Origin: Azotobacter salinestris
GTDB taxonomy: Bacteria > Pseudomonadota > Gammaproteobacteria > Pseudomonadales > Pseudomonadaceae
DNA length: 64,000 nucleotides
Assembly: GCF_009363155.1 (NCBI RefSeq)
Contig: NZ_CP045302.1
Span: 2,142,001 to 2,206,000 of the forward strand
Direction of reading: 5' to 3'
Shown here: positions 1-64,000 of the stretch, piece by piece
Layout: every line of letters begins with the position of its first letter
Numbering within the stretch: position 1 is the stretch's first letter
Made by a program: the position numbers and the translations under genes
The notes under the pieces: model-generated
What the model saw: the letters and a program-made list of their open reading frames with translations, nothing else
Database searches by the model: none
Told to the model about the DNA's origin: nothing

Positions 1-473
1 TCGTCGCGGACGATGAAGAACTGCAGCAGGATCACCTGGCGCGCCTGGGCGATGGCCTCGAAGATTGCCGCGAAGGCATTCTCGCCGTCGATCAGCAGGC
101 GTACCTGGTTGTTCGCCAGAGGCGGCTGGCGGCCGAGGCGCGCCAGCACCTTGAGGTTCTGGTTCTGCGCGGCCTCGCTGTCGTGGGCCGTCAGGGCCTC
201 CTCGACCCAGGGCCGCCAGTCCAGCTCGGCCATCGCCCGGTGCATCTGCAGGTCGGCCTGGCGGCGTGCTTCGATATAGGCATCGAAACGGCTGCGACCG
301 AACACCAGATAGGGCAGCAGGGTGAGATAGGGCATGAACAGCAGGGAGATGGCCCAGGCGATAGCCCCCTGGGCGGTGCGCACGGTGAACACCGCGTGGA
401 TGGCCGCGGCCACCCCCAGCGCCTGAATCAGCACCAGCAGATAGCCCAAGAGCTGGAAAGCGCCTTGCTCCAT
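1..473 (-). CDS. cls: cardiolipin synthase, N-terminal part (gene runs off the window)
   Basis: The first 157 residues of a membrane phospholipase D-type cardiolipin synthase are visible; the catalytic HKD motifs lie beyond the window edge. Cls condenses phosphatidylglycerol molecules into cardiolipin at the inner membrane. Two N-terminal hydrophobic segments (about residues 6-30 and 38-58) are followed by [14 protein letters not shown] and by a soluble region with [16 protein letters not shown] and [12 protein letters not shown], typical of the start of the first PLD domain. The ATG is chosen because AGGAG precedes it by about six bases. Its 3' end is missing, so intactness cannot be judged. 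Confidence 0.85.
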
Positions 474-545
474 GCCTCACTCCTTCGAGATGCCGCCCCT
501 GAGCATAACAGGCAGGCCTCGCGGCAGAGACGGTGGGCAGGCATG

Positions 546-572
546 AAAAAGCCGCCCGGAGGCGGCTTCTTC
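546..572 (-). terminator. Rho-independent terminator of pckA
   Basis: An 8-bp perfect stem AAGCCGCC/GGCGGCTT (549-556 with 561-568) has a 4-base loop and is followed, reading the minus strand, by a run of T. It sits just after the pckA stop codon. Confidence 0.85.
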
Positions 573-587
573 AGGAGGCACAGCGGC

Positions 588-2132
588 TCAGAGCAGCGGG
601 CCGGCGTTGCGGATGGCGTCGGAGACGTCGAACTTCTTGAAGTTCTCGATGAACTGCTTGGCCAGGACGCGGGCCGCCTCGTCGTAGGCGCTCTTGTCGG
701 CCCAGGTGTTGCGCGGGTTGAGCAGCACGCTGTCGACACCCGGCACGGCCTTCGGCACGTCCAGGTTGATGATCGGCAGGCGCTCGGTCTCGGCGCCGAC
801 CAGGGCACCGCTCTGGATCGCGGCGATCACGCCGCGGGTGGTCGGAATGTTGAAGCGCTTGCCGATGCCGTAGCCGCCGCCGGTCCAGCCGGTGTTGACC
901 AGGTAGACCTTGGAATCGTAGCCCTGGATGCGCTTGATCAGCAGCTCGGCGTATTCGCCGGCCGGACGCGGGAAGAAGGGCGCGCCGAAGCAGGTGGAGA
1001 AGGTCGACTTGATGCCGTCGCCCGAGCCCATCTCGGTGGAGCCGACCAGTGCGGTGTAGCCGGACAGGAAGTGGTAGGCCGCCTGCTCGTTGTCGAGAAT
1101 GGACACCGGGGGCAGCACGCCGGTCAGGTCGCAGGTGAGGAAGATCACCGCGTTGGGCTCGCCGGCGCGGTTGTCCGCCACGCGCTTCTCGATCAGCTCG
1201 CGCGGGTAGGCGGCGCGGGTGTTCTGGGTCAGGCTGCTGTCGGCGTAGTCGGGCTGGCGCGAGCGCTCGTCGAGCACCACGTTCTCCAGCACGGCGCCGA
1301 ACTGGATGGCCTTCCAGATCACCGGCTCGTTCTTCTCGGACAGGTCGATGCACTTGGCATAGCAGCCGCCCTCGATGTTGAACACGGTGCCGACGCCCCA
1401 GCCGTGCTCGTCGTCACCGATCAGGTAGCGGCTCGGGTCGGCGGACAGGGTGGTCTTGCCGGTGCCGGACAGGCCGAAGAACAGGGTCACGTCGCCCTCT
1501 TCGCCCATGTTGGCGGCGCAGTGCATCGGCAGCACGTCGACCTCCGGCAGCAGGAAGTTCTGCACGGAGAACATCGCCTTCTTCATCTCGCCGGCGTACT
1601 GCATGCCGGCCAGCAGGACCTTCTTGGCGGCGAAGTTGATGATCACGCAACCGTCGGAATTGGTGCCGTCGCGCTCCGGCACGCACTCGAAGTAGGGCGC
1701 GTTGAGGATCTGCCACTCGCTCTTGCCGGCGGGGTTGAACTTCTCCGGGTTGATGAACAGGCAGCGGCCGAACAGGTTGTGCCAGGCGGTCTCGGTGGTC
1801 ATCTTGACCGCCAGGTAGTACTCGGGATCGGCGCCTACATGGACGTGCGAAACGAAACGCTCACGCTCGGCGAGATAGGCTTCGACGCGCTGCCAGAGGA
1901 TATCGAACTTGTCGCTGGGGAACGGACGGTTGATGCTGCCCCAGGCAATCTTGTGCTGAGTTCCCGGTTCCTCGACGATGAAGCGGTCGCTCGGGGATCG
2001 CCCGGTGCGATGGCCGGTCCGCACCACCAGGGAACCGTTGGCGGCCAGCTCGCCCTCTCCTCGGCGGATGGCTTCTTCTACCAGTTGTGCGGCGCTGATG
2101 TCGGTAAACACGGCTTGAATGGCTTGCGTCAT
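588..2132 (-). CDS. pckA: phosphoenolpyruvate carboxykinase (ATP)
   Basis: This 514-residue enzyme converts oxaloacetate and ATP to phosphoenolpyruvate, CO2 and ADP, the first committed step of gluconeogenesis in the cytosol. The sequence has the family P-loop GLSGTGKTT (residues 220-228), the kinase-2/metal motif IGDDEHGW (238-245) and the substrate-site region [13 protein letters not shown] near residue 38. Length is normal for the ATP-dependent family. It is single-gene: a strong terminator follows and an inverted repeat lies in the leader. Gluconeogenic capacity fits a pseudomonad that grows on organic acids and on 2-oxoglutarate made by the uronate pathway further along. Confidence 0.97.
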
Positions 2133-2172
2133 GTGCGTCCGATCGGCTTGTGGCCGATTCCTCCATACGTTT

Positions 2173-2199
2173 TGTAGCGCGACATCCGGTCGCGCTACA
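2173..2199. repeat. perfect 11-bp inverted repeat in the pckA leader
   Basis: TGTAGCGCGAC (2173-2183) is repeated inverted as GTCGCGCTACA (2189-2199) with a 5-base loop. It lies about 40 bases upstream of the pckA start, inside the probable 5' untranslated region, and would form a stable hairpin in RNA. It could be a REP-like element or a regulatory hairpin. Confidence 0.6.
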
Positions 2200-2418
2200 G
2201 GGAAAAGATAAAAAAAGTGCGGCGATCATACCAGAAAAGCCGACGACACAGTAGGAGCCGCCAGTCTGGCAAAGGTTCCCTGCCGCCATGCGATCGGCCG
2301 GCCCGGGACCGACGCTGCCGAGGTTTTCCGAAGACAGGCCGGCCCCGGCCTTGCCCGGCAGGCCCTTTCCGAAACATGGGTTGCATCAGGACCGACCGAT
2401 CACCGGCGGCCCGGCCAT

Positions 2419-3312
2419 TCAATGCCGGGTCGCCGAGGGCGCCTCGCTGCCGCCGCCGGCGAACAGCTGGGCGATGTCGGTGGCATCGAACTCGTAGCGC
2501 TGGTTGCAGAACTGGCAGTCGACCACCACCACACCGCTCTGCTCGCGCAGCAGCTGTTCGGCATCCGCGTGCCCCAGGCTGGACAGGGCGTTGGCCGAGC
2601 GCTCGCGCGAGCAGCTGCAGCGGAAACGCAGCGGCAGCGGCTCGAACAGGCGCACCGCCTCCTGGTGGTAGAGCCGCCGCAGCAGGGTCTCGTTGTCCAG
2701 CCCGAGCAGCTCCTCGGCGGTCAGGGTATCGGCCAGGGTGACCAGGTGCTCCCAGTTGCCCACGCGCGCCTCGGCGTCCTTCTGGCGGTCGGCGGGCAGT
2801 TGCTGGAGCAGGAGACCGCGGGCGCGGCGGCCGTCGGCGTTGAGCCAGAAGCGCGTCGGCAGCTGCTCCGAGTTGGCGAAATAGCCGGACAGGCAGTCGG
2901 CCAGGCTTTCGCCCTGCAGCTCGACGATGCCCTGGTAGCGCTGGCCCCGGGCCGGATCGATGGTCAGGGTCAGAAGGCCCTCGGGCATCAGTTCGCGCAG
3001 CCCGGCGCCGGACTCCACCTGCTCGGCGTGATAGCGGGCGATGCCGCGGACCTCGCGCTCGCTGGAGCACTCCACCATGAGCAGGGGAACCGGCCCCGAG
3101 GAGCGCGCCTGCAGCACCAGCAGGCCGTCGAACTTGAGGGTGCCGACCAGCAGCGCGGCGGCGGCGAGCATCTCGCCGAGCAGCTGGGCGACCGGTTCGG
3201 GATAGGGGTGCTTGGCCAGCACCTCGGCGTAGCTGCCGCGCAGGTCTGCCAGTTCGCCGCGCACGTCGGTGTCGTCGAAGAGAAAGCGTTGGGTGAAATC
3301 GAAATCGGGCAT
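2419..3312 (-). CDS. hslO: Hsp33 redox-regulated chaperone
   Basis: A 298-residue cytosolic holdase that is activated by oxidative unfolding and protects proteins during oxidative heat stress. The C-terminal zinc/redox switch is intact: C233-S-C235 and C267-x-x-C270. The N-terminal [17 protein letters not shown] is the typical start of the family. The ATG at 3312 was chosen over upstream in-frame starts because the extra 60 or so residues have no family counterpart and the resulting length is normal. It is divergent from the exopolysaccharide operon and marks the last backbone gene before a large accessory insertion; hslR, its usual near neighbour, lies 35 kb away. Confidence 0.93.
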
Positions 3313-3579
3313 ATCGGCGGGCCATGACTGGGGAAAGAGCTGGCGCACAGCCAGTCCTCGGAATCGACAAAATTGCCACAAGCGGTCGACTCGTGGGGAA
3401 ATTCTAGGAAGAAAGGGCAAAGCCTCCAAGTTTTCCGTCATTTCCGGCTCTCGGCGAGCCGCACCGCTCGTCGGCTGATCTGATAATTGCCCGCTCCTAA
3501 CCAATACTCCAACCGCTCAGAAAAACATAAGGAGTTAATAGGTTACGGCTGAAAGTGGCTATCGCTGTGCCATCCAGAG

Positions 3580-3615
3580 AGTGTCAAACAGATATCGAGC
3601 CATCTGCTTGACACT
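3580..3615. repeat. 14-bp inverted repeat, candidate operator of the exopolysaccharide operon
   Basis: AGTGTCAAACAGAT (3580-3593) and ATCTGCTTGACACT (3602-3615) are inverted copies with a single mismatch and an 8-base spacer. The right arm contains the TTGACA hexamer of the putative promoter, so a bound repressor would occlude RNA polymerase. It could alternatively fold as an RNA hairpin if transcription starts upstream. Confidence 0.5.
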
Positions 3616-3638
3616 GTCCTTATCCGACCGCCTATACC
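3608..3638 (+). promoter_or_regulatory. putative sigma-70 promoter of the exopolysaccharide operon
   Basis: TTGACA (3608-3613) is followed after 19 bases by TATACC (3633-3638). The spacing is longer than ideal and the -10 is imperfect. It lies 40-70 bases upstream of the ugd start and overlaps the inverted repeat. Confidence 0.4.
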
Positions 3639-3677
3639 TGTATCACCGCATTCCCCTCAACCACGAGGCACGCCAAC

Positions 3678-5030
3678 ATGGACGTGAGCGTTTTCGGTAC
3701 CGGATACGTCGGCCTGGTTCAGGCTGCAGCATTGGCCGACGTTGGCCATCGCGTACTCTGCATCGACATCGACGAGCTGAAGATCAGACAGTTGCAGCGG
3801 GCGGTTCCGCCCATCCAGGAGCCCGGCCTGTCCGTCATGATCGACGACAACCTGCGCGAAGGACGGCTGTCCTTCAGCACCCAGGCCAGCGATGCCGTGA
3901 TCCACGGCCAGCTGATCTTCATCGCCGTCGGCACCCCGCCGGACGAGGACGGCTCCGCCGACCTGCGCCACGTGCTGGAGGCGACCCGCGAGATCGCCGG
4001 GCACATGCAGGAAGACCGCACCCTGGTGATCAAGTCCACCGTGCCGGTGGGTACCGCCAGCCAGGTGGAGGCGGCCGCCCGCGCCGAGCTCGAGCGCCTG
4101 GACAAGGGCCATCTCGTGGTCCGCGTGGTGTCCAATCCCGAGTTTCTCAAGGAGGGCAGCGCGGTCAACGACTGCATCCGCCCCGACCGCATCATCGTCG
4201 GCAGCGACGACGAAGTGGCCCGCGCCCAGCTCGCCGAGCTCTACGCGCCCTTCTGCCGCAGCCGCGACAAGCTGATCTTCATGGACAACCGCAGCGCCGA
4301 GCTGACCAAGTACGCGGCCAACGCCATGCTGGCCTCGCGCATCAGCCTGATGAACGAGCTGGCCAACCTGGCCGAGCGCCTGGGCGCCGACATCGAGGCG
4401 GTGCGCCGGGGCATCGGCGCCGATCCGCGCATCGGCTACCACTTCATCTACCCCGGCTGCGGCTTCGGCGGCTCCTGCTTTCCCAAGGACCTGCGCGCCC
4501 TCTTGCACACCGCCACGGCCAGCGGCCATCCCCTGCGCCTGCTGCAGAGCGTCCAGGAGGTCAACGAGGCGCAGCGCCTGGTGCTGTTCGAGAAGCTGCG
4601 GAAGTTCTACCCCGAGGGGCTGGCCGGCAAGTCCGTCGCCCTCTGGGGCCTGGCCTTCAAGCCGAACACCGACGACATGCGCGAGGCGCCCAGCCGCTAC
4701 CTGATGGAGGCGCTGTGGCGCGAGGGCGCGACGGTGCGCGCCTTCGATCCCGAAGCCATGTCCGAATGCCGGCGCCTGTACGGCTACCGCGACGACCTGG
4801 TGCTCTGCCCGACCCGCGACGACACCCTGCAGGATGCCGATGCGCTGGTCATCTGCACCGAGTGGAAGACCTTCCGGGTGGTCGACTTCGAGCTGCTCGC
4901 GCACAAGCTGCGCGACCGCCTGATCGTCGACGGGCGCAACCTCTACAACCCCCAGCAGGCGGCTGCCGCCGGCCTGCGCTACCTGGGCATCGGCCTGCCG
5001 CAGGTCGATCCCCGGGCAGGTGTGCAATGA
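3678..5030 (+). CDS. ugd: UDP-glucose 6-dehydrogenase
   Basis: A 450-residue NAD-dependent enzyme that oxidises UDP-glucose twice to UDP-glucuronate, supplying uronic acid for the polysaccharide made by the following genes. The Rossmann motif G7-T-G9-Y-V-G12 opens the protein and the catalytic cysteine is C267 in GFGGSCFPKD; SNPEFLKEGSA is also present. GAGG lies upstream of the ATG. It is the first gene of the operon, and its stop codon overlaps the start of the next gene (ATGA). UDP-mannose dehydrogenase is the nearest alternative, but the motif set and the epimerase neighbour favour the glucose enzyme. Confidence 0.92.
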   Translation: MDVSVFGTGYVGLVQAAALADVGHRVLCIDIDELKIRQLQRAVPPIQEPGLSVMIDDNLREGRLSFSTQASDAVIHGQLIFIAVGTPPDEDGSADLRHVLEATREIAGHMQEDRTLVIKSTVPVGTASQVEAAARAELERLDKGHLVVRVVSNPEFLKEGSAVNDCIRPDRIIVGSDDEVARAQLAELYAPFCRSRDKLIFMDNRSAELTKYAANAMLASRISLMNELANLAERLGADIEAVRRGIGADPRIGYHFIYPGCGFGGSCFPKDLRALLHTATASGHPLRLLQSVQEVNEAQRLVLFEKLRKFYPEGLAGKSVALWGLAFKPNTDDMREAPSRYLMEALWREGATVRAFDPEAMSECRRLYGYRDDLVLCPTRDDTLQDADALVICTEWKTFRVVDFELLAHKLRDRLIVDGRNLYNPQQAAAAGLRYLGIGLPQVDPRAGVQ

Positions 5031-6148
5031 AGGCCCTGGTCACCGGCGCGGCCGGCTTCATCGGGGCCCACTGCGTGCGCCGCCTGCTGCTCGACGGCCA
5101 CGAGGTCATCGGCCTGGACAACTTCAACGACTACTACGACCCGGCCCTGAAGGAGGACCGGGTACGCTGGGTATGCCGGGAGGCCGGCGACTTTCCCCTG
5201 TGGCGGCTGGATCTCGGCGATGCCGACGGCGTCGCCAGCCTGTTCGCCAGCCAGCGCCCGGAGGTGGTGGTGCACCTGGCCGCCCAGGCCGGCGTGCGCC
5301 ATTCGCTGGACCATCCGCACGCCTACGTGCAGAGCAACCTGGCCGGCTTCCTGAACATCCTCGAGGGCTGTCGCCGGCAGCCGGTGCAGCACCTGGTCTA
5401 CGCCTCGTCCAGCTCGGTGTACGGCGCCAACCAGCACACCCCCTATTCGGTGCAGGACAACGTCGACCACCCGCTGTCGCTGTACGCGGCGAGCAAGAAG
5501 GCCAACGAGCTGATGGCGCACTGCTACAGCCACCTGTTCGGCATTCCCGCCACCGGCCTGCGCTTCTTCACCGTCTACGGCCCCTGGGGCCGGCCGGACA
5601 TGTCGCCGATCCAGTTCGCCCGGGCCATCGTCGAGGGGCGGCCGCTGCGCCTGTTCAATCACGGCCGGCACCGGCGCGACTTCACCTACATCGACGACAT
5701 CGTCGAAGGACTGGTACGGCTGCTGCCGCAGCCGCCCCGGCCCGACCCGCACTGGGACCGCGACCGGCCCCGGGCGGAAACCAGCATGGCGCCCTGGCGC
5801 CTGTACAACATCGGCGGGCATCGGCCGATCGCCCTCACCGACTACATCGACACCTTGGAAAGGCATCTGGGCCGCAGGGCCCAACGGGAATTGCTGCCTT
5901 TGCAGCCCGGGGACGTGCTCGACACTTTTGCCGACGTCTCGGAATTGCAGCGGGACACCGGCTTTCAGCCCCAGGTAAGTCTCGAAGAAGGTCTCGCCCG
6001 ATTCGTATCCTGGTTTTGCCACTACTACAGGATCGACAGCCCCGATGCCTCGGCCATTTCATCCGCCGCTGCGGACGGGGAACTGTCGCGTGAGGTAATG
6101 CGCAATGAATGCCCCGGAAAACTCGCTCCAACAGCCCAGCTTCGCTAA
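5027..6148 (+). CDS. NAD-dependent sugar epimerase, probably UDP-glucuronate 4-epimerase type
   Basis: A 373-residue short-chain (extended SDR) epimerase. It shows the NAD motif G7-AA-G10-FI-G13, SSSVYG (128-133) and the catalytic pair Y153/K157 in YAASK. RFFTVYGPWGRPDM and DFTYIDDIVEG are typical of the CapI/UDP-glucuronate 4-epimerase branch, so the likely reaction is UDP-glucuronate to UDP-galacturonate, using the product of the preceding gene. The start overlaps the ugd stop codon. The C-terminal 35 residues are unlike the family and overlap the next reading frame by 44 bases, so the true end may simply be a read-on tail. Substrate is inferred. Confidence 0.85.
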   Translation: MKALVTGAAGFIGAHCVRRLLLDGHEVIGLDNFNDYYDPALKEDRVRWVCREAGDFPLWRLDLGDADGVASLFASQRPEVVVHLAAQAGVRHSLDHPHAYVQSNLAGFLNILEGCRRQPVQHLVYASSSSVYGANQHTPYSVQDNVDHPLSLYAASKKANELMAHCYSHLFGIPATGLRFFTVYGPWGRPDMSPIQFARAIVEGRPLRLFNHGRHRRDFTYIDDIVEGLVRLLPQPPRPDPHWDRDRPRAETSMAPWRLYNIGGHRPIALTDYIDTLERHLGRRAQRELLPLQPGDVLDTFADVSELQRDTGFQPQVSLEEGLARFVSWFCHYYRIDSPDASAISSAAADGELSREVMRNECPGKLAPTAQLR

Positions 6149-6872
6149 GGACGGCCATTACCCTTCCACGGAAAAACGCACCGATCCCTCGCAGCGGGAG
6201 AAGATCCAGAAGGCGCTCTGGGTGCACAACTGCGGCTGGCTCAGCGGTCGCCAGGGCGGCTGCCCCTGGACCCTGTCCCGCACCAAGCGCGTGAGCGAGG
6301 CTTTCGCCGCCCTGCTGCTGCTCTTCCTGCTCTCCCCCCTGCTGCTCGGCATCGCCCTGCTGATCAAGCTGGGCAGCCCCGGCCCCGTGCTGTTCGTCCA
6401 GCAGCGCACCGGCTTTCGCGGGCGCCGCTTCGGCATGTACAAGTTCCGCAGCATGGTGGCCGACGCCGAAGCCCTGAAGGAATCGCTGCGCCACCTGAAC
6501 AAGCACGGCCCCGACGCCATCGACTTCAAGATCGATGCCGACCCGCGGGTGACGCCGATCGGCCGCTGGCTGCGCCGCACCAGCCTGGACGAGCTGCCCA
6601 ACCTGATCAACGTGGTGCGCGGCGAGATGCGCCTGGTCGGGCCGCGGCCCACCTCGTTCAACGCCAGCCGCTACCACGAGCACCACCTCGGCCGGCTGAG
6701 CATCTATCCGGGCATGACCGGCCTCTGGCAGATCTCCGGTCGCAGCGACATCGACTTCGACGACCGGGTCGAGCTCGACATGACCTACATCCGCCGTCAG
6801 GGCCCCCTGCTGGACCTGTGGATCCTCCTGAAAACCCCCATCGAAGTGTTCCACGGCCATGGCGCCAGTTGA
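6105..6872 (+). CDS. undecaprenyl-phosphate sugar-1-phosphate transferase (initiating enzyme)
   Basis: A 255-residue member of the bacterial sugar transferase family (WcaJ/WbaP C-terminal type, PF02397). One transmembrane segment (about residues 66-88) precedes the catalytic domain, with SPGPVLFVQQRTGFRGRRF, YKFRSM and DELPNLINVVRGEM followed by LVGPRP and PGMTGLWQISGR. It would load the first hexose-1-phosphate onto undecaprenyl phosphate in the inner membrane to begin repeat-unit assembly. It lacks the multi-spanning N-terminal half of long WcaJ proteins, so it is the short form. It overlaps the preceding gene by 44 bases. Confidence 0.9.
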   Translation: MNAPENSLQQPSFAKDGHYPSTEKRTDPSQREKIQKALWVHNCGWLSGRQGGCPWTLSRTKRVSEAFAALLLLFLLSPLLLGIALLIKLGSPGPVLFVQQRTGFRGRRFGMYKFRSMVADAEALKESLRHLNKHGPDAIDFKIDADPRVTPIGRWLRRTSLDELPNLINVVRGEMRLVGPRPTSFNASRYHEHHLGRLSIYPGMTGLWQISGRSDIDFDDRVELDMTYIRRQGPLLDLWILLKTPIEVFHGHGAS

Positions 6873-6914
6873 ACCTTCATTCCTCCAGGCAGTGCACGCA
6901 TCAGGAGTCAGCCC

Positions 6915-7586
6915 ATGACCATGCTCCGTTCCGAGCAAACCACGCTATTGCTGGAGCAGGACCATCGCGTTCTCCCCCCCAGCGAAGTCAACCTGGCGGC
7001 CACGGTACTCGACCAGAGCTGCCGTACCCTGCTGCTGATCGCCCCGACCAGCGGCTGCGGCACCACCACCAGCGCCCTGAGCATGGCCCGGCAGCTGGCC
7101 AACTCGGCCAAGGGCAAGCTCCTGCTGGTCGATGCCAGCCCCTCGGCCACCGGCCTCAGCTCGCGCCTGGGCATGGCGGCCGACCGGGGCCTGTTCGAGC
7201 TGTTGCAGAGCCCGCATCCGGAGGGCGAGCTCAGGCACTGCATCCAGCGCCATCCCGAGCTGCCCTTCGACCTGCTGCCGCTCGGCCTGCCCTCGGCGGC
7301 GGCCGGCCGCTTCACCGCCGAGGACCTGCAGTACCTGCTCGACTGCCTGGCCGCCCGCTACCGCTTCGTGGTGATCGACGCCGAGGCCGTCTACAGCGGC
7401 ACCAGCGGCCTGACCCTGGCGGCCATGGCCGACGCCGTGGCGCTGGTGGTCCGCGCCGAGGAAACCCGCTGGGAAGTCGCCCAGGCCGCCGTGCAGCGCC
7501 TGCGGCAGGCCAATGCCAAGCTGCTCGGCAGCGTGCTCAACGCCCGCCGGCTCTACATGCCGAAGTGGCTCTACAGGCTGCTCTGA
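6915..7586 (+). CDS. ParA/BY-kinase-like polysaccharide ATPase with degenerate P-loop
   Basis: A 223-residue protein with the fold signature of CpsD/Wzc-type ATPases: a P-loop position LLLIAPTSGCGTTT (residues 40-52), a Walker A'-like LLLVDAS (69-75) and a Walker B-like FVVIDAE (151-156). The invariant P-loop lysine is replaced by threonine (GCGTTT), and no C-terminal tyrosine cluster is present. It may therefore be a non-kinase partner of the copolymerase encoded two genes downstream, or may bind nucleotide in an unusual way. The position between the initiating transferase and the Wza-like lipoprotein supports a role in polymerisation/export control. Enzymatic activity is doubtful. Confidence 0.75.
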   Translation: MTMLRSEQTTLLLEQDHRVLPPSEVNLAATVLDQSCRTLLLIAPTSGCGTTTSALSMARQLANSAKGKLLLVDASPSATGLSSRLGMAADRGLFELLQSPHPEGELRHCIQRHPELPFDLLPLGLPSAAAGRFTAEDLQYLLDCLAARYRFVVIDAEAVYSGTSGLTLAAMADAVALVVRAEETRWEVAQAAVQRLRQANAKLLGSVLNARRLYMPKWLYRLL

Positions 7587-7618
7587 TCACGGATCACACC
7601 TACAGGACGTACGCCATC

Positions 7619-8623
7619 ATGAACAAGCCGATATTTTTCCTGCTCGCCTCCCTGGCCATGGCCGGCTGCAGCAGCCATCGCTCGATTCCTGCATACATCC
7701 TCACCGCCCCCGAGGACCAGGCCACGCGGAGCGAACTGATTCCGGTGACTCAGGTGCTTCGTCCGCAGGACGTGCTCGACGTGATCTTCCACATCGAGAT
7801 GGATTCCCCCGACGCCTACCGCATCCAGCCGGGCGACCAGCTGGAGGTCCACTTCGCCACGGCCAAGGGCATGACCGGCATCAAGACGGTGATGCCCGAC
7901 GGCACCGTCAACCTGGAATACGTCGGCAGCCTCAAGGTCGCCGGGCTCACCGTGGAGGAAGCCCAGGCGCTGATGGTCGAGAGCTACAAGGAAACCCTGC
8001 GCACGCCACTGATCACCGTTTCGGTGGCCAAGGCGCAGACCCGCGCGCAGCACCTGCGCGACACCCTGTTCAACCCCGCCACCGGCATGAGCCGGGACAT
8101 CACCATCGGTGCCGACGGCCGCGCCACCTTCCCGATGCTCGGCAGCATCCGCCTGAGCGGCATGGGCCGCGACGAGCTCGAGGAACTCCTGAACGAGCGC
8201 TACCGCAAGGAAGTCGGGCCGATCCAGGTCGACGTGCTGCTCAAGTCCACCGCCGCCAACGAGGTCTACATCCTCGGCGAGGTCGGCCAGCCCGGCGCCT
8301 ATCCGGTGCGCCGGCCGATCTCGGTGCTCGAGGCGCTGACCCTGGCGCGCGGGCACAACCCGGTCACCGCCAACCTGGAATCGGTGCTGGTCCTGCACCG
8401 TCAGGGCGACCAGGTGGTGTCGCGCACCTACGACATCGAGAAGCTGCTCGACAACGACGCCGACAACGTCGCCTACCTGCAGCCGGACGACCTGCTCTTC
8501 GTGCCGCGCAGCGGTCTCGCCGGCGCCGCCGACACCATGCGCCAGCTGGCCGACGTGATGCTCTTCAGCGGCTTCAACTTCGGCTTCTCCTATCAGGTCG
8601 ACAACAAGGACGGGGACGACTAG
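7619..8623 (+). CDS. Wza-like polysaccharide export lipoprotein
   Basis: A 334-residue outer-membrane auxiliary protein. The lipobox LAMAGC puts the lipidated cysteine at residue 17. A polysaccharide-export domain follows (YRIQPGDQLEVHFATAKG to about residue 130), then SLBB-like folds including VYILGEVGQPGAYPVRRPISVLEAL. It would form the outer-membrane export channel for the polymer. The ATG was chosen because it gives a complete lipoprotein signal peptide. It lies 32 bases after the ATPase gene and is followed directly by the copolymerase gene. Confidence 0.92.
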   Translation: MNKPIFFLLASLAMAGCSSHRSIPAYILTAPEDQATRSELIPVTQVLRPQDVLDVIFHIEMDSPDAYRIQPGDQLEVHFATAKGMTGIKTVMPDGTVNLEYVGSLKVAGLTVEEAQALMVESYKETLRTPLITVSVAKAQTRAQHLRDTLFNPATGMSRDITIGADGRATFPMLGSIRLSGMGRDELEELLNERYRKEVGPIQVDVLLKSTAANEVYILGEVGQPGAYPVRRPISVLEALTLARGHNPVTANLESVLVLHRQGDQVVSRTYDIEKLLDNDADNVAYLQPDDLLFVPRSGLAGAADTMRQLADVMLFSGFNFGFSYQVDNKDGDD

Positions 8624-8625
8624 CG

Positions 8626-10218
8626 ATGGATGCCCTCAAGCGCGAGAACTACCTTTACACCTTCTTCTCCACCCTGTTCGCCAACCGCCGGCTGATCAAG
8701 CGGGTGTTCCTGGCCTTCGCCGTGCTCACCCTGCTGCTGCCGCTGCTGCTCAGCCGCTCCTACGAGATCAGCGCCGAGGTCATGGTGCAGTCGAAGAAGG
8801 TGGCCCAGACCGAGCCCAACAGCGCCAGCCTGCAGCAGGAGACCGACAAGTTCCTGCCGCCGACCCTGGCCGACATGGAAACCGAGAGCAGCATCCTGCG
8901 CTCGCCCGAGCTGGTCCGGGCGACCCTCGACTCGCTGCTCAAGGAAGGCCACTTCGCCGAAGAGGACGGCCCGCTCAAGCAGGTGCTGCGCGAGTACCTG
9001 GTCGATCCTTTGCGCACGCATGTGCTCGACCCGCTGCGCGCCGCCTTGGGCTTCGCCGCCGAACCGCCCCGCGACAATCGCCTGGACACACTGACCCTGG
9101 CCACCCTGGAGGACCTCGAGGTCGTCCCGCTGCCCGGCTCCAACGTCATCGCCGTGCACTACCGGGCCGGCGAGCCGGCCCTCGGCACCCTGTTCGTCAA
9201 CCGCCTGCTCGACACCTACCTGACGCGGCGCCACGCACTGCACTCCAACGACCTGCCGGAAGCCTTCTACGAACAGAAGAAGGCCCAGTACCAGGACCAG
9301 TTGAACGGCCTCGAGGCCCAGCGACTCGCCCTGCTCGAGCGGATCCGCGCGGCCAACCCCGAGGAGGAGATCACCTTCCGCCTCAACGCCATCAACCAGG
9401 AAGAACAGGCCCTCAACCAGTATCGCGACCGCCTGCTGGAGAACCAGCGCTGGGTCGACTACCTGCAGGGCAGCCTGGCCGTGGCGCGCAAGGCCAGGCT
9501 GACCGAATACGGCTTTCCCTACACCTTCGCCAGCACCATCGACAACGCCGCCTTCGAGGACCGCGAGATCCGCCAACTGGGCGACCGGCTGATCGAGCAG
9601 ATCGGCCAGTACGGCGCCGAGACCGACGTCTACAACCCGAACAGCGAGCCGATGAAGAACCTCTACGCGCAGATCAGCCGGACCCGCCAGCAGTTCCTCC
9701 AGGTGATCGGCAACCGCATCAGCGAGCGCAACAAGGAGCTGGAGATCATCTCCGGGGTGATCGCCCAGAAGACCTCACGCATCGAGGCCTACCAGGCGCG
9801 CATCCGCGAGCTGCAGGACGCGCAGAGCGGTCTGCGCCAGCTCAACACCGAGATCGAGGCCCTGCACCAGGCCTTCTTCACCTACACCCAGCGCTACGAG
9901 GAAAGCCGCAGCCGCGCCCTGCTCGACGGCGGCCTGTCCAACGCCAAGGTGCTCAGCCGGCCCTTCGAGCCCAGCGAGGCGAGCTTTCCCCAGCCGATGC
10001 GGATCATCCCCCTCGGCCTGCTCACCGCCCTGCTGCTGGCCATCGCCGTGGGCTACATCCGCGAGTTCTTCGACCATCGCTTCAAGCATCCCGAGCAGCT
10101 GCTGACCCAGCTCGGCCTGCCCGTACTGATGACCATCAACGCCGAGCAGCCCGCCGCGCTGCCCAATCCGCACAAACCCGGGAGCCTGCCATGGATTCGA
10201 CACTGGGCGAGCGACTGA
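8626..10218 (+). CDS. Wzz/GNVR-type polysaccharide copolymerase
   Basis: A 530-residue inner-membrane protein with TM1 at about residues 25-43 and TM2 at about 460-478, enclosing a long periplasmic region rich in predicted coiled coil (about 215-400). This is the architecture of chain-length regulators (polysaccharide copolymerases). The conserved P-rich segment before TM2 (PFEPSEASFPQPMR) is present. It has no C-terminal kinase domain; the separate ATPase upstream takes that place. The gene starts two bases after the preceding stop and overlaps the next gene by 28 bases. Confidence 0.88.
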   Translation: MDALKRENYLYTFFSTLFANRRLIKRVFLAFAVLTLLLPLLLSRSYEISAEVMVQSKKVAQTEPNSASLQQETDKFLPPTLADMETESSILRSPELVRATLDSLLKEGHFAEEDGPLKQVLREYLVDPLRTHVLDPLRAALGFAAEPPRDNRLDTLTLATLEDLEVVPLPGSNVIAVHYRAGEPALGTLFVNRLLDTYLTRRHALHSNDLPEAFYEQKKAQYQDQLNGLEAQRLALLERIRAANPEEEITFRLNAINQEEQALNQYRDRLLENQRWVDYLQGSLAVARKARLTEYGFPYTFASTIDNAAFEDREIRQLGDRLIEQIGQYGAETDVYNPNSEPMKNLYAQISRTRQQFLQVIGNRISERNKELEIISGVIAQKTSRIEAYQARIRELQDAQSGLRQLNTEIEALHQAFFTYTQRYEESRSRALLDGGLSNAKVLSRPFEPSEASFPQPMRIIPLGLLTALLLAIAVGYIREFFDHRFKHPEQLLTQLGLPVLMTINAEQPAALPNPHKPGSLPWIRHWASD

Positions 10219-11303
10219 GCGCTCGTCACAAGGAAGCGCCGCTGCGGATCGCCCACCTGCTCGGCAGCGGCGGTTTCTACGGCCTGGAACGGATGCTGCT
10301 CGAACACTGCCAGTACGCTCCCGGCAGGCACCGGGTGCTCCTGCTGGGCGGCCCGGAGTCGCTGGCCCAGCGCTTTCGCGAGGCCGGCGTGGAGCTGACC
10401 CGCTGCACCGGCCTGGGCAGCCTGCTGCGCCAGCTGGGGCAGCCCGATGCACGGCCGACGCTGCTCAACGGCCACGGCTTCAAGGGGCTGGTCTACGGCT
10501 GGCTGGGTGCGCTGCTGCTCGGCCTGCCGCTGGTCGTCACCCAGCACGGCTTCACCCCGCGCAGCCGCAAGCAGCGCCTCTACACCTGGCTCAGCCTGCA
10601 GCTGTGCCGCACCCCGCAGGTGCGCACCGTGATCTGCGTGGCCACCAGCATCGCCCGCCTGCACCGCCAGGCCGGGGTGCGCACCGGCAAGCTGCAGGTG
10701 CTGCCCAACGGCCTGCCGCCAGCGCCTGCGGTCACCTACCTGCGTCCGCCGGGGGCGCCCGGCGCGCCGCTGATCGGCTTCATTGGCCGCCTCAGCACGG
10801 AGAAGGGCCCGGACCTGTTCGTCGAGCTGGCCATCGAGCTGTGCAACCGCGATCCCCAGCTGCACGCCGTGCTGCTCGGCGAGGGCTCGCTGCGCGACGA
10901 ACTGCAGAAGGCCATCGACGACGCCGGCCTGCGCGAGCGCATCCTCCTGCCCGGCTACCGGACCGACCTGCAGGCCTGGCTGCGCGCCCTCGACGTACTG
11001 GTCATCAGCTCGCGCAGCGAAGGCACGCCGATGGTCCTGCTGGAGGCCATGCAGGCCGGGGTGCCGGTGGCGGCCTTCGCCGTGGGCGGCATTCCCGACG
11101 TGCTCGAGCACGAGGCCACCGGCCTGCTCAGCCCGCCCGGCGAGGTCGGCGACCTGACCCGCCAGGTGACGCGCCTGCTGCTCGACAAGGCCCTGAGCCG
11201 GACGCTGACCGACCAGGCCCGGCTCGCCCAGCTGCGCCACTACCACCTGCCGGCCCAGGCCGAACGCTGGCGCCAGCTGTACCGCAACGCGGTCCGGGAG
11301 TGA
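10191..11303 (+). CDS. GT4-family (group 1) glycosyltransferase
   Basis: A 370-residue retaining glycosyltransferase with GT-B fold. The C-terminal domain shows IGRLSTEKG (198-206) and the E-x7-E motif E277-GTPMVLL-E285, which bind the nucleotide sugar. The N-terminal region HLLGSGGFYGLERM resembles acceptor-side loops of the family. It should add one sugar of the lipid-linked repeat unit on the cytoplasmic face. The start lies inside the end of the copolymerase gene. Donor and linkage cannot be read from sequence. Confidence 0.85.
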   Translation: MDSTLGERLSARHKEAPLRIAHLLGSGGFYGLERMLLEHCQYAPGRHRVLLLGGPESLAQRFREAGVELTRCTGLGSLLRQLGQPDARPTLLNGHGFKGLVYGWLGALLLGLPLVVTQHGFTPRSRKQRLYTWLSLQLCRTPQVRTVICVATSIARLHRQAGVRTGKLQVLPNGLPPAPAVTYLRPPGAPGAPLIGFIGRLSTEKGPDLFVELAIELCNRDPQLHAVLLGEGSLRDELQKAIDDAGLRERILLPGYRTDLQAWLRALDVLVISSRSEGTPMVLLEAMQAGVPVAAFAVGGIPDVLEHEATGLLSPPGEVGDLTRQVTRLLLDKALSRTLTDQARLAQLRHYHLPAQAERWRQLYRNAVRE

Positions 11304-11307
11304 CGAG

Positions 11308-12705
11308 ATGGTCCTGATCCTGCCCCTGGCGCTGATCGCCGGCCTGGCCTGCCTGCTGCTGCTGGCCAGCCCCCACCCCTTCCTGGCGCCGCTGGCGCTG
11401 CCCGGCCTCGCCGTGCTGGTCACGCTGTACCGCCAGCCGGTCTGGGGCCTGCTGCTGATGCTCGCCCTGGTGCCCTTCGAGGGCCTGTTCGCCGCCGCCG
11501 ATGCCGCCGGCGACGGGGCTGGCGGTGGCGGCTTCTCCCTGAACAAGCTGCTCGGCCTGGCGCTGATCGCCATCGCCGGGCTGCAGCTGCTGCTGCGCCA
11601 GTTGCCGGCACAGCGCCTGCGCAGCAACCTGTGGCCGCTGATGCTGGCCTTCCTCGCCTGCTACCTGCTCAGCCTGACGTTCAGCATCCACTCCGGCCTG
11701 TCGCTGCAGCACCTGCGCCAGCTTGTCGTCGGCCTGGTGCTGTTCGCCCTCGCCGTGCTGTTCGGCCGCGACCTCGACCTGCCGACCCTGGCCCGGGTGC
11801 TGGTGCTGTCGGTGGCCACCACCTGCGCGATCGCCCTGGTGTCCAGCCGCGGCCAGCCGGACACCCGGGCCATCGGCCTGCTCGCCGACCCCAACTATTT
11901 CGCCCTGCTGATCAGCATCGCCTTCCCGCTGGCGCTGCTGCTGGCGGTGCGCGCGCCGCGCTGGCCGCAGCGGCTGTTCTGGATGGCGCTGCTGGTGCTG
12001 CTGCTGGCCGCCCTCGCCCGTACCGGCTCGCGCTCCGGCCTGCTGGTGGTGCTGCTGACCGCCCTCATGGCCGCCTGGCACTACCGCGCCCACATGAGAT
12101 CCCTGCTGACCCGCCACCTCGGCTGGCTGATCCTCGCCATGGCGATCGTCGTGCCGCTCTCTCCCAAGCTGCTGCCGGACAGCCTCGTCCAGCGCCTGGA
12201 GGCCTTGGCCAGCCTGAAGTCCGGGGTCAATGCCCATGCCGACCCCTCCCTGGCCCGGCGCAGCGCCTACCTGCTGGTGGGCAGCCGGATCATCGCCGAG
12301 CACCCGCTGCTCGGCAGCGGTCCCGGCACCTTTCCCCTGGAGTTCGCCAAGACCGGCTACGCCATCGCCTTCTCCTATAAGGGATTGCCGGTCGAGCTGT
12401 ACCGCGAGGCGCACAACACCTACCTGGGCATGTTCAGCGAGATCGGCGTGCCCGGCGGCCTGCTGTTCGCCGCCCTGCTGCTGGCCAGCCTGCGCAACTG
12501 CCAGGTCGCCCGCCGCCACTGGCTGAGCCGCGGCGATCCCGAGCGGGCGGCGCTGGCCACCCACTTCGGCCTGTCCTGCGTGGCGCTGGCCTTTTTCCTG
12601 TTCTTCCTCAGCGTGCCGAGCCACAAGTACCTCTGGGTGATGCTCGGCATAGCCAGCCTGCTGCGCCTGCAGGCCGACGACGATGCCGCAGGAGCACGCC
12701 CATGA
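11308..12705 (+). CDS. Wzy/O-antigen-ligase-like polymerase
   Basis: A 465-residue polytopic membrane protein with about 10-12 transmembrane helices and a large hydrophilic loop in the C-terminal half. The loop contains ARTGSRSGLL and REAHNTYL (residues 366-373), hallmarks of the O-antigen ligase/Wzy family (PF04932). In a cluster with a flippase and copolymerase it is most likely the polymerase that joins repeat units in the periplasm. It is coupled to the next gene by a 4-base overlap. Confidence 0.82.
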   Translation: MVLILPLALIAGLACLLLLASPHPFLAPLALPGLAVLVTLYRQPVWGLLLMLALVPFEGLFAAADAAGDGAGGGGFSLNKLLGLALIAIAGLQLLLRQLPAQRLRSNLWPLMLAFLACYLLSLTFSIHSGLSLQHLRQLVVGLVLFALAVLFGRDLDLPTLARVLVLSVATTCAIALVSSRGQPDTRAIGLLADPNYFALLISIAFPLALLLAVRAPRWPQRLFWMALLVLLLAALARTGSRSGLLVVLLTALMAAWHYRAHMRSLLTRHLGWLILAMAIVVPLSPKLLPDSLVQRLEALASLKSGVNAHADPSLARRSAYLLVGSRIIAEHPLLGSGPGTFPLEFAKTGYAIAFSYKGLPVELYREAHNTYLGMFSEIGVPGGLLFAALLLASLRNCQVARRHWLSRGDPERAALATHFGLSCVALAFFLFFLSVPSHKYLWVMLGIASLLRLQADDDAAGARP

Positions 12706-13667
12706 AACGGATCTCCATCGTCATTCCGACCCTCGACGAGGCCGCCCACCTCGGCCGCACCCTGGAAGCCGCGCGCCGCGCCGCCGAGCACGCCGGCCTC
12801 GAGCATGAGCTGATCGTCCCGGACAACGGTTCCCGCGACGGCAGCCAGGCGCTGGCCCGGCGCTTCGGCGCCCGGGTGCTGGACTGCCCTGGGGTGAGCA
12901 TCGGCGCCCTGCGCAACCGCGGCGCCGCGGCGGCCAGCGGCGACTGCCTGGCCTTCCTCGACGCCGACATGGAAGTACCCCAGGACTGGCTGACCACCTG
13001 GCGTGCGGTGCGCAGCGAGGACCGCGCCGACGTGCTCGGCCTGGTCCACCAGGCGCCGCCCCAGGCGCCCTGGTACGCCCGCGCCTGGCTGCAGCGGCTG
13101 GCCGCCGAGCGCGACCGCCCGGCACTGCTGGACTGGCTGCCGACCGCCAACCTGTGCCTGGAGCGCGTCTGGTTCGAGCGCGTCGGCGGTTTCGACGAAA
13201 GCCTGCGCAGCGGCGAGGACAAGGACTTCGGCCTGCGCCTCGGCGAGGCCGGCGCGCGCCTGCTCAGCCTGCCACGGCCGACGGTGCTGAACTGGGGCTT
13301 CGAGGGCAGCTGGAGCGAATGGCTGGGCAAGGAGCTCTGGCGCCAGAACAGCCAGACGCGGCTGCTGCGCAAGGGCGGCGCCAGCCTGCGCCTGCTGCGC
13401 TTCCCGCTGCTGGCGGCCGGGCACTGGACACTCGATGCGCTGGCGCTGCTCTGCCTGCTGCTCGGCCAGCCGCTCGCCGCCCTCGGCACCTTCGCCCTCG
13501 GCTGGCTGCCGGCCGGCCTGCTGACCCTGCGCCACGGCTATACCCGCCGGCGTCCGCTGCTGGCGGCGCGCCTGGCGCTCCTGCACTGGCTGCGCCTGCA
13601 CGTCGCCGGCATCGCCCTCGTGATGGACCTGATCAACCTGACCGCACGGAGGCCCTCCCGTGGCTGA
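12702..13667 (+). CDS. GT2-family glycosyltransferase
   Basis: A 321-residue inverting GT-A enzyme. SIVIPTLDEAAHLGRTL opens the domain, NGSRDGS follows, and the metal-binding DAD lies at residues 87-89; EDKDFGLRLGEAG is the acceptor-side acidic motif. One or two hydrophobic segments close the protein (about residues 245-290), which would hold it at the membrane. It should add a sugar to the lipid-linked repeat. It overlaps both neighbours by a few bases, so translation is probably coupled. Confidence 0.83.
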   Translation: MKRISIVIPTLDEAAHLGRTLEAARRAAEHAGLEHELIVPDNGSRDGSQALARRFGARVLDCPGVSIGALRNRGAAAASGDCLAFLDADMEVPQDWLTTWRAVRSEDRADVLGLVHQAPPQAPWYARAWLQRLAAERDRPALLDWLPTANLCLERVWFERVGGFDESLRSGEDKDFGLRLGEAGARLLSLPRPTVLNWGFEGSWSEWLGKELWRQNSQTRLLRKGGASLRLLRFPLLAAGHWTLDALALLCLLLGQPLAALGTFALGWLPAGLLTLRHGYTRRRPLLAARLALLHWLRLHVAGIALVMDLINLTARRPSRG

Positions 13668-14817
13668 AGCGATCTTCTGGCTGTGCCTGTTACTGCCGCT
13701 CTTCGCCTACCTGGGCTACCCCCTGCTGCTGGCCCTGTGCGCCCCCTTCCGGCGCCCCGCGCCCGCCGGTGCGCCACAGCCGCTGCCGCTGCCGCGGGTC
13801 AGCGTGATCGTCGCCGCCTACAACGAGGAACGGAACATCGAGGCCAAGCTGCGCTCGCTGCTAGACGACAACTACCCGCGCGAGCGGCGGCAGATCATCG
13901 TCGCCAGCGACGGCTCGAGCGACGCCACCGTCGCCCTGGCCCGGCGCATCGCCCAGCTCCGCCCCTGGGACGACATCCGGGTGCTGGACCTGCCGCGCGG
14001 CGGCAAGGCCGCGGCGCTGAACAGCGCGGTGGCGCTGGCCGACGGCGAGATCCTGGTGTTCAGCGACGCCGACACCCTGTGGACCGGCGACACCCTGCGC
14101 CAGCTGATCGCACCCTTCGCCGACCCGCGGGTCGGCGCCACCGCCGGCAACGTGACCATTCCCGCCGCGGGCAAGGCGCTGGCCATCGGCGACCGGCTCT
14201 ACCGTGCCTACGAAACCTGGCTGCGCCGCCTGGAGAGCCGCACCGGCTGCATGGCCTCGGCCGACGGCGGCCTGCAGGCCCTGCGCCGCGAGCTGTTCCA
14301 GACGGTGCCGGCGGATGTCACCGACGACTTCTTCCTGACCACCTGCGCGTCGGTGGCCGGACAGCGCATCGTCTTCGCCGAGGCCGCGCGGGTCATCGAC
14401 CACGGCGTGGAGTCGGCGCAGGGCCAGTTCCGCCGGCGCCGGCGGATCACCGTCCAGGGCCTGCAGAGCCTGGCGCGGCGCCGCGAGCTGCTCGACCCGG
14501 GCCGGCACGGCCTGTTCGCCCTGGCGCTGATCACCCACAAGCTGCTCCGCCGGCTCGCGCCGGTGCTGCTGGTGCCGCTGCTGCTGAGCAACCTCTGGCT
14601 GTGGGACGAAGGCGGGTTCTACCGCATCGCCCTGCTCGCCCAGCTCGCCGCCTACGGCCTGGCGCTGATCGGCCTGCTCGGCCGGCACCGGCGCCTGCCC
14701 AAGCCCTTCCGCCTGGCCGCCTACGTCCTGGTGACCCTGAGCGCCATGGGCGCCGGGGTCTGGCAGTTCCTCAGCGGCTACCGCTACCGGCAATGGAATC
14801 CCCAACAGAACCGATAG
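13660..14817 (+). CDS. membrane GT2-family glycosyltransferase
   Basis: A 385-residue processive-type GT2 protein. It has an N-terminal membrane helix (about 5-28), VSVIVAAYNEERNIEAKL, the metal-binding DAD at 136-138, a TDDFF catalytic motif near residue 221, and three or more C-terminal helices (about 300-375). RRRRRIT occupies the place of the QxxRW motif, so it is not a canonical polysaccharide synthase and may instead add a single sugar. It sits between another GT2 gene and a deacetylase gene in the operon. Confidence 0.82.
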   Translation: MAEAIFWLCLLLPLFAYLGYPLLLALCAPFRRPAPAGAPQPLPLPRVSVIVAAYNEERNIEAKLRSLLDDNYPRERRQIIVASDGSSDATVALARRIAQLRPWDDIRVLDLPRGGKAAALNSAVALADGEILVFSDADTLWTGDTLRQLIAPFADPRVGATAGNVTIPAAGKALAIGDRLYRAYETWLRRLESRTGCMASADGGLQALRRELFQTVPADVTDDFFLTTCASVAGQRIVFAEAARVIDHGVESAQGQFRRRRRITVQGLQSLARRRELLDPGRHGLFALALITHKLLRRLAPVLLVPLLLSNLWLWDEGGFYRIALLAQLAAYGLALIGLLGRHRRLPKPFRLAAYVLVTLSAMGAGVWQFLSGYRYRQWNPQQNR

Positions 14818-14826
14818 GGACGTCCC

Positions 14827-15882
14827 ATGGCGCTCAAGCAACTGATCAAGGCCGGCACCGGCTGGCTCTACCTCAACACCCCCGCGGGACGGCGCCTGCT
14901 GCGCGGCTCCGGCACCATCCTGATGCTGCACCGGGTGCTGGCCGAGGACGCCCGGGCGGACCTGCCGCACCGCAAGGACCTGTGCATCGGCACAGCGGCC
15001 TTCGACCACCTGCTGCACTGGCTCGGGCAGCACTTCGAGTGCGTGCCGCTCGCCGAGCTGCTCGACCCGGCCGCCCCGGCGGACGGACCGCCGCGCCTGG
15101 CCCTGACCTTCGACGACGGCTGGCGCGACAATGCCCTGCATGCCTTCCCGCTGCTCAGGCAGCACCGCATGCCGGCGAGCATCTTCCTGTCCACCGACTT
15201 CATCGGCAGCCCGCGACGCTTCTGGTGGGAGGCCATCGGCGAAACCCTCTGGGGCAGCTTCGGCGAAGAGGCCCGCGAGCAGCTCTGCGTGCAGCTGCGC
15301 CGCCATCTCGCCCCGCCGGCCGAGCTGTGCACGGCGGCACCCGACCATTCGCGCAGCCAGGCCCTGGGCCGCTTCCTGCAGCGCCTCAAGAGCCTGCCGG
15401 CGACCACCCTGCAGGTGCTCGCCAACAGCTGTCCGAACCCGCCCGAGCCGCACGCCCTGGACTGGCAGCAGGTGCGGGAGATGGAGGACTCGGGGCTGGT
15501 GCGCTTCGGTCCGCACGGCGCCAGCCACGCGATCCTCACCGGGCTGGACGATGCCGGCCTGCAGGCCGACCTGCGCCGCTCCCACGAAGCCATCGCCGCG
15601 CACTGCCGCCATCCGCTGCCAGTCTACTGCTACCCCAACGGCGACCATGACGGGCGCGTCTGCGCCGCTCTCGCATGCCTGGGCTACAGCCATGCGCTGA
15701 GCACCCGTCCCGGCCTGCACCACGCCCGGCATGGAGCGCTGCTGTCGCTGCCGCGCATCGGCGTCTGCCAGCACAGCGCGCGCCAGCCCGCCCTGCTCGG
15801 CTGGCGCATCCTGCAGGGCGCCCACCGACGTGGCATGCCGGCCCTGCACACGCTGCACACCAGCGAGGCGGCGGGGCGATGA
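14827..15882 (+). CDS. NodB-type polysaccharide deacetylase
   Basis: A 351-residue protein with the NodB homology motif TFDDGW (D96/D97) and a metal-ligand motif H230-GAS-H234. ILMLHRV near residue 32 is typical of the family. It should remove N-acetyl (or O-acetyl) groups from the lipid-linked oligosaccharide or polymer. No convincing signal peptide is seen, so it may act in the cytoplasm or through an N-terminal membrane contact. Its stop overlaps the next start (ATGA). Together with three acyltransferases nearby it points to a product with tuned acylation. Confidence 0.85.
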   Translation: MALKQLIKAGTGWLYLNTPAGRRLLRGSGTILMLHRVLAEDARADLPHRKDLCIGTAAFDHLLHWLGQHFECVPLAELLDPAAPADGPPRLALTFDDGWRDNALHAFPLLRQHRMPASIFLSTDFIGSPRRFWWEAIGETLWGSFGEEAREQLCVQLRRHLAPPAELCTAAPDHSRSQALGRFLQRLKSLPATTLQVLANSCPNPPEPHALDWQQVREMEDSGLVRFGPHGASHAILTGLDDAGLQADLRRSHEAIAAHCRHPLPVYCYPNGDHDGRVCAALACLGYSHALSTRPGLHHARHGALLSLPRIGVCQHSARQPALLGWRILQGAHRRGMPALHTLHTSEAAGR

Positions 15883-17180
15883 CACGCAACGAGTACATCC
15901 GCCACCTGCTGCTCAGCGTCGGCACCAACCTGGCGATGCTGGCCCTGCGCCTGTTGCGCAACGTCCTGCTGGCGCGCATCCTCGGCCCCGCCGACCGCGG
16001 CCTGTTCGCCCTGCTCAGCGCCCTGCCGGAGCTGATCGGCGCGGTCACCAGCGGCGGGCTGAACACCGCCGTCGGCTACCAGGCCGCGCGCCAGCACCCG
16101 ATGGGCCTGCTGCTGACGCTGATGCTGCTCTACGGCTGCCTGGCTTCGGCGCTGGCCACCCTGCTCGGCCTCCAGGCGCTCGACGCCTTCGGCCAGGAGC
16201 TGGCCATCACCCGGCAGCTCGGTCCCTTTGCCGCATTGCTGCTGCTGGCCGTGCCGCTGTTCGTGCTGAAAAGCGCCCTGTTCACCCTGCACAACGCCGA
16301 CGGCCGGGTCGGCACCTTCAACGGCCTGCGCCTGCTGGAATCGCTGACGCCGCTGCTGCTGTTCCTCGCCCTGTTCTGGATGTGGCCGCACGCCGCGCTG
16401 AACGCCGCGCTGATCAGTTGGCTCGGCGGCCTGGGCCTGGTGGTGGCGGTCGGCCTCTGCCTGCTCGCCCGCTACCACAGCATCCGCCTGCGCTGGGACC
16501 CGGCCAGCCAGGGCCAGCTGTTGCGCTTCGGCGGGCGCAGCCATCCCGACGTGCTGTTCCAGCAGTTGCTGATGCGCGCCGACTATCTGCTCATCGAGCT
16601 GTTCCTCGGCAGCGAGGCGCTGGGCTACTACGCCATGGCCACCGCTGCCGCCGAACTGCTGTTCATCGTCCCCGAGGCGGTCACCACGCCCTTGATGAAG
16701 CGCCTGCTGCAGCAGGGCGAGGGTATCGAGCAGCTCACCCCGCTGGCGCTGCGCCTGACCGGCACCGCCATGCTCCTCGCCTGCCTGGGCATGGCGCTGA
16801 TCGGCGAGTGGCTGATCGTGCTGCTGTTCGGCGACGCCTTCCGGCCCGCCTACCCGGCCCTGCTGGCCCTGCTGCCCGGCATCTTCAGCCTGTGCTACTC
16901 GAGCATCCTGCACCTGGACCTGCTCGGCAAGGAGCGGCCCGGCGCCCTGTCCCTCTTCGCCGGCGGCGCCGCGGCCCTGAACCTGCTGCTGGCGGTGCTG
17001 CTGATTCCAAGCTGGGGCATCGTCGGCGCCGCGATCGCCTCGTCGGTCGCCTACGGCGCCCTGGCCCTGGCCATGCTGCTGCTCTACTGGCGGGTCAGCG
17101 GGGTCGACATCGGCCAGACCCTGCTGATCCTGCCCAGCGACCTGCGCCTGCTGCGCGCACAATTGGGGACCGCAATATGA
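15879..17180 (+). CDS. Wzx-like polysaccharide flippase
   Basis: A 433-residue membrane protein with about 12 hydrophobic segments and no large soluble domain, of the polysaccharide biosynthesis/MATE-like (MOP) superfamily. The N-terminal region LRNVLLARILGPADRGLFALL is characteristic: GPxDRG occurs in many flippases. It should translocate the undecaprenyl-linked repeat unit to the periplasm. Start chosen at the ATG overlapping the preceding stop; longer forms read into the deacetylase gene. Confidence 0.85.
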   Translation: MTRNEYIRHLLLSVGTNLAMLALRLLRNVLLARILGPADRGLFALLSALPELIGAVTSGGLNTAVGYQAARQHPMGLLLTLMLLYGCLASALATLLGLQALDAFGQELAITRQLGPFAALLLLAVPLFVLKSALFTLHNADGRVGTFNGLRLLESLTPLLLFLALFWMWPHAALNAALISWLGGLGLVVAVGLCLLARYHSIRLRWDPASQGQLLRFGGRSHPDVLFQQLLMRADYLLIELFLGSEALGYYAMATAAAELLFIVPEAVTTPLMKRLLQQGEGIEQLTPLALRLTGTAMLLACLGMALIGEWLIVLLFGDAFRPAYPALLALLPGIFSLCYSSILHLDLLGKERPGALSLFAGGAAALNLLLAVLLIPSWGIVGAAIASSVAYGALALAMLLLYWRVSGVDIGQTLLILPSDLRLLRAQLGTAI

Positions 17181-19105
17181 ACGACTGGCGCATCCTGGTG
17201 TTCAGTGGCCTGCTGCTCGGCGCGCAGCTGCCGGCGGCGCAGGCCCAGGAGTGGACCGGCATCCGCGACGGCGCGCTGTACCTGCGCGCGTCCCAGGACG
17301 ATGCCCTGCAGATCGACTGGCAGCCGGCCTGGCAGGCCGAGGCCAACGTCGAACACCTCTACCTGCAGGCCGGCGACGGGCGCCTGCTTGCCCAGCGCGA
17401 CATCGCCGCCGAGGAGGTTCGCGGCCGTCAGCGCTGGGCGCTGTCCCCCGGGAACGGCGACCTGCGCCTGGAGATCCCCGGCTACAGCTTCCGCCTCTAC
17501 CGGGTCCGCCACGCCGACGACACCGCCGCGCTGTTCGAGCCGGTCAAGCAGCATTTCTGTGCCGAACTGCCGGCCGGCACGCAGCTGCACTTCCGCGTGC
17601 GCGCCGGCGAGCGCGCGGTGCTCGCCGGCAAGTACCACGGTGGCGTCGACGGCCTGCACGCCCAGCGCCTGAGCGACGGGCACGGCCTCTACCTGCCGCT
17701 GTCGCGCGACAGCCACTACACCCGGAGCGACCGCATCGAGCTGCCCGTGTCCGACCAGGACCAGGTCTGGAGCCTGCGCCTGCGCGGGCGTGGCAAGGCC
17801 GCCTTCTGGCTGGACGGCAGCGCCAACCTGTTCGCCCAGCGCCCCGAGCACCTGTTCAGCCCCGAGCTGACCCCGGGCCAGGTCGGGCTCAGGCTGCACG
17901 ACGAGGTGGTCGGCCTCACGCCCCGGCTCGGCGTGGGCCTGCCCTACACGCCGCCGGAGGCGCCCGAACTGCTCGCCCGGCTGGCGCCGCGCGCGGCCAA
18001 CCACTACAGCTTCATCGACGTCACGGTGCGCCGCCCCCACCACGAGCAGGCCTTCCGCCCGCTGTACTTCAAGCGCTACGGCATCGATGCCGACAGCACC
18101 CTGCTGTCGCAGACCGGCCGGCGCTCGGTGCTCGAGGCCGGCGACGCCAGCCGCGCCGGCCTCGCCGCCTGGATCGACGGCATTCGCGAACTCGGCGGCG
18201 CAGGCCTCCACTACATCTCCTTCGCCGACGAGCCGAACCTCAGCTATCCCGACTACGCCAGCTTCGCCCGCTACTTCGCCGCCATGGCCCGCCAGGTGCG
18301 GGAGACAGCCGGCGCGCGCGAGGCCGGCGTCCGCGTCGCCGTGCCGGCCTCCTCGCGCCTGGTCAACGGTCCGACCACCGACGACGCCCGCTCGCGCCGC
18401 GGCCTGGACTGGGCGCGCCGGCTGCTGGAGGAACACGGCGAAGGGATCGACGCCCTGGCCTGGCACGAATGGATGATCCGCGACCTGCGCGCCACCCGCG
18501 TCTACCGCGACAACGTGCGCCAGGCGGCGCAGCTGGTCGGCCTGGACGAGCGCGGCCGGCCGCGCAAGGCCCTGCTGCTGGAGCAGACCAACCTGTCCAG
18601 CGGCAACAACGTCAGCCCCTACGAGCAGGAAACCCGCTTCGCCGCCCTCTGGTGGGCCTCGGTGGCGATCAACGCGGCCCAGGACGGCCTGCTGGAGCAG
18701 CTCAACTGGTTCCTCGCCACCGACGACGACGAGCACTTCAAGGGCATGATCGGCCGGGCTGGCGACGGCCGCTACGTGCTCAAGCCGGTCGGCGAGGCCA
18801 TGGCCTTCATGCAGCAGCACTGGCAGGAACAGGTCCTGCGCCTGGACAACGACGCCTTCGAGGTGGATGCCCTGGCCATGCGCTCCGACTCCCGGATCGT
18901 GCTGTTCGGTGTGAACAAGGCGCCACGGCGCCAGGAGGTACGGCTGAGCGGCGAACCGCTCGCCTGCCATGCCCAGGATCCGCCGCGCCTGCAGCTGTTC
19001 GGCGCGGCGGAGCCCGGCACGGGCGCTGTCGATTGCACGGAGCAGCCATGGCGCTTCAGCTTGCCGGGAGAAACCCTCTTCGTCCTCGAATGGGAGGCGC
19101 CATGA
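17177..19105 (+). CDS. secreted clan GH-A-like glycosidase of the exopolysaccharide operon
   Basis: A 642-residue protein with a signal peptide (residues 1-23, ending AAQAQ). The second half looks like a (beta/alpha)8 glycosidase: YISFADEPNLSYPDY carries a candidate acid/base E352 and LLLEQTNLSSGNN carries a candidate nucleophile E469, with WHEWMIRDL between them. The pattern resembles GH39-like hydrolases, but I cannot assign a family with certainty. The N-terminal half (about 25-280) is probably beta-sandwich. Periplasmic glycosidases in such operons often trim or release polymer; that role is inferred. It is coupled by ATGA overlaps on both sides. Confidence 0.7.
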   Translation: MNDWRILVFSGLLLGAQLPAAQAQEWTGIRDGALYLRASQDDALQIDWQPAWQAEANVEHLYLQAGDGRLLAQRDIAAEEVRGRQRWALSPGNGDLRLEIPGYSFRLYRVRHADDTAALFEPVKQHFCAELPAGTQLHFRVRAGERAVLAGKYHGGVDGLHAQRLSDGHGLYLPLSRDSHYTRSDRIELPVSDQDQVWSLRLRGRGKAAFWLDGSANLFAQRPEHLFSPELTPGQVGLRLHDEVVGLTPRLGVGLPYTPPEAPELLARLAPRAANHYSFIDVTVRRPHHEQAFRPLYFKRYGIDADSTLLSQTGRRSVLEAGDASRAGLAAWIDGIRELGGAGLHYISFADEPNLSYPDYASFARYFAAMARQVRETAGAREAGVRVAVPASSRLVNGPTTDDARSRRGLDWARRLLEEHGEGIDALAWHEWMIRDLRATRVYRDNVRQAAQLVGLDERGRPRKALLLEQTNLSSGNNVSPYEQETRFAALWWASVAINAAQDGLLEQLNWFLATDDDEHFKGMIGRAGDGRYVLKPVGEAMAFMQQHWQEQVLRLDNDAFEVDALAMRSDSRIVLFGVNKAPRRQEVRLSGEPLACHAQDPPRLQLFGAAEPGTGAVDCTEQPWRFSLPGETLFVLEWEAP

Positions 19106-19797
19106 ACCCCAGGGATCTGAAGGTCAAGTTGCGGCACAAGGGCCTGCCCGGCCTCCTGCGCCAGCTCTGCGCACACTGCCTGTACGGCCAGCGGCGCCTG
19201 CTCTGGATGGAGCGCGACCTGACCCTGGAAGCCCCCCGATTGCAACGCCCGCACCACTGGTGCTACCCATCGATCACCCGGGAGCTGCTGCCGGCCTTCG
19301 AGCGCCACTTCTCCCGCCACCTCGCGGTCATCGACGATCTGCTCGAACAGCCCGGCGTGCAGGGGCTGGCCGCCCTGGACGGCGAAGGCCATGTCTGCGC
19401 CTTCGTCTGGTACAGCGACCGCGACTACTACGACCGCCACTACTATCGCTGCTGGTTTCCGGTCACGGCGTCCGGCGTCTACCTGTTCGCCATGGAGGTG
19501 GCCTGCGAGCACCGCGGCAGCGCGCTGCTGCTCGGCGGCCAGGAGCATCTCTGGGGCCTGTTGCGCGCCGCCGGCCACCAGCGCGCCCGGGCGGTGGTCG
19601 ACACGCGCAACGCCTGCGCCCGCAAGCTGCTCGGCCACCTGGGCTTTCAGCCGCTCGGCTGGCAGACCCGGGTGTTCACCCTGTTCGGCCGCCTGCGCTT
19701 CTGCCATCAGCCTCCGGCGGTGCGCGATCAGCTCGGCAGCCATACCGGCAGCAACGCCTGGTACCGCTTCCAGCAGCCCTTCAGGCGCTTTCCGTAG
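19102..19797 (+). CDS. GNAT-type acyltransferase
   Basis: A 231-residue protein with the general layout of the GNAT fold: FAMEVACEHRGSALLLGGQEHLW occupies the acetyl-CoA motif A region and VVDTRNACARKLLGHLGFQPLG resembles the C-terminal GNAT motif in which an asparagine and a glycine-phenylalanine pair follow. It could acylate the polysaccharide or its precursor sugar. It is the last + strand gene of the first transcription unit and its 3' end overlaps the 3' end of the convergent acyltransferase gene by 70 bases. Confidence 0.6.
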   Translation: MNPRDLKVKLRHKGLPGLLRQLCAHCLYGQRRLLWMERDLTLEAPRLQRPHHWCYPSITRELLPAFERHFSRHLAVIDDLLEQPGVQGLAALDGEGHVCAFVWYSDRDYYDRHYYRCWFPVTASGVYLFAMEVACEHRGSALLLGGQEHLWGLLRAAGHQRARAVVDTRNACARKLLGHLGFQPLGWQTRVFTLFGRLRFCHQPPAVRDQLGSHTGSNAWYRFQQPFRRFP

Positions 19798-20936
19798 GGA
19801 TAGAGATCGACCCACAGATCGCCCGCCAGGGTGCCGCTGCTGAGCACGAAGGTGCACAGCGACTTGCGCTCCAGCCACAGGCGGTTGCTCAGGGCGCTCT
19901 CCGGGGACGCGCAGGAATCCATCCATTGCACGCCCTCGACCTTCAGCTCGTGCAGCAGGCGGATGCACTCGAGCTCGAGAAGCGCGCCGGGGGAATAGTG
20001 GGCGTACTCCTCGTCGAAGGCGACCTTGAAGGCGAAGGCCCCCGGCGGGGCGAGGAAGTCGCAGAGCATGGCCAGCGGCCGGCCGTCCAGGGATAGCTCG
20101 AGCATCCGCAGCTGGCCGCGCGCATGGGCGGCCCTGGCGACCTCCTCGAAGTAGCGGCGGCAGGCGTCGCGGCAGCTGATCGCCGAGCGCGAGCGCCCCT
20201 TCCAGCCCTTCGATTCCAGGGCGACGAAGGCCGACAGCCAGGCCTCGAGATCCTCGCCGTGCGCTTGCAGCACGCGCAGGCGCAGATCGCCCAGCTCGGC
20301 CAGGCGCCGGTGCAGCCGCCGGTACTCGCGGCGCCGCTTGCCCGGCAGGGCGCGCTCCAGATAGCCCTCGGCATCGTCCCCCGGCTCGATTAGCGCACGC
20401 GCGCTGCGGGCACCCTCGTGGAAATGCAGGCCCTCGTCGGCCAGGGTGCTGCGCAGAGCCGTGGCCAGCGGCCCGTCGGCGGGCGCATCGCGCAGCACCA
20501 GCAGCGAATACCGGCGGCGGTACGCGTGCAGCCAGCGCAGGAAGGCGCGCATGACCGCCCGCTCGCGGCCCTGGCGCACCAGGGGCGCCACCGAAAAGCA
20601 GTAGCGGTGGCGGAACATCCTGGCCACCCGCAGCGGCGACAGGGCGCAGCCGGCCGGCTCGAGCAGGGGGAAGAAGCCGTCCAGCACCGGCTCCTCCCCG
20701 GCTCCGGCCGGGCGGATCACGAACACCAGCGCGAAGCGCCGGTCGCCGCTCAGATGCTCGAGGGCCGGCAGCAGGGCCCAGGGCGAATAGAACACATTGG
20801 GCTCGGCGGCCGCGCGGGCCAGTTCCTCCCAGTCCTCCAGGCAGGGGCCGAGATCCTCCGGGGAACGGGCCAGCGCGATGCGGTAGCCGCCGTAGAGGGG
20901 TATGGTCGAGGCGTGATCGAGGGCCTTACGAAGCAT
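19728..20936 (-). CDS. BcsL/CelD-type (FemAB-like) acyltransferase
   Basis: A 402-residue protein with the GNAT_6 (PF13480) signature: LESKGWKGRSRSAIS around residue 235, LRMLELSLDGRPLAMLCDF and FKVAFDEEYAHYSPG, followed by MDSCASPESALSNRLW. Members transfer acyl groups onto polysaccharides or related acceptors; the exact substrate is unknown. The start at 20936 was chosen because upstream in-frame codons have no family resemblance. It is transcribed against the operon, is divergent from a paralogous gene at 21232, and overlaps its convergent neighbour. Confidence 0.72.
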   Translation of the reverse strand: MLRKALDHASTIPLYGGYRIALARSPEDLGPCLEDWEELARAAAEPNVFYSPWALLPALEHLSGDRRFALVFVIRPAGAGEEPVLDGFFPLLEPAGCALSPLRVARMFRHRYCFSVAPLVRQGRERAVMRAFLRWLHAYRRRYSLLVLRDAPADGPLATALRSTLADEGLHFHEGARSARALIEPGDDAEGYLERALPGKRRREYRRLHRRLAELGDLRLRVLQAHGEDLEAWLSAFVALESKGWKGRSRSAISCRDACRRYFEEVARAAHARGQLRMLELSLDGRPLAMLCDFLAPPGAFAFKVAFDEEYAHYSPGALLELECIRLLHELKVEGVQWMDSCASPESALSNRLWLERKSLCTFVLSSGTLAGDLWVDLYPYGKRLKGCWKRYQALLPVWLPS

Positions 20937-21231
20937 GATGTTCGCGCATCCTGCACGATTGAGCATGAAAGTGGCATGAACGGGCATCAGCGACCGCCGT
21001 ACCGCCACTCCCGCGCGGATCCGCTCAGGACTATAGACGGCCATGTGCGATACGCGAGGGGAGAAACGTATCCATGTTATTCACAGCGCCGGGATACCCA
21101 GCTGCTACGCTGCTCTACAGCAGACCAGGAGCTGTCGTCGTTTTGGCGTGAGCCACGTTGCCGCAGGAATCGAGCCTACCCTGAGGCGTCGACAGACCCC
21201 GAGCGAGCCCCCATCGAGAACGGACCTCATC

Positions 21232-22371
21232 ATGGACTATCGCTTTCAATGGACGACCAGCCTCTGCGCCCCCGACTTCCCCCACGAGGCCTATGCCAGG
21301 CTCCATGCGCTGGTGCCGCAGGCCACTCCGTTCAATCACCTCGGCTGGCTGCAGGCCGCCGAACGCGCCCTCGAACCGGGACAGCGTCTGCATGTGCTGC
21401 TGGCCTGGGCGGACCAGGAGCTGCGCCTGTGCCTGCCGCTGGTCTGCAGCCGCGAGCGCCGCTTCGGCCTGCGCTGGACGGTGCTGCGCCATCTCGGCTA
21501 TCCGCTCGGCGACCGCATCGCCCTGCTCTGCCGGCTCGACGAGCACGGCCGGCGCCAGGCGCGGGCGGCCATCCACCGCCATCTGCCGCACGCCCTCCTG
21601 CAACTGCACGAACTGGTCGAAGGCGGCGAGCAGCAGGTCCTGCTCGAGGGCTGGGCCGCGGCCAGCTCGACCCACGAACGGCGCCCGACCTGCCGGGTGC
21701 CGGTGCATGCGATCGACGAGGACGACCGGCACGAGCCGTCCGGCGACCTGCGCTACAAGCTGCGCCGGGCGCGCAAGCGCACGGCCGCCTGCGATGCCCG
21801 GGTGCGCCGCCTGACGCCGGACGGCGCGAGCATCGACGCCGCACTGGAGGCCATCGCCGCGGTCGAGCAGGCCAGCTGGAAGGGCGAGCAGGGCGTCGGC
21901 ATCTTCTCCGGCGAACGGCGCCGGCAGTGGATGCGCGAGGCCTTCGCCGATCTCGCCGCGGCCGGCCTGGTGCGCATCGTCCTGCTCGAACACCAGGGCC
22001 GCTGCATCAGCTACCGCCTGGGGCTTCTGGAGCGCGGCCGGCTGTACGACTACAACCTGGCCTTCCTGCCCGACTACGCCGAGCTCGGCAGCGGCCGCCT
22101 GCTGCTGGACGAGTGGATCCGCTGGGGCCTGGAGGAAGGCTGGCAATACATCGACGCCTCGCGGGTCAGCCTCTACAACTCCAGCCATCAGCTGCACGAG
22201 CGCATGACCGGCGAGGTCCTGCAGCTGCGCTGGAGCCTCTACTCCTGGCGCCCCGACGGCATCGCCCTGGGCCTGGCCTATCGCCTGTGGAGCGCCCTCA
22301 AGGCCCGGCGCCCGGGCATCGCGGCCCCCTCCTCGCCGAGTGCCGGAGAACGCCCATGCCCAGCCGAGTGA
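21232..22371 (+). CDS. second BcsL/CelD-type acyltransferase
   Basis: A 379-residue paralogue of the divergent protein upstream. It carries VEQASWKGEQGVGIFS, VRIVLLEHQGRCISYRLGL and YNLAFLPDYAELGSGRLLLDEWI, the GNAT_6 pattern. The start follows a purine-poor leader and no strong ribosome site is seen. It overlaps the following deacetylase gene by 16 bases, suggesting a two-gene unit that adds or removes acyl groups on the exopolysaccharide. Confidence 0.72.
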   Translation: MDYRFQWTTSLCAPDFPHEAYARLHALVPQATPFNHLGWLQAAERALEPGQRLHVLLAWADQELRLCLPLVCSRERRFGLRWTVLRHLGYPLGDRIALLCRLDEHGRRQARAAIHRHLPHALLQLHELVEGGEQQVLLEGWAAASSTHERRPTCRVPVHAIDEDDRHEPSGDLRYKLRRARKRTAACDARVRRLTPDGASIDAALEAIAAVEQASWKGEQGVGIFSGERRRQWMREAFADLAAAGLVRIVLLEHQGRCISYRLGLLERGRLYDYNLAFLPDYAELGSGRLLLDEWIRWGLEEGWQYIDASRVSLYNSSHQLHERMTGEVLQLRWSLYSWRPDGIALGLAYRLWSALKARRPGIAAPSSPSAGERPCPAE

Positions 22372-23141
22372 TCATCAACGCCGACGATTTCGGCCTGGAC
22401 CGCGAAGAGAACGCCGTCATCGTCCGCGCCTTCCGCTGCGGCCTGATCAGCTCGGCGACCCTGATGGCGAACATGCCGGCGTTCGCCCAGGCCTGCGCGC
22501 TGATCCATGCCGAGGGCCTGCACGGCCGGGTCGGCCTGCACGTCAACCTCACCTACGGCCGCCCGCTGAGCAGCGCCATCGCCCACCTGTCCTGCTTCTG
22601 CGACGAAGCCGGCGAATTCCGGCTGCGCCTGCCGCGCCATCGCCTGTGGCTGGGCCGCGCCGCGCGCACGGCGATCGACGAGGAACTGGAAGCGCAATGG
22701 CAGCATTGCCTGCACCACGGGGTGCGGCCCAGCCACCTGGACTCCCACCAGCACGTGCACAACATCTGGCCGATCGGCGAGCAGCTGGCGCGCTTCGCCG
22801 CCGCCCGGGGCGTGCCGCTGCGCCTGGCGCGCAACCTGGGCGGCAATTTCAGCCCGGCCAAGCGGCTGTTCAAGACCCTGCTCAACCGGCGCCTGCGCCA
22901 GCTGGCCGGGCGCTGCGCCGAATACGTCTGCACCCCGGCCGACCTGCGCGACCAGCCCCTGCCGGCGCAGGGCACCCTGGAGGTGATCGCCCACCCCTGC
23001 AACCTGGGCGGGGACTTCGGCGACGCCTACCTGACGCCCGGCGAATCCCTCGCCGCCCTGCTCGAGCGCCGCCTGGGCAACATCCCGCGGGTCGCCTACA
23101 GCACCATGGAAACGCCCGCGGCCGCCCCGTGCCTCCCGTGA
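22356..23141 (+). CDS. ChbG/YdjC-like carbohydrate deacetylase
   Basis: A 261-residue protein beginning VIINADDFGLDREENAVI, the metal-binding DD motif of the YdjC/ChbG family. GLHVNLTYGRPL and HLDSHQHVHNIWPI add the histidine ligands, and VIAHPCNLGGDFGDAYL closes the active site. E. coli ChbG removes an acetyl group from chitooligosaccharides; here the target is more probably the exopolysaccharide repeat unit (inference from context). All metal ligands appear intact. Confidence 0.85.
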   Translation: MPSRVIINADDFGLDREENAVIVRAFRCGLISSATLMANMPAFAQACALIHAEGLHGRVGLHVNLTYGRPLSSAIAHLSCFCDEAGEFRLRLPRHRLWLGRAARTAIDEELEAQWQHCLHHGVRPSHLDSHQHVHNIWPIGEQLARFAAARGVPLRLARNLGGNFSPAKRLFKTLLNRRLRQLAGRCAEYVCTPADLRDQPLPAQGTLEVIAHPCNLGGDFGDAYLTPGESLAALLERRLGNIPRVAYSTMETPAAAPCLP

Positions 23142-23153
23142 CTGGCCGTCTCC

Positions 23154-24023
23154 TCATCGGCCGCCGGGGACGGCCCGGTAGTGCATCGACCAGCCCAGGC
23201 GCAGGCGCTGCCCGGGCGCCAGCAGCCTGAGTCCGGGCCGTCCCGGCAGGTGGTGGGCGTTGACCGGGTGGCTGACCGGCTCGAAGCAGAAGAAGTCCCT
23301 CCCTTTCGGGGTGTAGAGCAGAAACAGTCCGGCGCCCTCGGCCCGGCACTCCAGCGCATGGCCGGCATCCGCCTGGAGGATGCGGCAGCGCCCGTCCCAG
23401 CCGTCGAAGGCATGGTCGACCGTCGCCTGCGGCAGGGCGCGCGGCTCCCTGAAGTTCCACTCCGCCGGCAGGTCTATGAAGCGCTCGGGCAGCCGGCGAC
23501 CGTCCTCGTGCCAGACGCCGCTCGCCAGCGCCTGCAGGCGGGTGGCCGGAGTGCGCGGCAGGTAGGGGTGCAGGCCGAGGCCGTACCAGGCCGGCGCGCT
23601 GCCCAGATGCTGTACCTCCAGCGCCAGGTCGAGCCGCCCCTCGTCGAGATCGATGCGCTGCTCGGCGCGGTAGGGGAAGGGGCTGGCGCTGTCCAGCGCC
23701 AAGCGGGCGTGCTGCGCCCCCTGCTCGAGGACCCTCCAGGGCTGCTGCCAGGCGCTGCCGTGGATCGGCAGGGGCTCGCCCGGGCTGTTGGGCGCCAGCG
23801 CCAGCCAGCCGTCCGGGTTGGCGAAGCCGCCGCGGTCGATGCGGTTCGACCAGGGCACCAGCGGATAGCAGGCCAGCCGGCGCGGGCTGCCGCTGGCGAG
23901 GTCGTCGGCCGACGCGGGGCGCAGCAGGGGCCGGCCGGAGTCCAGCGCCTGCCAGCCGGCCAGGCTGCCGCCGATCTCCGGAGCCAGGGTCAGGCGGGTC
24001 AGGCGGTCTTGCAGGATCAGCAT
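23154..24023 (-). CDS. aldose 1-epimerase family protein
   Basis: A 289-residue GalM-like protein. CYPLVPWSNRIDRGGF, PIHGSAWQQPW, YGLGLHPYLPRTPAT and the acidic FEPVSHPVNAHHL match the family, whose catalytic residues are the histidines and a late glutamate. It probably interconverts sugar anomers, perhaps of uronates, since it ends the minus-strand catabolic block. The start at 24023 was preferred to one 24 bases earlier because AGGAGG lies six bases before it. Confidence 0.85.
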   Translation of the reverse strand: MLILQDRLTRLTLAPEIGGSLAGWQALDSGRPLLRPASADDLASGSPRRLACYPLVPWSNRIDRGGFANPDGWLALAPNSPGEPLPIHGSAWQQPWRVLEQGAQHARLALDSASPFPYRAEQRIDLDEGRLDLALEVQHLGSAPAWYGLGLHPYLPRTPATRLQALASGVWHEDGRRLPERFIDLPAEWNFREPRALPQATVDHAFDGWDGRCRILQADAGHALECRAEGAGLFLLYTPKGRDFFCFEPVSHPVNAHHLPGRPGLRLLAPGQRLRLGWSMHYRAVPGGR

Positions 24024-24051
24024 GGGAGCCTCCTGAAACGTGCACATGAGA

Positions 24052-24072
24052 ATGCCCGCCGGAGGCGGGCAT
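24052..24072 (-). terminator. hairpin before the aldose epimerase gene
   Basis: ATGCCCGCC/GGCGGGCAT form a 9-bp stem with a tiny loop. There is no T-run, so it may attenuate or only mark the end of the stub reading frame upstream rather than terminate fully. Confidence 0.35.
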
Positions 24073-24093
24073 GGGCTGGAGCAGGCGGTGCGT

Positions 24094-24252
24094 TTAGAGC
24101 ACCGGACTCGGCAGCCGGAAGGAGATGGCCGGGCTGTAGGTGACCGCCAGCAGCCCGGCGGACAGCCCGGGATAGAACGGCGGCAGCGCCTGCACCGAGC
24201 CGCTGGCCGTCATGGAAGGTGCGCGCGGGTGGACCGGCGACAGGCCGCGCAT
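24094..24252 (-). pseudogene. small ORF, possible C-terminal stub of a lost gene
   Basis: Fifty-two codons from ATG (24252) to TAA (24094), with very high third-position GC like neighbouring real genes, ending PAISFRLPSPVL. The hydrophobic stretch FYPGLSAGLLAVTYSPA resembles the tail of a membrane or periplasmic protein, but I recognise no family. It lies just downstream of one of two direct repeats that flank the low-GC transporter gene, so it may be what remains of a gene disrupted by that segment. It may also be a chance reading frame. Confidence 0.35.
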
Positions 24253-24267
24253 TTTTCCTACCCACCG

Positions 24268-24332
24268 CCATGCCGACTACCGAAGTGCCGGAATTGGCAG
24301 CCCGGAGTGGAGCAAAGCCAGGAAAACTTCAA
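24268..24332. repeat. left copy of ~65-bp imperfect direct repeat flanking the exuT-like gene
   Basis: Aligns by eye with 25838-25912 in the same orientation at roughly three quarters identity. Shared blocks include CCGAA-TGC, GCAG--CGG and GGAAAACTTC--TTCA. It sits immediately 3' of the transporter gene. Confidence 0.55.
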
Positions 24333-24445
24333 TTCAAGTACCTGGAACATGACAACGCCTTGCCGAAATGATCGGAGACTATGTTTATATTTATCTGGCG
24401 ACCGCCAGGAATATAACCCCCCGGCTTTGCCGGGGGATACTTGCG

Positions 24446-25759
24446 CTATTTGGCTTCTATTTTTTCCAACGGCACGGGTTTTAGCCGCGGAGTCAGTAGA
24501 TGGATGGCAAGCAGCGCTATCAAGTAAGTAGTTCCGGCGACTATGAAGATTGGCTGGTAAGACTTGAATGCTTCCAGAATGTAGCCATTGTAAGTCGACA
24601 TCAACATCCCGCCGATGGCTCCGGCGGTACCTCCTATGCCAATGATGGAAGCCACTGCCTCTTTTGGAAAAAGGTCCGACGGCAAGGTCATCAAGTTGGC
24701 CGACCAGGCCTGGTGTGCAGCCGCAGCGCAGCCGATGATCAGGACGGCGAGCCACACACTCGATACGAACTGGGCAGTGATGATAGGCACGACCATGCAA
24801 GCACAGACGAGCATGGTGGTTTTTCGCGCCACGTTCGCGGAGCGGCCAGCTCTCATTTGAGTCGAAGAACCCCAGCCACCGATGATCGAACCCGCATCTG
24901 CCAAGAGATAGATGGCGATCAGTGGCGGTCCGAATGTTTTCAGGTCAAGGCCGTAAGTCTTGCCGAGAAAATCCGGGAGCCAGAACAGGTACAGCCACCA
25001 GATCGGATCGGTCAGGAATTTTCCGAGCGCGTAGGCCCACGTTTCCTTGAATGTCAGGAGCTTAAGCCAGGATATCTTCACCGGGGCGGTGGTTCCCGAG
25101 GATATTAAAGATCCATCGTTGGAGTGAATATGCGCGAGCTCCGCAGCGCCTACTTTCGGATGCTCATGCGGACGGCGATAGATCAGCAACCAGGCAACCA
25201 GCCACAGGGAGGTAATCACGCCGATGGAGATGAATGCCGCACGCCAGCCCCAGACCAGGGTGATGGCCGGAATAAGCAGCGGCGTGATGATAGGGCCCAG
25301 CGCGGTGCCGGCATTGAAAATGCCGGTAGCCTGAGCACGTTCCTTTTGCGGGAACCATTCCGAAACAGCTTTCAGGCTGGCCGGAAAACTGCCGGACTCA
25401 CCAAATCCCAGGGTGAAGCGTGCTATGGCAAATTGCGCGACCGTATGGACAAGCCCGTGTCCGATGGTGGCAATCGTCCATATAGTAAAGGCAATCGCAT
25501 ATCCGACACGCACGCCAAGCCGGTCGATGATTCGCCCAAAGGTTAAAAAGCCAATGGCATAGGCGCACTGAAACCAGAAAACGATAGAGGCGTAATCGGT
25601 TTCGGTCCATTGCAGATCGGCCTGCAAGGTAGGCTTGAGGATGCCTATCATCTGGCGGTCGATATAGTTGATACCAATGCCAATGAACAGAAGTGCGCAA
25701 ATAACCCATCGGTATTTGCCGATCAAGGTTGTTTGGGGTGGAGCAATCTGAGCTGTCAT
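24446..25759 (-). CDS. ExuT-like MFS hexuronate transporter, low GC
   Basis: A 437-residue major-facilitator protein with about 12 helices, of the anion:cation symporter branch: YRWVICALLFIGIGINYIDRQMIGILKP is the hallmark first helix of ExuT/GudP-type carriers, and FGESGSFPASLKAVSEWFP and GWRAAF follow. It should import hexuronates such as galacturonate or glucuronate for the adjacent uronate dehydrogenase. The ATG at 25759 gives normal length; upstream codons are not family-like. The gene and its flanks are clearly lower in GC than everything around them and are bounded by direct repeats, suggesting acquisition by transfer. Confidence 0.9.
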   Translation of the reverse strand: MTAQIAPPQTTLIGKYRWVICALLFIGIGINYIDRQMIGILKPTLQADLQWTETDYASIVFWFQCAYAIGFLTFGRIIDRLGVRVGYAIAFTIWTIATIGHGLVHTVAQFAIARFTLGFGESGSFPASLKAVSEWFPQKERAQATGIFNAGTALGPIITPLLIPAITLVWGWRAAFISIGVITSLWLVAWLLIYRRPHEHPKVGAAELAHIHSNDGSLISSGTTAPVKISWLKLLTFKETWAYALGKFLTDPIWWLYLFWLPDFLGKTYGLDLKTFGPPLIAIYLLADAGSIIGGWGSSTQMRAGRSANVARKTTMLVCACMVVPIITAQFVSSVWLAVLIIGCAAAAHQAWSANLMTLPSDLFPKEAVASIIGIGGTAGAIGGMLMSTYNGYILEAFKSYQPIFIVAGTTYLIALLAIHLLTPRLKPVPLEKIEAK

Positions 25760-25771
25760 CGCTTTGTCCCA

Positions 25772-25788
25772 GTTGTTTTTATTGTATT
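25772..25788 (-). promoter_or_regulatory. A-rich Hfq/Crc-type motif before the exuT-like gene
   Basis: The minus strand reads AATACAATAAAAACAAC, containing AAnAAnAA, 13-29 bases before the start codon. Such motifs bind Hfq with Crc and repress translation during growth on preferred carbon sources in Pseudomonas. Confidence 0.4.
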
Positions 25789-25837
25789 GCCGTTGGAAGT
25801 ATTCAAAGAAAAATAAGCCGGCATCTTTCTGTATATG

Positions 25838-25912
25838 CCCAGCCAGACTGCCGAAATGCGTGGACTGCAGTTCGGGGCAGTGCAAATCCGGAAAACTTCC
25901 GTTCAGATATTC
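25838..25912. repeat. right copy of ~65-bp imperfect direct repeat flanking the exuT-like gene
   Basis: Same-orientation partner of 24268-24332. It lies upstream of the transporter gene and ends 16 bases from the stop of the 32-codon stub. Confidence 0.55.
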
Positions 25913-25928
25913 AGCAGGGGCTCTTGGA

Positions 25929-26027
25929 CTAGCCGGACGAAGCGCACAGGGTCAGGACCCTGGCCAGACCGGGCAAGCGGAAGGCGAGCAGGAGGACGAG
26001 CAATGGCTTGTTGCGTTTGCCGATCAT
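25929..26027 (-). pseudogene. 32-residue ORF, signal-peptide-like stub
   Basis: A short frame starting MIGKRNKPLLVLLLAF, i.e. a basic N-terminus and hydrophobic core like a signal or anchor sequence, preceded by AGGAG at good distance and by an AACAAGAACAA motif (26043-26056). It stops after 32 residues right where the low-GC segment begins. The good translation signals suggest it is the intact start of a gene whose remainder was replaced by the exuT-like insertion. A genuine small peptide is the alternative. Confidence 0.45.
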
Positions 26028-26084
26028 GGAACGAATCTCCTGGTTGTTCTTGTTGGAGAGGCTGGTGGAACCGCCGGGCCCGGC

Positions 26085-26978
26085 TCAGCCCCGGAAGGCG
26101 GGCTCTTCCAGGCCGCGAACGCCGGGATGCAGGGCGAACACCCCGCCGGCCAGGGGCTGGTCAGCGAGGTCGACGCCCTGCGGTCGGATCGAGGTGACGA
26201 ACAGGGTGTCGAGGCCGGGGCCGCCGAAGGCGCACATCGCCGGCTTCTTCACCGGCACGGCCAGCGAGCGGTCGAGGCGGCCGTCGGGAGTGAAGCGGTG
26301 GACCAGGCCGGCGTCGTTGGCGCAGATCCAGTAGCCGCCGTCTTCGTCCACCGCCGCGCCGTCGGGACGGCCGGGATGCTGCCGCATGTCGACGAACAGC
26401 CGGCGGTTGTGCGGGACGCCGTCGTCCGGGTCGTAATCGAAAGCCCAGATGGCCTGTACCGAGGGATGCGAGTCGGACAGGTACATCGTCCGCCCGTCGG
26501 GGCTGAAGCCCAGGCCGTTGGGGACGACGAGGCCGTCCAGCCAGGTCAGCAGCGGTGCGCCGCCGGCCTCGCCGACGAAGCGGTAGAGCACGCCGGCGCA
26601 GTGCCCGGCGGCCATGTCCTGGTGCATGCTGCCGACCCAGAAGCGCCCCTGGCGGTCGCAGCGCCCGTCGTTGCAGCGCATCCCGGGCAGGGCATGGCGA
26701 GTGTCGGCCAAGCGGGTTCCGGCCAGACGGCCGTCGGCGCCGGGCTGCAGGTGGAACAGGCCGCTCTCCAGGCCGGCCAGCCAGCCGCCCGCCGGGTGGC
26801 GGGCGATGCAGGCGAGCATCTCGTCGGCCTCCCAGCTCGCCGTGGCGTTGTTCGCCGGGCGCCAGCGGTGCAGCCGTCGGGCGGGGATGTCGACCCAGTA
26901 GAGGGCCTGTTCGGCCACGCTCCACACCGGGCTTTCGCCGGTGCCGTTGCGGGCGTCAAGCACGAGTTCGGCTTGCAT
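26085..26978 (-). CDS. SMP-30/gluconolactonase family aldarolactonase
   Basis: A 297-residue six-bladed propeller protein of the SMP-30/regucalcin family. The family metal site is visible: GESPVW (acidic ligand near residue 15), MRCNDGRCDRQGRFWVGSM, VPNGLGFSPDG and YLSDS. Adjacent to uronate dehydrogenase it most likely opens the galactaro- or glucaro-lactone that enzyme makes, giving the linear aldarate (UxuL-like role, inferred). The ATG at 26978 lies 43 bases after the uronate dehydrogenase stop, so the two are probably cotranscribed. Confidence 0.88.
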   Translation of the reverse strand: MQAELVLDARNGTGESPVWSVAEQALYWVDIPARRLHRWRPANNATASWEADEMLACIARHPAGGWLAGLESGLFHLQPGADGRLAGTRLADTRHALPGMRCNDGRCDRQGRFWVGSMHQDMAAGHCAGVLYRFVGEAGGAPLLTWLDGLVVPNGLGFSPDGRTMYLSDSHPSVQAIWAFDYDPDDGVPHNRRLFVDMRQHPGRPDGAAVDEDGGYWICANDAGLVHRFTPDGRLDRSLAVPVKKPAMCAFGGPGLDTLFVTSIRPQGVDLADQPLAGGVFALHPGVRGLEEPAFRG

Positions 26979-27021
26979 GGCGGCGCGGTCTCTTGTCGTT
27001 ATGGGCGCAGGCGCGGGCGGC

Positions 27022-27843
27022 TCAGTCGTCGAACGGGCCGGCCGCGGTGAAGGCGCCGCCCTGGTAGACCGCCACCGGATCGTCCGCGGCCGGGGCCGGC
27101 TGGGCCTCGACCCTGGCGCGGAAGATCTCCGAGCTGTCCTGCGGCGCGAAGCCCAGGTGCGCGGCCAGGCGGTTGTCCCACCAGAGGTCGCGGTTGTTCG
27201 AAGCGCCGTAGACGATGGTGTGGCCGACATTCGGGGTGAACAGCGCGCGGCCGATGAGGTCGGTGAGGTCGCGATAGCTCAGCCAGGTGCTGAGCATGCG
27301 GCGGTTCTGCGCCTCGTCGAAGGAGGAGCCGATGCGGATGCTCACCGTCTCGATGCCGTAGCGGTCGAAGTAGAAGCTGGCCATGTCCTCGCCGTAGGCC
27401 TTGGACAGGCCGTAGTAGCCGTCGGGGCGGTGGACGGCGCTGGCGTCGAGCGTCTCGCTCTGCTTGTAGAAGCCGATGACATGGTTGGAGCTGGCGAACA
27501 CCACACGGCGGACGCCGTGCCGGCGTGCCGCCTCGTAGATGTGGAAGGTGCCGCGGATATTGGCCTCGAGGATTTCCTCGAAGCGCCGCTCCACCGACAG
27601 GCCGCCGAAGTGGACGATGGCGTCGACGCCCTCGACGAGGGCATGGACCGCGGCCTTGTCCGCCAGGTCGCAGGTGATCACTTCCTCGTGGTCGCCGGCG
27701 GCCGGCGCCATGGGACTGATGTCGGACAGGCGGAGGATGGGGGCATAGGGACGCAGGTTTTCCCGCAGGATCTTTCCGAGATTGCCGGCTGCGCCGGTGA
27801 GCAGGAGACGATCGAGGACGGGACTGTGAGCAGGATGAGGCAT
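27022..27843 (-). CDS. udh: uronate dehydrogenase
   Basis: A 273-residue NAD-dependent SDR enzyme that oxidises D-galacturonate or D-glucuronate to the aldarolactone. The cofactor motif G17-AA-G20-NL-G23 and catalytic Y144/K148 (YYGLSK) are present, as are ASSNHVIGFY and IRIGSSFDEAQNRRM typical of bacterial Udh. It feeds the neighbouring lactonase and the galactarate dehydratase. Its leader has both a candidate GntR operator and an AAYAAYAA motif. Confidence 0.92.
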   Translation of the reverse strand: MPHPAHSPVLDRLLLTGAAGNLGKILRENLRPYAPILRLSDISPMAPAAGDHEEVITCDLADKAAVHALVEGVDAIVHFGGLSVERRFEEILEANIRGTFHIYEAARRHGVRRVVFASSNHVIGFYKQSETLDASAVHRPDGYYGLSKAYGEDMASFYFDRYGIETVSIRIGSSFDEAQNRRMLSTWLSYRDLTDLIGRALFTPNVGHTIVYGASNNRDLWWDNRLAAHLGFAPQDSSEIFRARVEAQPAPAADDPVAVYQGGAFTAAGPFDD

Positions 27844-27860
27844 GGCTGGAACCGCTCCGA

Positions 27861-27871
27861 TTGTTATTGTT
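27861..27871 (-). promoter_or_regulatory. CA motif (Hfq/Crc-type) in the udh leader
   Basis: The minus strand reads AACAATAACAA about 20 bases before the udh start codon, a full match to AAYAAYAA. Confidence 0.5.
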
Positions 27872-27883
27872 CAATATTCATAA

Positions 27884-27896
27884 GTCGTCGTATGAC
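27884..27896. promoter_or_regulatory. candidate GntR operator upstream of udh
   Basis: GTCGTCGTATGAC fits GTCAT-N3-ATGAC with one mismatch, 41-53 bases upstream of the udh start. Confidence 0.5.
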
Positions 27897-28109
27897 TTTG
27901 TCGAATTATCGACAGCACGCCTCGTCCTTGTCAACGTGATTCGGCGAACGGTCGAACGGAAAACGGCGGCTGCCGCCACACCCCGACACTCACGCAAAAT
28001 AGCCATTATTCTTCGCCCCATGCCTGTCCGCCACATCGCGGGACAGGCTCCGTGCGCCTGCCGCGTGCAGCCGGGAGAGCCCATGAAAAGGCTGGCTGCC
28101 ACACTCCAC

Positions 28110-28119
28110 GTCATATGAC
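28110..28119. promoter_or_regulatory. perfect palindrome GTCATATGAC, orphan operator-like site
   Basis: Same half-sites as the other candidate operators but without the 3-base spacer, about 270 bases from any recognised start codon. It may be a remnant of a lost promoter. Confidence 0.35.
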
Positions 28120-28393
28120 AACAGAGCCCCATGCCGCCTGCCTGGCCACCTCAGCTCCCGCAGTCGCCCCTCCTCTCCCCAATACCCGCCCGGTCGACGG
28201 CACAGGAAGGACTCCAAACCGCCTGGAGCGGCGCCCGAGGCGGCAAGACCAGCAGTACCGACGCGAGGAGCCAGACGCATTCCGGCCAGGCGAGCATGGG
28301 AAACGACGCGGGCAGTCGGAACGACATGAAAGAAAAAGGGGCACTCGTGGTGCGCCCTACTGCAAGAGTCAGCCAATGTGCGAGGGTCGCACC

Positions 28394-28425
28394 TTATGGC
28401 GCCGCCGCCCAGAGCGGCGCCATAA
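28394..28425 (-). terminator. 12-bp stem hairpin after the hydroxyacid dehydrogenase gene
   Basis: TTATGGCGCCGC (28394-28405) and its exact inverse (28414-28425) with an 8-base loop, 17 bases beyond the stop codon. No T-run on either strand, so it may stabilise a 3' end rather than terminate by itself. Confidence 0.5.
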
Positions 28426-28441
28426 CCGACAGGGAAAGGCG

Positions 28442-29414
28442 TCAGACCGGAGTCAGCAGCTCTCCCTTGTCGATGAACGCCTGCAGGTTGGCGACGACCA
28501 GCTCCTCCATCTGCAGGCGGGTTTCCTCGGTGGCGCTGCCGATGTGCAGCAGCAGCACTACGTTGGGCATGTCCAGCAGCGCCGCCGGTACCTGCGGCTC
28601 GCGCTCGAAGACGTCGAGGGCCACAGCGCCGAGCCGGCCCTCGGCGAGCGCGGCGACCAGCGCCGAGCCGGCCCTCGGCGAGCGCGGCGACCAGCGCCGC
28701 CTCGTCGACCACCGAGCCACGCGCCACGTTGACCAAGAGGCCCTTCGGCCCCAGCGCCGCGAGCACTTCGGCATCGATCAGGTGATGGGTCGAAGGTCCC
28801 CCCGGGCAGGTCAGCACCAGGAAGTCGGCCCACTGCGCCAGCTCCACCAGGGAAGCTGCGTAGCCGTAGGGGCAGCCGGCCAGTGGCCGGCGGTTGTGGT
28901 AGCGCACCTGCATGTCGAAGCCGCTGGAGCGCCGCGCCAGCGCCTGGCCGATGCGGCCCAGGCCGACGATGCCCAGGCGCTTGCCGCTGACCCGGGTAGC
29001 CAGCGGGAAGTTGCCGATCAGCCACTGGCCGGCGCGGACGAAGCGGTCGGCCTCGGCGATCCGTCGTGCGCCGTCGATCAGCAGGCCCATGGCCAGGTCG
29101 GCGACGCACTCGTTGAGCACGTCCGGCGTGTTGCTGAGGCGGATGCCGCGCCGGCGCACCGGCTCCAGCGGGATGGCGTCGTAGCCCACGCCGAAGCTGC
29201 AGATGGCGCGCAGGCTGGGCAGCGCCTCGAGCATCGCCGCCGTGCAGCCGAAGCGCGCCGAGGTGACCAGCACCTCGAACTCCGCACCGCGCCCGGCCAG
29301 AAAGGCCGCGCCGTCGGCGTGCTTCCAGTACGCCTCGGCGCCGTACTCCGCGGCCATGCGCCGGTTGAACCGCTCGCTCAGGGCGCCGACCTGCAGCACC
29401 TTCAGTCCCTTCAT
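28442..29414 (-). pseudogene. 2-hydroxyacid dehydrogenase, frameshifted by a 34-bp tandem duplication
   Basis: A D-2-hydroxyacid dehydrogenase of the glyoxylate/hydroxypyruvate reductase type, split in two frames. The first frame holds the NAD motif GLGRIG (151-156) and the catalytic arginine R231 in [10 protein letters not shown]; the frame is lost just after residue 250. The second frame continues [11 protein letters not shown] and [12 protein letters not shown], carrying the catalytic glutamate and histidine, to the stop at 28442. Removing one 34-bp copy restores a 312-residue protein of normal length. As written it would give a truncated protein without the catalytic histidine. It may reduce tartronate semialdehyde or a related product in aldarate metabolism; that is inference from context. 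Confidence 0.88.
28631..28698. repeat. 34-bp perfect tandem duplication within the hydroxyacid dehydrogenase gene
   Basis: Unit 1 is 28631-28664 and unit 2 is 28665-28698, identical, beginning GAGCCGGCCCTCGG. The 7-mer CAGCGCC precedes unit 1 (28624-28630) and ends each unit, consistent with slippage between short direct repeats. Thirty-four is not a multiple of three, hence the frameshift. Confidence 0.95.
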
Positions 29415-29450
29415 GGCAGATTCCTCGATGGCTTCGAACGTCGGACGGCC

Positions 29451-31004
29451 TCAGGTTACCGGCGCCGGATTGAACAGCACCAGATCGTTGTGCAGGCGGT
29501 GCCGCTCGGCCCAGGTGCGCGTGCGGCCGCTGGCCACGTCCAGGTAGAGGCGGAAGATCTCCCAGCCCAGCTCCTCCAGCGACAGCCGCCCGGAGGTCAC
29601 CCGCCCGGCGTCCACGTCGATCAGATCCGGCCAGCGCTCGGCCAGTTCGCTGCGGGTGGCCACCTTGATCACCGGCACCATCGCCAGGCCGTAGGGCGTG
29701 CCGCGCCCGGTGCTGAAGATGTGCAGGTTCATCCCGGCGGCCAGCTGCAGGGTGCCGCAGATGAAGTCGCTGGCCGGGGTGGCGCAGAACTGCAGGCCCC
29801 TGCCCCTGACCTTCTCGCCCGGCGGGACCACGCCGGCGATGGGGCTGGAGCCGGACTTGGCGATCGAGCCCATGGCCTTCTCGACGATGTTGTTCAGCCC
29901 GCCCTTCTTGTTGCCGGGGGTGGTGTTGGCGCTGCGGTCGGCCATCCCCCGCTCCAGGTAGCGGTCGTACCAGTCCATCTCGCCGATCAGCGCGTCGGCC
30001 ACTTCCGGGGTCGCAGCGCGCGGGGTGAGCAGGTGGATGCCGTCGCGCACCTCGGTGTTCTCCGAGAACATCACGGTGGCGCCGGCGCGCACCAGGAGGT
30101 CCGCGGCGACGCCCAGCGCCGGGTTGGCGGTGATCCCGGAGAAGGCGTCGCTGCCGCCGCACTGCATGCCGACCACCAGTTCGGAGGCCGGGCAGGTCTC
30201 GCGGCGCCGCGCGTCGAGCACCTCGAGGCGCGCCTCGATCAGGCCGAGGATCTGCTCGACCATGCCGGCGAAACCGTTGCCCGACTCCTGCAGGCGGTAC
30301 AGCCACTGCTGCTCGCTCATCCCGCTGGTCAGCGCGTCGCCCGGCATCAGTTGGACCGGCTGCAGCTTCTCGCAGCCGAGGCCGATGACCAGCGCCTGGC
30401 CGCCGAGGTTGGGGTTGCGGGCGAGGTTGAACAGGGTGCGGATCGGGATCACCGCATCCGGCGCGTTGATCGCCACGCCGCAGCCGTAGCTGTGGGTCAG
30501 GGCGATCACGTCGTCGACGTTGGGGTACTTGGGCAGGAGCTCCTTGCGCGCCCGCTCGACGCAGTGCTCGAGCACCCCGGCCACGCACTGCACGGTGGTG
30601 CTGACGCCGAGCAGGTTGCGCGTGCCGACGCTGCCGTCGGGGTTGCGGAAGCCCTCGAAGGTGAAGCCTTCCAGCGGCTCGAGCGGCGCGGCGGCCTGGG
30701 TCGCCCGCGGCAGGTTGTCCAGCGCCGGCGGCTCGGGCATGCGCAGGTGCGCCTCGGTCACCCAGCTGCCGCGGGGGATCGGCTGCAGGGCGTAGCCGAT
30801 GACCTGGCCGTAGCGCACCACCTCGGCCCCTTCGGCGAGGTCCGTCAGCGCCACCTTGTGGCTCTGCGGGATGTGCTCGACCGCCTGCAGACCGTCGGTG
30901 AAGCGGCTGCCGGCCGCCACGCCCTGGTCGTTGACCACCACGCCGACGTTGTCGTCCGCGTGCAGGCGGATGTAGCGCGGCGAATCCTGATGTTCGATCA
31001 ACAT
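29451..31004 (-). CDS. garD: galactarate dehydratase
   Basis: A 517-residue enzyme that dehydrates galactarate (meso-galactarate) to 5-dehydro-4-deoxy-glucarate. It has the two-domain layout of the UxaA/GarD family: an N-terminal SAF domain (about 12-90) with [16 protein letters not shown], and the C-terminal domain with [25 protein letters not shown] and [13 protein letters not shown]. Cysteines in the last motifs are probable metal ligands. It would supply the substrate of KdgD encoded two genes upstream. Altronate dehydratase is a related alternative, but the aldarate context favours GarD. Confidence 0.92.
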
Positions 31005-31025
31005 GACACTATCCTCGTACAGATT

Positions 31026-32417
31026 TCAGGCGGACGCCGCGCTGCCTTGGGGACCGAGCGGAGCGGCCGGGGCCTCCTCCCGGCGGGCCGAGCCGCCCTG
31101 GGTCGGGCCGTCCTTGAGTTCGACGCGCTGGATGCGGCCGACGATCACCAGGTAGCTGAACACCGCCACCAGCGCGTTGGCGCCGACGTACACCAGCGCC
31201 CACTTGAAGGAGCCGGTGGCGCTGATGATGTAGCCGATGACGATCGGCGTGGTGATCGAGGCGATGTTGCCGAAGGTGTTGAACAGGCCGCCCGACAGGC
31301 CGGCGATCTGCTTCGGCGAGGTGTCCGCCACCACCGCCCAGCCCAGTGCGCCGAGGCCCTTGCCGAAGAAGGCCAGGGTCATGAAGCCGACCACCATCCA
31401 TTCGGCCTGAACGTAGTTGCAGAACACCATGCTGGTGGAGAGCAGCAGGCCGGTGACGATGGGCAGCTTGCGCGCCAGGGTCAGCGAGTAGCCGCGGCGC
31501 AGCAGGGCGTCGGAAATCACCCCGCCGAGCACGCCGCCGATGAAGCCGCAGAGGGCCGGCAGCAAGGCGATGAAGCCGGCCTTGAGGATCGACATGCCGC
31601 GCTCCTGCACCAGGTACACCGGGAACCAGGTGAGGAAGAAGTAGGTGATGCCGTTGATGCAGTACTGGCCGAGGTAGACGCCGACCAGCATGCGGTTGGT
31701 CAGCAGCTGGCGGATGTAGTCCCAGCGCGGTCCCTGGCTGCCCGACTTGCGGGCGCTGTCCATGTCGACCAGGCCGCCGTTCTGCTCGATGTGCTCCAGC
31801 TCGGCCGGATTGATGCGCGGGTGTTCCTTGGGGTTGTAGATGGTCTTCAGCCAGATCCCGGAGAAGACGATGCCGAGCACGCCCATCATGACGAACACGT
31901 GCTCCCAGCCGAACTTGTGGACGATCCAGCCCATCAGCGGGGCGAACAGCGCGGTGGCGAAATACTGCGCGGAGTTGAACACCGCCGAAGCCGTGCCGCG
32001 CTCGGCGGTGGGGAACCAGGCGGCGACGATGCGCGCGTTGCCGGGGAACGACGGCGCTTCGGCGAAACCGACCAGAAAGCGCAGCATGAACATGGTGGTC
32101 ACCGCCCAGGCCACCGGCATGCCGCCGACGAAGCCCTGCAGCAGGGTGAACAGCGACCAGGTGAAGATGCTCACCGCATAGACGCGCTTGGAACCGAAGC
32201 GGTCGAGCAGCCAGCCGCCGGGAATCTGCCCCAGGACGTAGGCCCAGCCGAAGGCGGAGAAGATGTAGCCGAGGGTCACGGCATCGAAGCCGAGATCCTT
32301 CTGCATGCTGGATCCGGCGATGGAAATGGTGGCGCGGTCGGCATAATTGATCGTCGTCACCAGAAACAGCATCAGCAGGATCAGGTAACGCACGCGGGTT
32401 TGCTTGATGGCTTGCAT
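31026..32417 (-). CDS. GarP/GudP-like MFS aldarate transporter
   Basis: A 463-residue major-facilitator protein with 12 predicted helices. RYLILLMLFLVTTINYADRATISIAG and SAFGWAYVLGQIPGGWLLDRFGSKRVY are the hallmark of the D-galactonate/glucarate carriers (GarP, GudP). It should import galactarate or glucarate by proton symport. A CA-type motif lies in its leader and it is 21 bases from garD, with which it is surely cotranscribed. Confidence 0.92.
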   Translation of the reverse strand: MQAIKQTRVRYLILLMLFLVTTINYADRATISIAGSSMQKDLGFDAVTLGYIFSAFGWAYVLGQIPGGWLLDRFGSKRVYAVSIFTWSLFTLLQGFVGGMPVAWAVTTMFMLRFLVGFAEAPSFPGNARIVAAWFPTAERGTASAVFNSAQYFATALFAPLMGWIVHKFGWEHVFVMMGVLGIVFSGIWLKTIYNPKEHPRINPAELEHIEQNGGLVDMDSARKSGSQGPRWDYIRQLLTNRMLVGVYLGQYCINGITYFFLTWFPVYLVQERGMSILKAGFIALLPALCGFIGGVLGGVISDALLRRGYSLTLARKLPIVTGLLLSTSMVFCNYVQAEWMVVGFMTLAFFGKGLGALGWAVVADTSPKQIAGLSGGLFNTFGNIASITTPIVIGYIISATGSFKWALVYVGANALVAVFSYLVIVGRIQRVELKDGPTQGGSARREEAPAAPLGPQGSAASA

Positions 32418-32434
32418 GACGTCGGTTCCACGAA

Positions 32435-32448
32435 TTGTTTGTTGTTGT
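32435..32448 (-). promoter_or_regulatory. CA motif (Hfq/Crc-type) before the GarP-like gene
   Basis: The minus strand reads ACAACAACAAACAA, 18-31 bases before the start codon, containing AACAACAA. Confidence 0.5.
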
Positions 32449-32508
32449 GTGGACGGCCGGGAGAAGCGGCTCCTCCGGAGACGAAGCCGCTTCGGGGGCG
32501 CGCTGAGC

Positions 32509-33420
32509 TTACTGCGGGCCGAGCTTCCTGATCAGCGCGGCAAGGCGCTCGTACTCGTCGGGCAGCAGGTCGGTCAGCGGCACGCGCACGGGGCCTGCGC
32601 CGTGGCCGACGATCTTCGCCCCGGCCTTGACCATGCTCACCGCGTAACCGGCGCGGCGGTTGCGGATCTCCAGCAGCGGCAGGAAGAAGTCGTCGATGAT
32701 CTTGCCCACGGTTTCGTGATCGTCGGCGGCGATGGCCTTGTAGAACTCCATCGCGGTGCGCGGGATGAAGTTGAACACCGCCGAGGAGTAGACCGGCACG
32801 CCCAGGGCCTTGTAGGCCGCGGCGAAGACTTCGGCGGTCGGCAGGCCGCCGAGGTAGGTGAAGCGCTCGCCCAGGCGGCGGCGGATCGACACCATCAGCT
32901 CGATGTCGCCCAGGCCGTCCTTGTAGCCGATCAGGTTCGGGCAGCGCTCGGCCAGTTGCTCCAGCAGGGTCGGGGTCAGCCGGCAGACGTTGCGGTTGTA
33001 GACCACCACGCCGATCTTCACCGCCTTGCAGACCGCCTCGACGTGGGCGGCGACGCCCTCCTGGCTGGCTTCGGTCAGGTAGTGCGGCAACAGCAGCAGG
33101 CCCTTGGCGCCCAGGCGCTCGGCCTCCTGGGCCATGTGGATGGCCTGGCGGGTCGGGCCGCCGACGCCGGCGAGGATCGGCACGCTGCCGGCGCAGGTGT
33201 CGACCGCGGTCTTGATGATCTGCGGGTACTCGTCGAGACCCAGCGAGAAGAACTCGCCGGTGCCGCCGGCGGCGAACAGGGCGCTGGCGCCGTAGGGCGC
33301 CAGCCACTCCAGGCGGCGGGCATAGGACTCGGCGTTGAAGTTGCCGGCGGCATCGAAATCGGTGACCGGGAAGGACAGCAGACCGGAGGAGAGGACGGAC
33401 TTGAGCTCTTGTGGAGTCAT
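32509..33420 (-). CDS. kdgD: 5-dehydro-4-deoxyglucarate dehydratase
   Basis: A 303-residue class I aldolase-fold enzyme (DHDPS superfamily) that converts 5-dehydro-4-deoxy-glucarate to alpha-ketoglutarate semialdehyde with loss of water and CO2. The Schiff-base lysine is K167 in IGYKDGLGD and the conserved tyrosine Y141 lies in [16 protein letters not shown] forms the N-terminal substrate loop. Start at 33420 fits family length. Its product is the substrate of the dehydrogenase encoded at 35314, which is transcribed divergently. Confidence 0.93.
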
Positions 33421-33481
33421 TGGTCGAGCACCCTGCTTGGTGAGGTGGAAATCTCCGGTCGGCGACCGGGCTTTGAAATAA

Positions 33482-33494
33482 GTTATCGTATGAC
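33482..33494. promoter_or_regulatory. candidate GntR operator near kdgD
   Basis: GTTATCGTATGAC fits GTCAT-N3-ATGAC with one mismatch, 62-74 bases upstream of the kdgD start. Confidence 0.5.
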
Positions 33495-33669
33495 TTTCGT
33501 AAAAACTAGCCCCTCTCCGTGCCTTTTCCAGCATCTCCGGCGCCTGGCCGGCGTCTATCGAAAAACCAAAAAACCTCTACATTTTGATAAATTTATTTAT
33601 AAATCATCGATTTATTGAGTTATTGCGGCAGCTTTTCGGAGCAACCCAGCCTCTCGAATTCGACAAGCA

Positions 33670-33679
33670 GTCATCGTAT
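33670..33679. promoter_or_regulatory. weak GntR operator-like site
   Basis: GTCATCGTAT keeps the left half-site and spacer but the right half-site is incomplete. It lies in the AT-rich stretch upstream of kdgD. Confidence 0.3.
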
Positions 33680-33852
33680 CTTTTCACAAGAAATACTGTG
33701 AGCAGGAGCGAAACCGCGGCGGCGTGCGGCTATGCCTGCCTGAGCGGGAGCGGGAGCAAATACTCGCGGCATCGCAGGCCGACGCCGGGGATTTCCGCGA
33801 TGCGCGGTGAGAAGCCGGTACCGGCGCGGCCGGCGAGCAGTCGCGAAAACAG

Positions 33853-33865
33853 GTCATCGCATGAC
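33853..33865. promoter_or_regulatory. candidate GntR operator, perfect half-sites
   Basis: GTCATCGCATGAC is an exact GTCAT-N3-ATGAC, between the stop of the regulator gene and kdgD. Confidence 0.5.
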
Positions 33866-33978
33866 GATGGAGGCTTGTACACGCCGCGCCGGCTTCGGTC
33901 CGGGCGCTCTGCGCTGCAAGGGAAGGATGGCGAAGGACCAGGCCGGCGCGGACCGCGATCCGTACGCCGGGGCGGGAA

Positions 33979-34740
33979 TCAGGCCGGCTCGGAACCGGCC
34001 TGCTGGGATTCGGCCTCTTCGTGGGCCTGGCGCAGACGTTCGCGGCTGTTGGTCAGGTGCAGGCGCATGGCGGCGCGGGCCGCATCGGCATCCTGACGGG
34101 CGATGGCCTCGTAGATTTCCTCGTGCTCGCGGCTCAGCCGCGCCTGGTACTGCTGCTGGTCGGCATGGGCGATGTGCGCCGAATCCAGCCGGGTGCGCGG
34201 AATGATGCTGGTGCCGAAGTGGCTCATGATGTCGGTGAAATAGCGGTTGCCGGTGGCCATGGCGATCTGCAGGTGGAACTGGAAGTCGCTGGCCACCGCA
34301 TCGCTGGCATGACTGGCACGGTTGAAGGTGTCCAGTGCCGCGCGCATCGCGGCCAGTTCCTCGGCGCTGCGCCGGCGGGCGGCCAGGCCGGCGCACTCCA
34401 CCTCGAGACTGACACGCAGCTCGAGGATGGCCATCACGTCGCGCAGAGTGACGATGGTCGCCGGGTCGATGCGAAAGCCGCTGGGGCTCGACGCATCCAG
34501 CACGAAGGTGCCGATGCCGTGGCGGGTCTCGACCGTGCCGGAAGCCTGCAGGCGCGAGATGGCCTCGCGCACCACGGTGCGGCTCACCCCGTGGGCCTCC
34601 ATGATTTCCGACTCGGTCGGCAGCTTCTCGCCGCACTTGATCTGCCCTTCCCGGATCTGCCGGGTCAGCTCGACCACCAGTTCCTGGGCAAGGCTGCGGT
34701 TCTTGCGCCGCGGGCGCGGCAGTGTGCTTTCGTTGCTCAT
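33979..34740 (-). CDS. FadR-subfamily GntR transcriptional regulator
   Basis: A 253-residue regulator. A winged helix-turn-helix (about residues 15-82: LAQELVVELTRQIREGQIKCGEKLP, VSRTVVREAISRLQASGTVE) is followed by an FCD ligand domain (about 100-235) with acidic and histidine residues (FQFHLQIA, HEEIYEAI) typical of metal- and acid-binding FadR members. It most likely represses the surrounding uronate/aldarate genes and is relieved by an aldarate or uronate. A GTCAT...ATGAC pair lies just upstream of its own start, consistent with autoregulation. Confidence 0.88.
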   Translation of the reverse strand: MSNESTLPRPRRKNRSLAQELVVELTRQIREGQIKCGEKLPTESEIMEAHGVSRTVVREAISRLQASGTVETRHGIGTFVLDASSPSGFRIDPATIVTLRDVMAILELRVSLEVECAGLAARRRSAEELAAMRAALDTFNRASHASDAVASDFQFHLQIAMATGNRYFTDIMSHFGTSIIPRTRLDSAHIAHADQQQYQARLSREHEEIYEAIARQDADAARAAMRLHLTNSRERLRQAHEEAESQQAGSEPA

Positions 34741-34773
34741 CTCGATGCTCGGTTTCGGCAGTGTTCCGGAGAC

Positions 34774-34799
34774 GTCATCATACGCCTAAGTTGTATGAC
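34774..34799. promoter_or_regulatory. candidate autoregulatory site of the GntR gene
   Basis: GTCAT (34774-34778) and ATGAC (34795-34799) flank a 16-base spacer containing partial half-sites, 34-59 bases upstream of the regulator start. Confidence 0.35.
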
Positions 34800-35185
34800 A
34801 ATACCGCCCTGTTTTCGCAACTGCCGTCGATGACGCCCGCTCCGCTGGCGATACTCCAGCAACGTGCCAGCAGCCTGCCTTTATTGGCTATTCCGGATGC
34901 CTCCCCGCCTGTCGCCAACCTAGCCCCTCAGTCGCGACACAATGACCCGGCCACACGCCCTCGTACCCGGACGCCAGCCGGACAGCCCAGAAGGCATCCC
35001 CGTCGAGCCCTCCCCCGGGCGGGCGACACGCAGCCTCAACCCTTCGCTGCCGCCACCCGCCCTTTCACCATGGCATCCAGCCGGCTGATCTGGCGACCGC
35101 CCCATGGCCCGGCATCATCCCCGCCACGGAGGCCTTGCCGCCCCGGCCGTCGCGCCCCCCCCAGACAGACGCGACAACTGATCGT

Positions 35186-35198
35186 GTCATATGATGAC
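35186..35198. promoter_or_regulatory. candidate GntR operator upstream of the semialdehyde dehydrogenase gene
   Basis: GTCATATGATGAC is an exact GTCAT-N3-ATGAC, about 115 bases upstream of the start codon. Confidence 0.55.
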
Positions 35199-35313
35199 AT
35201 TCAACACCCGAAGCGTTACAGTTGCCCCGCTCCGCCCTGACATTCCAACCGGACGATTGCCCGGGCACCCCGTCAACAACCGCCAAATCCTTATGGCCAG
35301 AGGAGTTAAAGCA

Positions 35314-36891
35314 ATGCGGATCGAAGGCAAGAACTACATCGCAGGAACCCGCAGCAGCGAGGGCGACGTCATCGTCCACAGCTTCGACGCGACCACCAGC
35401 GAAAAGTTGTCCTATGACTTTTACCAGGCCACTCCCGCCGAGGTGAACGCCGCCGCCGAGGCCGCCGCCGCTGCCTACCCGGCCTACCGCGCCCTGCCCG
35501 CCGCCCGCCGCGCCGAGTTCCTCGAGGCCATCGCCGCCGAGCTCGATACCCTCGGCGACGACTTCGTCGCCCTGGTCGGCCGCGAGACCGCCCTGCCCGC
35601 CGCGCGCATCCAGGGCGAGCGCGGCCGCACCAGCAGCCAGATGCGCCTGTTCGCCCAGGTCCTGCGCCGCGGCGACTTCCACGGCGCGCGCATCGACCGC
35701 GCCCTGCCCGAGCGCCAGCCGCTGCCGCGCGTCGACCTGCGCCAGTGCCGCATCGGCCTCGGCCCGGTCGCGGTGTTCGGCGCCAGCAACTTCCCGCTGG
35801 CCTTCTCCACCGCCGGCGGCGACACCGCCGCGGCCCTGGCCGCCGGCTGCCCGGTGGTGTTCAAGGCGCACAGCGGCCACATGGCCACCGCCGCGTGCGT
35901 GGCCGACGCCATCCTGCGCGCCGCCGGGAAGACCGGCATGCCCGCCGGGGTGTTCAACATGATCTACGGCAACGGCGTCGGCGAGGCGCTGGTCAAGCAC
36001 CCGGCAATCCAGGCGGTCGGCTTCACCGGCTCGCTCAAGGGCGGCCGCGCCCTCTGCGACATGGCCGCCGCCCGGCCGCAGCCGATCCCGGTGTTCGCCG
36101 AGATGTCCAGCATCAACCCGGTGCTGCTGCTGCCCGCGGCACTGAAGCAGCGCGGCGAGCAGATCGCCCGGGAGCTGACCGCCTCGGTGACCCTGGGCTG
36201 CGGCCAGTTCTGCACCAACCCGGGGCTGATCGTCGGCCTGCGCTCGGCGGAGTTCTCCGCCTTCCTCGCCGCCTTCGCCGCCGCCATGGCCGACCAGGGC
36301 CCGCAGACCATGCTCAACGCCGGCACCCTGAGAAGCTACGAGCAGGGTATCGCCGCCCTGCACGCCCATCCGAAGATCAGGCACCTGGCCGGGCAGAAGC
36401 AGGAAGGCCAGCAGGCCCGGCCGCAGCTGTTCCAGGCCGACGTCGCCCTGCTGCTGGAGGGCGACGCGCTGCTCCAGGAGGAGGTCTTCGGCCCGACCAG
36501 CGTGGTCGTCGAGGTGGCCGACCGGGACGAGCTGCTCCACGCCCTGCACGGTCTGCACGGCCAGCTCACCGCCACCCTGATCGCCGAGCCGGCGGACCTG
36601 ACCGCCTTCGCCGCCGTGGTCCCGGTGCTCGAGCAGAAGGCCGGGCGCCTTTTGCTCAACGGCTACCCGACCGGGGTGGAAGTCTGCGACGCGATGGTCC
36701 ACGGCGGCCCCTACCCGGCCACCTCGGACGCCCGCGGCACCTCGGTGGGCAGCCTGGCGATCGACCGCTTCCTGCGCCCGGTGTGCTACCAGAACTACCC
36801 GGACGAACTGCTGCCCGAGGCGCTGCAGAACGCCAACCCGCTGGGCATCCTGCGCCTGGTCGACGGCCAGCCGAGCCGCGAGGCGCTGTAA
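35314..36891 (+). CDS. alpha-ketoglutarate semialdehyde dehydrogenase
   Basis: A 525-residue aldehyde dehydrogenase with catalytic C300 in GQFCTNPG and the general-base glutamate E263 in FAEMSSINP. FGASNFPLAFSTAGGDTAAALAAGCPVV is the cofactor region characteristic of the ketoglutaric-semialdehyde branch. It oxidises alpha-ketoglutarate semialdehyde from KdgD to 2-oxoglutarate, delivering uronate carbon to the TCA cycle. The ATG at 35314 follows AGGAG at good distance. Transcribed divergently from the regulator. Confidence 0.92.
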   Translation: MRIEGKNYIAGTRSSEGDVIVHSFDATTSEKLSYDFYQATPAEVNAAAEAAAAAYPAYRALPAARRAEFLEAIAAELDTLGDDFVALVGRETALPAARIQGERGRTSSQMRLFAQVLRRGDFHGARIDRALPERQPLPRVDLRQCRIGLGPVAVFGASNFPLAFSTAGGDTAAALAAGCPVVFKAHSGHMATAACVADAILRAAGKTGMPAGVFNMIYGNGVGEALVKHPAIQAVGFTGSLKGGRALCDMAAARPQPIPVFAEMSSINPVLLLPAALKQRGEQIARELTASVTLGCGQFCTNPGLIVGLRSAEFSAFLAAFAAAMADQGPQTMLNAGTLRSYEQGIAALHAHPKIRHLAGQKQEGQQARPQLFQADVALLLEGDALLQEEVFGPTSVVVEVADRDELLHALHGLHGQLTATLIAEPADLTAFAAVVPVLEQKAGRLLLNGYPTGVEVCDAMVHGGPYPATSDARGTSVGSLAIDRFLRPVCYQNYPDELLPEALQNANPLGILRLVDGQPSREAL

Positions 36892-36901
36892 GGTCCTCTC
36901 T

Positions 36902-36929
36902 CGCCCCCTTCCCTGCCTGGGAGGGGGCG
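36902..36929 (+). terminator. hairpin after the semialdehyde dehydrogenase gene
   Basis: CGCCCCCTTCCC pairs with GGGAGGGGGCG with one bulged base. No T-run follows, so it may act as a partial terminator or mRNA 3' stabiliser. Confidence 0.45.
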
Positions 36930-36940
36930 CCATCCGTGAC

Positions 36941-36948
36941 AACAACAA
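36941..36948 (+). promoter_or_regulatory. CA motif (Hfq/Crc-type) before a 27-codon ORF
   Basis: AACAACAA, a full AAYAAYAA match, 17 bases before the ATG at 36966. Confidence 0.4.
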
Positions 36949-36965
36949 CTAAACGGAAAACCCGC

Positions 36966-37049
36966 ATGACCACTTCGAACCACGCTCGCCGCCGCATTCC
37001 GCCACACAGCCACACTTCCGGCACGCCGCCGGGAACGCCGCTCGCCTGA
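36966..37049 (+). CDS. 27-residue ORF between dehydrogenase and porin genes, possible leader peptide
   Basis: A short frame (ATG 36966 to TGA 37049) encoding a His/Pro/Thr/Arg-rich peptide beginning MTTSNHARRRIPPHSH. It has no Shine-Dalgarno sequence but a CA motif lies just upstream and terminator-like hairpins lie just downstream, the layout of a leader ORF. It could equally be non-coding. No homology is recognised. Confidence 0.3.
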   Translation: MTTSNHARRRIPPHSHTSGTPPGTPLA

Positions 37050-37055
37050 TCTGCC

Positions 37056-37086
37056 AGCCCCGGTCACCGTCGCCGGGCTTTCCCCC
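37056..37086 (+). terminator. terminator-like hairpin upstream of the porin gene
   Basis: AGCCC-GG (37056-37063, one bulge) pairs with CCGGGCT (37073-37079) and is followed by a pyrimidine-rich run. Confidence 0.4.
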
Positions 37087-37106
37087 CTTTCGCCCAATGC
37101 ATCCGC

Positions 37107-37127
37107 GCCCGCGGAGGGGGCCTTTTT
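37107..37127 (+). terminator. second terminator-like hairpin just before the porin gene
   Basis: GCCC/GGGGC short stem followed by CTTTTT (37122-37127), only about 38 bases before the porin start codon. Confidence 0.4.
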
Positions 37128-37154
37128 GCGCCTTTTCCACCGATCTTCGCCGGT

Positions 37155-37165
37155 AACAACAACAA
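37155..37165 (+). promoter_or_regulatory. CA motif (Hfq/Crc-type) abutting the porin start codon
   Basis: AACAACAACAA runs directly into the ATG of the OprD gene, where a ribosome would bind; there is no Shine-Dalgarno sequence. Binding here would block initiation. Confidence 0.55.
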
Positions 37166-38430
37166 TGAAGAACAGCCTCTCGCATTTTTCGCTCCGTCCG
37201 TCCGCCGCTCTTGCCCTGGCACTCGGCGTCACGGGCTTCCTGCCCAACGCCCAGGCGGCCTTCGTCGACGACGCCAAGGGCAGCCTGACCCTGCGCAACT
37301 ACTACATGCAGCGCAACATGGTCGACCGCGCCACCCAGGCCAAGCGCGAGGAATGGGCCCAGGGCTTCATCCTCGATCTCAAGTCGGGCTATACCGAAGG
37401 CCCGGTCGGCTTCGGCATCGATGTGCTCGGCCTGTGGGCGATCAAGCTCGACGGCGGCAAGGGTACCGGCGGCACCGAGTTGCTCCCCGTCGGCAAGGAC
37501 GGCAAACCGGCCGACGACTTCGGCCGCCTGGCAGTGGCCGGCAAGTTGCGCTTTTCCGAAAGCGAGCTGAAGGTCGGCGAATGGAGCCCGGTGCTGCCGA
37601 TCCTCAACTCCAACGACGGCCGCCTGCTGCCGCAGACCTTCCGCGGCGGCATGCTGACGGTGAAGGAAATCAAGAACCTGACCCTCCATGCCGGCCAGAT
37701 GCGCGAGAACAGCCCGCGCAACGACTCCAGCATGGAGGACATGTCGATGAACGGCGTATCCGGCGCCACCTCCGACCGCTACAACTTCGGCGGCGTCGAG
37801 TACAGCTTCAACGACAACCGGACCACCGTCGGCGCCTGGTTCGGCCAGCTCGAGGACATCTACAAGCAGCGCTACTTCGAGATCCGCCACCTGCAGCCGC
37901 TGGGCAAGGACTGGTCGCTCTCCTCGCGGGTGGGCCTGTTCGACGGCGAGGAGGATGGCCAGGCCAGGGCCGGCGACCTGGACAACCGGACCCTGACCGG
38001 CCTGTTCGCCCTCAAGACCGGCGCCAACACCTTCACCTTCGCCTTCCAGCGCCTCACCGGCGACGACCGCTGGATGCGGGTCAACGGCACCAGCGGCGGC
38101 ATGCTGCCCAACGACGGCTTCACCACCACCTTCGACAACGCCCGCGAGGAGTCCTGGCAACTGCGCCACGACTACAACTTCGCCGCCCTGGGCGTGCCGG
38201 GACTGACCCTCATGAACCGCTACATCAGCGGCAAGAACGTACATACCGCGACGGTCAGCGACGGCGAGGAATGGGCGCGGGAGAGCGAGCTGGCCTACGT
38301 GGTGCAGAGCGGCACGCTGAAAAGCCTCTCCGTCAAGTGGCGCAACGCCAGCCGGCGCGCCGACTGGGGCAGCAACAACAGCTACGACGAGAACCGGCTG
38401 ATCGTCCAGTACCCGCTCTCGCTGTTCTGA
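37165..38430 (+). CDS. OprD-family outer membrane porin
   Basis: A 421-residue outer-membrane protein with a signal peptide ending in AQAAF (about residue 31) and a beta-barrel that closes with a terminal phenylalanine (QYPLSLF). Family marks include DAKGSLTLRNYYMQRN, REEWAQGFILDLKSGYTEG and GFGIDVLGLWAIKLDGG, matching OprD porins for small carboxylates or amino acids. Next to the aldarate genes it should admit uronates or aldarates into the periplasm. It starts at the ATG after the CA motif because that gives a complete signal peptide. Confidence 0.92.
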   Translation: MKNSLSHFSLRPSAALALALGVTGFLPNAQAAFVDDAKGSLTLRNYYMQRNMVDRATQAKREEWAQGFILDLKSGYTEGPVGFGIDVLGLWAIKLDGGKGTGGTELLPVGKDGKPADDFGRLAVAGKLRFSESELKVGEWSPVLPILNSNDGRLLPQTFRGGMLTVKEIKNLTLHAGQMRENSPRNDSSMEDMSMNGVSGATSDRYNFGGVEYSFNDNRTTVGAWFGQLEDIYKQRYFEIRHLQPLGKDWSLSSRVGLFDGEEDGQARAGDLDNRTLTGLFALKTGANTFTFAFQRLTGDDRWMRVNGTSGGMLPNDGFTTTFDNAREESWQLRHDYNFAALGVPGLTLMNRYISGKNVHTATVSDGEEWARESELAYVVQSGTLKSLSVKWRNASRRADWGSNNSYDENRLIVQYPLSLF

Positions 38431-38465
38431 AGGCTCGAAGCGGAGTCCGAAGCGTGCGACATGCT

Positions 38466-38493
38466 CAGGAGCCAGGCCTCTGCCCGGCTCCTG
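38466..38493. terminator. hairpin between convergent porin and hslR genes
   Basis: CAGGAGCC (38466-38473) and GGCTCCTG (38486-38493) form an 8-bp perfect stem. No strong T-run on either side. Confidence 0.4.
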
Positions 38494-38568
38494 CCTCTCA
38501 TCGGCCCGCCCGTCCGGCTCCGGCGGCCACTCTGCCGGCAGCCAGCCTCTCGACGAGGCGGACGGTCG

Positions 38569-38961
38569 TCAGCGCTCCTCGCGGAACTGGAAAATCTGCC
38601 GGCGCTGCTTCTTGCTCGGTCGCCCGGAGGTCTCCAGGCCGAGGGCGCCGGCCTTGCGCAGCGCCGCGGCCTCCTCGCGACGGGCCTGGCTCTCGGCGGT
38701 TTCCTCGTACAACTGTTGCGCTTCGGGAGCGCCGCGGCGCACCGCGCTGAGCGCGCGGATCACCACGGTGCGCTCGTCGAAACCGGTGCGGATCGTCAGT
38801 TCGTCGCCGACCTTCGGCTCCTTCGAGGGCTTGCAGCGCTCGCCACGGCAATGCACCTTGCCGCCTTCGATGGCCTCCTTGGCCAGCGCCCGGGTCTTGT
38901 AGAAACGTGCCGCCCAGAGCCACTTGTCCAGACGGACCTTTTCGTCATCTTTTTCGTTCAT
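38569..38961 (-). CDS. hslR: Hsp15, ribosome-associated S4-domain heat shock protein
   Basis: A 130-residue protein with the S4 RNA-binding domain (residues about 8-70: [28 protein letters not shown]) and a basic tail ([13 protein letters not shown]). Hsp15 binds the 50S subunit that carries a stalled peptidyl-tRNA and helps recycle it after heat stress. Length is typical. It marks the return to backbone genes on the far side of the large accessory region that begins after hslO. Confidence 0.93.
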
Positions 38962-39078
38962 GCTTGCAGATCACCTCTACCATGCCGACTCCGCCGGCCA
39001 TCGGGGCCGGCCCAGACAGGTGCGGTTGTCGGTCGTGCCGATTAGAATGCCTCACACCGACTGTGGAGCGCCGCCTTC

Positions 39079-39549
39079 TTGAAGACATTCGACCAACTTT
39101 CGGTGATTGGTCTGCGCGAATGGATCGATTTGCCCGAACTCGGCGTCGCCGGACTGCGGGCGAAGATCGACACCGGCGCCAGCACCTCGACCCTGCACGC
39201 CACCGAGGTGGTGCGGTTCGAGCGCGACGGACGCCCCTGGGTGCGCTTCACCGCCCATCTTGGCACCCTGGTGCAGCTGCGTCATCGCCATTGCCAGGCG
39301 CCCCTGGTGGCGGTGAAGACCATCAAGAGCTCCAACGGCCAGACCCAGACCCGCTACGTCATCCTCACCACCCTGGCGCTCGGCGATCGTGCCTGGCCGG
39401 TGGAGTTCACCCTGACCTGTCGCAAGGCCATGCGCTACCGCGTGCTGCTCGGCTCGAAGGCCCTGATCCAGGGCCAACTGGTGGTCAACCCGGCGCTGAC
39501 CTACGTGCAGGACAAACCCTCTCTTCCCAAGCTGCTTGGTGTCCAATGA
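39079..39549 (+). CDS. rimB: RimB-like aspartic protease (RimK-associated)
   Basis: A 156-residue protein of the retropepsin-like family often annotated as ATP-dependent zinc protease (PF05618). The active-site motif A-K-I-D31-T-G-A-S is present, followed by [11 protein letters not shown]. RimB trims glutamate tails that RimK adds to ribosomal protein S6 in Pseudomonas. Its stop overlaps the rimK start (ATGA), so the two are translationally coupled. Confidence 0.88.
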
Positions 39550-40451
39550 AAATCGCCGTGCTGTCGCGCAACCCACGTTTGTACTCGACCCGCCGCCTGG
39601 TGGAGGCCGGCGAGCAGCGCGGGCATCAGGTGGTCGTGATCGACACCTTGCGCGCCTACATGAACATCGCCAGCCACAAGCCGCAGATCCACTACCGCGG
39701 TCGTCCGCTGGAGGGCTTCGACGCGGTGATCCCGCGCATCGGCGCCTCGGTGACCTTCTACGGCTGCGCGGTGCTGCGCCAGTTCGAGATGATGGGCGTG
39801 TTCCCGCTCAACGAATCGGTGGCGATCAGCCGCTCGCGGGACAAGCTGCGCTCGCTGCAGTTGCTCTCGCGCAAGGGCATCGGCCTGCCAGTGACCGGCT
39901 TCGCCCACTCGCCGGACGACATCCCCGACCTGATCGCCATGGTCGGCGGCGCGCCGCTGGTGATCAAGCTGCTGGAGGGCACCCAGGGCATCGGCGTGGT
40001 GCTCTGCGAAACCCAGAAGGCCGCCGAATCGGTGATCGAGGCCTTCATGGGCATGGAGCAGAACATCATGGTCCAGGAGTACATCCAGGAGGCCGGCGGC
40101 GCCGACATCCGCTGCTTCGTGGTCGGCGAGAAGGTCATCGCCGCGATGAAGCGCCAGGCCAAGCCCGGCGAATTCCGCTCCAACCTGCACCGCGGCGGCA
40201 CCGCCAGCCTGATCAAGATCACTCCGGAAGAGCGCATGACGGCGATCCGCGCCGCCAAGGTGATGGGCCTGAACGTCGCCGGGGTGGACATCCTGCGCTC
40301 CAATCACGGCCCGCTGGTGATGGAAGTGAACTCCTCCCCCGGCCTGGAGGGCATCGAGACCACCACCGGCAAGGACGTCGCGGGGATCATCATCGAATAC
40401 CTGGAAAAGAACGCCGAACACGGACTGACGCGGACCCGCGGCAAGGGCTGA
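39546..40451 (+). CDS. rimK: ribosomal protein S6 glutamate ligase
   Basis: A 301-residue ATP-grasp ligase that adds glutamates to the C-terminus of ribosomal protein S6. [17 protein letters not shown] opens it, [15 protein letters not shown] is the ATP-binding loop, and [21 protein letters not shown] carries the metal-binding residues. In P. fluorescens RimK activity has been linked to c-di-GMP. Overlaps rimB by four bases. Confidence 0.95.
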
Positions 40452-40493
40452 GCCGGAAACAGGCAACGCATGCGTTGCCCTGGCGAACACGCC

Positions 40494-41807
40494 TCACACC
40501 GCATCGCGCGGCAGCATCAGTCCCAGTGGCAGACAGACGCGCGCCTCCAGACCGCCGCCCGGGCGGTTGCGCAGCTCGACGCTGCCGCCGTGCTGGGCGG
40601 CGATGCGCTTGACGATGGCCAGGCCCAGGCCGGTGCCGGAGCCGCCGCGGGCCCGGTCGCCGCGGGTGAAGGGATTGAAGATCTCGCTCATCTCCGCCGG
40701 GTCGATGCCGGCGCCGCGGTCGAGCACGCTGAGCACCACGTAGGGCGCGCTCTGGTCGCCGGCCAGGTAGGCCGCGACCTCGACCTGCTCGCCGCCGTGG
40801 CGCAGGGCGTTCAGCACCAGGTTGCACAGCAGACGCTTGATCGACACCCGGCGCAGCGGGAACGGCGGGATCGGCTGCAGGGCCAGGCGCACCGTCTCGC
40901 CCTTCTGGTTGAACGGTGCCACCACCTCCTGCACCAGCTCGCCCAGCTCGAGCTGCTCCACCGGCTCGTCGCGGCCGTCGCGGATGAAGGCGAGGAACTG
41001 GTCGAGGATGGCGTCCATGTCCTCGATGTCGCGCACCATCTCCTCGGTCAGCTCGGAGTCGTTGCCGAGCAGTTCCAGGGACAGGCGCAGGCGGGTCAAG
41101 GGCGTGCGCAGGTCGTGGGACACCCCGGCGAGCATCAGTTCGCGCTCGCGGCTGGCCTGCTCGACGTCGGCGGCCATCTGGTTGAAGGCGCGGTACAGCT
41201 CGGTCATCTCGCTCGGCGTGTCGCTGACCGGCAGGCGCACGCTGCGCCCCTGGCCGATCTGCCGGGCGGCGAATACCAGCAGCTTGAGCGGCGCGCTCAG
41301 TTGGCGGACGAAGATCCAGGCGGCGGCGGTAGAGAGCAGGCCGATGCCGAGGAACCAGCCGAGCACGCTCCAGATCCGCTGGCCGCGCAGCGGATGCGGA
41401 TACATGGGGATGCGCACCCAGTCCTGCCCCAGGTTGGGCGCATGGACCCAGAGCGCCAGGTTCGGCTGGGCGCGCATGCGCACCTGGGTTTCCGGTCCCA
41501 GCTCGTCCTGCATCTGGCGCTGGAAGATCTCGCTGTACGGCCAGTGGTGCTCGCCGAGCGGCACGTTTTCCGGCGCGCCGCGCACCAGGCCGGCCGCCTC
41601 GGCGATCCGCGGCTGGTCTCGCTCGTCCGCGGCCCAGTAGGCGCGTAGGGTCAGCGCAGCACCGTGGCTGTACTGGCGATCCACCAGCACATCCTCGTTC
41701 AGCATCAGATAGACGAGGGTCAGCGCCTTGGAGAACAGCACGGCGATCAGCACCAGCCAGAGGGTGCGGGCGAAGAAGCTTTGCGGGAACCAGACCGGTG
41801 TTTTCAT
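40494..41807 (-). CDS. envZ: EnvZ-like sensor histidine kinase (AmgS type)
   Basis: A 437-residue inner-membrane kinase with two transmembrane segments (about residues 14-36 and 145-167) around a periplasmic domain, a HAMP linker, the phospho-acceptor histidine H231 in VSHDLRTPLTRL, and an HATPase domain with NLVLNALRHGG, DRGAGI and GTGLGLAIVKR. Its partner ompR gene lies 98 bases upstream. In P. aeruginosa the AmgRS pair answers envelope stress. I prefer the ATG at 41807 to an in-frame TTG nine bases upstream. Confidence 0.93.
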   Translation of the reverse strand: MKTPVWFPQSFFARTLWLVLIAVLFSKALTLVYLMLNEDVLVDRQYSHGAALTLRAYWAADERDQPRIAEAAGLVRGAPENVPLGEHHWPYSEIFQRQMQDELGPETQVRMRAQPNLALWVHAPNLGQDWVRIPMYPHPLRGQRIWSVLGWFLGIGLLSTAAAWIFVRQLSAPLKLLVFAARQIGQGRSVRLPVSDTPSEMTELYRAFNQMAADVEQASRERELMLAGVSHDLRTPLTRLRLSLELLGNDSELTEEMVRDIEDMDAILDQFLAFIRDGRDEPVEQLELGELVQEVVAPFNQKGETVRLALQPIPPFPLRRVSIKRLLCNLVLNALRHGGEQVEVAAYLAGDQSAPYVVLSVLDRGAGIDPAEMSEIFNPFTRGDRARGGSGTGLGLAIVKRIAAQHGGSVELRNRPGGGLEARVCLPLGLMLPRDAV

Positions 41808-41905
41808 CGATGGCAATCACGAGATAGGCGGCAGGGCGGAACACCCTGCCAGGCGGTTTTCCACCGCTCGGCCCGGTGGGGAAAGGCGAGCGGCCGTCTG
41901 GCGCC

Positions 41906-42646
41906 CTACGACTTGGCGCCGTCCGGCACGAAGACGTAGCCGACGCCCCAGACGGTCTGGATGTAGCGCGGCTTGGACGGGTCCGGCTCGATCAGCCGGC
42001 GCAGGCGCGAGATCTGCACGTCGATGGAGCGCTCCAGCGCGTCCCATTCGCGGCCGCGGGCGAGGTTCATCAGCTTGTCGCGGGTCAGCGGCTCTCGGGC
42101 ATGCTGGACCAGCGCCTTGAGCACGGCGAACTCGCCGGTGGTGAGCATCTGCACCTGGTCGCCCTTCATCAGCTCGCGGGTGGCCAGGGACAGGCGGTAG
42201 TCGCCGAAGCTGACGATCTCGTCCTCGCTGGCCGGCGCGCCCGGCACCACCGGCGTCTGGCGGCGCAGCACGGCCTTGATCCGTGCCAGCAGCTCGCGGG
42301 GGTTGAACGGCTTGGCTAGGTAGTCGTCGGCGCCCTGCTCCAGTCCCAGGATGCGGCTGCTCTCGTCGCCCTTGGCGGTGAGCATGATGATCGACACCTG
42401 GTTGTCGCTCTCGCGCAGGCGGCGGCAGGCCGACAGGCCGTCCTCGCCGGGCAGCATCAGATCGAGGACCACCAGGTTGAAGAGTTCGCGGCCGAGCAGG
42501 CGGTCCATCTGCTCGACGTTCTCCACGGCCCGCACACGGTAGCCCTGCTCGCTGAGAAAGCGCTCCAGCAGGTGCCGCAGACGGGGGTCGTCGTCGACGA
42601 CGAGGATCTTTTCGCCTTCCGGCGTGGCGCTGGCTGTGCTGTTCAT
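41906..42646 (-). CDS. ompR: OmpR-like response regulator (AmgR type)
   Basis: A 246-residue regulator: receiver domain with acidic pocket VVDDD (17-20), phosphorylated D62 in VVLDLMLPGEDG and the later lysine in YLAKPFNPREL, then an OmpR winged-helix domain ending RYIQTVWGVGYVFVPDG. It pairs with the downstream kinase to control envelope genes. AGGAG precedes the ATG, and a TATAAT element lies about 30 bases further up. Confidence 0.95.
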   Translation of the reverse strand: MNSTASATPEGEKILVVDDDPRLRHLLERFLSEQGYRVRAVENVEQMDRLLGRELFNLVVLDLMLPGEDGLSACRRLRESDNQVSIIMLTAKGDESSRILGLEQGADDYLAKPFNPRELLARIKAVLRRQTPVVPGAPASEDEIVSFGDYRLSLATRELMKGDQVQMLTTGEFAVLKALVQHAREPLTRDKLMNLARGREWDALERSIDVQISRLRRLIEPDPSKPRYIQTVWGVGYVFVPDGAKS

Positions 42647-42673
42647 CGGAACTCCTGGCAACGGTCGGACGCC

Positions 42674-42679
42674 ATTATA
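42674..42679 (-). promoter_or_regulatory. TATAAT -10 element of ompR-envZ
   Basis: A perfect TATAAT on the minus strand, 28-33 bases before the ompR start; the -35 position is not consensus. Confidence 0.45.
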
Positions 42680-42996
42680 TGACGCCGCCCCGAGGGCCGT
42701 TCGGCCGACCATTGTTAGCAGATTTTACCCGGCGCCGGGCATCCCGCCAGCGCGGCTTCCCAAGGCACGAGCGAACCTTGGCCAACCGCGTCGCCCGGAG
42801 CGGGGACGCGGTTCGTCCTTATTGGATTGTCGTCGTATTTCCATCGACCGCCGACAAGGTCGGCACTAATTCGCCAGCCCCGTTCACCGACCATCTGCTA
42901 CAAAAGGTCACGCCTGCCCGAGGAGCCTTTGGAACTATTGTTCGTGATAACAAACTAATGTAGGTTTGACATCAATCCGCAACCGTGGACGGAATC

Positions 42997-43010
42997 GTCA
43001 AAAAATCGAC
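42997..43010. promoter_or_regulatory. FleQ-box-like sequence upstream of the cellulose operon
   Basis: GTCAAAAAATCGAC matches 10 of 12 defined positions of GTCAAT-NN-ATTGAC, the FleQ site I recall from Pseudomonas biofilm promoters. It lies about 107-120 bases upstream of the first cellulose gene. Confidence 0.4.
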
Positions 43011-43116
43011 GATACCTGTTGCCGCGCCTTCCCGATGACCGTTCCCACCACAACCGACGCTTGTGCATGCGCGGGCTTTCGAGCCGCGACGCACGGGTAC
43101 GAACCTGGAGTTGATC

Positions 43117-43539
43117 GTGCAGGACGATGTAAAACGACTGATGCAGCAGACGAACGGCTCGCCGGGCGCCTATCGGGAGTTCACGGGCGACGCCACCGGC
43201 CAGGCATCCCCATGGGCGCTGCTGCAGGCGGTACAGCAGGAAAGCGACGTGCTCCTGGAAGCGCCGCGCATGCCGAATGCCGCTCCCCGGCCGAGCCCGT
43301 TCCCGCTCGAAAGCGTCGCTCCTGCACCGGCTGCCGCCCGTCCCGCGCAGGCGATGGATGCCCCGCCCGCGCCGGCGGCCGCAACGTTCTTCGGCGCTCA
43401 GGAGCCTGCCCAGGTCGCGGCGGGCAATCCCTTCGGCAGGCTCTTCCGGAGCACCCCGCCGAGTGACCGGGACAGCCACCAGGAACAATCCGAAGTCTCC
43501 CTGAAAAGTCTCCTGCGAGACATCGGCACATGCCGCTGA
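43117..43539 (+). CDS. small proline/alanine-rich BcsR/BcsP-like protein
   Basis: A 140-residue protein at the head of the cellulose operon. The N-terminus (DDVKRLMQQTNGSPGAYREF) resembles the short domain of BcsR/BcsP proteins, and the rest is Pro/Ala-rich and probably disordered, ending in a SLKSLLRDI helix. The GTG at 43117 is chosen because GGAG ends six bases upstream; longer ATG forms have no ribosome site. It overlaps bcsQ by 10 bases. Such proteins position the synthase or its partner BcsQ; the family label is tentative. Confidence 0.6.
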   Translation: MQDDVKRLMQQTNGSPGAYREFTGDATGQASPWALLQAVQQESDVLLEAPRMPNAAPRPSPFPLESVAPAPAAARPAQAMDAPPAPAAATFFGAQEPAQVAAGNPFGRLFRSTPPSDRDSHQEQSEVSLKSLLRDIGTCR

Positions 43540-44321
43540 TCTGCGTCGCCTCCCCCAAGGGCGGGGTGGGCAAGACCACGGTCACGGCGGGTCTCGCCTT
43601 CGCCCTGCAACGGCTCGGCCTGCCGGTCACGGTCATCGACTTCGATGTGCAGAACGCCCTGCGCCTGCATTTCGCCGTCGCCCTCGGCGACCTGCGCGGT
43701 TACGTGGCTCACGCCGAGCAATCCGACTGGCGGCGACTGGCGCTCCAGACCTCCGGCGGCATCGGGCTGCTGCCCTACGGCATGGTCGGCGAGGCGCAAA
43801 GACTGCGCTTCGAGGCCCGCCTCGCCGAGACGCCGGGCTTCCTAGAAGAGGCCCTGCGGGGAATCTTGTCGATCCCGCGCATGGTGGTGCTGGCCGATAC
43901 GCCGCCGGGCCCCTCGCCGGCGCTGAATGCCCTGAATGCCATCGCCGACATCCGCATCGCAGTCCTGCTGGCCGACGCCGCGTCCGTTTCGCTGCTGCCG
44001 CAGATCGAGCAGGGCTTCTTCTATGTACCGCAGGCCACCCGGAGTCCCCTGCCGGTCCTCTACATCATCAACCAGGTCGATCGTCGCCGTCGCCTGAGCG
44101 CCGACACCACGGAACTCATGCGCACGCGGCTGCAGGGGGCGCTGCTCGGACTGGTGCACCGGGACGAAGCCCTGGCCGAGGCACTCGCCTCGCAACAATC
44201 GATTTTCGCTTTCGACCCCGGCTCCGCGGCCGCCCACGATCTCGACACGATCGCCCGCCGGCTCGGGCGACTGCTCGGAGACCTGGAGCCCCACGCCTCC
44301 GGCGTGCGCCGCCAGGGATGA
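43530..44321 (+). CDS. bcsQ: BcsQ, ParA/MinD-like cellulose localisation ATPase
   Basis: A 263-residue deviant-Walker ATPase. KGGVGKTT (residues 10-17) is intact, with VTVIDFDVQNALRLHF and VLADTPPGPSPALNALN following as in YhjQ/BcsQ. It helps localise or stabilise the cellulose synthase at the membrane. It overlaps the upstream gene by 10 bases and lies 28 bases before the synthase gene. Confidence 0.93.
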   Translation: MPLICVASPKGGVGKTTVTAGLAFALQRLGLPVTVIDFDVQNALRLHFAVALGDLRGYVAHAEQSDWRRLALQTSGGIGLLPYGMVGEAQRLRFEARLAETPGFLEEALRGILSIPRMVVLADTPPGPSPALNALNAIADIRIAVLLADAASVSLLPQIEQGFFYVPQATRSPLPVLYIINQVDRRRRLSADTTELMRTRLQGALLGLVHRDEALAEALASQQSIFAFDPGSAAAHDLDTIARRLGRLLGDLEPHASGVRRQG

Positions 44322-44349
44322 ACGGCCGATGTCCCGCAGGTAACTCATC

Positions 44350-47300
44350 ATGCCTCCCCCCTCCCGGAAAGCAGGGCTGTCGGCCTTCATTCTGATACTC
44401 GCCGCCAGTCCGGCCCTACTGCTATTCGTCACCGTGCCGCTCGACATTTCCACGCAGGTGGGGATGGGCGTATGCATGATCCTGCTCATGCTGCTGCTGG
44501 GCCGGCTCCAGTCCTATACCGTCACGCTGATCCTGATCGTCGTTTCGGTCGCCGTCTCCACCCGCTACCTGTACTGGCGGACCACCCAGACGCTGGTATT
44601 CGACAATGGCCTGGAGGCCTTCCTGGGCGCGGGGCTCTATCTGGCCGAAGTCTACGTCTGGGTGATCCTGACGCTGGGCTATTTCCAGACCGTCATGCCG
44701 CTGAAACGGCCGATCCGGCCGCTGCCGCAAGACCTCTCGCAATGGCCGACGGTCGATGTCTACATCCCGACCTACAACGAAAGCCTCGACGTCGTCCAGG
44801 ACACCGTGCTGGCCGCGCAGAACATCGACTATCCGGCGGACAAGCTGCGCGTCTACCTGCTCGACGACGGCAGGCGCCCCGAGTTCGGCGCCTTCGCCGC
44901 GGCGGCAGGGGTCGGCTACATCACTCGCGCCGACAACCGGCACGCCAAAGCTGGCAATCTGAACAACGCCTTGGGCCTGACGAATGGCGAGCTGATCTGC
45001 ATCTTCGACTGCGACCACGTCAGTACACGCGCCTTCCTGCAAGCCACGGTCGGGGCGTTCCTGCAGGATGCCAGGCTGGCCTTGGTGCAGACCCCCCACC
45101 ACTTCCACTCCCCCGACCCGTTCGAGCGCAACCTCGCCACTGGACGGGAGGTTCCCAACGAGGGCGAGCTGTTCTACGGCCCCGTACAGCAGGGCAACGA
45201 CTTCTGGAACGCGGCGTTCTTCTGCGGCTCCTGCGCGGTGATCCGCCGCAGTGCCCTGGAAGGGATCGGCGGCTTCGCCGTGGAAACCATCACCGAAGAC
45301 TCCCATACCGCACTCAAGCTGCAGCGCAGGGGCTGGAACACCGCCTTCCTGCCCATCCCGCTGGCCGCCGGCCTGGCCACCGAGCGCCTGGCCCTGCACA
45401 TCGGCCAGCGGATGCGCTGGGCGCGCGGCATGACGCAGATCTTCCGCATGGACAATCCCCTGCTGGGCCGCGGCCTGCGCCTACCGCAGCGGCTCTGCTA
45501 TCTCAATGCGATGCTGCACTTCCAGTTCGCCCTGCCGCGCATCGTCTTCCTGACAGCACCGACCGCCTACCTGATACTCGGGCAGAACGTCATCGCTGCC
45601 TCCGCTCCTGCGGTCTTCGCCTATGTGCTTCCGCACCTGGCGCACTCGATCATGACCAACGCCAGGATCCAGGGCCGGCATCGACACTCCTTCTGGGGCG
45701 AGCTCTACGAGACGGTGCTGGCCTTCCATATCCTCAAGCCGACCCTGGTCACCCTGATCAGCCCCAAACGCGGCAAGTTCAACGTGACCGACAAGGGCGA
45801 ATTGCTCGACCGGGGTTTCTTCGATTTCGCCCTGGTCAGGCCGCACCTGCTCGCCGCGGCGCTGCTGGCGACAGCCATCGGCGTGGGCCTGATCCGCTAC
45901 TTCTATATCGATTGGTTTCCAATCGATCCCAAGGTGCTCGCACTGAACATCGGCTGGGCGCTGTTCAGCCTGGTCATCCTGCTGGCCGCTTCCGCCGTGG
46001 CCATGGAGAGCCGGCAACTGCGCAGCACCACCCGGCTGAAACTGAAATTGCCGGTCGTCCTGCATTTCGACAATGGGCGAAGCTGGCAGGGGGAAACCCT
46101 CGACATCTCCATGGGCGGCCTCAGGGTCATTCCGACGCAGACCGGAAAGCCGCTGCCAGGCCGGATCGAGTGCATCGAAATTTCCTGCAACGGAGGTTCC
46201 GCGCTGTTTCCCGCACGCCTCGTGATGACCGGCGACCGGGAATTGCGCCTGAGCTTCGGCCCGCTCGACGTCGACCGACGGCGCGAACTGGTACGCATCG
46301 TCATGGGCCGGGCGGATGCCTGGCTCCCCGATGCTCCGAAACGGACGGACCGGCCCCTACGCTCGTTCTGGAGCGTGCTGAAAAACGCCCTGACGCTGCT
46401 CAGGACCGGCAGACAGCAAAAGGACGCGGCTCCAACGATCAGCGCGAAAGTTCCGCATACGCAAGCCGGCCCAACAGCGCCGAACTCCCTCCTGCTGCTT
46501 TTCCTGTGCGTCTTCTGCCTCATCGCAGCCCCCCCCCTGCTGGCCGGAGAACTGGAACTCCCGCCCCCGCCAGCATCGGCGCAGCCGACTACAGCGGCAA
46601 GCCTGATCGAAGTCCTACACTTCGAGCAGTTGGGCATCAAGGACGGAACGACGCTGCGCGGAGCACGGGCCGAAGTGGGCATCCCTTTCTCGATCGGTCG
46701 CCAGCAGATCGTCAGCGAAGCCCGGCTCGACCTGCATATCCGCCATTCGGACAAACTGCCAGCCAATGCCCACCTGGAGGTTCTGCTCAACGGCGAGGCG
46801 ATCGACGACCTGCGCCTGACGGCCGGCGCGCCGCTCGACGACTTCGTCGAGATAGAGGTTAACCCCCTGTTGCTGCTACCCCACAACAGTCTGAACCTCA
46901 GGCTGCGCAGCGACGAGCGGCGCTGCGAGTCGCCCGAGCGCTCGCCGCTGCAGGTCGCCATCGGCAAGGACTCCAGCCTCTCCCTGGAACTGCGCCGGCT
47001 CCCCCTGGCGAACGATCTGGCGCTCCTGCCCGTCCCCTTCTTCGACGAAGCGCAGCTCGGCGAGCCGCGCCTGCCTACGGTCCTGGCCGGACAACCCGGC
47101 GAGAAAGTCCTGCGCAGCGCCGCGCTGGTAGCCTCGCATTTCGGCGCGCTCGCCCGCTACCGGAGCCTGGACTTTCCGGTAACGGTCGGCACGCTGCCGC
47201 TGGGCAACGCCCTGCTGTTCGCCCTCGCCGAGCAGCGCATCGACGGCCTGGAACTGCCGCCCATCGAGGGACCGACGCTGGCCGTGCTGGACAGCCCCCG

Positions 47301-48708
47301 CGATCCGCACGCCAAGCTGCTGCTGATCGCCGGGCGCACCCCGGACGAGCAGCACGCGGCGGCGCTCGCCCTGGTCCTCGGCGCCGGCCGCCTGAAAGGC
47401 ACCAGCATACTGCTGGAAGAACCACCCGCGCCGCCGCGACGCGCGCCCTACGATGCGCCGCGCTGGCTTCCCACCGACCGGCCGGTGCGCCTCGCCGAAC
47501 TGACCGACAAGGACCTGGCGAGCCAGAGCCCCACGCCGGCCGGGGTGAGCCTCAACTTTCGTGCCGCGCCGGACAACTTCCTGTGGGCAATGGCGAACAT
47601 CCCGGTACACATCCGCTACCGTTTTCCCGAAGGTGACTGGCTGGATACCTCCCGAACCCACCTGGATGTCGCCCTCAACGGTCGCTACCTGACCTCCCTG
47701 CCGTTGCTGAAAACCAGTCCGCTGGAAAAGCTCAAGCATTACCTCGGTCAGCAGCCCCGCCAGGAAGAGGCCAGGGTCGAGATACCCGCCTACCTGATCT
47801 ACGGCGACAACCGCCTGGATTTCCATTTCAACCTGCGCACCAGGGACGAACCGGACTGCTCGCTGGAACTGCCCGAACAGGCCCTGAGCCGGATCGACGG
47901 CGACGCCTTCATCGACTTCAGCGGCACCCGGCACTTCGCCCGGCTGCCCAACCTGTCGTTCTTCGTCGGCGCCGGCTTCCCCTTCACGCGAATGGCCGAC
48001 CTTTCCGAAACGGCGGTGCTGCTGCCGGGCACTCCGCGGGAAGAGGAAATCGAGGCGATGCTCGGCCTGCTCGGACGCTTCGGCGAGTCCACCGGTTATC
48101 CGGCCCTCGGCGTCGAAGTGCTCGTCGGCCCGGCCCGGCTGCCCTCGGTCGCCGGGCGCGACCTGCTGGCCATCGGCCGGCTCGACGGCGAGCTGCCCCT
48201 GGCATCCCTGCTCGCCGGCTCGGATTTCCGCGTGGAGAAAGGACAACTGCGCATCGCCCCGTGGACGCCGCTCGAACGGGTGCGTCGCTTCGTTCTGGGC
48301 GACTGGGACAGCCAGGCGCCGGAGGCCGCGCGACAACTCGCCGGTGACCAGCCGTTCCGCGGGCTGCTCAGCCGCCGTTCGCCCTTCGATCCGGAGCGGG
48401 CGCTGGTGCTGGTCCTGGCCCGCGAGGCGCAATGGCTGCCGCAGATCGTCGAGAGCCTGCACAATCCCGGGGTCAGCACGGAAATCCGCGGCGACCTCGC
48501 CCACTTCGCGAGCGCCAGACAGGTGCAGAGCTTCCGCGTCGGGGCGCAGTTCGCCTACGGCACCCTCCCCTGGCACATCCACGTCCGCTGGCTGTTCAGC
48601 GACCGGCCGGTGCTGCTGGCGACGCTATTGCTGGCCTCGGCGCTGCTCGTCGCGCTCGCCCTGCAACCCCTCCTGCGTGCGCGTGTGGCACGACGCCTGA
48701 GCGAATAA
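44350..48708 (+). CDS. bcsAB: fused cellulose synthase BcsA-BcsB
   Basis: A 1452-residue fusion of the catalytic (BcsA) and periplasmic (BcsB) subunits. The BcsA half has the GT2 motifs DDG (172-174), DCD (220-222), TED (315-317) and QRMRW (353-357), plus about eight membrane helices, and a PilZ domain with RSTTR (558-562) and DISMGG (585-590), i.e. an intact c-di-GMP site. Near residue 713 a hydrophobic segment (LLLLFLCVFCLIA) marks the former BcsB signal peptide; the BcsB half ends with a membrane helix near 1430. Fused AcsAB-type synthases are known from Komagataeibacter; separate genes are usual in Pseudomonas and enterics. Uses UDP-glucose to make and export cellulose. Confidence 0.93.
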   Translation: MPPPSRKAGLSAFILILAASPALLLFVTVPLDISTQVGMGVCMILLMLLLGRLQSYTVTLILIVVSVAVSTRYLYWRTTQTLVFDNGLEAFLGAGLYLAEVYVWVILTLGYFQTVMPLKRPIRPLPQDLSQWPTVDVYIPTYNESLDVVQDTVLAAQNIDYPADKLRVYLLDDGRRPEFGAFAAAAGVGYITRADNRHAKAGNLNNALGLTNGELICIFDCDHVSTRAFLQATVGAFLQDARLALVQTPHHFHSPDPFERNLATGREVPNEGELFYGPVQQGNDFWNAAFFCGSCAVIRRSALEGIGGFAVETITEDSHTALKLQRRGWNTAFLPIPLAAGLATERLALHIGQRMRWARGMTQIFRMDNPLLGRGLRLPQRLCYLNAMLHFQFALPRIVFLTAPTAYLILGQNVIAASAPAVFAYVLPHLAHSIMTNARIQGRHRHSFWGELYETVLAFHILKPTLVTLISPKRGKFNVTDKGELLDRGFFDFALVRPHLLAAALLATAIGVGLIRYFYIDWFPIDPKVLALNIGWALFSLVILLAASAVAMESRQLRSTTRLKLKLPVVLHFDNGRSWQGETLDISMGGLRVIPTQTGKPLPGRIECIEISCNGGSALFPARLVMTGDRELRLSFGPLDVDRRRELVRIVMGRADAWLPDAPKRTDRPLRSFWSVLKNALTLLRTGRQQKDAAPTISAKVPHTQAGPTAPNSLLLLFLCVFCLIAAPPLLAGELELPPPPASAQPTTAASLIEVLHFEQLGIKDGTTLRGARAEVGIPFSIGRQQIVSEARLDLHIRHSDKLPANAHLEVLLNGEAIDDLRLTAGAPLDDFVEIEVNPLLLLPHNSLNLRLRSDERRCESPERSPLQVAIGKDSSLSLELRRLPLANDLALLPVPFFDEAQLGEPRLPTVLAGQPGEKVLRSAALVASHFGALARYRSLDFPVTVGTLPLGNALLFALAEQRIDGLELPPIEGPTLAVLDSPRDPHAKLLLIAGRTPDEQHAAALALVLGAGRLKGTSILLEEPPAPPRRAPYDAPRWLPTDRPVRLAELTDKDLASQSPTPAGVSLNFRAAPDNFLWAMANIPVHIRYRFPEGDWLDTSRTHLDVALNGRYLTSLPLLKTSPLEKLKHYLGQQPRQEEARVEIPAYLIYGDNRLDFHFNLRTRDEPDCSLELPEQALSRIDGDAFIDFSGTRHFARLPNLSFFVGAGFPFTRMADLSETAVLLPGTPREEEIEAMLGLLGRFGESTGYPALGVEVLVGPARLPSVAGRDLLAIGRLDGELPLASLLAGSDFRVEKGQLRIAPWTPLERVRRFVLGDWDSQAPEAARQLAGDQPFRGLLSRRSPFDPERALVLVLAREAQWLPQIVESLHNPGVSTEIRGDLAHFASARQVQSFRVGAQFAYGTLPWHIHVRWLFSDRPVLLATLLLASALLVALALQPLLRARVARRLSE

Positions 48709-48718
48709 GGAGCCGACC

Positions 48719-51700
48719 ATGACCCGCGCCGCCCTGAAAAAACTTTCCCTGGCCGTGCTCTGTGCCATCGGCGGGATCACCCATCCCGAAGGCGCCTCGG
48801 CCGAACCGACGGATACCGGCATGACGGTCCTGCTCGAACAGGCCGACTTCTGGCGCTCCCGCCATCGCCCGGACCTGGCCAGGGAAGCGCTGAACCGCGC
48901 CCTGCAGGTCCAGCCGGACGCAGAGGAAGTCCTCTACCGGCTGGGGATGCTCGCCCTGGAGGACGACGAAAAGGCCGCCCGCGCCTGGCTGCAGCGACTG
49001 GCCGGCAGCCACCCCGGCAGCACTCGCCTCGGCGACCTCGAAGCCGCCCTGCGCGGCAGCAAGCTGGACAAGTCCGCGCTGGCCAGGGCCCGTCTCATGG
49101 CCGATCAGGGCGATTCGGCGGGCGCCGTACAGGCCTATCGCAAACTGTTCGGCGACGGAGCACCACCGCCCGATCTGGCGCTGGAGTATTACCAGACCCT
49201 GGCTGGCACCGACGGGCACTGGCAGGAAGCCCGCGAGGGGCTGGAAAAGCTCCACGCCGGGCAACCGGGCAATCCACAGGTGAAGCTTGCTCTCGCCCGC
49301 GCGCTGAGCTACCGGGAAGCGACGCGCCGCCAGGCCGTCGAGCAACTGGCCGATCTGGCGCCGCAATCGCCCGAAGCCCGCACGGCCTGGCGCCAGGCCC
49401 TGCTCTGGCTGGACGCGGGCGCCGGGGACGAGGCCCTCTACAGTCGCTACGGGGCGGCCAATCCGGGCGACACCGAAGTGGCGGCGCGCTTCCAGGCGAT
49501 GCTCTCGGCCAAGCGCCAGGAGCCCGGCGACGGCGCCAGGGCCGCCGGCTTCGACGCGCTGCAGGGCAGGCGCAACGCGGCGGCCCTGCAGAGCTTCAGG
49601 CTGGCGCTGAACCACAACCCGCGCGACGCCGAGGCCTGGGGCGGCCTGGGCATCGCCCAACTGCGCGCGCAGAACTACCGGGACGCCGCCACCAGCCTGC
49701 TCAGGGCCACCGAACTGGCCCCCGGCAGTCGAGACCGCTGGACGAAGGCGCTGGCCGACGCCGAGTTCTACGGAAAGCTGCAGACCGCCCGGCAGAAGCG
49801 CGACGACGGCCACCTGGGCAGCGCCGAAGCGCTGGCCCGGCCGCTCGCCGACGGCAGCGGGGAACGCCCGCGGGCCGCCAAGCTGCTGCTGGCCGACATC
49901 CTGCTGCGCCAGCAGCGCAACGCCGAGGCCGAACAACTCTACCGCGGCCTGGTCGCGGCGACCGGAAACGACCGGGCGGCCCTGGCCGGCCTCTACGACA
50001 GCCTGCTGCGCCAGGGCAAGCGGCAGGCTGCCAGCGAACTGCTGGGCCGCAATCCCGGCCTGGCCGACGCCCTGCAAGGCGGCCGACAGCAGGTCGAAGC
50101 ACTGGCCCTGCGCGATCGCGCCGCTGCCCTGCTCAAGCAGGGCAGCGGCGAGGAAGCCGCCCGACTGCTGAACGAAGCCTTGCGGCTGACGCCGCAAAAC
50201 CCCTGGATACGCCTGACCTACGCGCGACTGCTCAACGCCAGGGGCGACCCGCAACAGGCGCAACGCCTGATGGAGCCGCCGGCGAGCGGTCCCGTCGATG
50301 CCGAGGCCCTGCATGCCGCCGCCCTGCTGGCCATGGACCAGACGCGCTGGGACGACGCCAGGGCCCATCTGCGCCGCTTGCCGCCGGAGCGCCAGGCCAG
50401 CCCGCAGATCCAGGCCCTCGAACAACGCCTGCGGATCAGGGAGCGCATCGCCTCGGTGCACGGTGTCGCCACCGGCGCCAACCGCCTGGCCGCGCGCCGA
50501 GCCCTGCGCGCGCTGCACGACGAAGCGCCGGAGGAGCCGCTGGTGCGCGGCGAGGTGGCGCTGGCCCTGGCGGAGCTGGGCGAGCCTGCCCTGGCCCTGG
50601 ACATGGTGCGCGACGACCTGCGCAACCTCTCCAGCCACGCGCCCGCCGACTATCTTTCGCACGTCGCCGTGCTGGTCAGGACCGGCCAGGTGGCCGAGGC
50701 CGAAGTCCTGATCCACCGCCTGGAACGCAGCGACCTCAACGCCGATGACCGGGAAGCCCTGCGCAGGCTGCGCAACGGCTTCGCCGTCGCCCAGGCCGAC
50801 CGGCAACGGCAGAACGGCGACCTGGCGGGCGCCTACGACACCCTGATGGCCCATATCGACGAATCGCCCGGCGACACCGAACTGCTGCTGACCATGGGCC
50901 GCCTGTACGACACAGGGAAGATGTACAAGGAGGCCACGGCAGTCTACGACTCGGTACTAAAAGACGCGCCGGACAACCCCGAAGGCGTGCGCGGCGCGGT
51001 GAGCGCCGCCCTGGGCGGCAACGACGCCAGGCGCGCCGCGCAGTTGATCGAGCGCGCTGGCCCGTCGCTCGACGAACCCACGGCGCTGCTGCTGTCCGCC
51101 CGCGTAGCCGAAGCGAATGGCGACAACCGGCGCGCCATCGCCCTGCTCGAAAGCGCCCGGCGCAAGCACCTGGCGGCGACCGGCCAGGCCAGCGTCACAG
51201 GTGCTCCGGCCTTCATGACGCGCGACAACCCCTTCCGCGCCCCGCGTGACGCCATGTTCCCGGTCCTGGCACAGGCCAACGCGGACGCCGGCCTGCCCAG
51301 CCAGCGGCGCGGTCCGTCCACGACGGCCGACCCCCTGGCCAGCGAAATCGAGGGCCGCCTGAACGCCCTGCGCGAGAAGACCGCCACCCGGCTGTCCGCC
51401 GCCACCAACCTGCGCATCCGCGACGGCGAGAAGGGCCTGTCCGAGCTGACCGAGGTTAAAGCGCCGCTGCAGCTCTCCATGGTGCCGCTGGACAACGGCC
51501 GCATCGAGCTGACCGCCACGCCCACCCGCCTGGACGCCGGCACGCCCGGCCGCGACGCGGCCAGGCGTCTCGGCAGCTATGCGCTGGCCAGCGGCCTGAC
51601 CGAGTCCGTTTTCGGTGTTTACGACGGGCTGGTGAAGACCTACTCCAGCTCGACTCTGCAAGTGAGGGAACAGCAGGTCAGAGAGGAGGAAAAGCGCGCG

Positions 51701-52774
51701 CTGACCCTGGCGGAGCGAGCTGCGATCGTCGCGGACGCCAGGATCCAGGCAGCACAGACGATAAGCGACGCGGCCGTGGCCGCCGGGCTGAGCGCGGAGC
51801 AGGGTGAACGGCTCGCCAGCACCCTGCTCAACTCCACCGCTCAGCGCGTGCTCGCCCCCTACCGGCCGGAATCCCAGGACGACACGGGCGTGGGCCTGAA
51901 CCTGGCCTACAGTTCCGACTCGCTCAAGGCCGACATAGGCACGACGCCGCTGGGCTTCGAGAAGACCAGCCTGGTCGGCGGCGCGAAATGGACACCGAAG
52001 GTCGGCCAGAACGGCAACCTCGCTCTGGGCGTCGAGCGGCGCGCGGTGACCGACAGCCTGCTCTCCTACGCGGGCGCCAAGGACCCGGTCAGCGGCAAGA
52101 CCTGGGGCGGCGTCACCAAGACCGGGGTCAACGCCCAGTACGCCTACGACAACGGCGCCGCCGGCTTCTACGTCGGCGGCGACTATTACCTATATCGCGG
52201 CGACAACGTCGAGAACAACCACTCCATCGGCCTGCACACGGGCGTCTATGCGCGCCCCGTCAACACCCCCACCCGGGAACTGCAGACCGGCGTGCACCTG
52301 AACTGGATGGGCTTCGACAAGAACCTCAGCGGCTATACGCTGGGCCACGGCGGCTACTTCAGCCCCGAGAACTTCGTCGGGCTATCCTTTCCCGTGCAGT
52401 ACAGCCTCAAGAGCGACCGCTGGGACATGAAGCTGCGTGCGGCCGCCGGCTATCAGTCCTTCACCCAGGAGCGCGCGCCCTATTTCCCCAAGGACAAGGC
52501 GCTGCAGAACCAGCTCGAACAATTGGGCACGGCGGTGCAGAACCTCTCCGACGGACTGACCGCCGCCGGCCAGAGCACGACGTTGCCGGCCATCGAGACC
52601 CATTACCGCGCCGACAGCCAGAGCGGCATGGCCTTCAACGGCGGCGCCACGCTCGAATACCGCCTGAGCGAGCAGACCCGGGTGGGCGGCACCATCGGAC
52701 ACGACAGCTTCGGCGAATATTCGGAGACGACCGGCTCGATCTATTTCAAACACGCCCTGGAGAATCTTCCTTGA
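48719..52774 (+). CDS. bcsC: BcsC, TPR-barrel cellulose export protein
   Basis: A 1351-residue protein with a signal peptide (to about residue 28, ending GASA), a long array of tetratricopeptide repeats (about 35-870), and a C-terminal outer-membrane beta-barrel (about 1020-1351) ending in an aromatic-rich strand, GSIYFKHALENLP. BcsC guides cellulose across the periplasm and outer membrane. It begins 10 bases after the synthase stop and its own stop overlaps the start of bcsD (TTGA). Confidence 0.95.
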   Translation: MTRAALKKLSLAVLCAIGGITHPEGASAEPTDTGMTVLLEQADFWRSRHRPDLAREALNRALQVQPDAEEVLYRLGMLALEDDEKAARAWLQRLAGSHPGSTRLGDLEAALRGSKLDKSALARARLMADQGDSAGAVQAYRKLFGDGAPPPDLALEYYQTLAGTDGHWQEAREGLEKLHAGQPGNPQVKLALARALSYREATRRQAVEQLADLAPQSPEARTAWRQALLWLDAGAGDEALYSRYGAANPGDTEVAARFQAMLSAKRQEPGDGARAAGFDALQGRRNAAALQSFRLALNHNPRDAEAWGGLGIAQLRAQNYRDAATSLLRATELAPGSRDRWTKALADAEFYGKLQTARQKRDDGHLGSAEALARPLADGSGERPRAAKLLLADILLRQQRNAEAEQLYRGLVAATGNDRAALAGLYDSLLRQGKRQAASELLGRNPGLADALQGGRQQVEALALRDRAAALLKQGSGEEAARLLNEALRLTPQNPWIRLTYARLLNARGDPQQAQRLMEPPASGPVDAEALHAAALLAMDQTRWDDARAHLRRLPPERQASPQIQALEQRLRIRERIASVHGVATGANRLAARRALRALHDEAPEEPLVRGEVALALAELGEPALALDMVRDDLRNLSSHAPADYLSHVAVLVRTGQVAEAEVLIHRLERSDLNADDREALRRLRNGFAVAQADRQRQNGDLAGAYDTLMAHIDESPGDTELLLTMGRLYDTGKMYKEATAVYDSVLKDAPDNPEGVRGAVSAALGGNDARRAAQLIERAGPSLDEPTALLLSARVAEANGDNRRAIALLESARRKHLAATGQASVTGAPAFMTRDNPFRAPRDAMFPVLAQANADAGLPSQRRGPSTTADPLASEIEGRLNALREKTATRLSAATNLRIRDGEKGLSELTEVKAPLQLSMVPLDNGRIELTATPTRLDAGTPGRDAARRLGSYALASGLTESVFGVYDGLVKTYSSSTLQVREQQVREEEKRALTLAERAAIVADARIQAAQTISDAAVAAGLSAEQGERLASTLLNSTAQRVLAPYRPESQDDTGVGLNLAYSSDSLKADIGTTPLGFEKTSLVGGAKWTPKVGQNGNLALGVERRAVTDSLLSYAGAKDPVSGKTWGGVTKTGVNAQYAYDNGAAGFYVGGDYYLYRGDNVENNHSIGLHTGVYARPVNTPTRELQTGVHLNWMGFDKNLSGYTLGHGGYFSPENFVGLSFPVQYSLKSDRWDMKLRAAAGYQSFTQERAPYFPKDKALQNQLEQLGTAVQNLSDGLTAAGQSTTLPAIETHYRADSQSGMAFNGGATLEYRLSEQTRVGGTIGHDSFGEYSETTGSIYFKHALENLP

Positions 52775-53241
52775 CAGCGGAAAACGACATCCCGGCCAGG
52801 AACCTGGCCTATTACGGCGAGCGCCACGACGACCGCCCCTGGTGGCCGTTCGTGCGGACCCTGGTGGGCGAGATCTGCCAGTCGGCCGGCACCACCGATG
52901 CCTGCCATTTCCTGCACCACGTGGGCTCGCGTCTCGCCGCCGCCCATCCGCTGGCGGAACAGCCGACCCTCGCGGCCCTGGAAAAGGCCCTGAACGGCGT
53001 GCTGGGCGAGTTCGAGTGGGGCTGGGTGCAACTGAGCACCGATAACCGCTCGATCCGCATCCTGCATGGCGCCTATCCGAGCGCCTGGGAAACCACGGAC
53101 CACTGGAGCCAGGCGATCGCCGCCGTGCTCGAAGGCATGTACCAGCATTGGTTCCAGGCGCAGAACCAGGAGGTACGGCTGCAGGTGCAATGCACCGACA
53201 GGAGTCAGACCGGCGCCCTGGTATTCCGCTGTGGCCGCTAG
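52771..53241 (+). CDS. bcsD: BcsD, cellulose crystallisation protein
   Basis: A 156-residue protein equal in length to Komagataeibacter BcsD (AcsD). It carries WWPFVRTLVGEICQSAG, FLHHVGSRLAAAHPL and FEWGWVQLSTDNRSIRILHGAYP, which match the family. BcsD forms a periplasmic octameric ring that orders glucan chains. The TTG start is selected because it overlaps the bcsC stop and GGAG lies eight bases upstream. Presence of bcsD with a fused synthase makes this a type I operon. Confidence 0.85.
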   Translation: MTAENDIPARNLAYYGERHDDRPWWPFVRTLVGEICQSAGTTDACHFLHHVGSRLAAAHPLAEQPTLAALEKALNGVLGEFEWGWVQLSTDNRSIRILHGAYPSAWETTDHWSQAIAAVLEGMYQHWFQAQNQEVRLQVQCTDRSQTGALVFRCGR

Positions 53242-54244
53242 AGGAGCCGGCCCGCTGGGGGCCCTGATCGCCCTGCTGTTCCTCTGCCTGCAGGCCAGCG
53301 CCGGCGAAGACGAGTACTGGCGGCTCTACCGGACCCGCTACATCGACGGCGGCCGTGTGCTGGACAGCGGCAACAAGGGCGTCAGCCATTCGGAGGGGCA
53401 AGGCTGGGGCATGCTCCTGGCGGAGGCCAACGGCGACCGCCAGACCTTCGACCGGCTCTGGGGCTGGACCCGTCGGCACCTGAAGCGCCGCGACGTGGCC
53501 CTGTTTTCATGGCGCTACGACCCGGCCGCCTCGCCGCCGGTGCAGGACCCCAACAACGCCACCGACGGCGACCTGCTGATCGCCTGGGCCCTGCTGCGCG
53601 CCGCGCAGCGCTGGGACGCCGCCGACTACCGGAACGCATCGGCGAAGATCCGCCAGGCGATCGCCAGCCGGCTGATCAAAGAGTATACGGGCCTGACCGT
53701 TCTCCTGCCCGGCCTGCAAGGTTTCGATCAGAACGGCCAGCTCGTCCTGAACCCGTCCTATCTGGTGATGCCGGCCATCCAGGCCTTCGCCCGGATCGAC
53801 CCCAGCGGCGGCTGGCAAAGATTGCTGGACGACAGCCAGACCCTGCTGGAGCGCGCGCGCTTCGGGAAGTACCGGTTGCCTCCCGACTGGCTGGCCTTCG
53901 GCGCGGACGGCACGCTCAAGCCCGCCGCCGCCTGGCCTGCCCGCTTCGGCTTCGACGCCGTGCGGGTGCCGCTCTACTTGGCATGGGGCGGTGAGCCCAT
54001 CTCCTCGATCCGGCTCGCGCCCTTCGTGGACTTCTGGTCCTGCTGCGAGCCGTTGCACGCCTGGGTGGATTTGGACACCGGCAAACTCTCGCCCTATCCG
54101 GGCTCCGTCGGCGTCAAGGCGATCGCCGCCCTGCTCAGGGGAGAGGAACCCGTCGCCACGCCCGAACAACTCGCGAAGGAGGACTACTACTCGATGTCGC
54201 TGCTGATGCTCGCGCGTCTGGCGCGCAAGGAGGGAGCGCCATAG
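53231..54244 (+). CDS. bcsZ: BcsZ, GH8 endo-beta-1,4-glucanase
   Basis: A 337-residue periplasmic cellulase of family GH8. A signal peptide (about residues 1-28, [17 protein letters not shown]) is followed by the catalytic glutamate E55 in [10 protein letters not shown] and aspartate D114 in TDGDLL, then [11 protein letters not shown] and [15 protein letters not shown]. BcsZ trims cellulose during export and is required for normal yield. The GTG at 53231 overlaps the bcsD stop by 11 bases and gives the only full signal peptide. Confidence 0.92.
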
Positions 54245-54291
54245 GGAAGCGGCCTACCGGGCAGCGCCGCCCCGCGTCGTCGTCCGGCCGT

Positions 54292-54297
54292 TATAAT
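54292..54297 (+). promoter_or_regulatory. TATAAT -10 element of tex
   Basis: A perfect TATAAT 55-60 bases before the tex start; no clear -35 was seen. Confidence 0.4.
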
Positions 54298-54351
54298 CGC
54301 GCTCCCTTGTGGCCAGCCCGGCCACCTTCCCCCGCCCAAGCAGGAAGTCGT

Positions 54352-56667
<2,316 letters not shown>

Positions 56668-56671
56668 TTCC

Positions 56672-57061
56672 GTGAGCATGCAAGAGGAAGAGGTCGGCCG
56701 GAACAGCGCCTTCGGGCGCCTGCTCGGCCTGGAGATTCTCGCCGCCGGCGGCGGCGAGGCGACGGTGCGCCTGGCCATGCACGACGGCCTGCGCAACCTG
56801 CACGGCAAGCTGCATGGCGGCGCGCTGTTCTCGCTGATCGACAGCGCCATGGGTCAGGCCAGCCACAGCCTCAACGACGGCACGCCGGACAGCGTCACTC
56901 TGGAGTGCAAGGTCAACTACATCCGCCCGGTCAGCGAGGGCGAGCTGACCTGCCGCGCCTGGGTCGAGCACAACGGCACGCGCACCCAGGTGATCGAGGC
57001 GGAGGTGCGCCAGGACGGCAAGCTGGTGGCCAAGGCGCTGGCCACCTTCGCCCGCCTGTAG
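56672..57061 (+). CDS. PaaI-type hotdog-fold thioesterase
   Basis: A 129-residue acyl-CoA thioesterase. NLHGKLHGGALFSLIDSAMG is the PaaI active-site region, with the glycine-rich turn and acidic D, and SVTLECKVNYIRPVSEGEL completes the fold. Substrate is probably an aryl- or acyl-CoA. The gene starts four bases after the tex stop, either at GTG 56672 or the ATG six bases later. Confidence 0.9.
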   Translation: MSMQEEEVGRNSAFGRLLGLEILAAGGGEATVRLAMHDGLRNLHGKLHGGALFSLIDSAMGQASHSLNDGTPDSVTLECKVNYIRPVSEGELTCRAWVEHNGTRTQVIEAEVRQDGKLVAKALATFARL

Positions 57062-57087
57062 GCATTCCGTTGCCCAGCCCTGGGTAG

Positions 57088-57117
57088 GGTGGGAAACGGC
57101 CGCAGGCCTTTCCCACC
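57088..57117. repeat. REP-like hairpin between thioesterase and gshA genes
   Basis: GGTGGGAAA (57088-57096) and TTTCCCACC (57109-57117) with an inner GGCC-GCA-GGCC form a nearly perfect stem of 13 base pairs. It resembles the GTAGGGTGGG repetitive elements seen between genes in Pseudomonas. Confidence 0.6.
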
Positions 57118-57238
57118 GCCAGCGGGCCCGCGATCCTGCCTACCACCGCCATTTCCCCTCCGGCCCGGGGCCGACGATACTTGTATAGCCGTCCGTCCGT
57201 CCCCATATTGGGCCGACCGTGCCTGAAGGAATCCGAAC

Positions 57239-58822
57239 TTGAGCGAGCTTCTCTCCCGTCGCCTGGCCTTGCTGGGCGAGCCCGCCAACCAGTCCCTGCT
57301 CAGGCACTGCCTGCACGGCATCGAGCGGGAATGCCTGCGCGTCGATACCAATGGCCAGCTGGCGCAGACCCCGCATCCGGCAACCCTGGGCTCGGCGCTG
57401 ACCCATGCGCAGATCACCACCGACTATTCCGAGGCGCTGCTGGAGTTCATCACCCCCGCCGAAGCCGACCCGGCGGCGACCCTCGTCGATCTGGAGCGCA
57501 TCCACCGCTTCGCCTATGCCAAGCTCGACGGCGAATACCTGTGGAGCCCGTCGATGCCCTGCCGGCTGCCGGCGGAAGAGGACATCCCCATCGCCCGCTA
57601 CGGCAGCTCCCACATCGGTCGGCTCAAGCACGTCTACCGCAAGGGACTGGCGCTGCGCTACGGCAAGACCATGCAGTGCATCGCCGGCATCCACTACAAC
57701 TTCTCCCTGCCGGAAGCGCTCTGGCCGCTGCTGCAGCAGGCCGAGGGCGACACCCGCAGCGCCCGCGACTTCCAGTCCGAGCGCTACATCGCGCTGATCC
57801 GCAACTTCCGCCGCTACAGCTGGCTGCTGATGTACCTGTTCGGTGCCTCGCCGGCGCTGGACAAGAGCTTCCTGCGCGACCGCCCGCACCACCTGCAGGA
57901 ACTCGACGCCGAGACCCTCTACCTGCCCTGGGCGACCAGCCTGCGGATGAGCGACCTGGGCTACCAGAACAATGCCCAGGCCAGCCTGACCCCCTGCTAC
58001 AACGACCTGGTCAGCTACACCGACAGCCTGCGCCAGGCGGTTTCCACCCCCTATGCGCCCTACGCCGAGATCGGCACCCAGCGCGACGGCGAATGGCTGC
58101 AGCTCAACACCAACGTGCTGCAGATCGAGAACGAGTACTACTCGACCATCCGCCCCAAGCGCGTCACCGGCAGCGGCGAGCGGCCGATCCAGGCGCTGGT
58201 CGCCCGCGGCGTGCAGTACGTGGAGGTGCGCTGCCTGGACATCGACCCCTTCCTGCCGCTGGGCATCGACCTCGACGAGGCGCGCTTCCTCGACGCCTTC
58301 CTGCTGTTCTGCGCCCTCGAGGAAAGCCCCTGCCTGGCTGCGGACGAGTGCGCCAGCTGCACCGGCAACTTCCTCAAGGTGGTCAAGGAAGGCCGCCGTC
58401 CCGGTCTGCATCTGCAGCGCCAGGGACACACCGTACCGCTCGCGGCTTGGGCCGGCGAGCTGCTCGAACGGCTGCAGCCGCTCGCCGAACTGCTCGACCG
58501 GGCCTACGGCGATGAGGGCTACGGGAGCGCCCTGCACGCCCAGCAGGCCAAGGTCGCCAACCCCGACCTCACCCCTTCGGCGCGCGTCCTCGCGACCCTG
58601 CGCGAGCGCGGCGAGAGCTTCCGCGCCTTCGCCCTGCGCCAGAGCCTGGCCCATGCCGAAAGCTTCCGCGCCCGCCCTCTGGGCGAGGAAGAACGCCAGG
58701 CCTTCGAAGCCGAAGCCCGCGCCTCCCTGGCCGAGCAGGCCGAGCTGGAGCGCCGGGACGTCGGCAACTTCGACGACTTCGTCGCGGCCTATCAGGCGAG
58801 CATCCAGACCGCTGGAGCCTGA
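57239..58822 (+). CDS. gshA: glutamate-cysteine ligase
   Basis: A 527-residue proteobacterial-type glutamate-cysteine ligase, the first step of glutathione synthesis. GIERECLRV near the start binds ATP-Mg and glutamate, and ISYTDSL-like [21 protein letters not shown] and [20 protein letters not shown] follow. The TTG start has AAGGA about eight bases upstream. Length is normal and no truncation is seen. A degraded partial copy of its own 3' end lies just downstream. Confidence 0.95.
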
Positions 58823-58894
58823 GCGCTACCACCGAGGCCGGCAGACGCCCCCTGGCGAATCCACCGGCGAATCCACCTGCCGCTTAACGGGGCA

Positions 58895-59040
58895 TTCATT
58901 GCGGCGCAAGCTTTTGCGCCCGCCCGCTGGACGAGGAGGCGTGCCAGGCCCTTGAGGCAGAGGCCCGCGCCTCCCTGGCGGACCAGGCATGCCGGGGCAG
59001 TGCTAAACCAGACGCTTGCTTCACCGCCTATCGGTCGGCC
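58895..59040 (+). pseudogene. degraded duplicate of the gshA 3' end
   Basis: Translated in one frame it reads [28 protein letters not shown], close to gshA residues [28 protein letters not shown], then decays (TAYRSAW against AAYQASI). Nucleotide identity is obvious by eye over about 75 bases. It has no start codon of its own and is probably a remnant of an old tandem duplication or a recombination scar. Confidence 0.75.
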
Positions 59041-59230
59041 TGGACACTGCCACCAAGGCCCTTTCAGCCAGTCCGTGCAGTTAAGGGCGGGTTACAGCCG
59101 AACGAACTCGTCCCGTTACCCAAGGACTCCTCCAATCCGGCAGGATTGCTCCTTATTTTCTCCTTTTTACCGCAATTAGCTGACAAAGATTGCAATGTGT
59201 TGATCAGCCCAACCGTTCATCGAAGTCAAC

Positions 59231-59246
59231 ATATACGAATGTATAT
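59231..59246. promoter_or_regulatory. palindrome ATATAC-GAAT-GTATAT, operator-like
   Basis: Perfect 6-bp arms with a 4-base spacer in an AT-rich stretch about 100 bases upstream of the riboswitch. Confidence 0.4.
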
Positions 59247-59272
59247 CAGCATGTTATCGTTAGCTTGCTTGC

Positions 59273-59290
59273 AAAGATAGCGCTATCTTT
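59273..59290. repeat. 18-bp perfect palindrome AAAGATAGC-GCTATCTTT
   Basis: A full palindrome without spacer. The core TAGCGCTATCTTT recurs at 62863-62875, and a related TAGCGCTGTCT lies near 63005. Confidence 0.5.
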
Positions 59291-59344
59291 TAGCGCGCCA
59301 CAGCTCCGCTCCCTTGGTCAACTCACTCCACGGTGAGCGGAAGC

Positions 59345-59432
59345 TGAGCTGAAAAAGGCAAAACCATCGAAAGATGGCGACGCAAAGTCTCCGGTCTAAA
59401 GGAAATTTTCCGATGATAGCGGGACCGCCAGT
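59345..59432 (+). promoter_or_regulatory. c-di-GMP-I (GEMM) riboswitch
   Basis: The class I c-di-GMP aptamer is recognisable: GGCAAAACC, then the perfect stem CCATC/GATGG (59364-59368 with 59373-59377) closed by the GAAA tetraloop, then GACGCAAAG (59379-59387), CTCCGG, the tetraloop-receptor-like CTAAAGG, a short hairpin GGAA/TTCC, and the conserved end GATAGCGGG. It matches Vc2-type aptamers in order and spacing. It lies 290 bases before the GH70-like start codon. The expression platform was not identified; a GCGG-GA-CCGC hairpin followed by TTTT overlaps the 3' end. Confidence 0.88.
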
Positions 59433-59722
59433 TTTGTATGTCGACACGGTTTCCGTGCTCGCTTCTGAACTATTGCTCTTTCACTCGCCCCTGCTGGTGC
59501 CCCGGGCCTGCAGTGCGGTCGCATCGCGTGCGGATCAGGCCGCCCGGGTGAATGCAGCAATGCCTGGCAAGACTGCGCATGTCTTCTTCCGATGGGTCAT
59601 TCAACCGAGAAGAGTCAGGGGTATCGACATGAGCACACCCGACGCCACCCTGGCCAGCAGGAAGTTGCCCCTGGCAGCGCCCCTGTCGTGACTTCTCATC
59701 ACACAAGGTAAAGCGACTCCCC

Positions 59723-62062
59723 ATGAGAGCATCACCAAGCCAATTTTTTGCAATTTCCCTACTCAGCATCACGATTTCAGGCCTGTTGTCAGGCGCAGCG
59801 GTTGCGGCACCGGCCCCCACGGCGCTCGAGCAGGTGCCCGACGGCAAAGGCGGCGTGAAGTGGCAGGAAGTGACACCCGACACGTCCACCGAGGAAAGCC
59901 AGAAAGGCAAGAGCCAGCTTCTCGGTATCCAGGCGATCACCACCGAGCCGGATGGCAGCGTGAAGGTCGAGATGGGCAAGCCCGAAGTCCGGCAGCCCAC
60001 GTCGGGCGACGTCTTCGTCTCCAACGAGAAGCTCGACGAGCACGTCATCTTCCAGGCGTTCGCGCTCTATCAGCCGAACGACAACGCGACCTACAAGGCC
60101 CTGGCCAACAATGCCCCGCAGCTGGCGCAGTGGGGCATCACCGATGTCTGGTCGCCGCCGCCCTATCGCGCCGCCTCCGATTCCAAATACGGCGAGGGTT
60201 ATGCGATCGCCGACCGCTATGACCTTGGCGCCTACGACAAGGGCCCGACCAAGTACGGTACCGCCGACGAGCTGAAGGCGGCCATCGGCGCCCTGCACAA
60301 CAACGACATCCGCATCCAGGTCGACGTGGTTCCGAACCAAATCATCGGTCTGAATGAACGCCATGTACTGCCCGTGACGGGCGTCGACATGTACGGCAAC
60401 CCGAACAATCCCTCCATCGACAAGTACCTCTACTCGACCTACAGCAAGGGCTCGGCGCCGGGGCAGGCCGAGCACGGCGTGATCAAGGAGTGGGACTACT
60501 TCCACTTCCACGGGACCACGACCCAGTACCAGGGCATGTTCCGGGTACTCGCCGATGCGAACAATGTGCCCTGGCGCTACTTCGGTCCGCAGCATCCCGA
60601 CAACTACCTGCCGCAGTGGCTGGCCGAGAGCGACGCGGCCAAGTACGGCACGATCAACACCATTGACAACTATCTGCTGGCCGACAGCTGGTTCGCGATT
60701 GAAAATGCGGACAACGAATCCAACGCGGTGTATGCGCCGCTCTTCCTGTACTACGAAGAGCCGCGCTCCGATGTCGTCAACCAGGGCTTCCTGGCCTTCG
60801 CACGCGAAAATGGCTATACGGGCACCGACGAAGAAATTCGTGCCACCATGCTGAGCGAGTTGCGGACCACCCCCAACCCCATCGGCCCGCTGATGGATGA
60901 GTACCTGGCTGCCCAGCCCGGCTACTCGAAGAAATCGGAAGAGAACGCCATGGCCGGCGTTCTGCGCTACGACGGTCCCGAGAACGACCCGTCGCACATC
61001 GGTACCAACGTGCTCGACTTCGAGTACCTGGTGGGCAACGACCTCGACACCATCCGCGAAGACGTGCAGCAGGAGCAGCTGAACTGGCAGAAATATCTGC
61101 TCGACTTCGGTTTCGACGGCTTCCGCATCGATGCCGCCTCCCACATCAACACCGATATGCTGCGCGACGAGGTGACTCAGCGGCTCAACTACTTCGCCGG
61201 CGAGGACGTCAACGAGCACCTGAGCTATATCGAGTCCTATGTGGCCCAGCAGGTCGATTTCGAGCAGTCCAACAACTACGGCCAGATGGCCATGGACGCC
61301 GGCCCCTTCTCGGGCCTGATGTTCTCCTTCGGCCGCGACTGGGCGCCGCTGCGCTACGCCTTCGAGGCGTCGCTGATCGACCGGGTCAACGGCGGTCCGG
61401 CGCTGCCCAACTGGTCGTTCGTGAACAACCATGACCAGGAGCACAACATCCTGGTGACCGTCCCGCTGACCGAGGAAGAAGCCGGAGGCTACGAGCCGAA
61501 CAGCCAGCCCTACGAGCTGCGCCAGCTGGAGAAGTACGACGCCGACCGCAACAGCGTCGAGAAGCAGTGGGCGCCCCACAACGTCCCGGCCATGTACGCC
61601 ATCCTGCTGACCACCAAGGACACCGTGCCGACGGTCTTCTACGGCGACATGTTCGTGTCCTCGAAGCCGTACATGTCGACCCCGACACCGTACCGCGACG
61701 ACATCGTGAACATCCTCAAGCTGCGCAAGCAGTTCGCCAAGGGCGAGCAGGTGATCCGCTACGAGAACAGCAACACCGGCAGCAACGGCGAGGACCTGGT
61801 CAGCAACATCCGTCTCGGCAACGACCGCAAGACGGGTGTGGCCGTGGTCGCCGGCAACAACCCGGCGCTGGACACGACGATCACCGTCGACATGGGGGCG
61901 CAGCACCGCAACCAGTGGTTCGTCGACGCCATGGGCTACCAGCCGGAACGGCTCAAGACCGACAAGGACGGCCGCCTCACCGTTCAGGTCAAGGGCACTC
62001 AGAACGTGGACGTGAAGGGCTACCTGGCCGCCTGGGTTCCGGACCTCCAGGCCCAGGAGTGA
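59723..62062 (+). CDS. secreted GH70-like alpha-glucan enzyme (GtfC/GtfD-type order)
   Basis: A 779-residue secreted protein (signal peptide to about residue 28, ending AAVAA). The catalytic triad of the GH13/GH70 clan is visible: nucleophile D470 in FDGFRIDAASH, acid/base E504 in YIESY, stabiliser D571 in NNHDQEHN; motif I with D201 (VDVVPNQ) comes first, so the barrel is not circularly permuted. FEYLVGNDLDT and EQLNWQKYLLDFGFDG and YGTADELKAAIGALH are typical of GH70. Non-permuted GH70 enzymes (GtfC/GtfD, e.g. Azotobacter) are 4,6-alpha-glucanotransferases that rebuild starch-like substrates into branched alpha-glucans. Sucrose-using activity or hydrolysis remain possible. It is preceded by a c-di-GMP riboswitch. 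Confidence 0.75.
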   Translation: MRASPSQFFAISLLSITISGLLSGAAVAAPAPTALEQVPDGKGGVKWQEVTPDTSTEESQKGKSQLLGIQAITTEPDGSVKVEMGKPEVRQPTSGDVFVSNEKLDEHVIFQAFALYQPNDNATYKALANNAPQLAQWGITDVWSPPPYRAASDSKYGEGYAIADRYDLGAYDKGPTKYGTADELKAAIGALHNNDIRIQVDVVPNQIIGLNERHVLPVTGVDMYGNPNNPSIDKYLYSTYSKGSAPGQAEHGVIKEWDYFHFHGTTTQYQGMFRVLADANNVPWRYFGPQHPDNYLPQWLAESDAAKYGTINTIDNYLLADSWFAIENADNESNAVYAPLFLYYEEPRSDVVNQGFLAFARENGYTGTDEEIRATMLSELRTTPNPIGPLMDEYLAAQPGYSKKSEENAMAGVLRYDGPENDPSHIGTNVLDFEYLVGNDLDTIREDVQQEQLNWQKYLLDFGFDGFRIDAASHINTDMLRDEVTQRLNYFAGEDVNEHLSYIESYVAQQVDFEQSNNYGQMAMDAGPFSGLMFSFGRDWAPLRYAFEASLIDRVNGGPALPNWSFVNNHDQEHNILVTVPLTEEEAGGYEPNSQPYELRQLEKYDADRNSVEKQWAPHNVPAMYAILLTTKDTVPTVFYGDMFVSSKPYMSTPTPYRDDIVNILKLRKQFAKGEQVIRYENSNTGSNGEDLVSNIRLGNDRKTGVAVVAGNNPALDTTITVDMGAQHRNQWFVDAMGYQPERLKTDKDGRLTVQVKGTQNVDVKGYLAAWVPDLQAQE

Positions 62063-62094
62063 ACCTGCTCGTCACCGAGCGGTTCGCTTGAAGG

Positions 62095-62122
62095 GAGGGC
62101 GGCTCGCCAGCGGGCCGTCCTC
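62095..62122 (+). terminator. putative terminator of the GH70-like gene
   Basis: GAGGGCGGC and GCCGTCCTC form a 9-bp stem with one G-U pair, about 30 bases after the stop. The T-run after it is weak. Confidence 0.4.
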
Positions 62123-62218
62123 TCCGACCGATATTTTGTCTTGCTCCGCTTTGAAACCTCTCGACGCATGTTGATAGGCGCATCGAATCCCTCGAGCTGA
62201 TGCGTAAGGAGGTCGCCT

Positions 62219-62822
62219 GGACTTGCCCCTCTCAAACCGGACACCGCAACCCCGTTAAGTTGATGCCGCGGTCATTCGCCTGAACTCTCGAGGCGAGCGG
62301 TAATTCGGGGCACTGTGCGGATGCTCCTTGTTGTAATGCTGGAAGGCAATCTCCAGGTTGCGTAGCGCCGTCAGGCGGTCCGGCCTGGGCATGTGGGCGA
62401 TGTAATCGCGCTTGATCGTTTTCACGAAGCTTTTCGCCATGCCGTTGCTCTGTGGGCTGCAGGCCGGCGTGGTCAGCGGCAGCAAGCCGATCTCCCGGGC
62501 GAAGGCCCGGGTCTGCTCGGCGGTGTAAGCCGAGCCGTTGTCGCTCAACCATTGGATCGGTGCAGGCGGCAACGTCTGGCCGAAGCGCCTCTCGACGGCC
62601 TCGAGCATGACATCGCGGACATCGTCACCGCTGTAGCCGTGGGGGGTTGGCCATGGCTTCCCGGTCGCAGCAGTCGAGGGCAAAGGTCACGCGCAGGCGA
62701 TCGCCATCGTCGCGGCGAAATTCGAAGCCATCCGAGCACCAGCGGGTGTTGCTCGTCTCGACCGCCACACGACCGTCATGGCGACGTGCGACGCCAAACT
62801 GCACTAGCGACGCTACGGATGC
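62219..62822 (-). mobile_element. IS3-family insertion sequence remnant
   Basis: The right end shows the terminal pattern TGTCCGGTTTGAGAGGGG (minus strand, about 62,224-62,243), typical of IS3-group ends. Only part of the transposase remains, and the left end, orfA and the start of orfB are missing. Confidence 0.7.
62255..62820 (-). pseudogene. IS3-family (IS2-like) transposase orfB fragment, inactive
   Basis: The integrase core is recognisable in two frames: FALDCCDRE (first catalytic D) in the upstream frame, then [10 protein letters not shown] (second D) and [17 protein letters not shown] in the downstream frame to the TAA at 62255. A frameshift and small deletion lie near 62,640, in a run of C/G. 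The third catalytic residue, normally E in NGMAEAF, is K here. The protein cannot be a functional DDE transposase. Confidence 0.85.
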
Positions 62823-63258
62823 AAAGAAGGATTCTTGCCAAACAAAATTCCAAAGGATAAGTTAGCGCTATCTTTATGGCGCTGAACTTGTCGGGGTGTG
62901 TTTTCACCCAGCCACCCGCCCGCTTCCGACCAGTATCAGTGGCAAGCAACAACAACAACAAGCTAACGGCGACAGATTTCGCTTTACCATCAGCATTGAT
63001 TTGTGTAGGTAGCGCTGTCTCCATGCCAAGGAAGAAACCTATGCTTTCCTCCAGCTCCATGGTGCTGAACACGGGTTCGCCGATCGCCGCCAACCCTGCA
63101 CTCCTAAAGCGCTTTGCCAGCGCAGTGATCTCATTCTCAAGCACCGGAATTTCCGCCTCCCGTCCTCCGCACACCTTCACGACGAAGCGCATGGTGCAGG
63201 CGGCCGGCGGTAGAGCTGCCTCTCGCAGCGCCCCGGCAGGTCCAATCCCCTCACTCAT
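62776..63258 (-). CDS. hypothetical ORF of unknown function, partly fused to the IS remnant
   Basis: An open frame from an ATG at 63258 ([16 protein letters not shown]) that includes [29 protein letters not shown] and [19 protein letters not shown], which look protein-like. I recognise no family. No good ribosome site precedes the start. After about residue 135 the frame runs into the insertion-sequence remnant, so any original C-terminus is lost. It may be a decayed gene or a chance frame. Confidence 0.3.
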
Positions 63259-63480
63259 CGAGCAATACCCAACCATGCCGGGCCGGCAAATCTCCCCGTG
63301 GTTGCGTATCGGGGAGGCGTTGCCAGCGCGCGCCCCTCGATGCCTCGAAGCGATGGCTCGAAGCTTCGGCTGAGACTCGCTGAACGATCCTCCCCCATCC
63401 AAAGCAACCGGCTCCCGCTCGGAGCGGCTGCGACGGCGATTTTCCAACGTTGTTATCCCCCCTCAAAAAAAGGAAATGAC

Positions 63481-64000
63481 ATGCAGCCAACAAGGTTCCG
63501 CAAAACACTGCTGAGCGTCATGGTAAGCGCCGTGGGCCTCTGTCAAACCGCGCTGGGTGCCGCCCCCGGTACCGGCGTGGTGGAGAGCGTGGCCCCGGGC
63601 GCGCCGGGAAACGCACCGTTCTGGTCCTATTCGGGAAAAACCGGTATCGGCACCTCCTACGAGCAGTACAACGAAGATGGCCAATATGCCCCTTCGGCGG
63701 CCACCGGCCCCGTGTCGAAAGTCTGGTTCTCCCTGGCCCAGGGGATCATCACCGAGACCATGTTCGGCTTGATTCATGAAGCTCAGCTCAGGGAGTTGCA
63801 ACTGGTTATCCAGGGGCCGGACTTCGTGGATCTGGAAGCGCAGGACACCGACAGCGAAATTCACTACCTGTCGGTCGACGGCGAGGGCCGCCCCAATTCG
63901 CTCGCCTACAAGATCATCAATCGCGACAAGGAAGGCCTGTACGAGATCGAGAAACACGTGTTCACCGATCCGAACACGAACTCCCTGATGATGCGGGTCA
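63481..64000 (+). CDS. secreted GH15 glucoamylase/glucodextranase-type enzyme, N-terminal part
   Basis: The first 173 residues are inside the window; the gene continues beyond it. A signal peptide (to about residue 26, TALGA) is followed by APGAPGNAPFWSYSGKTGIGTSYEQ and VSKVWFSLAQGIITETMFG and LRELQLVIQGPDFVDL, the N-terminal super-beta-sandwich domain of bacterial GH15 glucoamylases and glucodextranases. The catalytic (alpha/alpha)6 domain would lie further on. AGGA eight bases upstream supports the ATG at 63481. It would release glucose from alpha-glucan ends, a natural partner of the upstream GH70-like enzyme. Confidence 0.8.
   Translation, partial: MQPTRFRKTLLSVMVSAVGLCQTALGAAPGTGVVESVAPGAPGNAPFWSYSGKTGIGTSYEQYNEDGQYAPSAATGPVSKVWFSLAQGIITETMFGLIHEAQLRELQLVIQGPDFVDLEAQDTDSEIHYLSVDGEGRPNSLAYKIINRDKEGLYEIEKHVFTDPNTNSLMMRV

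Follow-up and report, generated by a model that had tools for sequence, protein, structure and literature searches.

Control of biofilm polysaccharides by c-di-GMP is usually discussed for membrane synthases, namely, those of cellulose, Pel, and alginate. Among RNA systems, Vc1 and Vc2 of Vibrio cholerae likewise have a type I GEMM aptamer before an environment-related gene (gbpA and the tfoX-like VC1722, respectively) (PMC12564702; papers are cited here for passages of their text). Vc1 and Vc2 target a sugar-binding protein and a regulator, whereas the target in Azotobacter salinestris is a gene for a GH70 polymer-making enzyme, gtfD. Bc1 of Bacillus thuringiensis resembles the gtfD leader in that a c-di-GMP-I aptamer is followed by a long expression platform; Bc1 has two intrinsic terminators (PMC11218506), whereas none meeting our set rule was found in the A. 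salinestris gtfD leader. In Azotobacter, c-di-GMP also governs the exopolysaccharides alginate and cellulose (PMC12022260, PMC4465626), but there it acts via FleQ and synthase activation, and at gtfD a riboswitch would link it to a transglycosylase that is secreted.

GtfD of A. chroococcum NCIMB 8003 (AJE22990.1) belongs to the same subfamily and has nearly identical motifs I to IV (PMC5388325, Table 1). Two papers on GtfD treat it mainly as a starch-modifying tool (PMC5388325, PMC11299179), and the terms “riboswitch” and “c-di-GMP” are absent from both. The passages of the NCIMB 8003 genome paper (PMC4465626) name only cobalamin riboswitches, and no report pairing a c-di-GMP riboswitch with a polymer enzyme was among the literature matches listed (titles, abstracts, and passages). 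If it is real, a c-di-GMP switch on gtfD would provide a physiological setting for GtfD and would turn the matter of why rhizosphere bacteria carry this enzyme into a directly testable question.

The aptamer and the gtfD gene

The whole stretch of A. salinestris DNA analyzed (64 kb; “the window”) was scanned with Rfam at the gathering threshold. A preliminary description had claimed a well-formed GEMM aptamer 290 bases upstream of a gene for a secreted GH70-like enzyme and had proposed a covariance-model scan against the Rfam c-di-GMP-I model. The scan returned a single match in the window, RF01051, which was significant (75.9 bits, E = 4.1e-13, against a gathering score of 35) and full length (model positions 1 to 87 of 87); the sequence parts named in that description (a GAAA-capped stem, GACGCAAAG, CTAAAGG, and GATAGCGGG) are all present. 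The whole A. salinestris genome contains two RF01051 matches, the better of which is the gtfD aptamer (E = 7.9e-15); none of the 14 control genomes had a match. A 105-aa ORF (59374-59691) that overlaps the aptamer had no Pfam match and was taken as spurious.

The description of the downstream gene also held and could be narrowed. The gtfD product matched PF02324 (Glyco_hydro_70) in Pfam at 190.5 bits (cutoff, 24), its best match among solved structures is 7zc0, a 4,6-alpha-glucanotransferase (532 bits), its N-terminal hydrophobic stretch was read by eye as a signal peptide, and the distance from the aptamer end to the ATG is indeed 290 nt. The catalytic residues are present (nucleophile D470, acid/base E504, and transition-state stabilizer D571), the motifs occur in the nonpermuted order I-II-III-IV at residues 200, 466, 499, and 566, and the gap in motif IV is followed by the His of DQE-H (FVNNHDQEHN at 566). 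By the motif order and the proposed DQE-H fingerprint of the GtfD subfamily (PMC5388325), the GH70-like enzyme can be assigned more narrowly to the 4,6-alpha-glucanotransferases of the GtfD type. The nearest named relative of the gene is from A. chroococcum, and by analogy with the characterized NCIMB 8003 enzyme, which converts starch and maltodextrins to a reuteran-like polymer (PMC5388325), A. salinestris GtfD would be expected to have 4,6-alpha-glucanotransferase activity and to form a reuteran-like product. Plasmid GH70 genes (46 records) were all less than 60% identical and were found in lactic acid bacteria and Enterococcus.

Table 1. Positions of features at the gtfD locus, numbered from the first nucleotide of the window
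Feature	Position	Strand	Basis or remark
Perfect 18-bp dyad AAAGATAGCGCTATCTTT, candidate operator	59273..59290	.	56 nt upstream of aptamer
c-di-GMP-I (GEMM-I) riboswitch aptamer	59347..59432	+	RF01051; also present in DSM 2286 and MAG
Closing P1 stem AGCUG/CAGUU	59347-59351 with 59429-59433	+	Paired in 7/7 aligned leaders
Hairpin directly 3' of aptamer, CGACACGG UUU CCGUG C UCG	59442..59461	+	Partly conserved
Conserved 10-nt leader block GACTGCGCAT	59571..59580	+	Identical in window, MAG, and DSM 2286
Possible 20-codon upstream ORF (MSTPDATLASRKLPLAAPLS) with Shine-Dalgarno-like AGGGG	59629..59691	+	Putative; by eye
gtfD, predicted secreted GH70 4,6-alpha-glucanotransferase, 779 aa	59723..62062	+	PF02324, PDB 7zc0, motifs
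ORF of transposase type with integrase core, separating gtfD from next gene	62255..62683	-	PF13683, PF00665
Second dyad copy, 2 mismatches	62858..62875	.	Upstream of GH15 gene
Start of secreted GH15 glucodextranase-type gene, running off the window	63481..64000	+	Start codon by eye

Base pairing was counted in seven aligned leaders, leaving out two sites from the genome G458 that were found later. Helices 1 to 4 of the named structure were 100% paired and helix 5 was 92.9% paired; overall, 96.8% of cells were paired versus 93.5% in shuffled alignments, and this level was reached by 0 of 500 shuffles. The covariation score was 0.178 versus 0.126 in shuffles (reached by 2 of 500), and slid versions of the structure scored at most 0.066. 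Two pairs of the GAAA-capped helix were changed on both sides, and changes in the P1 stem were of the G-U/A-U kind only. The number of double-change pairs (3; as high in 98 of 500 shuffles) and that of further pair types (11; as high in 364 of 500) were not unusual.

The aptamer was found 275 to 290 nt upstream of gtfD, on the same strand, in all three intact gtfD loci (A. salinestris, A. chroococcum DSM 2286, and an Oceanospirillaceae MAG), two of which are from close relatives. This count comes from one genome-contig scan, whose matches did not include the Gram-negative GtfDs of Rhodanobacteraceae and Burkholderiaceae known from PMC11299179 and PMC5388325. The aptamers of A. salinestris and the MAG share identical stretches of 21 and 22 bases despite a GtfD protein identity of 74%. 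Inside or edging the aptamer, the two leaders share exact stretches of 10, 10, 21, and 22 nt; beyond the aptamer region, the only common stretches of at least 9 nt are GACTGCGCAT and ACATGAGCA (10 and 9 nt). Because the link outlasted divergence of most of the leader and of part of the gene, the pairing is not a one-genome accident, and these comparisons place the preservation of the gtfD-aptamer link beyond the genus. When Azotobacter and the MAG are compared, the aptamer is far better conserved than the sequence on either side of it, and its pairing survives base changes; this pattern suggests selection on the aptamer.

The leader between the aptamer and gtfD

The hairpin directly 3' of the aptamer has a predicted energy of -8.6 kcal/mol (z = -2.06). 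In the seven leaders, 88.1% of its cells were paired, with one pair changed on both sides and five cells unpaired, and it was weak in genomes G759 and G804. Farther downstream, at the GACTGCGCAT block, the string “ggactgcgcat” also occurs in an A. beijerinckii remnant. The start context of the possible upstream ORF, ACATGAGCA, is identical in the MAG, where the end of a 16-codon ORF overlaps the gtfD ATG.

Searches of the leaders for terminators, for changes in accessibility, and for pairing of the GACTGCGCAT block yielded no consistent expression platform. Terminator candidates were found in the other eight leaders at no common place (including those of DSM 2286, the MAG, and G759, at -9.4, -15.3, and -10.4 kcal/mol, respectively). 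In positions 58850 to 59800 of the window there were 4 terminator-like sites versus 1.0 expected, the only one on the plus strand being upstream of the aptamer, and no sigma-70-like promoter was found in that interval. Folding of the A. salinestris leader did not surpass that of shuffled sequences (z = 0.36). Enforcing the aptamer helix left the predicted accessibility around the start codon unchanged in the window (0.61 and 0.61), and the other six leaders showed little or no predicted change, without a consistent direction. As a partner of the aptamer, the GACTGCGCAT block ranked (counting from 0) between 11th (MAG) and 28th (window) at best among leader windows.

The module before levansucrase and type II secretion genes

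A model of the aptamer plus its 3' extension (R1), trained on four of its nine best sites, gave nine sites of at least 96 bits: three before gtfD, five before sacB, and one before gspC. The tenth-ranked site scored 84 bits and precedes an ORF that, by eye, resembles a secreted protease. The sacB gene encodes a levansucrase nonhomologous to GtfD, and the R1 module lies upstream of it in four Vibrionaceae genomes. In a further genome, G458, the whole gsp operon lies between two copies of the module, the first preceding gspC and the second preceding sacB; this type II secretion operon is orthologous to the Azotobacter operon that adjoins gtfD. Next to the sacB-GH32 pair of Vibrio albus lie two genes, one for a GGDEF protein and one for an HD-domain protein. 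That the same leader module also precedes levansucrase and type II secretion genes widens the original idea and does not contradict it.

The module does not precede every sacB gene. The three Azotobacter sacB genes (G000, G001, and G002), which are 83 to 84% identical to that of V. albus, lack it, and G716 and G742 carry GH68 genes that lack it as well; RF01051 had no match in the G002 genome, and no GEMM was found within the 12 kb taken around each of these GH68 genes. Transcription of gtfD and the gsp operon of the MAG as one unit was likewise unsupported: between gtfD and gspC, a hairpin followed by a run of T, resembling a terminator, was seen by eye. From the gene neighborhood, GtfD may be exported by the adjoining type II (gsp) system.

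Tentatively, and with somewhat less than even confidence, we propose a regulon for polymers polymerized outside the cell that is defined by a mobile c-di-GMP riboswitch module and comprises GtfD, levansucrase, and their exporter. In such a regulon, c-di-GMP would set both the polymer enzyme (GH70 GtfD for alpha-glucan or GH68 for levan) and a dedicated type II exporter. The signal would act, via RNA, on secreted enzymes whose products, levan or branched alpha-glucan, are formed from sugar outside the cell, and in one genome the adjoining secretion machine would come under c-di-GMP as well.

Proposed switch, alternatives, and neighboring genes

We consider it likely that gtfD is under a c-di-GMP-responsive switch of one sense or the other, and the leader RNA would accordingly be predicted from its aptamer to bind c-di-GMP. 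Given such a switch, the balance is in favor of the ON sense. At high c-di-GMP, the aptamer would close the P1 stem, and the gtfD mRNA would be made or translated to its full extent; at low c-di-GMP, the leader would adopt another fold and gtfD expression would stay low. With starch or maltodextrin as its extracellular substrate, secreted GtfD would then form a branched, reuteran-like glucan, assembled outside the cell without a membrane synthase. The switch may have a role in biofilms.

The opposite sense, with high c-di-GMP lowering gtfD and the enzyme coming from planktonic, starch-feeding cells rather than biofilm cells, appears unlikely. The aptamer type does occur in both senses (Cd1, OFF; pilM, which responds to cGAMP, ON) (PMC9262584), and gtfD adjoins genes of alpha-glucan breakdown, clearly so for the GH15 gene, whereas a second glycosidase had only weak Pfam matches, GDE_C among them. 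Two indirect points, however, speak against an OFF switch: the placement of the module upstream of levansucrase and type II secretion genes fits matrix building better than feeding, and the V. cholerae riboswitch Vc2 is described as turning its gene on (PMC12564702).

We also considered the aptamer as a horizontally transferred passenger that folds with no effect on gtfD, regulation being left to a promoter-level regulator at the dyad at 59273-59290. Bc1 provides a precedent in that it binds c-di-GMP and yet its expression does not track the ligand (PMC11218506), and the failure to recognize a platform by folding, accessibility, and terminator searches points the same way. The dyad itself had two matches in the window with up to three mismatches (0.01 expected), with four copies in the 20-kb A. 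salinestris locus (L025) and three in a DSM 2286 stretch (L026); the copy at gtfD of DSM 2286 is also perfect, with two symmetrical changes. Copies lie upstream of gtfD, the GH15 gene, the second glycosidase gene, and a gtfD remnant, making the dyad a candidate operator common to the alpha-glucan genes of the locus. The selection suggested by the conservation of the aptamer over its flanks argues against a passenger, which we regard as quite improbable, and we retain the c-di-GMP-responsive switch.

The first G of GGCAAA, which by our own mapping we provisionally take to be G20 of Vc2, is at 59357 in the window and is G in all seven aligned leaders. The G20 position is a selectivity factor and no hard filter (PMC9262584). 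With G at this presumed position, a GEMM-Ib-like specificity for 3',3'-cGAMP instead of c-di-GMP seems very improbable, although both ligands are known for this aptamer type and a G20A GEMM-I aptamer binds cGAMP (PMC6274999).

Neither of two stretches from DSM 2286, L026 and L132, yielded a homologue of the GH15 gene. In L025, the full gene has Glucodextran_N and Glyco_hydro_15 matches, and the MAG has a 76% identical homologue that is divergently oriented and adjoins gtfD.

Aptamer and target gene

The preliminary description had placed a well-formed GEMM aptamer 290 bases upstream of a GH70-like gene and had called for a covariance-model scan of the region. That scan returned a match spanning the whole Rfam c-di-GMP-I (GEMM) model, RF01051 (75.9 bits; E, 4.1e-13; gathering score, 35), the sole Rfam match at gathering score in the 64-kb window, so the coordinates and description of the aptamer were correct. 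A 290-nt gap separates the aptamer end from the start of gtfD, whose product matched PF02324 (Glyco_hydro_70) at 190.5 bits (cut-off, 24), bearing out both the distance and the gene class. RF01051 sites numbered two in the A. salinestris genome (5.29 Mb, 3 contigs) and were found in 0 of 14 control genomes. Beyond the second site and the short RTX-repeat protein gene that it precedes lie two ORFs that by eye resemble multicopper oxidases. The second c-di-GMP-I site of A. chroococcum DSM 2286 (locus L028) lies ahead of a long, adhesin-like ORF that matches DUF5801.

Coordinates of the features discussed (window positions unless a locus or contig is named)
Feature	Location	Strand	Remark
18-bp dyad AAAGATAGCGCTATCTTT	59273-59290		before gtfD; 56 nt ahead of aptamer
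c-di-GMP-I aptamer	59347-59432	+	RF01051
105-aa ORF	59374-59691		overlaps aptamer; no Pfam match
3' hairpin	59442-59461		
gtfD	59723-62062	+	
Dyad copy	62858-62875		before GH15 gene
Dyad copies	L025 18180-18197, 18714-18731		before second, divergent glycosidase gene and gtfD remnant
gtfD remnant, A. salinestris	L025 18811-19045		directly before gsp operon
gtfD remnant, DSM 2286	L026 8183-8390		directly before gsp operon
gspD, A. salinestris	L129 3126-5254		split over two frames
Second c-di-GMP-I site, A. salinestris	L027, C2:3002386-3002312	-	before short RTX-repeat protein gene
GGDEF gene and HD-domain gene, V. albus	L072 12767-14692, 15229-16488		

The closest solved relative of GtfD was the 4,6-alpha-glucanotransferase 7zc0 (532 bits over residues 95 to 774). 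Motifs I to IV, at residues 200, 466, 499, and 566, follow the non-permuted order, and D470, E504, D571, and the DQE-H signature are present; according to PMC5388325, this motif order, the D/E/D residues, and DQE-H are features of the GtfD subfamily. GtfD is rare among the genomes searched. A protein scan of genome contigs found relatives at four loci; the A. chroococcum DSM 2286 protein was 91% identical in its best segment, the protein of an Oceanospirillaceae metagenome-assembled genome (MAG) was 74% identical, and A. beijerinckii DSM 378 and Vibrio albus E4404 held fragments only. In the set of relatives, 7 of 57 genomes had matches (E, 0.001), full length in A. salinestris and DSM 2286, in pieces in a third genome, and partial (residues about 108 to 207) in four others. 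Single genomes matched in the class sample (1 of 369 at E 1e-40, A. salinestris) and in the MAG's family (1 of 116 at E 1e-10, the MAG itself). The family of V. albus, taken as Vibrionaceae, gave matches in 21 of 296 genomes (E, 1e-10), none of them full length; the V. albus piece comprised residues 706 to 776, and the others covered residues about 105 to 272, where matches would be expected of alpha-amylases.

The aptamer lies at about the same position in all three intact gtfD loci found, scoring 77.1 bits in DSM 2286 (gap, 290 nt) and 71.7 bits in the MAG (gap, 275 nt). Exact stretches of 10, 10, 21, and 22 nt common to the window and MAG leaders fall within the aptamer or on its border; outside it, common stretches of at least 9 nt number only two, GACTGCGCAT and ACATGAGCA. 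In A. beijerinckii, gtfD is cut down to residues about 1 to 65 and 665 to 779, and the genome has no RF01051 match; the aptamer and the intact gene have thus gone together. The leader there retains the GACTGCGCAT block and, apparently, a decayed version of the 3' hairpin. Ahead of the gsp operons of A. salinestris and DSM 2286 lie remnants of a further gtfD copy, suggestive of partial duplication or replacement of gtfD.

A shared module before levansucrase and secretion genes

In V. albus, an 82.7-bit RF01051 aptamer and the same short hairpin stand ahead of a levansucrase gene (PF02435, 472.6 bits), which a GH32 gene follows. Genes for a GGDEF protein and an HD-domain (DUF3391) protein adjoin this cluster. 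The aptamer and 3' hairpin of the window, DSM 2286, MAG, and V. albus leaders served as the training set for a covariance model, R1. R1 matched 254 of 296 genomes of the V. albus family at E 1e-6, with only four sites scoring at least 100 bits (144.1, 119.1, 112.1, and 101.8), all four before levansucrase genes. None of the 23 downstream ORFs shown for the 26 lower-scoring sites with a locus returned was, by eye, a levansucrase or GH70 gene. GH68 occurred in six of the 296 genomes, namely, the four with strong R1 sites plus G716 and G742, in which no GEMM was found within the 12 kb fetched around the GH68 gene. In the order sample, R1 matched 6 of 371 genomes at E 1e-9, and only the A. salinestris site exceeded 72 bits. 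In the family of the MAG, it matched 5 of 116 genomes at E 1e-9, with standout sites in the MAG (123.5 bits) and in G458 (127 and 96.7 bits) and the next at 61.4 bits. The nine strong sites precede gtfD (three), sacB (five), and gspC (one); R1 was trained on four, which leaves five independent sites, one each in G759, G804, and G837 and two in G458.

Module DNA of the window was 86 to 90% identical over 93 to 127 bp to that of V. albus, the MAG, and three other Vibrionaceae sacB leaders. GtfD falls in one Pfam family and levansucrase in another, and from this identity we infer that the leader has been passed from gene to gene. Divergence is greater at the G458 sites, with GAGA replacing the GAAA loop in one and AACG replacing AAAG in the other. 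Against a simple rule, the module is absent before all three Azotobacter sacB genes, which are 83 to 84% identical to that of V. albus.

The module together with its secretion context is the part that deserves attention. In G458 (locus L139), the 96.7-bit site heads a type II secretion operon with C, D, E, F, G, and L identified by Pfam and a TPR-type protein and M by similarity; the 127-bit site lies ~700 nt past the last gene of the operon and is followed by sacB and GH32 genes. The same secretion system adjoins gtfD in the MAG and, after the gtfD remnant, in Azotobacter (loci L129, L132, and L036), and G458 GspE is 80 to 82% identical to GspE of those three loci and the MAG. One 26-kb contig of A. 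beijerinckii carries sacB, two GH32-like genes, the gtfD remnant, and gsp genes. The gspD genes of DSM 2286, A. beijerinckii, and G458 each keep to one frame; the split in A. salinestris reflects either an error in the sequence or a disrupted secretin.

Leader structure and proposed control

In seven leaders (the two from G458 were left out of pairing counts and hairpin energies), 96.8% of the cells of the named structure were paired. The figure for shuffles was 93.5%, none of 500 attaining the observed value, and sliding the structure gave at most 53.1%. Seven cells were changed on both sides (2 of 500 shuffles as high). Double changes affected 3 pairs, a number reached by 98 of 500 shuffles, and further pair types numbered 11, a count reached by 364 of 500; neither is unusual. 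The closing stem AGCUG/CAGUU was paired in all seven. We call the 3' hairpin partly conserved because its stability is uneven: energies run from -10.0 kcal/mol in V. albus and -8.6 in the window, where it is stable, through -5.4 in the MAG and -3.8 in G837 to -1.3 in G759 and -0.8 in G804, where hardly any hairpin is left.

The most likely ligand of the gtfD aptamer is c-di-GMP, and its binding would favor gtfD expression. Given a working switch, this ON sense is more likely than not, in view of the kind of genes headed by the module and of Vc2, described as ON in PMC12564702. No expression platform was found by terminator search, leader folding, or start-region accessibility. The A. salinestris gtfD leader had no intrinsic terminator passing the rule used, and those passing in other leaders lay at no common position; the whole leader folded no better than shuffles (z, 0.36); and enforcing the aptamer helix left predicted start-region accessibility unaltered in the window and shifted it little or not at all, in mixed directions, in other leaders. 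The leader holds a possible 20-codon upstream ORF with a start context common to the MAG, and our guess is that it would permit translational coupling or Rho control. The final 20 codons of the 105-aa ORF are this possible upstream ORF.

The 18-bp dyad recurs in the 20-kb A. salinestris locus L025 (four copies with at most three mismatches, versus 0.01 expected). The DSM 2286 stretch has three copies, of which that before gtfD is a perfect dyad with two symmetrical changes; there were none in the MAG locus or in the A. salinestris sacB locus. Its AGCGCT center resembles LacI-family operators, and the dyad is likely the operator of a regulator. Hence, gtfD may require both a local regulator and c-di-GMP.

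Known and new elements

The riboswitch itself is an ordinary RF01051 member, and the A. chroococcum GtfD has already been characterized; what we rate as new is the class of target for this riboswitch. A literature search, mostly of papers outside subscription, covered riboswitches or c-di-GMP together with glucansucrase, glycoside hydrolase, levansucrase, levan, or glucanotransferase; among the matches listed, none described such a riboswitch-enzyme pairing. A review of GH70 enzymes (PMC11299179) and the paper on GtfD (PMC5388325) use neither "riboswitch" nor "c-di-GMP," and in the available portion of PMC4465626, on an Azotobacter genome, the only riboswitches named are those for cobalamin. 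Other c-di-GMP-I sites were also seen. Two genomes of one genus in the family of A. salinestris (G011 and G026; loci L029 and L030) have strong sites (76.5 and 80.1 bits) heading the gene for a small, unassigned protein and then ORFs that by eye resemble a small GTPase and partners, an unusual target. Contig C37 of a MAG, G424, carries three sites in 14 kb (L045, L047, and L050), each before an ORF that by eye looks secreted.
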